This document shows, piece after piece, positions 1-24,434 of a DNA stretch of 24,434 bases (within the stretch, counting starts at the first letter, position 1; the number at the start of each line of letters is the position of its first letter). Source of the DNA: a virus; IMG/VR virus record IMGVR_UViG_3300009149_000265, positions 1-24,434 of that record; one strand, 5' to 3'. The translations under genes and the position numbers were made by a program. The notes beneath the pieces were generated by a model that saw only the letters and a program-made list of their open reading frames with translations, was not told the origin of the DNA and made no database searches.

Positions 1-178
1 CTGAGCTAGAGCATCCCAAAGTCCATAGTTCATTGATGCCTTCGTTTAGCATAACATTTCCATCGAACTCTGATTCTTCGAAAGCGACACCTTTCGCATA
101 AGCTGCGTCATCCACAAACTTTCTTATTTTCCAAGCAACCTTCGCTTCTCTAAGTACCTCAGCTAATCTATCCTTCAT
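1..178 (-). CDS. Phage structural-type protein, 3' end cut by window edge
   Basis: The first 59 residues of a protein that continues beyond base 1. It opens MKDRLAEVLREAKVAWKIRK, a basic helical start, and later reads FDGNVMLNEGINELWTLG. A 'G-N-(V/L)-L-x-N-x-G-I-N-x-L-W' stretch is, from memory, common in small phage virion proteins encoded near the tail fibre, and is loosely echoed by the 'N-I-L-V-D-Q-G-E' stretch of the protein at 3345-3839. The ATG at 178 overlaps the end of the preceding gene (stop at 168-170) and follows a GGAGG site about nine bases upstream. Function is inferred only from resemblance and position after the fibre gene. Confidence 0.6.
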   Translation of the reverse strand, partial: MKDRLAEVLREAKVAWKIRKFVDDAAYAKGVAFEESEFDGNVMLNEGINELWTLGCSSS

Positions 179-335
179 GATTCCCAGCCTCCTTTGCCTT
201 CTTCTTGTACTTTGTGATAACGGTAGCTAGTATAATTCTATCTCTATTAGAGTTACCAACTTGATCCCGAGATTTAGCTACGCAACTAATAATCTTCTTT
301 ACTCTTACCCCTACCGTCTCAATAAAATCTGCCAT
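168..335 (-). CDS. Small hypothetical protein, 55 aa
   Basis: A short basic protein starting MADFIETVGVRVKK and ending in a lysine-rich helix (TKYKKKAKEAGNHEG). The open frame extends 12 codons further upstream, but the ATG at 335 is preferred: GAAGAGG sits six bases before it, and the stop of the preceding small gene (337-339) lies one base upstream, the tight coupling seen across this operon. One cysteine, no membrane segment, no recognisable motif. It lies between the fibre gene and the partial structural-type gene, so it may be a small assembly or virion protein, but nothing in the sequence fixes its role. Confidence 0.6.
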   Translation of the reverse strand: MADFIETVGVRVKKIISCVAKSRDQVGNSNRDRIILATVITKYKKKAKEAGNHEG

Positions 336-336
336 C

Positions 337-474
337 TTATGCCTCTTCAAGCTTCTCAAGCTCCGCTTCAACTAGCTTAGACGCCTCTACGAACTTCTTT
401 GCCGTGCTTACTGAAACTTCCCTGTAAGCGTTTATTCCAGGATCATAAATTGATATCATTTTTTCTTTAGTCAT
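337..474 (-). CDS. Very small hypothetical protein, 45 aa
   Basis: ATG at 474 is preceded by AAGGAG eight bases upstream, a strong ribosome binding site after the 40-base spacer that follows the fibre gene. The product starts MTKEKMISIYDPGINAYREV and ends in a charged helix rich in E, K and L (KLVEAELEKLEEA). The helix looks amphipathic and could form a coiled coil. It is translationally coupled to the next gene: its TAA is one base before the next ATG. I do not recognise it. The good binding site and coupling are the only evidence that it is expressed. Confidence 0.6.
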   Translation of the reverse strand: MTKEKMISIYDPGINAYREVSVSTAKKFVEASKLVEAELEKLEEA

Positions 475-514
475 TACTTTCTCCTTGTTACTACATTTTC
501 ATAAAATAACGCTT

Positions 515-1654
515 TTAACTTAAAGGAATCCAAAAGACAACTGCATTAGACTTATTTGTACTGACCTTCCAATAGTGTCCGCTTTTAACAGGAAAAGAAA
601 CACTTCCTTGACTGTTATACCAGCCCCCTGCCCACCATTGGCGAAGGGTTGTTGGTGGATTAGAACTGTCCGTGTAACCTTTAATATAAGAGCCCTCTAC
701 AACTGTATTCACATACCCTGTAACAAATCCGTCTGTCGCAGCTAAATATACAGTATCTTGAACTCTACTCAACCAAGAACCAAGAGCTATCGGGGTTACC
801 GGGGCAACAAACTCGATTGCCGTCTCCCCAGCGTTCACTCTAGCCAACTTCAGAGCCTGTCCAGAATAGCTGGAAGGCGTATCCAACAGCCCTAGAAACG
901 TAACCGACTGAGACGTTGCTACCCTCGACCTTGCATCATCGATCATACTTGTCGTAATCGTAGTAGTTGTAGATGTCATAGTTATCTCTGCAAGAACTAG
1001 TTTTCCAGCATAAGCAGGTGCCACTGGCGATGCTGCTGCCACTCCCTGCAAAACCGTAACAACCCCTACGGTACTAACATAAACAAGGTCTATTCTTGAA
1101 TTAGCTACTGGTGCCGTTAACAGTATTGTCTGGTCATCCACCACGTACTTTTGAGCTGTCGTTACAATTCTACCTGCTCGAACTCTTACATACATCGACG
1201 GTGTCTGTGTTGGCTCCACCTTCAAAAACTTATCGAATACTTCAGGATTGCTTCTTGTCGTGTAGGTAATAGCTGTCAAGGTAGCACCACTGTAATTACA
1301 AAAGCCTACAATTAAATCAGTAGACTGAAGGCTTCCTGCGGCTACTGCCATTACATCCATGTAATTAGATACAGCCCCTGTCCAAACCCAACGTAAAATT
1401 ACATAGGGTGTCGCTGCCCCAACGGTTACCGAAACACTTGTCTGCGTCTTTATTCGCTCCTGATATGTACCATCCGTTATCTCACATTCTAGTGCAGATA
1501 GCGTTACTGCAACGTCACTTACTATTGTAAGATATCCACCCTCATAAATTCCGGGCTTTCTTACATTCTGCCCTATCCTATTTATTACTTCCGCGTCAGC
1601 TGGTGCATAGTAATAAACAGTTCGAATTTGATTTCCGTAGTCTATCGCTCCCAT
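515..1654 (-). CDS. Tail fibre / receptor-binding protein
   Basis: A 379-residue protein, beta-rich and poor in charged residues, full of T, V, S and A, as trimeric phage fibres are. The first ~240 residues look like a baseplate-attachment and shaft region. Around residues 255-285 is FLGLLDTPSSYSGQALK followed by a 'VNAGETAIEFV' stretch, a linker phrase seen in many phage fibres. The last ~90 residues form a separate tip with GSYIKGYTDSSNPP, a tryptophan cluster and FPVKSGHYWKV, ending WIPLS, typical of receptor-binding knobs. The start follows GGGAGGT. It is encoded directly after the gpI-like wedge gene, the position of gene H in P2-like phages. Host receptor unknown. Confidence 0.75.
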   Translation of the reverse strand: MGAIDYGNQIRTVYYYAPADAEVINRIGQNVRKPGIYEGGYLTIVSDVAVTLSALECEITDGTYQERIKTQTSVSVTVGAATPYVILRWVWTGAVSNYMDVMAVAAGSLQSTDLIVGFCNYSGATLTAITYTTRSNPEVFDKFLKVEPTQTPSMYVRVRAGRIVTTAQKYVVDDQTILLTAPVANSRIDLVYVSTVGVVTVLQGVAAASPVAPAYAGKLVLAEITMTSTTTTITTSMIDDARSRVATSQSVTFLGLLDTPSSYSGQALKLARVNAGETAIEFVAPVTPIALGSWLSRVQDTVYLAATDGFVTGYVNTVVEGSYIKGYTDSSNPPTTLRQWWAGGWYNSQGSVSFPVKSGHYWKVSTNKSNAVVFWIPLS

Positions 1655-1668
1655 CTCTTACCTCCCTT

Positions 1669-3339
1669 TTAAGTCACTTGATATACTTTCACTGTTATCC
1701 TTAACTCAACGCCAGCTACCAAATCAATATCTGGAAAGGTGCTTCCAATTACCAAGTCGTCTGGTACTCCTGGAATATACAAACCCAACTCCGACAACCC
1801 TACCTGCGCTGTCGCAGGTACTAAAATTTCATACTCAACCCTATCAGTAAGTATCCTAACCACATCTATCGTTCCGGTAAGAACCGGAGTCTCTATAACA
1901 AATCCCGAATCATCCGGAGACGCGCCTTTGTTACCTGTACCTAATGCCCACTCCGTAATACTATTGTAATAGGTATCCTGCGTCTGATTAAGGTAAATCT
2001 GTCCGCCGCCGCCTTCCGTGTTATCAAGTTTCCAAGTGCCCTCATCAAAATAATACCTTCCCGGTACCCAACTTGCTTGCACCGCTGTTACTATATCCCC
2101 GTCAACGGCCATCGCCGCTCCTGACTCATCCGTTTCCGGAGTTAACGACAATATATAATGTGGAACAGTATTAGCAGGTCGAATAGTCTCAACGTATTCT
2201 GTAAGAGGAGTATACAAAACACTTCTCCACAGATACTCATCCGACCCTTCCTGAAATACTTGATTCAACACATACTCTATACCAAAATGTGATGACTTAT
2301 AATAAGAAGAATCCAAACCCGGAGGATTTGTTCCCTCATCCCCCGCGTACCAATCTTCCAACACAAAGGTAACATAATCATTAGTGTACATGTCACTAAT
2401 TTGTACCTCTAAGCCAAGTAAGTACGCAGCAGTTATCATCGCTTGATAAGTTCCTTTTAACTTATACCAAGCTATTGCCCATCGAATCTGACGACGAAGA
2501 CTTGCCAATGTTGTATCGTCATCTCGCACCAATTGAAGCCCTATCGCATCTGCAAGATACTGAGCATAGGTTACTCCCACCCTATCCGGATTCAAAATAT
2601 AAACAAGATCGTCGACCTTAGATAACCACTGTCCAACATTGATACCAGCAGTTTGCAAATAAGCTTGAAGAATACTTGACGTTCTAAATTTTTCTGGAAC
2701 TAGTGGAAGCAAATCTACGAACTTCGTGTAGTTAACCAAGGCTTCGTCAAGGTAACGAATAACCCCCTGTGGAGCCTCTCGCATAGCCATAACATCTTCA
2801 TATACACTCAGCGTCTCTACTGCTGTTACTATTCTACCTTCCTCTTCGTCAAAGTAAAAGCCACTATCAAAGTCCCATCTCGAAACCATTACCAGGTCGT
2901 AGTAAGCAGAAAAACCAATTTCACAGGTTATACCCACGTAAATGTTTGCAACAACACTTGCAACCATGTCCTGACTAACTTCTAACAGTTGCCACTCTCC
3001 ATCGCCACTATGATAACTTGAATAAGAGGTTCCGACCTCACTTGTTATCCTTAACCGAGCAGCATTAGCATCGGAAGCTTTTATCCAGCATCTTATGTGT
3101 AATCGTAACCCATCGTAAGTCTCAGGATTAGCTAACGATTGATAAAGGTAAGCCTGCACTCCACTACCAGCTAACTTCGCACACTTAGAGCCAACCTTAT
3201 GCTCCGTCGACTCTTCCGTTACCGTTCCCGCACTAAGTGTCCAAGAAACCGGAAGCCCTCCACTCCAATCCTCGAACGAAACATTCGAAATTGGTGTCAT
3301 GTCAAAGTTTAAACCAAGTAACTGTGTTCTGTCTACCAT
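1669..3339 (-). CDS. Baseplate wedge protein, P2 gpI-like, with N-terminal jelly-roll domain
   Basis: 556 residues in three parts. Residues ~18-157 resemble a carbohydrate-binding jelly roll (NVSFEDWSGGLPVSW, later CWIKAS and GDGEWQLLEVS), like CBM4/9-type modules. Residues ~190-350 match the phage tail protein I pattern: an initial 'LPLVPEKFRTSSIL' stretch, 'YLADAIGLQL', then RRQIRWAIAWYKLKGT, where lysine-glycine-threonine before a helix is characteristic. The remainder is beta-rich and ends like tail-collar proteins (ELGLYIPG near residue 523). P2 gpI is much shorter, so the N and C parts are additions. AGGAG precedes the ATG and overlaps the stop of the upstream gene. It lies two genes after gpJ and just before the fibre, so it probably links fibre to wedge. 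Confidence 0.75.
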   Translation of the reverse strand: MVDRTQLLGLNFDMTPISNVSFEDWSGGLPVSWTLSAGTVTEESTEHKVGSKCAKLAGSGVQAYLYQSLANPETYDGLRLHIRCWIKASDANAARLRITSEVGTSYSSYHSGDGEWQLLEVSQDMVASVVANIYVGITCEIGFSAYYDLVMVSRWDFDSGFYFDEEEGRIVTAVETLSVYEDVMAMREAPQGVIRYLDEALVNYTKFVDLLPLVPEKFRTSSILQAYLQTAGINVGQWLSKVDDLVYILNPDRVGVTYAQYLADAIGLQLVRDDDTTLASLRRQIRWAIAWYKLKGTYQAMITAAYLLGLEVQISDMYTNDYVTFVLEDWYAGDEGTNPPGLDSSYYKSSHFGIEYVLNQVFQEGSDEYLWRSVLYTPLTEYVETIRPANTVPHYILSLTPETDESGAAMAVDGDIVTAVQASWVPGRYYFDEGTWKLDNTEGGGGQIYLNQTQDTYYNSITEWALGTGNKGASPDDSGFVIETPVLTGTIDVVRILTDRVEYEILVPATAQVGLSELGLYIPGVPDDLVIGSTFPDIDLVAGVELRITVKVYQVT

Positions 3340-3344
3340 AGCTC

Positions 3345-3839
3345 CTACTGCAGTTTAACCGCTAATTGAAGATACAACGTGTCTCCATCTACTACTGTTC
3401 TCGATAACGCTAATGCAACTGCTGATATCAAATAACCAGAATTATCCGAAGTTGTCGCTAAGTACGCACAATTTACCGGGCCGATGTCCCCACCCGATGC
3501 AGTGTACGAAAGCTCTTTTGAAACTACTCGGTAATCCCCACTATTTAACTCTAAAGTCGGCCAACCAACATTGTCTCTTGTTACCTCTGCTGCTACATAG
3601 CCATTTCCGGAAGGCTCATTTTGAACTGAAGATAGCGTATCCGTCTCAGCGACAATATCGTTACACAATCTAACGTAAAATGTCGTTGGCGTATTTAAGG
3701 CTCTAAAAAAGGTATCGAGCATTAAAAATTCACCTTGATCGACCAGAATATTCTTTATCGTATCCTTATATAAAATGTTACCGTGCTTATCCTCATGTCG
3801 AACCAACCAAATGCCTTCGTACCACTTATGCTTACCCAT
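3345..3839 (-). CDS. Small beta-rich virion protein between gpJ and gpI genes
   Basis: 164 residues starting MGKHKWYEGIWLVRHEDKHG, then a 'KNILVDQGEFLMLDTFFR' stretch, TFYVRLCND, an EPSGNGY turn, and ending LYLQLAVKLQ. This pattern (an N-I-L-V-x-x-G opening, then a compact beta domain) recurs in uncharacterised phage structural proteins I know from marine and environmental myoviruses, but I cannot give a family name. The open frame allows a GTG one codon earlier; ATG at 3839 is chosen because AAGGAGG lies four to five bases upstream of it. Its place between the two inner wedge genes suggests a baseplate accessory or fibre connector. Confidence 0.65.
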   Translation of the reverse strand: MGKHKWYEGIWLVRHEDKHGNILYKDTIKNILVDQGEFLMLDTFFRALNTPTTFYVRLCNDIVAETDTLSSVQNEPSGNGYVAAEVTRDNVGWPTLELNSGDYRVVSKELSYTASGGDIGPVNCAYLATTSDNSGYLISAVALALSRTVVDGDTLYLQLAVKLQ

Positions 3840-3848
3840 CACTCCTCC

Positions 3849-5612
3849 TTAGGAATTCGTGTCTATCGAGATATCTGTAATATCCACAGTATAAAGTTTA
3901 CCTATCTGATCTTCGTCTACAACAATGTCCCCATCCTGATCCTGTTGATATCTTACGTACAGTACTTCACCGCTGGACAAATCCGGTGTGATATCTATTC
4001 CAGTAACCCCTGTTTCGTAATCTATGTCGCCTGATAGCGTAAGACCGGACACCTCCGACGTGAAGCCTCCCGCCCCGTCGTCTACCCCTACTTGAACCAT
4101 GTCTACAAACACTCTAACAGATCCAGGAAGAACCGGTATGGCTTCCAAAGTCTCACCATATTCATAAAAAGAATCATATGCCAATTGTAGTTCCTTTCGA
4201 ATTTCCATAACTAAATGACAGTAAGATACCTTTGCCAAATTATCTATCAGAGCAACCATATCCGAATAACGTTTATCTGTACCTAAGCTAACAGTCGTTC
4301 CTAAAGTAAAAGCGCCCTCAAAAGCTTCTTCAACGTCTGCTTGCGTCTCCGACAAAGAACTGCCTCTTCTTACTTTAACGTCCAAGGTTGGAATTACGTA
4401 AAGAATCTCAGCATCAACAAAAGAATAGCGAACAGTCATCATTGACAAAGCATAAAGATAATCCGTAAGGGCAGTCTTAAAAGCAGTACTTGGCTCCTGC
4501 CACTCTTGAAGAAGCACGCACAACTTCAACCGATTAAACATATCGTAGTCAGGTGAAGTCTCCTCATTCTCTCCCCACACATTAGCATCAGCAACTCCTG
4601 CATAGTTCTCAATCAAAGTTATAAAGTCCGTTCTAGTTACCGCTCGATCTCCCGTAGCAAATACTCTAGGTGCTTCGTCTCTTATTTCTTCTATGTCCTC
4701 CGCGTCATCCCCACCAAGAAACAAATCAGTATCAGTTGCATCCGACGCATTAGTTACAGAAATACTTGTTATCGCTGCTGGCTCCTGATAAATTCCAGTC
4801 GACGGATTGATGCCCCCCGAATCGTAAATTACACTGTTTATCTGAACTATCTTGTCCGCCTCATATACGTTACCAGCTAATCCAGCAGACTTTATACACT
4901 TCACAACGATTTCCGAGCCTACTGAAGGTGCCATACCGAATACCCCATCGCCAAACGTTACTGATACTGTTTCATTCGTTTCGGTAGTTACTCGATAATG
5001 CTTCGAGGCGCTGCCAGAAGACAAAAACGTATCTACCTTCGTCCACTCAACAGTGTCAACAAAAACGCCCTTACCACTTCCGACAGTATCAAAATTCGTA
5101 TTCTCCACGGTAACTGTATCCAAAATAACAACTTGACTTGCTGTCCCGTCTCCTATTCTTTGAATAGCTACGTACTCTCCTTGAATACCCGTAACCTTTA
5201 CACTCGTAGCTCCAATTGGAATGATTCCAGGAGCAGACACCAAGTACTTCGTACCGTTTACTGTTTGACAAGACGTCCACTGTGTAATAAATATCTTAAA
5301 ATAATGAGCAGCCGTTATAGAAAAAGTCAAATCACCAGTTGCAGACGTTGGTCGCTTAGGAGAGTAGTTCAAAAGTTTAACAATGTTTACGACACTAGAC
5401 TTATTCTTTGCCGTTGCAATATACGACTCCTCCGCCCTTCTTTCTATATAGTACAAGACAAGATTGGCAACATAAGCAAGAAGCTCTATGAGCATTTGAC
5501 CTGTTGCCGACTGATACGTATCCTTCCAAACATCAGATTCCTTAAGCCTGTTCTGTAACTGAGTAACCAAATCATCAAAATTGTAATCAACATAATTTAG
5601 CTCATTGGACAT
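3849..5612 (-). CDS. Baseplate wedge protein, gpJ-like
   Basis: 587 residues, in the range of large baseplate J proteins. The N-terminal ~75 residues (DDLVTQLQNRLKES, MLIELLAYVANLVLYYIERR) are the conserved helical start of this family. The central mark is GGDDAEDIEEIRDEAPRVF at about 298-316, followed by RAVTRTDFITLIENYAGVADA, the usual 'R-A-V-T-x-x-D-(F/Y)' segment. The C-terminal part has extra beta structure. J proteins pair with gpI and a gp25-like protein to form the wedge core that triggers sheath contraction. The gene overlaps the gp25-like gene by 11 bases, with GGGAGG inside the upstream coding sequence. Order gp25-J-(small)-I-fibre matches P2 W-J-I-H with one insertion. Confidence 0.88.
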   Translation of the reverse strand: MSNELNYVDYNFDDLVTQLQNRLKESDVWKDTYQSATGQMLIELLAYVANLVLYYIERRAEESYIATAKNKSSVVNIVKLLNYSPKRPTSATGDLTFSITAAHYFKIFITQWTSCQTVNGTKYLVSAPGIIPIGATSVKVTGIQGEYVAIQRIGDGTASQVVILDTVTVENTNFDTVGSGKGVFVDTVEWTKVDTFLSSGSASKHYRVTTETNETVSVTFGDGVFGMAPSVGSEIVVKCIKSAGLAGNVYEADKIVQINSVIYDSGGINPSTGIYQEPAAITSISVTNASDATDTDLFLGGDDAEDIEEIRDEAPRVFATGDRAVTRTDFITLIENYAGVADANVWGENEETSPDYDMFNRLKLCVLLQEWQEPSTAFKTALTDYLYALSMMTVRYSFVDAEILYVIPTLDVKVRRGSSLSETQADVEEAFEGAFTLGTTVSLGTDKRYSDMVALIDNLAKVSYCHLVMEIRKELQLAYDSFYEYGETLEAIPVLPGSVRVFVDMVQVGVDDGAGGFTSEVSGLTLSGDIDYETGVTGIDITPDLSSGEVLYVRYQQDQDGDIVVDEDQIGKLYTVDITDISIDTNS

Positions 5613-6000
5613 TCTGTCCTCCCTGCTTCATCTCTTGTGAATTGTAAAAAATCTTTGAATACCCTCTAAGTACGTAAGCTATCTTTAAAGTTATAGTACC
5701 GCTATCTGGCTTTTGAAAGTAGTCTACGCTTAAAACAGTCACTCTATTATCCCAGCTCTCTACTACACTTTTAATCTCATCAGCTATAAACTGCTGTAAC
5801 TCTGTTGTCATAGGCTCAAATAGCATCATTCTAATCTTAGAAGCAAAACCGGGTAGCATCACTCGTTCGCCTTGAAACGTTCCTAAAATATTATCAATAG
5901 ACGTATGCACTGCTTCCGCATTGGTAACTATTTTTATTGCCCCTTGCGCGTCTATTGAAAAATCTTCTTGTATATCTGACCATATTACAGAGCCTATCAT
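5602..6000 (-). CDS. Baseplate wedge protein, T4 gp25-like / P2 gpW-like
   Basis: 132 residues, normal for the gp25 lysozyme-like fold family of contractile tails. Visible marks are a short N-terminal beta hairpin region (WSDIQEDFSID), a central helix ending GTFQGERVMLPGFASKIRMM, then LFEP, the conserved core with the family's usual E-P, followed by a helix and two strands. In the family this subunit meets the inner wedge and templates the first sheath ring. AGGAG precedes the ATG and overlaps the spike gene's stop. It is coupled to the gpJ-like gene by an 11-base overlap, as expected for obligate partners. Confidence 0.88.
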   Translation of the reverse strand: MIGSVIWSDIQEDFSIDAQGAIKIVTNAEAVHTSIDNILGTFQGERVMLPGFASKIRMMLFEPMTTELQQFIADEIKSVVESWDNRVTVLSVDYFQKPDSGTITLKIAYVLRGYSKIFYNSQEMKQGGQNVQ

Positions 6001-6007
6001 ATCACTC

Positions 6008-6766
6008 CTATATCTTTAACCACTGTACCCCGTTACTTATTATCTGCTGACTTGCCCACGCATTCGCCAAAACAAAAGACACATCGCCGTCTACCGCTGG
6101 AGGGCAAAGTACCGTATGGCTTCCAGCAGTTAACCTTTTAAACTTGTACATCATTCCCTCGTACGCAGTTGCACTAGGTACTGTAACAGTACCTGAACCA
6201 GAAAGACAAACAAGACCTCCCTTACCTCCCACAGTGCCTGTCGCTATGAACTCAACTGTATGAGATAACGCACCCGTGATCGTCCTCTTCGTAACTAATG
6301 GATCAAGCTTAACGTCCCCCGTGTCCTGAATCTCAACGTACGTTCCCGTTGGATGGTTTATTCTTACCAGATTACTCTCATCATCAATAACTATCTCTGT
6401 ACCGCCCGTGGTCTTCCATACTTTTCGCTTTGGGTAATTTGTCGCCGCAGAAGTAGGTATCCCCAACGTCGCAGTTTGCGCAGCTGCAAAATAAACTGGT
6501 TGATAAACATCGCCTGCTTCAAAGAATACGAACACGTAAGTCCCGATAGAAGGAACAGTAAACGCTCCCATATCCAAGCCCGCTCCCTCGAACAATCCAA
6601 AAGCCGGTACCGCCCAAGGTAGATTTTCTTCTGATAACTCACAAAACATAGGATAAATCCGAATTCTACACTTACCCATCTGATCTGGATCATCATTGTT
6701 GACGATAAGACCTCGATAAAGACCCTCACATTTACTCTTTGCTATGACAAGCCCTGTGCCACCCAT
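6008..6766 (-). CDS. Central tail spike, gp5/gpV-like OB-fold protein with fibre-like C-terminus
   Basis: 252 residues. Residues ~14-100 form an oligonucleotide/oligosaccharide-binding fold typical of gp5 and gpV spikes: YRGLIVNNDDPDQMGKCRIR, LPWAVPAFG, PSIGTYVFVFFEAGD and QPVYF. Residues ~112-155 give the start of the spike helix region (KVWKTTGGTEIVIDDE, HPTGTYVEI). There is no lysozyme domain and no histidine-rich iron-binding tip. Instead the last ~80 residues look like a small fibre-tip domain (VTVPSATAYEGMMYKFKRLT, then a stretch ending SNGVQWLKI). The ATG overlaps the hub gene's TAA by one base with GGAGGG nine bases upstream. It sits next to the hub gene, which should trimerise with it. 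Confidence 0.85.
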   Translation of the reverse strand: MGGTGLVIAKSKCEGLYRGLIVNNDDPDQMGKCRIRIYPMFCELSEENLPWAVPAFGLFEGAGLDMGAFTVPSIGTYVFVFFEAGDVYQPVYFAAAQTATLGIPTSAATNYPKRKVWKTTGGTEIVIDDESNLVRINHPTGTYVEIQDTGDVKLDPLVTKRTITGALSHTVEFIATGTVGGKGGLVCLSGSGTVTVPSATAYEGMMYKFKRLTAGSHTVLCPPAVDGDVSFVLANAWASQQIISNGVQWLKI

Positions 6767-7983
6767 TAAAGCGTCCCTCCAACCGTGGCGCTAACTCCAC
6801 CTATCTTTCTCTGCGCTACTACTAATGATGTATCTTTATCTGTGTCAACTCCATTTCGAGTCAAGAGCAATCGCGTTCTAAACGTGTCACCAAAAGTATG
6901 TATTACCTTCTCGACCAACCAGTAACCCGAGTACTGATAACCGTAGACATTCCCAGTAGAAACTCCTTGAGGAAAGAAAATCTTTACAACAACCCCTGGT
7001 GCGATATTCGGTAAACCCTGTGTTAAAATAGACATCTTTACTAGATCGGTTAACTGCGAAAAGTAATCGCCTTTCGATCTACCTTTGAAATCCTCTGTAA
7101 ATTCATTACCGCGTCCATGACAAAAACTACCATTGCTATCCTCAGAGTCCGCATTATCTACTAGAAAATAATCTGTCAATGACAGGTATTCTTGGATGGT
7201 ACTCCTTGTTTCTACGAATTCGCTACTATTGTAATCAAAGTAACCATTACTCCTTGCCTTTGCGCCAAACAATCCGTATAGCATATAGTTATCTTGAAGG
7301 TTGTAGTCATAAATTGGATAGTAGCCTTCAAGAGCAGTATCGTTAACAACAAATTGATACTTAACCGATCCATTTATCAATGAAGCCACATGATCAAAAA
7401 CAAAAATCGACTTGCTTTTTTCTCTCTTTATGTAACAATAAAAGTTAGCTTCTCCTCCACTACCTTGTAAATTTGTCTTTAAGTAATTAAGTAACTGTTG
7501 ATTCGTCCAATAAGGTTGTATAATGTTACATGCATAGTCTAAAGAATCGCTTATCACTATTTCGTCTGCACCTAATTCTACTGCTATAGTCTCAAGAGTT
7601 GTCTTTATTGACTGATTCCAACCACGACAATATGGAGGTAGAAATAACTTTGGCGTATCGAGTAGCCCTAACATTTCATAGTACATCGAAGAAGACGCTC
7701 CAGCTTCCGGTGCTCTTCGATAAACAAGAAAGTTATAATCGTTACTGTCCTCTTCCTCCCCCGACAATCCAGTATCCACGTATAGCTGACTCATACCTCG
7801 ATCAAAAGGAATCTGATGCGTAAAAATACCTGAAGGATCCTGAAGCTGAATATCAAACGAGGGTAAGAAACGATCTATGTCCTGAACTATTCTAAATTCG
7901 CGGATGCTCTTTGGATCAGTTGGAATGTCAATCCCACATAATCGCATTCTCAATAAATAATTTCCACCTAAACCAATCTGCAT
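6766..7983 (-). CDS. Baseplate hub protein, gp27/gpD-like
   Basis: 405 residues, in the size range of T4 gp27 and P2 gpD. The N-terminal third has alternating strands (RMRLCGIDIP, REFRIVQDIDRFLPSFDIQL), followed by a domain with GWNQSIKTTLETIA and a 'YWTNQQLLNYLKTNL' helix; the C-terminal part holds GVVVKIFFPQG and YSGYWLVEKVIHTF, a phrase commonly seen near the end of gpD-like hubs. In the family three copies make a ring that connects the tail tube to the spike. Position between gp53-like and spike genes and one-base overlap with the spike support this. Individual domain limits are estimates. Confidence 0.75.
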   Translation of the reverse strand: MQIGLGGNYLLRMRLCGIDIPTDPKSIREFRIVQDIDRFLPSFDIQLQDPSGIFTHQIPFDRGMSQLYVDTGLSGEEEDSNDYNFLVYRRAPEAGASSSMYYEMLGLLDTPKLFLPPYCRGWNQSIKTTLETIAVELGADEIVISDSLDYACNIIQPYWTNQQLLNYLKTNLQGSGGEANFYCYIKREKSKSIFVFDHVASLINGSVKYQFVVNDTALEGYYPIYDYNLQDNYMLYGLFGAKARSNGYFDYNSSEFVETRSTIQEYLSLTDYFLVDNADSEDSNGSFCHGRGNEFTEDFKGRSKGDYFSQLTDLVKMSILTQGLPNIAPGVVVKIFFPQGVSTGNVYGYQYSGYWLVEKVIHTFGDTFRTRLLLTRNGVDTDKDTSLVVAQRKIGGVSATVGGTL

Positions 7984-8288
7984 TATCTCTTCCTATATCG
8001 TTTATAAAAATTATAAACATCCACCGCATTCGGTATCACAAGTTGCTGACCTACCGTAAGCTCTGTAAACAAATCCCCTAAATTATTTACGAAACCAATT
8101 AACCACCAGTAAACCACAGATCCGTAACACTTATACGAAATCATATCAGGTCGCATCAAATCTGACTCCGATACCTTATAGTAACCGGGTTGATACTGCA
8201 TCGAAAATCCGGACATACTACTATCTAAAAAATCAAACTCTTTAACGGTATCGTTAGTTACCTCTGTATAAAATCTTGTTCTATCCAT
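7983..8288 (-). CDS. Baseplate wedge protein, T4 gp53-like (LysM-type fold)
   Basis: 101 residues. The diagnostic stretch is SESDLMRPDMISYKCYGSVV followed by YWWLIGFVNN and later LTVGQQLVIPN, which matches the gp53/LysM-like pattern: 'R-P-D-(L/M)-I-(A/S)', a tyrosine-tryptophan-tryptophan, then 'G-(x)-x-L-x-I-P'. T4 gp53 is longer, so this is close to the minimal core. In T4 this subunit clamps neighbouring wedges. The TAA overlaps the next ATG by one base, AGG-rich sequence precedes the start, and the neighbours are tube cap and hub genes. Confidence 0.8.
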   Translation of the reverse strand: MDRTRFYTEVTNDTVKEFDFLDSSMSGFSMQYQPGYYKVSESDLMRPDMISYKCYGSVVYWWLIGFVNNLGDLFTELTVGQQLVIPNAVDVYNFYKRYRKR

Positions 8289-8300
8289 AGCCTACCTACC

Positions 8301-9284
8301 CTAAACCGTCACTACCGGCGGTGCTGTTACCGGAGGCGTTGTACCTTCCTCTGTTGTGTACTTCCTTTCTCGCTCTCCGCCGTGATAAACTTCCTTCAAA
8401 GATTCCTTCGTCATAATTTCATACGTTTCAAAAGTTACATTAACCTCAGCGGTCGTGGGCTGACCTTCTGGGGTAAACTTATTCTTAAAAACAACGTCCG
8501 CCTCTTTAATAATGACATTGTTAAATACCCACTGTGTTCCTATCCGAATAGATATTCTGTCCTGATTCCTTTCGAGAATATCCTTTACATTGCCAGCAGT
8601 GCCTTGAAAAGGTGATGGCCCTGGCGGTACCAATAAGTTCTCAATAAAAGTTCCGCTTACCTGCTGCGAGCCTTGACTTGAAGGTAGTGCCATCTGCTGT
8701 AATATCAAGCAAGGCATAACAACTTCTCGATAAGCGTCATAAACTGCATCGAACTTCAAGAGCAAATTAATCGTGATAGGCGTAGTCCCTAACCATATTC
8801 TCCTACTAGACCATCGGGTTACCAGAGATCTACCAAACATCGCAGCCAATGCCGCAACATCTCCAGAAGCCTGCGGTATAAAAGAATCCCAAGTAGATGA
8901 CACTCTAAATCGAATATCGTCTTGTAAGGGTGCCCGTACAGCCTTTCCCAGCTTTCTACTACCAACGGTAACCTGATAAGCTAAAGGTACACTAGCCCAC
9001 TGTTCCGTAGCGTAACCTAACACCTCGTAGCCTCCGGAGTATGTTAGCTGTGTACTTATAGAAGCCTTAGCAAGAAACTGCTCTGCTGCTGCAAAAGCTA
9101 CTCTTCCTATTTGAGTACTCATTCCAGGAATCTTTGCAACATACTGTGCGGTAGTATCCGCAACCCTTTGCGTTACCGACTCCAAACCTTGCTCTACCGT
9201 CGCCATTGCATCCGGAGAATACTGTCCCATCGACTTCGTTATCTTACTAACAGCATCTATATATGCCTTGTTTACCTCTGGCAT
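8301..9284 (-). CDS. Baseplate tail tube cap / initiator, gp48/gp54-like
   Basis: 327 residues. The N-terminal ~75 residues are helical and alanine-rich; the rest is beta-rich. Near the C-terminus GTQWVFNNVIIKEADVVFKN is followed by a 'PTTAEVNVTFETYEIMTKESL' segment, the final strand pair of tube-fold proteins in contractile tails. A proline/threonine tail (GTTPPVTAPPVVTV) follows and is probably disordered. In T4, gp48 and gp54 extend the hub and start tube polymerisation. The gene's place between tape measure and gp53-like gene fits, as T4 tape measure gene 29 is followed by genes 48 and 54. AGGAG precedes the ATG and overlaps the tape measure stop. Confidence 0.65.
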   Translation of the reverse strand: MPEVNKAYIDAVSKITKSMGQYSPDAMATVEQGLESVTQRVADTTAQYVAKIPGMSTQIGRVAFAAAEQFLAKASISTQLTYSGGYEVLGYATEQWASVPLAYQVTVGSRKLGKAVRAPLQDDIRFRVSSTWDSFIPQASGDVAALAAMFGRSLVTRWSSRRIWLGTTPITINLLLKFDAVYDAYREVVMPCLILQQMALPSSQGSQQVSGTFIENLLVPPGPSPFQGTAGNVKDILERNQDRISIRIGTQWVFNNVIIKEADVVFKNKFTPEGQPTTAEVNVTFETYEIMTKESLKEVYHGGERERKYTTEEGTTPPVTAPPVVTV

Positions 9285-9292
9285 CGCTTCTC

Positions 9293-10897
9293 CTAATCAT
9301 CTAACGCTAACCCTTGCCCGGCTACCCGATCTAAAATTCTATCCTTCTCTCTGTAGTACTCTGACGTCTGGGTTTTTGCTATCGCATTTTCTTTTGGTCG
9401 CAAATCCTTTAGTGTCTCCAGCATAGTAGATGTAACCTTCTGGAACTTTTCTAATAGGGGGCTAAACAACCCAACACTTGTAGACTCTGTTGCCCGTATT
9501 GGAACGGTCTCCAATGTCTTTCTTCCAAAAGAATCTGTCGGTCCTACGCTCTCTGGCAAACCGATCGCTGCCTCATCTTGTATCCGGGTAACCCCCGCCA
9601 ACCGTGCTTGGCTTTTAACTCCCAAACCTTCCTTACGAGTGTACTTTGGTAGCCAAGGTAACTTCTCTCCTAAGGCTCTACCCCACTCAGAGCCTTGCAG
9701 TACTCCCATCTTACCTGCCCAACCTAAAAATCCAGATCCCATGCCCCCCGCCGCCTGTGCCACCACATCGGGAGTCAAAGTCTCAACGCCGCCCCGCTTA
9801 TCCCACTGCCACTTCGAAAAAGCCGCAATCGCTGCCGCGCCTAAAGTAACACCTAATCCTGACAGAATACCCGGAAGCATTCCAGTAACAAAAACATTAG
9901 TGCTACCCTCTTTACCTTTACCTGAAACTTTAGCAATCTTTCTTAAAAGTACCACAACCTCTTGTGTCCATCCTGCCTTATATGCAGGTTTACCAAAGAA
10001 GTAAGAAAGCGGTAAAGACATCGTAATAATCTGTTTCTTACTAGGCTCTGCTGCGCGACCTGCCCCAAACCCCCCTAAAGTGCCCCCAACTCTGGGAGCA
10101 GTTCCTCGAGTGTTCCCGCCAAAAATGCTTCGAAATGCAGGCATATCTCCTAACGCCCCGCGAGGATAGAAACCCTGCAATCCCCTTCCCCTCATCCGTT
10201 CGCCCTGAGTATCTCCTAACCATCTTTCGGGTAACCGTTGAGCTGCAGGTCCCAAACCCTTTAGAAACTTCCCTCGCCTTCGCGCCAATAGCCCTCTACC
10301 TATTCCACCTACAATACCCATAGCGGACTTACCCAGGGTACCAAGAACTCCCGCAAAAGGACCAAGAAGTGCCGTAGCTGCACCGCCTGCTAAATCCTTA
10401 GCTAATCCAGTAGCAGGTGCAAGTGCCTTTCCGAGTGCTCCTCTCTTCCTCCTTCCCATTCCAGCCACTTCTCTTCTCATACCCTTAGAAGTTTCCGAAA
10501 TATCTTTTACCGTAAAACCAGACTGCACTTCAACTTCGCTGAGTTTCTTGTCGAAAGCGACGGACTCCACCCGTCTATCTGCCAGACCGCTTGCAATCTC
10601 CGAAACTATCTGTATAGAACTAAGTAGCTCCTCTATCTCTTTCGAGCTTACCGGCCGATGCGTACGCCCTTGAAGACCTCCTAACGTACTTACTACATCC
10701 TCGGTCATAGCAAGAGCTTCGTTAATTTGATTACTCAATCCAGAAGTCTTTGGATACTCTTTAGCAAGCGACTTAAAAAAGGTACGAAATTGTATACTAC
10801 GAACTTCTATAGCTTTCAGCATATCCAGCTGCCGCCAAGTTATCCCCGCTAAGCCTTCTCTCTCATAACTCTTTTGTAGTCTTGCCTTCTTAACCAT
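9293..10897 (-). CDS. Tail tape measure protein
   Basis: 534 residues. The N-terminal ~150 residues are charged and helical, followed by a glycine/alanine-rich hydrophobic stretch (GKALAPATGLAKDLAGGAAT; then GPFAGVLGTLG and AMGIVGGIGRGLL), a basic glycine-rich linker, and a second hydrophobic segment near residues 345-365 (TGMLPGILSGLGVTLGAAAI). Hydrophobic segments flanked by helices are typical of tape measures, which fill the tube, set its length and may cross the host membrane. The protein is short for the family: at roughly 1.5 angstrom per residue it predicts a tail near 80 nm. It follows the presumed assembly chaperone genes and precedes the tube cap gene. The start lies in an 8-base overlap, with AAGGA upstream. 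Confidence 0.75.
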   Translation of the reverse strand: MVKKARLQKSYEREGLAGITWRQLDMLKAIEVRSIQFRTFFKSLAKEYPKTSGLSNQINEALAMTEDVVSTLGGLQGRTHRPVSSKEIEELLSSIQIVSEIASGLADRRVESVAFDKKLSEVEVQSGFTVKDISETSKGMRREVAGMGRRKRGALGKALAPATGLAKDLAGGAATALLGPFAGVLGTLGKSAMGIVGGIGRGLLARRRGKFLKGLGPAAQRLPERWLGDTQGERMRGRGLQGFYPRGALGDMPAFRSIFGGNTRGTAPRVGGTLGGFGAGRAAEPSKKQIITMSLPLSYFFGKPAYKAGWTQEVVVLLRKIAKVSGKGKEGSTNVFVTGMLPGILSGLGVTLGAAAIAAFSKWQWDKRGGVETLTPDVVAQAAGGMGSGFLGWAGKMGVLQGSEWGRALGEKLPWLPKYTRKEGLGVKSQARLAGVTRIQDEAAIGLPESVGPTDSFGRKTLETVPIRATESTSVGLFSPLLEKFQKVTSTMLETLKDLRPKENAIAKTQTSEYYREKDRILDRVAGQGLALDD

Positions 10898-11054
10898 CTA
10901 TTTCCTTTTTACCTGTCATCGCTTCCCGTCTCACTTTATTCTCTTTCTTTATCTGCTCAACCACTCTTCCATGTAGCCACTCCAACTCTTTTGTATCTGT
11001 TCCTTCTATATCCGACAACGACATGTGCAAGTGCCACATCAAATCAAACTGCAT
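10890..11054 (-). CDS. Small protein overlapping gp26-like gene; possible assembly chaperone part
   Basis: A 54-residue product from ATG 11054 (MQFDLMWHLHMSLSDIEGTD...), charged and helical, ending in a lysine-rich stretch before KKEIDG. It overlaps the end of the gp26-like gene by 11 bases in the +1 frame. No well-spaced ribosome binding site precedes ATG 11054: GGAG directly abuts it. A second ATG at 11039 lies five bases after the upstream stop. The frame stays open upstream to 11117, inside the gp26-like gene, so it could also be made as a frameshift extension. Its place just before the tape measure gene is where tailed phages encode tail assembly chaperones. The start is uncertain. Confidence 0.5.
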   Translation of the reverse strand: MQFDLMWHLHMSLSDIEGTDTKELEWLHGRVVEQIKKENKVRREAMTGKKEIDG

Positions 11055-11117
11055 CTCCAGCAAGTCTGCTAAGGGCCTCACCAAACGGAAGAAGAAACTC
11101 AAGCCGAAAGGGGAGCA
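11044..11117 (-). other. Overlap window for a possible +1 translational frameshift
   Basis: From 11117 down to 11044 both the gp26-like frame and the +1 frame of the small downstream gene are free of stops. In the gp26-like frame this region reads ATG CTC CCC TTT CGG near its start; CCC-T is a run on which a +1 slip could re-pair. A slip here would give a fused protein of about 290 residues. Known tail chaperone pairs use -1, -2 or +1 shifts. This is inference from frame layout only; reinitiation at 11054 or 11039 is the simpler reading. Confidence 0.25.
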
Positions 11118-11766
11118 TCACTCTCCCATGTTCCCCACACTGAGGACAAGTATACTCTACCTCCATAATAGGTCCGTGAAAATACTTCTCATGAAAAGCT
11201 CTTATCAATGCGATATCCTTTACAGAAAGGTCCTCTAACATTTCCATCTTATGCCACACGGTATCTTCGCCGGCTAAAGACGTAGCTAATCGGTACAAGT
11301 AAACATTTTTACCGGACTTTTCATAATCCTCTATCTTTAGCTGATCTGCTACTCGAAGTAAATTGATACCCAGCTCTTTACCAGAAGACAACTTTACCAT
11401 CCAAGGCTCTACAAAGTTATCTGGAAGTTCTGTAACCTCCAACTTAGCCAAATCTACATCTATAGTTACCGGTTTGAAACACGCACTACAAACAATTTCA
11501 ACTGGAGACTTACTTCCATAGGAGTTGATTACCTCCCACACCATTAGAAATAACCGATCGCCTATTGTTAACTTCTCTGGATCAATACCTTGTAGGACGT
11601 TCTTTAGCACCAGCAGGAACTTCTTCTCAAAGTTATCGTATGACAGCTCTGCTATCAGCTTCTCATCTCTTCCTTTAAAAGTTCGAATGGCAATTTTCGA
11701 GGGATCTACGTCCTTGTAAACCTTACAGTTGGACGGTAGTTTAATTGGTAAGTAATTAGACTCCAC
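11044..11766 (-). CDS. T4 gp26-like baseplate hub / tail assembly protein with four-cysteine motif
   Basis: 240 residues. The N-terminus contains IKLPSNCKVY, then 'FKGRDEKLIAEL' and 'IGDRLFLMVWEVINSYG', followed by CSAC (93-96) and a second pair CPQC (207-210), a likely zinc ribbon. This arrangement (L-P-S opening, D-E helix, G-D-R helix, S-Y-G, C-x-x-C) matches T4 gp26-type baseplate proteins (Pfam T4_baseplate) as I remember them. The start is GTG at 11766 with AAGGAGG six bases upstream. It follows the tube genes and precedes the tape measure, so a role in hub or tape measure assembly is likely. Confidence 0.65.
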   Translation of the reverse strand: MESNYLPIKLPSNCKVYKDVDPSKIAIRTFKGRDEKLIAELSYDNFEKKFLLVLKNVLQGIDPEKLTIGDRLFLMVWEVINSYGSKSPVEIVCSACFKPVTIDVDLAKLEVTELPDNFVEPWMVKLSSGKELGINLLRVADQLKIEDYEKSGKNVYLYRLATSLAGEDTVWHKMEMLEDLSVKDIALIRAFHEKYFHGPIMEVEYTCPQCGEHGRVMLPFRLEFLLPFGEALSRLAGDAV

Positions 11767-11811
11767 TATGTACCTCCTTGCTTTTTGATGAAGTACTTAT
11801 TTTGTTACAAC

Positions 11812-12315
11812 TCAATATTTGTATATCCTATCCACATTGAACTCTATCGGCAACCTTGTTATGTCCTCCCCAACATAGTTAAGATCGTAATTTGGAACTG
11901 TTTTTGGAAATACTCCCATGAGCTTAAATCTTTCGGTAGCTTTCCCTGCGGTGTTGTAAATGTAAATATAAGCGGTACGCGCATACGCAAACTTTACATT
12001 AAAGTAACCTCGATCCGTTGTGATTAACGACTTCCAGTAATAAAAGTATGCTGACACTAAATCCGGACTGGGCTTTAAAAATGTCGCTGTCATGTTTGGA
12101 ATCTCCATCATGCCTGCATACTTTGCGCGATAAGCCCCATATCTCTTCTGCGAAAGTTCAGCAATACCATAGTCACCAAACTTTACATCTTGACAATACT
12201 TTGATATTGCTATACCATCGTAGAGGCCGATCGTGGGAAAGATTGCCTCCCACATATAGTTTCGTTGTAGTTCCCACGATCGCCTAAAATCATCGACAAC
12301 GCTTCCGAGAATCAT
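11812..12315 (-). CDS. Second tail tube-fold protein
   Basis: About 167 residues from ATG 12315 (MILGSVVDDFRRSWELQRNYMWEAIFPT). The 'Y-M-W-E-A-I-F-P-T' start parallels 'Y-L-W-E-V-I-I-P-T' in the preceding gene product, and 'KLMGVFPKTVP' parallels 'KMIGCFPQEVG', so the two are paralogues of the gp19-like tube fold. Longer starts (TTG 12345, ATG 12339) exist within the upstream gene but lack a ribosome binding site; ATG 12315 lies one base after the upstream TAG, with GGAAG nine bases before it. It could be a minor tube subunit, tube initiator or head-side adaptor. Identity as tube-fold is fairly sure; exact role is not. Confidence 0.65.
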   Translation of the reverse strand: MILGSVVDDFRRSWELQRNYMWEAIFPTIGLYDGIAISKYCQDVKFGDYGIAELSQKRYGAYRAKYAGMMEIPNMTATFLKPSPDLVSAYFYYWKSLITTDRGYFNVKFAYARTAYIYIYNTAGKATERFKLMGVFPKTVPNYDLNYVGEDITRLPIEFNVDRIYKY

Positions 12316-12316
12316 A

Positions 12317-12829
12317 CTATCTATCTTCCCATCGGTCATAAGCAAAAGTTACCGGGTATAGTATCGACGCTTCATCGTCATAAGAAAGGGTTACCTCACC
12401 CACCTCTTGTGGAAAGCAACCGATCATTTTTATACTTTGGTAAACCTCACCTGTCGTCTTAAGTAGATTTAGATAAATATCGGACTTAATTGCAGTGTCT
12501 CCGTCGCCGACATTATCGTAATCATGTACAATTTTTTGCAACCAACCATTGATTGCTTCAAAAATTTTCTTATCCTCTCCCTCAATAAAGGTGCATTCCC
12601 ACGTATGAGTATACGTCAGCTTCCCATGAAACTGCAACCCACCAGATTGCTTAAAAGGAACGTGAATAACTCCTACACTCTTACCAGGTTTAGAAGAAGA
12701 TTGCGCCCTTAACATTATCGAATTTGCATCGCCTCCCGCAGGTACTGTAGGTATGATCACTTCCCATAAATAAGCTCTTGCCGGGTTGGTAAGATTAGCC
12801 TTTAAAGAGTCTACTGACATTTCAACCAT
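12317..12829 (-). CDS. Tail tube protein, gp19-like
   Basis: 170 residues, close to the usual tube subunit length. It has an N-terminal helix (MSVDSLKANL), then ARAYLWEVIIPTVP, a beta hairpin region with HVPFKQSGGLQFHGKLTYTH and WECTFIEGEDKKIFEAINGW, and a C-terminal strand pair (IKMIGCFPQEVGEVTLSYDD). Strand order and the helix between them fit the Hcp/gp19 tube fold. GGAGGTG lies seven bases before the ATG. It directly follows the sheath gene, the standard sheath-tube order, so it is most likely the major tube subunit. Confidence 0.8.
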   Translation of the reverse strand: MVEMSVDSLKANLTNPARAYLWEVIIPTVPAGGDANSIMLRAQSSSKPGKSVGVIHVPFKQSGGLQFHGKLTYTHTWECTFIEGEDKKIFEAINGWLQKIVHDYDNVGDGDTAIKSDIYLNLLKTTGEVYQSIKMIGCFPQEVGEVTLSYDDEASILYPVTFAYDRWEDR

Positions 12830-12868
12830 TGTTACACCTCCATGTTATTTACATCTATAGCCGGTTAC

Positions 12869-14467
12869 TTAGAACGAAAATCCTTTTGCTATTAACTCTT
12901 CAAAGCTCGCTCCTGAGCTAGTGATTATCGCCTGTAGCTGTATATACTCTGCAGCCCGACTTGGCTTTATATACACATCCACATGTAGCTCATTTGAATC
13001 AATTACCGCAGGAGTGTTATTCGACGTATCGCAAACTACCCGATACCCTCTGTCTCCTGACTCGATTTGAAAAGCCCCTTTCGCACTAAGCGTATCCAAA
13101 TACTCTTCAATCAACGCAGTTATTCTAAATCGAGTTATCTGATTGTTCGGCTCAAACGCAAAATAGTACAGCTCGACCGATATCGATTTCTCTAAGACGA
13201 TTAACAATCTTCTAACATTAACTCGATCTAGAGCAGACGCCTTTGTTTGCTCTGTCTTTTGACCCCAGATAACATTACCCTGACCTTTAAAAGATTGCAA
13301 TGGATTAATTCCAGCTGCATACAACGTGTCTCTTTCTCCTTGCGTAAACACTGTAGTTATTCCAAGCACGTTTAGTAACCCTCGATTAAATCCAGCAGGT
13401 GCGTACCAAGGATCCGCGACATAATCATTGTAAGCCAGCTGCCCTCCAACATAACCAGAAGGAGGAACAGTAGCTACGATATCATTGAACTGATCGTATA
13501 CTTTTACCCAAGGTGCATACAACGCACAATAACTAGAATTATAATTCTGCGTGGTAGTCCTCCAAGTTACCATACTAATTACCGAAGATATCTGAGTATA
13601 CGGCATATCAAAAATTGCCAAGCAATCCTTTCTTGCCTCTGCTATTGTCTTCATAGCCCCTTGTACTCCAGTAGATGCGTAGCCACCATTGATTAGTATC
13701 CGAACATCATAGTCATCTGGATTCGTAAAGTTGTTCGTCCAACCCGTCGATACCTCTGCGTAGGGATCCGTTAAAGCACTTCCGTTAGAACCTAATGCTA
13801 AATCCAAAGTAGTAACCTGTTCCTTCGGCATTACCGTGTCTGCCACACTTGTGTTGTCTGCCACAGCAATATAAGCACTGTAGCCATTGATTCTTTCTTC
13901 AAGATTCATCTGCTTACCATAACCATCTATCTTCGTCTTTCTAGATACCTCCCAATCTTCAACGATACTCTCAACACCATCTGCATCAGTTTGGTACACC
14001 TCAATATGAAATGTGTACTCGTCGGCATCCGAATTGGTAACCCGAACACCTAAAAGATTATTCCATGTTCCCGGATCCTTCCCAAAGACTTCAAAGCAAA
14101 TATCCTCTCCGGAAACATCCTGATACGTCTTTGCTGACGCTCCTGCATCGATGGCTGCGTTAGCGTCGACTGCTGCGCTCTGCATTATCTTAACTCCACC
14201 ATACTTCGCACCATTATGAACTCGAAGAGCGTAAAGCTTATTACCATTCTCAAGATACGCCAAGGCACTATAATGAAAATACTGACCAACTGTTGGTTGC
14301 CCATACTCATCCACAAACTGCTTTGGCGTAGTAATTAACATTACGTTATCCACATCCCCTTTAGCAGACCAACCAACAAGTGCCGCGGTTGTAGTTGCTA
14401 AATTTGGAATAAGATTTGATAAATCCTTTTCTTTGACATAAACCCCAGGACTGACGAAAAAGCCCAT
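12869..14467 (-). CDS. Tail sheath protein
   Basis: 532 residues. The start MGFFVSPGVYVKEKDLSNL is the classic sheath N-terminus (S-P-G-V-Y-x-x-E), which swaps between subunits to form the mesh. 'TTTAALVGWSAKGDVDN' and 'PKQFVDEYGQP' follow. The C-terminal domain shows GINPLQSFKGQGNVIWGQKT, ALDRVNVRRLLIVLEKSI and 'FEPNNQITR', the most conserved block of contractile sheaths, then a 'VDVYIKPSRAAEYIQL' strand. The middle (~95-270) is a variable surface insertion. AAGGAGGT precedes the ATG. Tube protein follows and probable neck genes precede. Confidence is very high. Confidence 0.96.
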   Translation of the reverse strand: MGFFVSPGVYVKEKDLSNLIPNLATTTAALVGWSAKGDVDNVMLITTPKQFVDEYGQPTVGQYFHYSALAYLENGNKLYALRVHNGAKYGGVKIMQSAAVDANAAIDAGASAKTYQDVSGEDICFEVFGKDPGTWNNLLGVRVTNSDADEYTFHIEVYQTDADGVESIVEDWEVSRKTKIDGYGKQMNLEERINGYSAYIAVADNTSVADTVMPKEQVTTLDLALGSNGSALTDPYAEVSTGWTNNFTNPDDYDVRILINGGYASTGVQGAMKTIAEARKDCLAIFDMPYTQISSVISMVTWRTTTQNYNSSYCALYAPWVKVYDQFNDIVATVPPSGYVGGQLAYNDYVADPWYAPAGFNRGLLNVLGITTVFTQGERDTLYAAGINPLQSFKGQGNVIWGQKTEQTKASALDRVNVRRLLIVLEKSISVELYYFAFEPNNQITRFRITALIEEYLDTLSAKGAFQIESGDRGYRVVCDTSNNTPAVIDSNELHVDVYIKPSRAAEYIQLQAIITSSGASFEELIAKGFSF

Positions 14468-14482
14468 ATTATACCTCCTTGT

Positions 14483-14911
14483 TTACCCTCTGTACTTTTT
14501 AATTTCATCTTTTACATCCACTGTTACAATAAACTGTTCCCTATATGGTTTTCCATCGTAGCCAATGTAATCTCGATATGATGATACTTTATTATAGTCC
14601 AGCACTTCGATGCCCCATGCACCGAGGGCTCTTATAAGTTCTGGATCTGTAGTTCTCTTTATAAACTGCCTTTGCGTAACTTCCTTCTTCGTTCTTCCAG
14701 TTAACTCGGGGTCTATATGGGCTATCCTTACCTTTCCCCACAAGCTAAGACGCCGTAACCACCCCTCAAAGGTAACGTCGAAGACGCAAGGTCGAACATC
14801 CGGATGTGCCATTTCTTGGCGCATTCTTGACATTTCTGCTTTTGACATTGCCTCGTCTAATCGATTACCTGTTACTAAGTCAAACATTCTTTCAACTACT
14901 TTATCGTACAT
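14483..14911 (-). CDS. Hypothetical neck/tail-completion-region protein, 142 aa
   Basis: Starts MYDKVVERMFDLVTGNRLDE, a helix, followed by a mixed alpha/beta region (FDVTFEGWLRRLSLWGKVRI, ELIRALGAWGIEVLDY) and a basic C-terminus (DVKDEIKKYRG). The open frame allows an ATG eight codons earlier at 14935, but that start lacks a ribosome binding site while GAGGTGA sits three bases before ATG 14911. I do not recognise the family. Position directly before the sheath gene and after a probable tail terminator suggests a head-tail joining or tail-completion role. Confidence 0.6.
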   Translation of the reverse strand: MYDKVVERMFDLVTGNRLDEAMSKAEMSRMRQEMAHPDVRPCVFDVTFEGWLRRLSLWGKVRIAHIDPELTGRTKKEVTQRQFIKRTTDPELIRALGAWGIEVLDYNKVSSYRDYIGYDGKPYREQFIVTVDVKDEIKKYRG

Positions 14912-14913
14912 AG

Positions 14914-14920
14914 TCACCTC
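14914..14920 (-). promoter_or_regulatory. Ribosome binding site that fixes start 14911
   Basis: GAGGTGA overlaps the TGA of the preceding gene (14919-14921) and lies three bases before ATG 14911. The 13-base junction TGAGGTGACTATG recurs exactly at 16778-16790 at another start, supporting the inner ATG over the upstream one. Confidence 0.75.
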
Positions 14921-15602
14921 ATGCGGTAAAATCATATTCTACTTCAAATAATAATACGTCCTCATCGCCCTCTTCGTTATATATCTTCAAGACAACTTTA
15001 TGTATAGTCTTCTGCGCGTCTTCCTGAAATACCCAACCGTCCACTTTTAGCACCAACTTCCAACAAAAATACAAACCTTCGTTAAACATCGTCTCTACTG
15101 ACGATTCGTTAGCCGCTGCGCCAAAGTGTAGATCCATCTGTAACGGGTACACATCATCCAAAGATAAGTTCAAATTTGGATTTCTCTGCTGCCAAAATAA
15201 ATACCTCTCCATTACCAGATTAAGCTTATTCTGATCTTTACTCCAAAACCAAATATTGTAACTAAGATCCACGGGCATTGCATACATGGTAACCACATTA
15301 GTTTTTAAATCGGAATCGTCGTACGCAACCATTATACCTCTCCGAGCTACCGGAGTTCTCATTCTTGCCAAATCTGGATCTGTTCTTGTTCTCCAATAGT
15401 TGATGTAGTCAACCGTCGTCTCGCCTCTACGTTCTGCTATCTGTCGCATAGCTACTTCTTTAGGATAAAAAACCATGTCAGTAGACTTGGTTGTAAGTTC
15501 CATTAAATCGGAAAACTTAGTCCAAATCAAATCTCTTACAGCTAAATCTAAAACTGTAATGAAACTGTTTGCTCCTGGAATTACATCAGGATACGTTGTC
15601 AT
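14919..15602 (-). CDS. Putative tail terminator / tail-completion protein
   Basis: 227 residues. Features are an N-terminal hydrophobic-helical stretch (FITVLDLAVRDLIWTKFSDL), a tryptophan/tyrosine-rich core (YNIWFWSKDQNKLNLVMERY, 'LFWQQRNPNLNLSL'), and a long C-terminal beta region. 'M-P-V-D-L-S-Y-x-(I/V)-x-(F)-W' followed by a helix and 'R-N-P' resembles proteins annotated as neck or gp15-like tail completion in T4-type and Bacillus phages; this is from memory. AGAGGTC precedes the ATG, which lies in a 17-base overlap with the upstream gene. It is two genes before the sheath, a usual terminator position. The exact role is inferred. Confidence 0.55.
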   Translation of the reverse strand: MTTYPDVIPGANSFITVLDLAVRDLIWTKFSDLMELTTKSTDMVFYPKEVAMRQIAERRGETTVDYINYWRTRTDPDLARMRTPVARRGIMVAYDDSDLKTNVVTMYAMPVDLSYNIWFWSKDQNKLNLVMERYLFWQQRNPNLNLSLDDVYPLQMDLHFGAAANESSVETMFNEGLYFCWKLVLKVDGWVFQEDAQKTIHKVVLKIYNEEGDEDVLLFEVEYDFTA

Positions 15603-15861
15603 TGCGACCTCTGTATTGGCGTTCCGCCTTTTTTAATACCATAGCGTCGAACAATAGTGTTCTAAACGCTTGCCATATTCGTAACTCAATTACCGCAGGT
15701 AAACCTACAAAATGTAGCTTCATGTATATGTCAAAGTATCTTTCTGGTTCTACAAGCGCTCGATCGCAACGTGTAACGTATTCTCGATAAATCTTTCGAC
15801 CAAGTAGTCGAGTCAATGCTACTTCATAGGTAGCCGCTATATGTTCACTTTGCTTTTGCAT
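15586..15861 (-). CDS. Hypothetical helical protein, 91 aa
   Basis: Predicted to be mostly helical: MQKQSEHIAATYEVALTRLL, then 'EPERYFDIYMKLHFVGLPAVIEL' and 'AFRTLLFDAMVLKKAERQYR'. Basic overall, with one cysteine and no membrane segment. It overlaps both neighbours by 17 bases; AGGAAG precedes the ATG from within the upstream gene. I do not recognise it. Its place between a lysine-rich protein and the probable tail terminator suggests a neck or head-tail assembly factor. Confidence 0.55.
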   Translation of the reverse strand: MQKQSEHIAATYEVALTRLLGRKIYREYVTRCDRALVEPERYFDIYMKLHFVGLPAVIELRIWQAFRTLLFDAMVLKKAERQYRGRNDNVS

Positions 15862-16282
15862 TCTTATCTTCCTGTAACTGTTTCTTTTCAGTCTGCTTCT
15901 TTCGAACCTCTGTTAAGTTCTTCTTCCCTTTCTCTCTAATCTTAACCATATCCGCTGGCCTCCTCTCAATACAAACTCTACTTTTCCTTTTCTGTAATAG
16001 CTCATCTACATTCTCAGATTCGATAAGCTCCTTGAATACCTCCTGACGAAAATTTTGACCCTTTCTAAAATCTTCCCAAAAATGTTTTCGTGCCGATCTT
16101 CCGTACTCCTTCTTCTTTAGCAAGTCATCGACTATCGACATTACCACATACAACGATTGTAGTAGCTCCTTTACCTGCGCTTCCTTACTGTTAACCTGTT
16201 CCTTCTGTTTTACTTTCTTCTGGCATCTTTCCCACACGAAAGCCTTAACCCTGTTTTTAGCTACCTCTATTAGCTTCTTCAT
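15845..16282 (-). CDS. Lysine/glutamate-rich hypothetical protein, 145 aa
   Basis: Strongly basic and helical throughout, with many lysine runs (CQKKVKQKEQ, KRKSRVC, KKQTEKKQLQ) and a more hydrophobic helix in the middle ('LLQSLYVVMSIVDDLLKKK'). Starts MKKLIEVAKNRVK, so it also carries an L-I-E leader like the genes further upstream. No clear ribosome binding site precedes ATG 16282; the upstream stop (16286-16288) is three bases away, so translation is probably coupled. Could bind DNA or act as a scaffold or chaperone; no family recognised. Confidence 0.55.
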   Translation of the reverse strand: MKKLIEVAKNRVKAFVWERCQKKVKQKEQVNSKEAQVKELLQSLYVVMSIVDDLLKKKEYGRSARKHFWEDFRKGQNFRQEVFKELIESENVDELLQKRKSRVCIERRPADMVKIREKGKKNLTEVRKKQTEKKQLQEDKNAKAK

Positions 16283-16285
16283 AGT

Positions 16286-16780
16286 TTATACCAGTAAAGC
16301 ACATGCGACGCAAGCGCCTATAATCCTTTCCGAGATAACAGCATTCTTTATAGTGCCCCCAACGTACCCATTAGCGACCATAAGAAATGCTGCGTACCAT
16401 ATGTTAGCTACTAAGTTTCCTGTTACTACCACAAAAGCTCCCGCTGCAAACGCCCAAAAGAACCCGCAGGTTCCGCGAGTTACTATCTCAACCGTTTGAT
16501 TCTCCTCATCATTCGGTATGCCCAGTGCCCACGACCAAAACTTATGGGGCGGTGCCGATCTTCCGTATGAAAACAAAGACATCGAACCCCACAACGCCGG
16601 CATATAAAGTAGAACAAGCCAGTTCATCGATTGAGTCCAGTAACCAACCAAATAGAACTTAACTAATGCAATTACCGTGGGTACACTAACTCTACGTGCC
16701 CAAGTCTGCCCACTGCCTCCTATTCGCCACAGCCAACCGCATAACAAAATCGCTAACACCACTACAATAGTATTCCACAT
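16286..16780 (-). CDS. Multi-pass membrane protein, 164 aa
   Basis: Starts MWNTIVVVLAILLCGWLWRI, a first membrane helix. Further hydrophobic segments lie near residues 33-50 (VIALVKFYLVGYW), 53-70 (WLVLLYMPALWGS), 104-122 (FFWAFAAGAFVVVTGNL), 126-146 and the C-terminus (IIGACVACALLV), giving four to six passes. A polar loop (IPNDEENQTVEIV) separates the halves. A GTG two codons earlier is possible, but GAGGTGA sits three bases before ATG 16780. Membrane proteins are unusual between head and neck genes; a holin, an exclusion protein or an injection-related protein are possible. Function unknown. Confidence 0.65.
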   Translation of the reverse strand: MWNTIVVVLAILLCGWLWRIGGSGQTWARRVSVPTVIALVKFYLVGYWTQSMNWLVLLYMPALWGSMSLFSYGRSAPPHKFWSWALGIPNDEENQTVEIVTRGTCGFFWAFAAGAFVVVTGNLVANIWYAAFLMVANGYVGGTIKNAVISERIIGACVACALLV

Positions 16781-16782
16781 AG

Positions 16783-16789
16783 TCACCTC
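16783..16789 (-). promoter_or_regulatory. Ribosome binding site that fixes start 16780
   Basis: GAGGTGA overlaps the TGA of the preceding gene (16788-16790) and is three bases before ATG 16780, the same junction sequence as at 14909-14921. It would sit on top of the alternative GTG at 16786, so the ATG is preferred. Confidence 0.75.
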
Positions 16790-17249
16790 ACTTTACCCTT
16801 CTTGGAGCTACCTTAAAACACTTTAGAACAAGTGCATCATGCATTGCTCTTACCACTACATCTATTATTTCGAACTCATCCGTATCATAATCGTCGGGAA
16901 TATACTGCATGTCTACCTTAAAGTAACTCCCTATCACTATATCCAAGTCCGTAACGTTTCTTTGCTCTGACTCAAACTGATTTGCGAACCATGCCAGTAC
17001 TGGGATCTCGTCTTCCATGAACAGTCCAAGCTTTCTTAGCTTCTTTGTACTTGGTGACCATTCTACGAAGACCTCAGTTGTATACTCGGTAAAAGTAGAA
17101 TCGGATGGCTTTGCATATATCCCTAAGCCTTCTACGGTATCCGCATTATTCAATAGATATAATGTGCAGGCAATACCATACAACCCAACAACAGTATCAT
17201 TAAACTGTCTTAGCGTCTGTACCGTTTCCTGTGGAATCATCCTACTCAT
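16788..17249 (-). CDS. Hypothetical protein, possible head closure/neck protein, 153 aa
   Basis: Starts MSRMIPQETVQTLRQFNDTV, then a hydrophobic strand (GLYGIACTLYLLNN), a beta-rich centre (YTTEVFVEWSPSTKKL), 'FMEDEIPVLAWFANQF' and an acidic stretch (YIPDDYDTDEFEIIDVVV), ending with a basic tail. The 'G-x-x-C-T-L-Y-x-x-N' start and small beta barrel-like layout bring to mind head-closure or neck proteins of myoviruses, but I cannot confirm a family. AGGAAG precedes the ATG, overlapping the upstream stop. Confidence 0.5.
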   Translation of the reverse strand: MSRMIPQETVQTLRQFNDTVVGLYGIACTLYLLNNADTVEGLGIYAKPSDSTFTEYTTEVFVEWSPSTKKLRKLGLFMEDEIPVLAWFANQFESEQRNVTDLDIVIGSYFKVDMQYIPDDYDTDEFEIIDVVVRAMHDALVLKCFKVAPRRVK

Positions 17250-17251
17250 AG

Positions 17252-17527
17252 CTACTTCCTGTACCCATTAATTCTGCCTAAGGTCTCAATCATTTGTTTA
17301 TGCTCTTCTCTTACATACTTAAATGCCTCTTCGTTTCTTCTACCGTTATCCTCTAGAGTCTGATTGACCCGCACTAAACTCTCTGCTGTTTTTTCCATAT
17401 GCTTTGCAGCTAACTGTAGAATAAATCTAACCACGTATACAACTAAAATAAAGCAACCAACGGATAGTGTAGCGCCCATCCCCTGCTTTATCAACTCTCC
17501 AAGTACTTCCGGCGAAAGTGTCTGCAC
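17252..17527 (-). CDS. Holin-like protein: one membrane helix plus coiled coil, 91 aa
   Basis: Residues ~17-40 form one membrane helix (GATLSVGCFILVVYVVRFIL), followed by a charged helix likely to form a coiled coil ('KHMEKTAESLVRVNQTLEDN', 'EEHKQMIETLGRI'). This layout and size match BhlA/UviB-type holins of Firmicute phages and several small phage membrane proteins. The start is GTG at 17527, with GGGAGG five to six bases upstream. No endolysin is seen in the window, so a lysis role is inferred from layout only; a membrane-anchored virion or injection factor is an alternative. Confidence 0.55.
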   Translation of the reverse strand: MQTLSPEVLGELIKQGMGATLSVGCFILVVYVVRFILQLAAKHMEKTAESLVRVNQTLEDNGRRNEEAFKYVREEHKQMIETLGRINGYRK

Positions 17528-17530
17528 GAA

Positions 17531-18472
17531 TTACCTCCCTTGCATTGTCCCCATTAAATTCTGTATCCTATCCACCTCTTCGTCATCTATCACTTTGTCT
17601 GCAAGCATATCTTCTAAGTCTCGTATCATCTTCATATAAGTATAGCGATCAAGAAACTTAAAAATTGCATTCTGATCTCCCCACTCTTTAGCTCTTTCCA
17701 CGTCGTGTAGCGCTTCTTCCGGACTAGAAGGCTGTGACTTTCTCTTTCGTATATCCAGCCAACCTTTCTTCATGGCTGCCAATTCTTCGCAATCATCTTC
17801 TATCTCCTGAAGCTTGTCCTTAAGTTTCGATAATAAAACTTGCTTTTGTTCGTCAGGCGCCTCCTCAATTGCCTTTTTTATTACCTCATAATCAATAGTA
17901 TCTCTTTGCAACTCACCGAACGCTAAATCCGCTTTCTGTGAATAATCTCGAACATCATCCGCTAAATGTTGATAGACTTCGTATGGATCAAAGCCAGCAA
18001 CCGCGGTTCCAGGACCTTTCACCCATCTACTTGTCTTTATGTCATATACAGCGTCTGACATCAAATCTTGGTACGGATTAAGCTGCAAGTAAACTTCTAT
18101 TGGATGTTTGCCGATGTAACCGTCGATTACATCTCTGTTATCCTTGAAGTAACGGAAGATAAGCGATTGCCATTCTTCCGGGGTATGATCTTTTGGAAGT
18201 CGGCTTACATCAGGAGTTATATGAATATCAATGTCTGCGTCGTCGCTGTACTGATTTGTTCCAATGCTTCCTACTAATCGCATCTCCTCTGCAGTATCCG
18301 TAAGAGAAAAATCAGACCACTGAGCTAACGTGTCTTTTATCTTACTCAGTACCTTAGGTTGCAAAGTGTAACCTTCCTCGTTGCCCTGCCAAATCTCTTG
18401 ATCCAGTCCGTCTCTTGGGTAATCTATACTGGATTCTACTATCCTCATTGTCCTATCAAGAACGTTGCGCAT
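17531..18472 (-). CDS. Nucleotidyltransferase-fold protein with possible capsid-targeting leader
   Basis: 313 residues. MRLVGSIGTNQYSDDADIDI holds the signature of the DNA polymerase beta-type nucleotidyltransferase fold: G68-S69, then D80-x-D82 as the metal-binding pair; E126 in HPIEVYLQL fits the third carboxylate. SDAVYDIKTSRWVKGP follows, as in other phage members. The C-terminal half is a charged helical region, with no polymerase or tRNA-binding domain seen. Substrate is unknown; family members transfer nucleotides to protein, RNA or small molecules. Residues 1-13 (MRNVLDRTMRIVE, then SS) form an I-x-E leader shared with neighbours. TAGGAG precedes the ATG. It lies between beta-rich unknown and holin-like genes. 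Confidence 0.75.
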   Translation of the reverse strand: MRNVLDRTMRIVESSIDYPRDGLDQEIWQGNEEGYTLQPKVLSKIKDTLAQWSDFSLTDTAEEMRLVGSIGTNQYSDDADIDIHITPDVSRLPKDHTPEEWQSLIFRYFKDNRDVIDGYIGKHPIEVYLQLNPYQDLMSDAVYDIKTSRWVKGPGTAVAGFDPYEVYQHLADDVRDYSQKADLAFGELQRDTIDYEVIKKAIEEAPDEQKQVLLSKLKDKLQEIEDDCEELAAMKKGWLDIRKRKSQPSSPEEALHDVERAKEWGDQNAIFKFLDRYTYMKMIRDLEDMLADKVIDDEEVDRIQNLMGTMQGR

Positions 18473-18479
18473 ACTTCTC

Positions 18480-18839
18480 CTACCTTGGAGTAATTAAAGA
18501 CACGTACAAAATTGCTTTTTGAATCTTTCCATCAGCGTCTATGTCCACCGCCAATTCGGTTGGAACAATGTTTGAGCCGTTTACATACTCTATGTCAACC
18601 ACTGTAAGGTCTACTATCAGCGTTTTCCAATTATCGTCAAGGGCGTAATTGATAGCGACTGACCCTACACCAAAAACGTCTATGCCTTTTATTCCCCAAG
18701 ACCGAAATTCGATGTCAAGATCGTAATCAACGACAACTTTGTCATCGAAATCCAAAGCGCCGTCGTAATCAAGAACAGTTAACGAAACTTCTACTTCAAC
18801 CTTATACCGATTACGGGTTTCGTTCAATAGCTTCTTCAT
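18480..18839 (-). CDS. Beta-rich acidic hypothetical protein, 119 aa
   Basis: After a short basic leader (MKKLLNE, then TRNRYKV) the rest is alternating hydrophobic and acidic residues, as in an all-beta domain: VEVEVSLTVLDYDGALDFDD, FRSWGIKGIDVFGVGSVAI, 'LIVDLTVVDIEYV', ending AILYVSLITPR. No cysteines, no membrane segment. AAGGTGG lies seven bases before the ATG, inside the preceding small gene, whose stop overlaps the start as ATGA. Not recognised. The leader fits the L-x-E pattern of its neighbours, which suggests a head-internal protein (inference). Confidence 0.6.
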   Translation of the reverse strand: MKKLLNETRNRYKVEVEVSLTVLDYDGALDFDDKVVVDYDLDIEFRSWGIKGIDVFGVGSVAINYALDDNWKTLIVDLTVVDIEYVNGSNIVPTELAVDIDADGKIQKAILYVSLITPR

Positions 18840-18988
18840 ATAAAATCCACCTTAGTTAAAGTCCAAATTTCTACCCAAGCATTCCATAGCCCCCTAAAGT
18901 AACCTTGAGATGAAATTACGTAAGTTATTGTCATAGCAAAAGGAGCAATTAACGTTAAACCTACACGTAAAGCAATTTGCTTTTTCAT
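18836..18988 (-). CDS. Small single-pass membrane peptide, 50 aa
   Basis: Fills what otherwise looks like a 148-base gap. It starts ATG at 18988 directly on the stop of the preceding gene (TAATG) and ends TGA at 18836-18838, overlapping the next start (ATGA). The product begins MKKQIALRVGLTLIAPFAMT and has one hydrophobic helix at about residues 5-25, then an aromatic segment (RGLWNAWVEIWTL) that may lie along the membrane. Only a weak binding site is visible, so translation is probably coupled. Overlaps at both ends support a real gene. Could be a holin partner, antiholin or other membrane factor; unknown. Confidence 0.55.
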   Translation of the reverse strand: MKKQIALRVGLTLIAPFAMTITYVISSQGYFRGLWNAWVEIWTLTKVDFI

Positions 18989-20328
18989 TAGCTGGCATCT
19001 CTAAACTGCATAAATCGCATTGCATATTTTACCGCGTCTCTTATTGTATCCGGAAGTTTAACTGCTTCCAACTCTGCGACAAACTTTTCTTGCTTCTCTG
19101 TCATCTTCTTCTGCTTCTTTAGATACTTAGCCACCGAAGCCTTCTCTGCTAGTACAAAAATACGCTCTAGACTCTCATCGGTTAACTTAGAGTCCTTACA
19201 GCTTTCTCTAAACTTCGTTATCCAAGCTTCCAATACCTTACGCTCAGCTATTTGATTTTCCTTCGCCATCTCTTTCTTTATAGAAGCGTACACATCTGGA
19301 TTTGCGTTGATAGCCGCTATCGCCATCTTCTTTATCTTTGGATCCTTGCTATGATATGCTGCTTTCATCTTTTCGACAGGAATTGTTTCTCCTTCTGGAA
19401 CCTTAAGAGCCTTATGTAGTTGTCCTTTAGCTCCCTTGAACGCTTTCTGCATCCATGCCCCATCTTTAGCTTCCTTTACAATTACCATCCACTTCTTTTC
19501 ATCATCCGGATCCGGAAGTACCTGACCTTGTTTCTTCGTAGCTAATGCTTTAGCTTCGATCTCATCTGCCATGCCTCGTGCCACTACAGTGAAGTCTTGT
19601 TCCTCGATCTTAGCCTCCGCCGCTTTTTTGTGGGCGCCTAATCCCCACTTGTCAAGTTCCTCCTCAGCTAGATTCAAGTCAGTGTATCTGTCATAGTATT
19701 TACCGTCCAGCGAAGAATAGAATATCCTATCATAACCCCGATGTCCTACCGGAAATACGATTTCCAAGTTATTGTTCTTTGCATACCGCTCAACGCTCTC
19801 GGCATCTACGTCCTCAGCATCTACGTCCTCAGTAGCTCTCTGCTTTAATGGAAGACTTGCTTTAATCGCATCCTGTACCAAATCAAGCTTACCCCCAGTA
19901 ACCATATCTGTTAAACCCTTCAGGCTATCCAGGCTCATAGCCGAAAGCTTTACAGCAAAGTCTTCATCGGACATTTGATTCCAAAACTCAGGAGATTCCT
20001 CAAGCGCCTTGCGCCGCTCCTCCAATTCACCTGCTACCTCCTCTGCAATTACTGCAATATCTTCTTCGGTAACAGTAAGTCCTAAGTCTTCCAGTTGTTC
20101 TGCAACGTAGTCTACAATGTCCTCAGCAACCGGAACATAACTAGGCTGAGTGTCGTTAAAGTAATCGTAAGCTTTACTAATAAGTTTCCAGTATTTACCT
20201 TTACCCTCAACTACACCAGTCTCTACATCGAGCTTACTTACCCTGTTCAACTTACTATCTGGAAGTTCGTTAGTGTCTATCGTTTCCTTTAAAAAGTTCA
20301 TTAAGCCCATCACCATCTTCTCGCTCAT
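18988..20328 (-). CDS. Large charged virion-type protein, 446 aa, with L-x-E leader
   Basis: Starts MSEKMVMGLMNFLKE, then TIDTNELPDSKLNR. Residues 50-150 are acidic and helical. A duplicated E-D-V-D-A unit lies near 165-176, before a small domain with GHRGYDRIFYSSLDGKYYD. Around residue 290-340 comes DGAWMQKAFKGAKGQLHKAL and PEGETIPVEKMKAAY, a short helical unit ('G-x-L-H-K-x-L-x-x-P-x-G-x-x-I-P') found in other phage structural and injected proteins as I recall. The C-terminal ~100 residues are basic helices. GGGGGT precedes the ATG. No enzyme motif seen. Leader and neighbours suggest an internal head protein. Confidence 0.65.
   Translation of the reverse strand: MSEKMVMGLMNFLKETIDTNELPDSKLNRVSKLDVETGVVEGKGKYWKLISKAYDYFNDTQPSYVPVAEDIVDYVAEQLEDLGLTVTEEDIAVIAEEVAGELEERRKALEESPEFWNQMSDEDFAVKLSAMSLDSLKGLTDMVTGGKLDLVQDAIKASLPLKQRATEDVDAEDVDAESVERYAKNNNLEIVFPVGHRGYDRIFYSSLDGKYYDRYTDLNLAEEELDKWGLGAHKKAAEAKIEEQDFTVVARGMADEIEAKALATKKQGQVLPDPDDEKKWMVIVKEAKDGAWMQKAFKGAKGQLHKALKVPEGETIPVEKMKAAYHSKDPKIKKMAIAAINANPDVYASIKKEMAKENQIAERKVLEAWITKFRESCKDSKLTDESLERIFVLAEKASVAKYLKKQKKMTEKQEKFVAELEAVKLPDTIRDAVKYAMRFMQFRDAS
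19802..19831 (-). repeat. Tandem 15-base direct repeat inside a coding sequence
   Basis: GCATCTACGTCCTCA occurs twice head to tail on the plus strand (19802-19816 and 19817-19831). It duplicates five codons in the 446-residue protein, giving E-D-V-D-A twice in an acidic linker. Probably a slippage duplication. Confidence 0.85.
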
Positions 20329-20329
20329 C

Positions 20330-20773
20330 TTAACCCCCTGTGTTTTCTGTATCCATATCTTGAAGAAGTGTTACTTTCTTTCCATCAGCGTCGGACCAAA
20401 ATCCTGCAGACTTACCATCCCAAGCTATAAGTCCGAGAACCTTATCCTGAACCACTCCACCTTTATCCCAAAAAGCTACAACTTTTCTATTCCCCTCTTT
20501 ATAAAGAGGTCTAACTTCTATTGGTAAGTCTGCAAAACGAATGTTAAGAAACTGTTGGACTGCCCCCGGAGCAGAATCGCTTCCACGTAAAACACTATCG
20601 ATTATCTCTAACGCTCTTTTGTTCTTTGGCATTATCTTTTTACCATTCTCTAAAGCCTGTTTAAAATACTTGTCCACCCCAGTCGATGGAAACTTATCCG
20701 TATACTCGCCCAAAGTTCTTAAAAGTTTCTTATACGTGTTCAGGTCTTTCGCCTCGATTAGTACTCTGTGCAT
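20330..20773 (-). CDS. Hypothetical soluble protein, 147 aa, with L-x-E leader
   Basis: Starts MHRVLIE, then AKDLNTYKKLLRTLGEYTDK. The first half is basic and helical; the second is mixed with RPLYKEGNRKVVAFWDKGGV, LGLIAWDGKSAGFWSDADGK and an acidic end (MDTENTGG). No cysteine or membrane segment. The open frame allows a TTG four codons upstream, but that codon overlaps the GGAGG site that sits five bases before ATG 20773, so the ATG is the start. Not recognised. The stop overlaps the next gene's ribosome binding site. The L-I-E-A leader resembles T4 internal protein leaders (F-I-A-E-A). Confidence 0.6.
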   Translation of the reverse strand: MHRVLIEAKDLNTYKKLLRTLGEYTDKFPSTGVDKYFKQALENGKKIMPKNKRALEIIDSVLRGSDSAPGAVQQFLNIRFADLPIEVRPLYKEGNRKVVAFWDKGGVVQDKVLGLIAWDGKSAGFWSDADGKKVTLLQDMDTENTGG

Positions 20774-20777
20774 CTTT

Positions 20778-20784
20778 GCCTCCA
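20778..20784 (-). promoter_or_regulatory. Ribosome binding site that fixes start 20773
   Basis: TGGAGGC, with GGAGG at 20779-20783, is five bases before ATG 20773 and overlaps the alternative TTG at 20785, which rules that start out. Confidence 0.75.
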
Positions 20785-20787
20785 ATT

Positions 20788-21654
20788 TTATTCAACTACA
20801 TCATCTATACTTGCTTTTAAGTTCTTAAAAAATCCCCTGTCGAACGTCTTGCCTACAGGATAAATTACATTCTTTGCAACTCTAACATCCTTATAGACAC
20901 CAATCTCATCTTGAACTTCAGTGTTCGTTAAGTATACCCGCTCAAAAGGCACAAAAGCCATAGTCACTCCGCCTTCGTATACCATGTCAACGCCACTGTA
21001 TTTACTATGGATTCTCGTTGCGACAAGAATCTCGTATTCGTCAAAGACATCAAAAGTGTTTAAGGGCCTCTCTTGGTCAATGGCAGAAATAATCATTTCG
21101 ATACTACCTCTGTCTTCCAAATAATGTCCTCTCGCCCTATTAACTGTACTCTCGATGCCTGCTTGGAGGTCTTTAGAGCTATCTAACCGGAACAGTGTTC
21201 CTTTCGCCAGCGAATAGTGTGCTACATTAAATAGCTGCCGCCATATTGTGGCATGTGCTCGTACCTCTGAGATCGGTGACTTATTCATTAAATTCGTAAG
21301 ACCGCGTTTTAATTTAGTATATAACTTATCCACCTTGTCATCTGAAGTTTCTAATAAAGTGTCAGATAAATCCACTACCATTGTATCCCTATTATATCTC
21401 TCGTCTGTTAAAACCCTTGCTTTAAAATCTGCCCAATACCTTACGGGAACCGTAACCTTCAACTCATTCTCAAGAGCTACTTCATACGAATCTTCATTCT
21501 CATGTACAGTAATCTTCCATTGCTTCTTTTTACCGGCAAGATTCTTTAATATTTGACTGACACTAGAAAATCCATTGGGCAAGTAAGCTATGTTATCACT
21601 ATACGTTGTTTCCTTTAGTATCTGCTGCACTCTATTTACTATATTTACGAACAT
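20788..21654 (-). CDS. Hypothetical protein, 288 aa, with L-x-E leader
   Basis: Starts MFVNIVNRVQQILKE, then TTYSDNIAYLPNGFSSVSQI. The N-terminal third is mixed alpha/beta with KKKQWKITVHENEDSYEVAL; the middle is helical (VDKLYTKLKRGLTNLMNK, EVRAHATIWRQLFNVAHYSL), followed by 'GTLFRLDSS'; the last third is beta-rich (DEYEILVATRI, TMAFVPFERVYLTN, KNVIYPVGKTF). No cysteine, no membrane segment. GGAG precedes the ATG by six bases, inside the end of the preceding gene (10-base overlap). I do not recognise a family. The ILKE-T leader nearly copies that of the 446-residue protein (FLKE-T). Confidence 0.6.
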   Translation of the reverse strand: MFVNIVNRVQQILKETTYSDNIAYLPNGFSSVSQILKNLAGKKKQWKITVHENEDSYEVALENELKVTVPVRYWADFKARVLTDERYNRDTMVVDLSDTLLETSDDKVDKLYTKLKRGLTNLMNKSPISEVRAHATIWRQLFNVAHYSLAKGTLFRLDSSKDLQAGIESTVNRARGHYLEDRGSIEMIISAIDQERPLNTFDVFDEYEILVATRIHSKYSGVDMVYEGGVTMAFVPFERVYLTNTEVQDEIGVYKDVRVAKNVIYPVGKTFDRGFFKNLKASIDDVVE

Positions 21655-24434
21655 ATGATACTCCGCATTAGTTCTTTACTTTCGTTTGAAAGCCATTCGT
21701 CCGGGGCCTCTTTAAACTCTGGTTCCTCCGCCGTTATTATAGACTTAGCAAGCAGTAGCCCGTTAGCCATACCATGCATATAAGGATCGTAATTCCAATT
21801 ACCATCAGCACATTGAACGTCTGTTACCGATTCTAAATCTAAAATTCTATCTTCTAAACTTTTCGGCATTACTGCAACAGCTTCTTTAATTGTTCTTTCA
21901 GAAGTGTCTGGCTTAAACTTCTTGCGTACAGATACCCTACTTAGATCATCTATGCCTATGTCCTTAGCATCCCGTGGTCCGTACCAAGCCTTGACTACCT
22001 CTCTGTTGCCCTGCTCGATAAATGCTATTGCATCTTTCTTGTTTTCGTAACCGACAATAGCTCGTCCATCTGCCCAATGAATATAGAAGCCATGACCATG
22101 TGCTGCAATGTCCGGATAGTCCGCACTCTCTAATTTAGAAATAAATTCTTTCTCCTTAGAGGTTTCCTTTCCTTCTTCTACATCTGTCTCAAATACCGCA
22201 AGTAGTTTGTCAATCAACGCGTCCTGCTCTTTCGAAAAATGCCAACGTACATCCTTCTGCTCATCATACCATTCCCTTGCGGTATTCGTTTTTAGCTCTT
22301 CTGACATTGCGACCCAGTCCGCTATCATCTCTGCAAGGCTCAAGGCATCCATTTTCGTAGCGTCTATTACTATATCTGATTTATCTCTATCGTCTTTACT
22401 TATGTTAGCCTGACTCTTATCTTCTAAGTGAAATTCCGGATGGTGAGCATTCGTAGTTATATGATGAAGCGTTGCTTTGTTAACGTTTGGATCTGCTTCA
22501 TTGTTGCCTACGAATTTTCTCCAACTCAATTCTATATAAGGTGTCCGTTCGGGCTCTTCGAATTTACTTGCATCATGGTTCTCAACCTGAGTCAGCAACG
22601 CCATCTCATCGAACTCTTTAAACTCGGGATTAGCTGTTGCTATCTTCTTTGCTGCCTTCTGAACCAACGCTATATGCTTTCTTGTTCTATCTTCAAAGTG
22701 TTTTTCTTTTTCTTCAGGAGTAGCTTCTTGCTCTTTGCCTTCCGTTGCTTTCTTTACATTATCCTCTGGAGCTTCTTTCTTGTCTGTCTCTTCCTCAGAC
22801 TTCCCTCGTCCTTTCTTAAGAGTTGTCGCTGCTTTCTTTAGCATGCCAAATTCTTTCTTCGTCTTTTCAACTTCATCTGCAATGGCGTTCTTGTAAGTGT
22901 TCTTTAGATACCGCGCAAACGTTGTAGCATAAAATGGAAATGTATCCATCACGAGTTGCGTGTGTTTACAAAAGGCACCATACTGTTTTGGGTTCCGAAC
23001 TTTTGGTGGGCGCATCTCCGGCTTGGTGTACTTCGCTTGCTTCTGTGTTCTTATGTACTGCCCACCATAGTATAAGTCCGCCGGACAGTTGTGTACTATA
23101 ACCCCCGCCTCTAAAAGATAATTTTCGTAGCCCTCTACTGAAAGATCGTAAACCTTTTCGGCTACTTTGTAAATAACCATTCGAACTGCCTTCACCTTAT
23201 GATTGTATAAAGCTTTTTCTTTAGAGTATGACTGCACTTGCTCCACTAGTTCTTTAGAAATTCTATGATGCGATCTATTTCCAGTAGCCTTCTCGTAAGC
23301 AAGTAAGGCTTCTTCTAAACTAGGAAACACAGTTAAAAGTCTTAAGCCATTCTTAGCACGATAATGCTCAAAGTTTTGTTCGGTAATCTCTTTGCCCTCA
23401 TTACGTAATCGAGTAAAAATAGTAAATACCTTTCCTATCTTAGCTCTTACCGGGTAACCGTCGTTACCCTGATCTTTAGTTTTCGCTAAGGTACTCCCAT
23501 GTGCTACCATGTCCCTACGTCTTTGTGAATTCTTTTTCCACCACTTGCGCTTTCTAGTAGCTGAAGAAATGCAAGACTCTTTAGACTGGGATCCTTGCAT
23601 TCTCGCCACTATAAGATCTCTCTTTGTTGCCCACATATCCAAATTGTTCTTACGTATTATCTTATGTCCCTCGGCACTTCGCGTCCATGCAATAATAATC
23701 TCATTTGCTTTCTTCCAAATATCGGGATGCTTCTTTTGACAAGCTAAACCACCCAACCTACTTTTGGCTCTGCTCCACTCAGGATTATCTTTCGCCCGCT
23801 GCTTTGTCGCTGCTACACAATTAGTTCTGTCGACATCCTTAGCATGATAATACCAATGTTGTAAGATACCTTGCCAATCCAAATTGCTTGGAACATTATT
23901 TAAGCCGTTAAAATCTTTATGATGAACGGCAAGTCCTTTCTCAAAACCAGCCTCTACTAACTCTTTTAGCAACTCAACCATCTTTGCCTCATACACCTTC
24001 CCCGCTACCACCCTATGTACCATCTTCCAAGAATACTTCTTTTTCGAGTTCTGCTTAACCTGCAAATACTTTTGACTATACCTACTGTTTGGATTTTGTA
24101 CTCTAAAGTACAAAGGCATCAAGCTATCGTCGATCTGTAAATCTTTCGCCTCTCGATAACTACCATCTCTTAACATAAACTTATGCTCTGGAGTGCACCG
24201 TACTGTCTTACCGCTGTCTAAAGTTACTTCAGTAAGCTGACTAAGAGCTCCAGTAACTCCTTTACAAGTAGCTCTACCTGGAACAAAATCTCCTTTAGTA
24301 TCTACTGAGTAAACCCAAAACTCTTTATCAGTGCCATACTCTTCATAAATTTCTTTAATAGTTAAGGTTCTTCCGTCAAGTAACGGTATCTTAGTGTCTC
24401 CTGTCACGCAACTGCAATACGTCTCCACGTCTAC
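21645..24434 (-). CDS. SWIM zinc finger + DUF5662-like protein interrupted by an intein; 5' end outside window
   Basis: Open to the right edge; the GTG at 24428 is an internal valine. Numbering from it, residues 5-6 (C-S) are N-extein, 7-447 the intein, and the C-extein resumes CPADLYYGGQYIRTQ. Joined, C5-S-C448 and C487-K-H489 form C-x-C ... C-x-H, a SWIM zinc finger, with 'RPPKVRNPKQYGAFCKH' before the last pair. Residues ~510-575 are a charged linker. Residues 585-667 contain VENHDASKF, EPERTPYIELSW and HHITTNAHHPEF, matching the DUF5662 HD-like pattern. The tail has DGNWNYDPYMHGMANG, recurrent in large phages as I recall. Spliced visible length is about 488 residues. Possible roles: nucleic-acid-binding virion protein or hydrolase. 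Confidence 0.8.
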   Translation of the reverse strand, partial: VDVETYCSCVTGDTKIPLLDGRTLTIKEIYEEYGTDKEFWVYSVDTKGDFVPGRATCKGVTGALSQLTEVTLDSGKTVRCTPEHKFMLRDGSYREAKDLQIDDSLMPLYFRVQNPNSRYSQKYLQVKQNSKKKYSWKMVHRVVAGKVYEAKMVELLKELVEAGFEKGLAVHHKDFNGLNNVPSNLDWQGILQHWYYHAKDVDRTNCVAATKQRAKDNPEWSRAKSRLGGLACQKKHPDIWKKANEIIIAWTRSAEGHKIIRKNNLDMWATKRDLIVARMQGSQSKESCISSATRKRKWWKKNSQRRRDMVAHGSTLAKTKDQGNDGYPVRAKIGKVFTIFTRLRNEGKEITEQNFEHYRAKNGLRLLTVFPSLEEALLAYEKATGNRSHHRISKELVEQVQSYSKEKALYNHKVKAVRMVIYKVAEKVYDLSVEGYENYLLEAGVIVHNCPADLYYGGQYIRTQKQAKYTKPEMRPPKVRNPKQYGAFCKHTQLVMDTFPFYATTFARYLKNTYKNAIADEVEKTKKEFGMLKKAATTLKKGRGKSEEETDKKEAPEDNVKKATEGKEQEATPEEKEKHFEDRTRKHIALVQKAAKKIATANPEFKEFDEMALLTQVENHDASKFEEPERTPYIELSWRKFVGNNEADPNVNKATLHHITTNAHHPEFHLEDKSQANISKDDRDKSDIVIDATKMDALSLAEMIADWVAMSEELKTNTAREWYDEQKDVRWHFSKEQDALIDKLLAVFETDVEEGKETSKEKEFISKLESADYPDIAAHGHGFYIHWADGRAIVGYENKKDAIAFIEQGNREVVKAWYGPRDAKDIGIDDLSRVSVRKKFKPDTSERTIKEAVAVMPKSLEDRILDLESVTDVQCADGNWNYDPYMHGMANGLLLAKSIITAEEPEFKEAPDEWLSNESKELMRSIICS
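23088..24410 (-). mobile_element. Intein with HNH homing endonuclease, 441 aa
   Basis: Block A is CVTGDTKIPLLDGRTLTIKE with catalytic Cys1. Block B is VRCTPEHKFMLRDG, with T-x-x-H at host residues 79-82. The C-terminal blocks are VYDLSVEGYENYLLEAGVIV followed by H-N and then Cys+1 of the extein, so penultimate His and terminal Asn are intact. Between them is an HNH endonuclease: GLAVHHKDFNGLNN, SNLDW, then H191/H195 (H169-H170, N177-N178). A basic helical region follows, probably for DNA recognition. All splicing and nuclease signature residues are present, so it should be active. The insert is in frame and its removal restores the zinc finger. Confidence 0.93.

Follow-up and report, generated by a model that had tools for sequence, protein, structure and literature searches.

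Short [LI]-x-E leaders in a gene run of an uncultured T4-related virus: probable capsid-targeting propeptides

Five soluble proteins encoded in one run of genes of the IMG/VR virus fragment IMGVR_UViG_3300009149_000265 start with short leaders, and we consider it highly likely, from sequence comparison, that these are T4-type capsid-targeting propeptides on head-internal proteins, which would be cut and some of which would probably be ejected. The fragment of 24,434 bases (the window, in what follows) is a piece of the genome of an uncultured, distant T4-type myovirus. All its genes lie on the minus strand, and their order takes in T4-type baseplate genes (gp6, gp25, gp53-like), tube, sheath, a gp15-like gene, the leader run and a partial gene at the contig end. 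A DNA-level search found no match to the window among phage records. The features of the run are as follows (the slash marks a predicted or aligned cut site throughout).

21645..24428, minus strand: partial gene, truncated at the contig end, for a CxC...CKH protein with an intein and a C-terminal DUF5662; N-terminus missing
21610..21654, minus strand: leader MFVNIVNRVQQILKE from gene 20788-21654 (288-aa product); cleavage predicted ahead of TTYSDN (next residue T)
20753..20773, minus strand: leader MHRVLIE from gene 20330-20773 (147-aa product); cleavage predicted ahead of AKDLNT (MHRVLIE/A)
20284..20328, minus strand: leader MSEKMVMGLMNFLKE from gene 18988-20328 (446-aa product); cleavage predicted ahead of TIDTNE (next residue T)
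18836..18988, minus strand: membrane peptide, 50 aa, without leader motif
18819..18839, minus strand: leader MKKLLNE from gene 18480-18839 (119-aa product); cleavage predicted ahead of TRNRYK (MKKLLNE/T)
18434..18472, minus strand: leader MRNVLDRTMRIVE from gene 17531-18472 (313-aa product, nucleotidyltransferase-like); cleavage predicted ahead of SSIDYP
17531..18433, minus strand: predicted mature nucleotidyltransferase, with G68 S69, D80-x-D82, E126 and a helical C-terminal part

The leader run and its T4 counterparts

Exactly as the initial annotation had it, the five leaders on the minus strand end in [LI]-x-E followed by T, S or A, and the product of 18836-18988 is the single protein of the run without the motif. 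The gene of the 147-aa protein has a weaker alternative start, an in-frame TTG 12 bases upstream. In T4, substrates are cut after L/I-X-E, the propeptides have 7-65 residues and the leaders act as capsid targeting sequences (CTS) (PMC9026906); the window leaders (n = 5), with 7-15 residues, fit this rule. The T4 proteins IPI, IPII, IPIII and Alt, which are cut by gp21, likewise have a short leader with L/I-X-E before a small residue. We suggest that during head assembly each short leader would carry its protein into the prohead scaffold core, where an S77 (gp21-family) protease, presumably encoded in the part of the genome that the fragment does not cover, would cut after [LI]-x-E. The leader would be lost, the mature protein, now with T, S or A as its first residue, would remain in the DNA-filled head, and at least some of these proteins, such as the nucleotidyltransferase, would probably enter the host with the DNA. 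For the window phage, we infer its own protease, the cleavage, the presence in the virion and the ejection.

A scan of T4 itself placed [LI].E within the first 34 residues of 9/9 listed substrates and of 2/8 other head and tail proteins. The uncut T4 sheath matches the motif with LKE/T at 12, and the T4 DNA end protector gp2 (L165:16061-16885) begins with the same motif, MAIFQIINE/S. As the scan also picks these two proteins, a hit in a single protein is no proof of anything.

Occurrence of the boundary in the window and in relatives

Counted with E at positions 4-22 and T, S, A or G as the next residue, the motif is present in five of the six run genes and in one of the remaining 24 (Fisher P = 2.4e-4; post hoc); the tally over genes that the initial annotation had proposed thus finds it not equally common. 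Internal 19-position windows of the relatives' proteins give a background rate of 5.8%, against which 5/6 corresponds to P = 4e-6, again post hoc. Since the run region was picked after the motif had been noticed, we rely on the relatives. A sheath-profile search yielded 57 loci in IMG/VR and one in GTDB genomes, and thirteen larger relative contigs were read whole or almost whole. Gene starts in the relatives carry some error because a simple purpose-made gene caller was used; odd starts in two of them (G019 and G004) were corrected from the upstream sequence. One relative, JAHQJS010000001.1 (L097, L134-L142), is a 179-kb contig of the phage clade with eleven tRNA genes that has been binned with the Asgard archaeon Borrarchaeum; this is likely a mis-binning, and an archaeal host is possible.

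That a short motif clustered by chance and was spotted post hoc is exceedingly improbable in our judgement. [LI].E[TSAG] is expected in about 6% of 19-position windows and the region was selected on sight of the motif, but conservation in orthologs already contradicts a chance run. With E at 4-28 and the window sequences left out of the ortholog counts, the motif occurs in 27 of 58 orthologs from four run families, while 16 families of neck, tail and baseplate proteins have it in 11 of 458 members (Fisher P = 2e-20, which is only nominal because related sequences are included in the counts). By position in the relatives, [LI].E[TSAG] is found in 51/195 genes of the head module (26%), 2/206 among the 25 genes from the sheath on (1%) and 27/433 others; control motifs are mostly flat, with [LI]..E and [LI]E. 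mildly up. This enrichment, confined to the head side, is what T4-type propeptides would lead one to expect.

Many relatives share a common gene order: the CxC...CKH gene, the 288-aa and 147-aa genes, (446-aa, 119-aa), the nucleotidyltransferase, an MSRM protein, gp15 and sheath. Among orthologs of the soluble run genes, the boundary, [LIV]-x-E followed by A, S or T, is kept while the length (6-25 aa) and sequence of the leader vary. Of 52 aligned leader sites, 49 have E at P1, 43 have L or I at P3 and 50 continue with A, S or T; the sites were listed by hand, excluding fused members and any ortholog whose boundary was not clear. In the 147-aa family (KILE/AKDL, KIRE/AKDV, DLLE/AKDL, RILE/SRDT), [LIV]xE/[AS] is found in 11/11 leader-bearing orthologs, and the protein has no leader in G002 and L047. 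Comparable sites are seen in the 288-aa family (RLLE/ATTM, IIRE/TTTS, DIIE/ATTS), in partly homologous genes at the 446-aa position (LRKIQE/ST, LAKMQE/AT, LGKIRE/ST) and in the nucleotidyltransferase family (ILKE/SLID, RLLE/SIID, YIQE/STVD), two or three unfused members of which have D or C in place of E. Eight orthologs of the upstream CxC...CKH gene (21645-24428) begin with a leader, for example MIDLIDKLVE/AT (sites KLVE/AT, KLIE/AT, ELIE/AT).

Domain fusions suggest that the leader usually stays at the N-terminus of the longer protein. Nucleotidyltransferases with an extra N-terminal stretch have their leader at the beginning of the longer protein (L055: MRRLLEKILKISE/A, L084: MRDLLNNLLKLDE/A, G006: MKKLIEHLIKIQE/T). 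This placement is consistent with a leader that by itself could direct an attached protein into the head. Six nucleotidyltransferase fusions also have E before the internal S-x-I-D, with P3 mostly V or T, and so part of the conservation of E in this family may be structural. DUF5662 lies within the upstream gene in the window and is a separate gene with its own leader in two relatives (MRELLTRLFE/A in G001, MFNKLFGILNE/V in G006). At least nine LRR-like repeat-protein paralogs in G002 start with MKKLLE/SLLEQ or a near variant; this array (L153, L152, about 23-48 kb) flanks the protease and capsid genes on both sides.

Elsewhere in the window, the motif had been reported near the start of only three genes, 15845, 17252 and 5602. 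It is present in all three (LIE/V, LGE/L and IQE/D), but with a next residue outside the T/S/A rule, and looser cases with E at 20-25 had been missed at 3849 (LKE/S), 14483 (LDE/A) and 12317 (LWE/V). The gene at 15845, advanced as a sixth candidate on the strength of MKKLIE/V, is rejected as a leader gene, as only 1/8 orthologs has a leader; 17252, for which no ortholog was found, and 5602, with the leader kept in 2/16 orthologs, are rejected as well. Many orthologs of 14483 have [LI].E thereabouts (at ~20 in the window), where it looks like a portion of a conserved helix.

Prohead protease, capsid protein and competing readings

Neither an S77 protease nor a capsid gene is present within the 24-kb window fragment; the prohead protease gene, which the initial annotation had suggested looking for, is found in the relatives. 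There, just upstream, an S77 (T4 gp21-family) protease passes the Pfam cut-off in eight records; alignment recognises it in ten, with matches to the gp23-type capsid gene adjoining it. Aligned to T4 gp21, 10/10 of these proteases keep His85 and Ser140, which we take to be the catalytic residues of T4 gp21. An LxE column near the protease N-terminus is also kept, and corresponds to LIE-9 of T4 gp21, named in a review as matching gp21's own cleavage logo (PMC9026906). The gp23-type capsid protein of the relatives has [LMIV]-F-E/[AT] in the same column as LLRE/S of T4 gp24, and its sites (n = 10) are all FE followed by A, T or N. The S77 protease of this clade is the N-terminal portion of a long frame (533-1545 aa) that immediately precedes the capsid gene (L126:7230-9962, L137:10762-14469, L152:7249-11886). 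The C-terminal extension may be a fused scaffold; a count found no excess of internal [LI].E in it, which would be a sign of one. A group I intron with an Rfam score above the cut-off (L131:9067-9289) lies inside the capsid gene of G003, which is split in two; the capsid gene of G008 is likewise split.

The proposal that these are T4-type leaders cut by a prohead protease gains support from predictions that held in the relatives: a boundary kept without conservation of the leader sequence, the His and Ser of the protease, the capsid site, a motif that is enriched among head-module genes and almost missing from tail genes, and the leader at the N-terminus in most fusions. The leaders might instead stay uncut and serve only as N-terminal helices for docking, either onto the scaffold or between the proteins themselves. 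L, I and charged residues abound in them, and the models show them as short helices; in T4, targeting is separable from cutting, since D at position 10 stops cutting and not targeting (PMC9026906), and some of the orthologs have D at that place. However, the helix varies far more than E at P1 and the small A, S or T next to it, as a protease site predicts, and the capsid protein has the same site. We therefore regard uncut helices as improbable.

A more serious contender accepts the propeptides but holds that most of the proteins are structural or core head components (lining, vertex, DNA-organising) that are not injected. Synteny of the 288-aa, 147-aa and nucleotidyltransferase genes extends to almost every relative, whereas T4 internal proteins are strain-variable, and the predicted mature start of the 288-aa protein, TTYSDNIAYLP, resembles TTYQDNISFLG of the capsid protein. 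Being conserved and syntenic, some run families may indeed be structural head proteins and not take-over effectors. The catalytic residues of the nucleotidyltransferase, the transglycosylase fusions in relatives and the LRR-like paralog array in G002 suit cargo better than shell, and the AlphaFold model of the 288-aa protein (low confidence at residues 2-18) has no capsid-fold match in the PDB. On balance, we hold the structural role for most of the proteins to be somewhat less probable than its contrary. Delivery of the propeptide-bearing proteins to the host, as the initial annotation envisaged, is plausible.

Candidate cargo and comparison with known systems

The 313-aa protein is predicted to be a nucleotidyltransferase and one of the head-internal proteins. 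Across 20 sequences, G68, S69, D80 and D82 are invariant and E126 is nearly so; GS, D-x-D and a third acidic residue are those expected of the Pol-beta/MNT group. The protein has weak NTP_transf_2 and MNT-type matches. Its AlphaFold model has pLDDT < 50 at residues 1-16, a core folded from about 21 and pLDDT of about 90 over 21-150; MNT chains are the top hits among solved structures (probability 0.94-0.95), with a non-significant E = 0.05-0.1. It shares the GS...D-x-D signature, and in its predicted model probably the core fold, with MNT-type minimal nucleotidyltransferases, but the sequence and structure similarity is weak; the protein is phage-borne, has a leader and extends into a long, helical C-terminal part. 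Unlike MNT, some of the relatives' versions are fused to SLT transglycosylase domains (L059, G008, L051), the nucleotidyltransferase lying behind the transglycosylase in L145:8217-10667 (G008) and L059:995-3262. The G008 fusion has a weak 2H, 2'-5' ligase/Acb1-like domain in front, below the cut-off. A nucleotidyltransferase inside the head would make sense if it were ejected. Matches and models gave no assignable function for the remaining run proteins; the 288-aa protein was also considered as a hidden capsid-fold protein and rejected, its model having no fold match of any kind in the PDB.

As in T4, there are several unrelated leader-bearing proteins per phage and a gp21-family protease (here in relatives). 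In contrast to T4, the mature window proteins resemble known families only in the nucleotidyltransferase fold and DUF5662 (no IPI-IPIII or Alt family was matched in Pfam or PHROGs), the run genes lie in the head-tail operon and are themselves conserved across the clade while T4 ip genes are scattered, and processing is predicted here from the sequence. In the giant phages SPN3US and phiKZ, a gp21-like protease removes the propeptides of ejection proteins after x-x-E, and near-identical leaders on diverged paralogs (gp53/gp54) recall the G002 array. SPN3US propeptides are mostly >100 residues with A or S at P3 (PMC5694885), compared to 6-25 residues and L or I here.

It is very probable that the leader set is real. 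Its protein families are new and absent from sequenced isolates (three of the uncharacterised ones had no match among 50,697 phage records), while the mechanism, T4-type targeting and processing, is already known; among the papers searched, none joined 'capsid targeting sequence' with metagenomes. The leaders offer a sequence rule for spotting proteins that are packaged in the head, and possibly injected, by uncultured T4-related phages, and name candidates among uncharacterised families. One of these is a predicted active nucleotidyltransferase, which could act on the host as infection begins. Tentatively, the leader may be an open plug-in code for head cargo in this clade, by which a soluble domain that gains a leader is packaged. 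If so, the cargo would include an active nucleotidyltransferase, DUF5662, transglycosylase fusions (one with the weak Acb1-like, anti-CBASS match) and expanding LRR-like arrays, and host-modifying and counter-defence proteins would arrive with the DNA.

The upstream gene (21645-24428) contains an intein with an HNH-like insert (23091-24410, minus strand) beside the CxC of its CxC...CKH motif, which looks like a SWIM zinc finger; L073 and L088 match this gene through the intein too. Its top match, L002, was rejected as a relative: it is another phage, with only DUF5662 in common. In that unrelated phage, the peptide (M)RKTANQIADEALxK is repeated at or near the ends of several proteins (L002:7712-11745), and is possibly a different sort of shared tag.

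What the first reader, a model, noticed from the sequence alone, without database searches (positions are those of the whole stretch)
23085..24416. Intein inserted exactly inside the C-x-C of a SWIM zinc finger, using a zinc ligand as its +1 nucleophile
The intein lies between C-S and C of the SWIM motif. The extein Cys at 23085-23087 is both the splicing nucleophile and the second zinc-binding cysteine. The finger therefore cannot form until splicing is complete, and splicing could be sensitive to zinc or redox state. Homing endonucleases often pick conserved codons; here the target would be a codon the phage cannot change without losing the finger. I know of no described phage SWIM intein at this site.
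Basis: partly seen in the sequence, partly recalled or inferred. Interest (0 to 1): 0.75.

Follow-up and report, generated by a model that had tools for sequence, protein, structure and literature searches.

The report
Inteins recurrently invade phage zinc finger
A self-removing protein insert (intein) sits exactly at one of the cysteines predicted to grip zinc in a phage tail-assembly protein, and searching relatives shows that several unrelated inteins, one of them split over two genes, have landed on the metal-gripping cysteines of the same small domain.

Summary
A 441-residue class 1 intein (24410..23088, minus strand) interrupts a C-x-C...C-K-H domain so that extein Cys+1 (23085-23087) is the second presumed zinc ligand. 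Among 133 distinct intein-free domains, 132 keep that cysteine and all keep C-x-H. The extein is a SWIM-like domain of a head/neck/tail-module protein, distantly related to phage P1 gp25 ("tail stability"). Its C-to-C spacing (36-47) exceeds the classical SWIM range, so "SWIM-like" is safer than SWIM. The new result is recurrence. Twelve contigs (8 distinct inteins) carry an intein at this same codon: full-length HNH types, a mini-intein, LAGLIDADG types, and a split intein whose halves flank a GIY-YIG endonuclease gene. A thirteenth contig has a LAGLIDADG intein at the third ligand (C of C-K-H). One origin for all same-site inteins is rejected (AU p=0.009). An 80-85% identical phage has the precise empty site. 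The ordinary cause suffices: inteins need a conserved C/S/T at +1, and the ligand cysteines are the only conserved ones here. Zinc- or redox-gated splicing is plausible by precedent but untested. Two corrections: the precursor keeps a C-x-C made with intein Cys1, and the codon is not absolutely fixed.

The parts
24411..24434 (-). End of N-extein, VDVETYCS; first presumed zinc ligand Cys at 24414-24416 (position -2). Rest of the N-extein is off the contig.
   Evidence: aligned with L005/L147/L149 N-exteins.
23088..24410 (-). Class 1 intein, 441 aa, Cys1...His440-Asn441
   Evidence: Pfam Intein_splicing 8e-25; 42-48% identical to same-site inteins.
24183..24194 (-). Block B TPEH (TxxH) of the intein
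23838..23927 (-). HNH-type homing endonuclease core VHHKDFNGLNNVPSNLDWQGILQHWYYHAK
   Evidence: Pfam HNH_3 0.0063, below cut-off; PHROG HNH endonuclease 6e-4; conserved in L005, L147, L149.
23088..23204 (-). C-terminal splicing blocks, NHKV...VYDLSVEGYENYLLEAGVIVHN
23085..23087 (-). Extein Cys+1: splicing nucleophile and second presumed zinc ligand of C-x-C
   Evidence: 132/133 intein-free homologues have Cys here.
22962..22970 (-). C-K-H: third Cys and His of the SWIM-like domain
   Evidence: 133/133 intein-free homologues have C and H; second intein site in L154.
21645..23087 (-). C-extein, 480 aa: SWIM-like domain, linker, DUF5662 and C-terminal part
   Evidence: Pfam DUF5662 3e-25; PHROG 4315 at 0.0018; homologues.
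22200..22706 (-). DUF5662 domain in the C-extein
20330..20785 (-). Conserved syntenic gene downstream of the SWIM-like gene
   Evidence: Found beside it in related loci, intein-bearing and intein-free alike.
12869..14467 (-). Tail sheath gene of the same module (context)
   Evidence: 55% identical to the L005 sheath; matches annotated sheath loci L001, L057, L058.

Best explanation
This is a homing intein of the ordinary class 1 type that colonised the gene of a gp25-like phage tail-module protein at the codon of the second cysteine of its C-x-C...C-K-H (SWIM-like) metal-binding domain. Shown by sequence: exact position, intact splicing motifs, conservation of the ligand, empty sites, and repeated colonisation of this codon (and once of the third-ligand codon) by inteins of at least two separate lineages with HNH, LAGLIDADG, GIY-YIG-associated or no endonuclease. 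Inferred: the precursor splices autocatalytically, joining C-S to C-P-A-D and so completing C-x-C. The site is favoured because class 1 inteins need C/S/T at +1 and persist at codons the host cannot easily lose, and in this domain the ligand cysteines are the only conserved residues of that kind. A side effect is that the native finger is completed only by splicing, in trans in the split case.
For: Intein motifs and Pfam score. Ligand conservation 132/133, 132/133, 133/133, with no other conserved C/S/T column. Same-site inteins in L005, L147, L149, L217 and L233-235, L269/L274 and L271/L272. Third-ligand intein in L154. Intein tree: 99/98 branch separates two groups, AU p=0.009 against one clade of all same-site inteins. 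Precise empty site: L272 4005-4291 and 5577-6404 align to L242 1994-2280 and 2279-3114, the gap equalling the intein at 4290-5576. Intein-free orthologues with conserved neighbours.
Against: Splicing, homing and metal binding are all unmeasured. The HNH match is below Pfam's cut-off. The window's N-extein is cut at 8 residues. The intein tree rests on 154 columns with long branches. The AlphaFold2 model of the window intein is poor (mean pLDDT 51).
Confidence: 0.86

Rival explanations
1. The ligand-site position is a regulatory device: zinc or oxidation acts on Cys-2, Cys1 and Cys+1 of the precursor and gates splicing, so the tail protein matures only under suitable zinc/redox conditions.
For: Every same-site precursor has Cys-2, Cys1 and Cys+1, and keeps C-x-C with Cys1. 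Precedents: in Pyrococcus MoaA an N-extein Cys forms a disulfide with Cys1 and blocks splicing; zinc inhibits the DnaB and Prp8 inteins (PMC10663303; PMC7360933).
Against: The arrangement follows automatically from inserting any Cys1 intein before the second Cys of C-x-C, so it is no sign of selection. Several unrelated inteins share it. The third-ligand intein in L154 has no Cys at -2. No functional data.
Confidence: 0.14
2. The C-x-C...C-K-H domain is not a zinc finger; the cysteines are conserved for another reason, such as disulfides or a different metal.
For: Spacer 36-47; no PDB fold match and no PDB sequence match; the window protein has no Pfam SWIM hit.
Against: Pfam SWIM is the only family matched, in 10 of 45 relatives, and L017 passes its cut-off. 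BFVD fold hits include phage proteins named SWIM-type. CxC/CxH is invariant and the exceptions are ligand-like residues (Asp, His).
Confidence: 0.12
3. The intein is a decayed or non-splicing insert, or an assembly artefact, and the tail protein is broken.
For: No expression data; the contig ends 8 residues upstream.
Against: Open frame of 929 codons with all splicing residues; homologous inteins at the same codon in other contigs; conserved gene order.
Confidence: 0.04

Closest known systems
Class 1 inteins of phage genes (terminase, ribonucleotide reductase, portal)
   Same: Cys1, TxxH, His-Asn end, Cys/Ser at +1, embedded homing endonuclease; the window intein groups with phage terminase/portal/RNR inteins.
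   Different: Host is a tail-module protein and the +1 residue is a presumed zinc ligand of a SWIM-like domain.
Pyrococcus abyssi MoaA intein (redox-trapped precursor)
   Same: An N-extein Cys near Cys1 in a metalloprotein; disulfide can block splicing (PMC10663303).
   Different: MoaA is an oxygen-sensitive oxidoreductase; here the neighbouring Cys (-2) is itself a presumed zinc ligand, and no redox effect has been tested.
Mycobacterium DnaB intein inhibited by zinc
   Same: Zinc binding to the catalytic Cys stops splicing (PMC7360933).
   Different: There zinc is bound by intein residues; here extein zinc ligands flank both junctions, and zinc inhibition is only a hypothesis.
'Fractured gene' split inteins with an endonuclease gene between the halves (known from metagenomes; recalled, not read here)
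   Same: L233-235: Int-N ORF, free-standing GIY-YIG ORF, Int-C ORF, back to back.
   Different: Host is the SWIM-like tail protein, so the presumed zinc ligands lie on two polypeptides until trans-splicing.
Phage P1 gp25, 'tail stability' (PHROG 1722)
   Same: Shares the C-x-C...NP..G..CKH domain.
   Different: No intein; long N- and C-terminal parts; no DUF5662.

Membership tests
Class 1 intein | Cys1, block B TxxH, block F Asp, penultimate His, C-terminal Asn, C/S/T at +1 | tested here: met
Class 1 intein | Profile score above curated cut-off | tested here: met
   Intein_splicing 87.9 bits vs 35.8
Class 1 intein | Intein-free alleles at the same site | tested here: met
   Homologous intein-free domains; DNA-level empty site for another intein at this codon, L242
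Class 1 intein | Autocatalytic splicing | not testable with these tools
   Needs expression of precursor
HNH homing endonuclease | HNH core at family score | tested here: inconclusive
   HNH_3 16.6 bits vs cut-off 24.8; PHROG HNH endonuclease 6e-4; core conserved in four inteins
SWIM zinc finger (PF04434) | C-x-C ... C-x-H ligands | tested here: met
   132/133, 132/133, 133/133, 133/133 in intein-free relatives
SWIM zinc finger (PF04434) | 6-25 residues between the Cys pairs (recalled definition) | tested here: not met
   38 in the window, 36-47 in the family
SWIM zinc finger (PF04434) | Pfam score above cut-off | tested here: inconclusive
   L017 25.8 vs 19.6; 10 of 45 relatives at E<=0.01; none for the window C-extein
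SWIM zinc finger (PF04434) | Zinc bound | not testable with these tools
   Needs metal analysis of purified protein
P1 gp25-like tail protein (PHROG 1722/4315) | Sequence match and tail/neck gene neighbourhood | tested here: met
   PHROG 4315 at 0.0018 for the window C-extein; relatives down to 6e-15; neck-to-sheath position in Strep GXN1, SP-15, LIS04; synteny
Split intein (L233-235) | N and C halves on separate ORFs with complementary splicing blocks | tested here: met
   ORFs 4606-5187 and 5896-6546 around GIY-YIG ORF 5188-5895, identical in three contigs; trans-splicing itself not testable

The most novel reading that the evidence does not exclude
Because Cys-2 and Cys+1 are presumed zinc ligands and HINT folding brings both junctions together, zinc could be held in the unspliced precursor by Cys-2/Cys1/Cys+1 with C-K-H, stalling splicing. 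The recurrent inteins would then act as metal- or redox-gated switches for tail assembly, with the split version assembling one zinc site from two proteins.
Probability: 0.13. Interest if true: 0.85.

Novelty: new variant of a known kind. Interest (0 to 1): 0.62.

Why it matters
It identifies a previously unreported (in the library searched) intein hotspot in a phage tail-module protein, where intein chemistry and presumed metal binding share the same cysteine. Several inteins with different endonucleases at one codon, plus one at a second ligand, give a natural comparison set for asking why inteins choose catalytic or ligand residues and whether metal or redox state gates splicing. The split intein supplies a natural case of a presumed zinc site assembled by trans-splicing.

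Tried and rejected
Single-protein search with the window intein in IMG/VR found nothing; the alignment search found 80 inteins, of which only L005 (as L061) is at this site. Foldseek of the L148 model (pLDDT 87) against PDB gave nothing useful. The AlphaFold2 model of the window intein was too poor for a fold search. One search used a pattern containing His-Asn before the Cys, so it is biased to inteins: L270 is a chance match, and L276 (VQHNCPAW) is an intein-free homologue with His for the first Cys, so 'intein scar' versus plain ligand swap cannot be decided. Phage-record searches gave no same-site intein in annotated phages; Bacillus phage SP-15's intein (L004) is in a P-loop protein. Prevalence in the family is not estimated, because scans were capped and partly intein-directed.

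Full report
Observation. The minus-strand ORF that enters the window at 24434 and stops at 21645 begins VDVETYCS, then CVTGDTK, and after 441 residues reads VIVHN|CPADLYYGG. Pfam places a complete intein splicing domain at 8e-25. Cys1, TPEH at residues 73-76, the YDL of block F, His440, Asn441 and Cys+1 are all there. The middle carries an HNH-like core, weakly matched.

The host protein. Joined extein sequence reads CSC-x38-CKH. tblastn and profile scans found this domain in Streptococcus GXN1, Bacillus SP-15, Listeria LIS04, Maribacter, Acinetobacter and Xanthomonas phages and in phage P1 gp25, annotated 'tail stability', and in many IMG/VR contigs. In GXN1, SP-15 and LIS04 the gene lies between neck and sheath genes. 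In the window's closest relatives the downstream genes are conserved whether or not the intein is present, so these are orthologues. PHROG families 1722 (P1 gp25, tail) and 4315 match relatives strongly and the window weakly. The C-extein also has a DUF5662 domain.

Is it a SWIM finger? In 133 distinct intein-free domains the first Cys is kept in 132, the second in 132, the third and the His in 133. Pfam SWIM is the only family matched, in 10 of 45 relatives, above cut-off in L017. The spacer is 36-47 residues, longer than the 6-25 I recall for SWIM. A confident AlphaFold2 model of the intein-free L148 homologue (pLDDT 87) has no PDB match but matches viral proteins, some named SWIM-type. I therefore call it SWIM-like; zinc binding is inferred.

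Recurrence. Same-codon inteins occur in L005 (364 aa), L147 (366) and L149 (369), all related to the window intein at 42-48%. L217 has a 145-aa mini-intein. L269/L274 (410 aa) and L271/L272 (429 aa) have LAGLIDADG inteins. In L233, L234 and L235, identical over 6 kb, the intein is split: one ORF ends with a 95-residue N half after IMCD, the next is a GIY-YIG endonuclease, and the third begins with a 36-residue C half ending SHN|CPSFLYWG. In L154 a 414-aa LAGLIDADG intein lies at the third ligand, GAH|C...VHN|CKH. In total 12 contigs with 8 distinct inteins share the window's site (the window included) and one contig uses the third-ligand site.

Independence. In a tree of splicing domains a 99/98 branch separates the split, LAGLIDADG and third-ligand inteins from the window's group, which includes terminase, portal and RNR inteins. 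Holding all same-site inteins together is rejected (AU p=0.009), while one origin for window, L005, L147, L149 and L217 is not (p=0.51). So the codon was colonised at least twice. Whether L233 and L269/L271 are separate events is not resolved (p=0.20).

Empty site. L272 and the intein-free L242 align at 83% up to L272 4291 and at 81% from 5577; the intein occupies 4290-5576. Within 60 bases upstream of the junction the related L271 copy and L242 are 95% identical. This shows clean, scarless presence/absence at this codon for one of the inteins; for the window intein the empty sites are more distant homologues.

Why there. The only conserved residues in the domain able to serve as +1 nucleophile are the three ligand cysteines, and inteins occupy two of them. 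Requirement for a +1 nucleophile plus persistence at indispensable codons explains this without any regulatory role. The codon is not wholly fixed: L006 has C-D-D and no intein, and L276 has H-N-C.

Zinc and redox. Each same-site precursor retains a C-x-C, because Cys1 takes the place of the second Cys. Published cases show an N-extein Cys forming a disulfide with Cys1 in MoaA (PMC10663303) and zinc blocking DnaB splicing by binding the catalytic Cys (PMC7360933). No paper in the library joins intein, SWIM domain and phage.

Verdict. Real, correctly placed, and broader than reported: a new host site and hotspot for known kinds of intein, with an unresolved and attractive regulatory question.

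Noticed in passing
L272 3334-4005 vs L242 1988-1994: A GIY-YIG endonuclease ORF lies just upstream of the intein-bearing SWIM-like gene in L272 and is missing from the intein-free relative L242, so a second mobile endonuclease entered beside the same gene.
   Followed up: partly
L276 1086-1745: Intein-free homologue with H-N-C in place of C-x-C; could be a ligand swap or the remnant of an intein's His-Asn end (ascertainment-biased).
   Followed up: no
L006 7638-8258: Intein-free homologue with C-D-D (GAC GAC) at the C-x-C: the splicing-site cysteine has been replaced.
   Followed up: partly
L078 (same contig as L149): A second intein in the same phage, 198 aa, in a portal-like gene (RE|CFTGDT...HN|CELCASHP), best segment 52% identical to the window intein.
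   Followed up: no
L004 3674-5293 and 7762-9131: Bacillus phage SP-15 gene 022, annotated hypothetical, holds an unannotated 377-aa intein before a P-loop sequence (GIGLGKST); the terminase large subunit is annotated four genes downstream, so the terminase gene may be fractured.
   Followed up: no
L180 4049-4051: In-frame TGA where relatives have Trp in the SWIM-like gene (KYR*ETV vs KYRWETV): possible TGA recoding.
   Followed up: no
L264 (JAHQJS010000001.1): Close intein-free homologue on a 179 kb contig binned as the archaeon Ca. Borrarchaeum weybense: an archaeal virus or a misbinned phage.
   Followed up: no
window 17531-18472: Tail-module protein with a nucleotidyltransferase-like stretch (VGSIGTNQYSDDADIDIHI), 38-48% identical in several relatives.
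   Followed up: no
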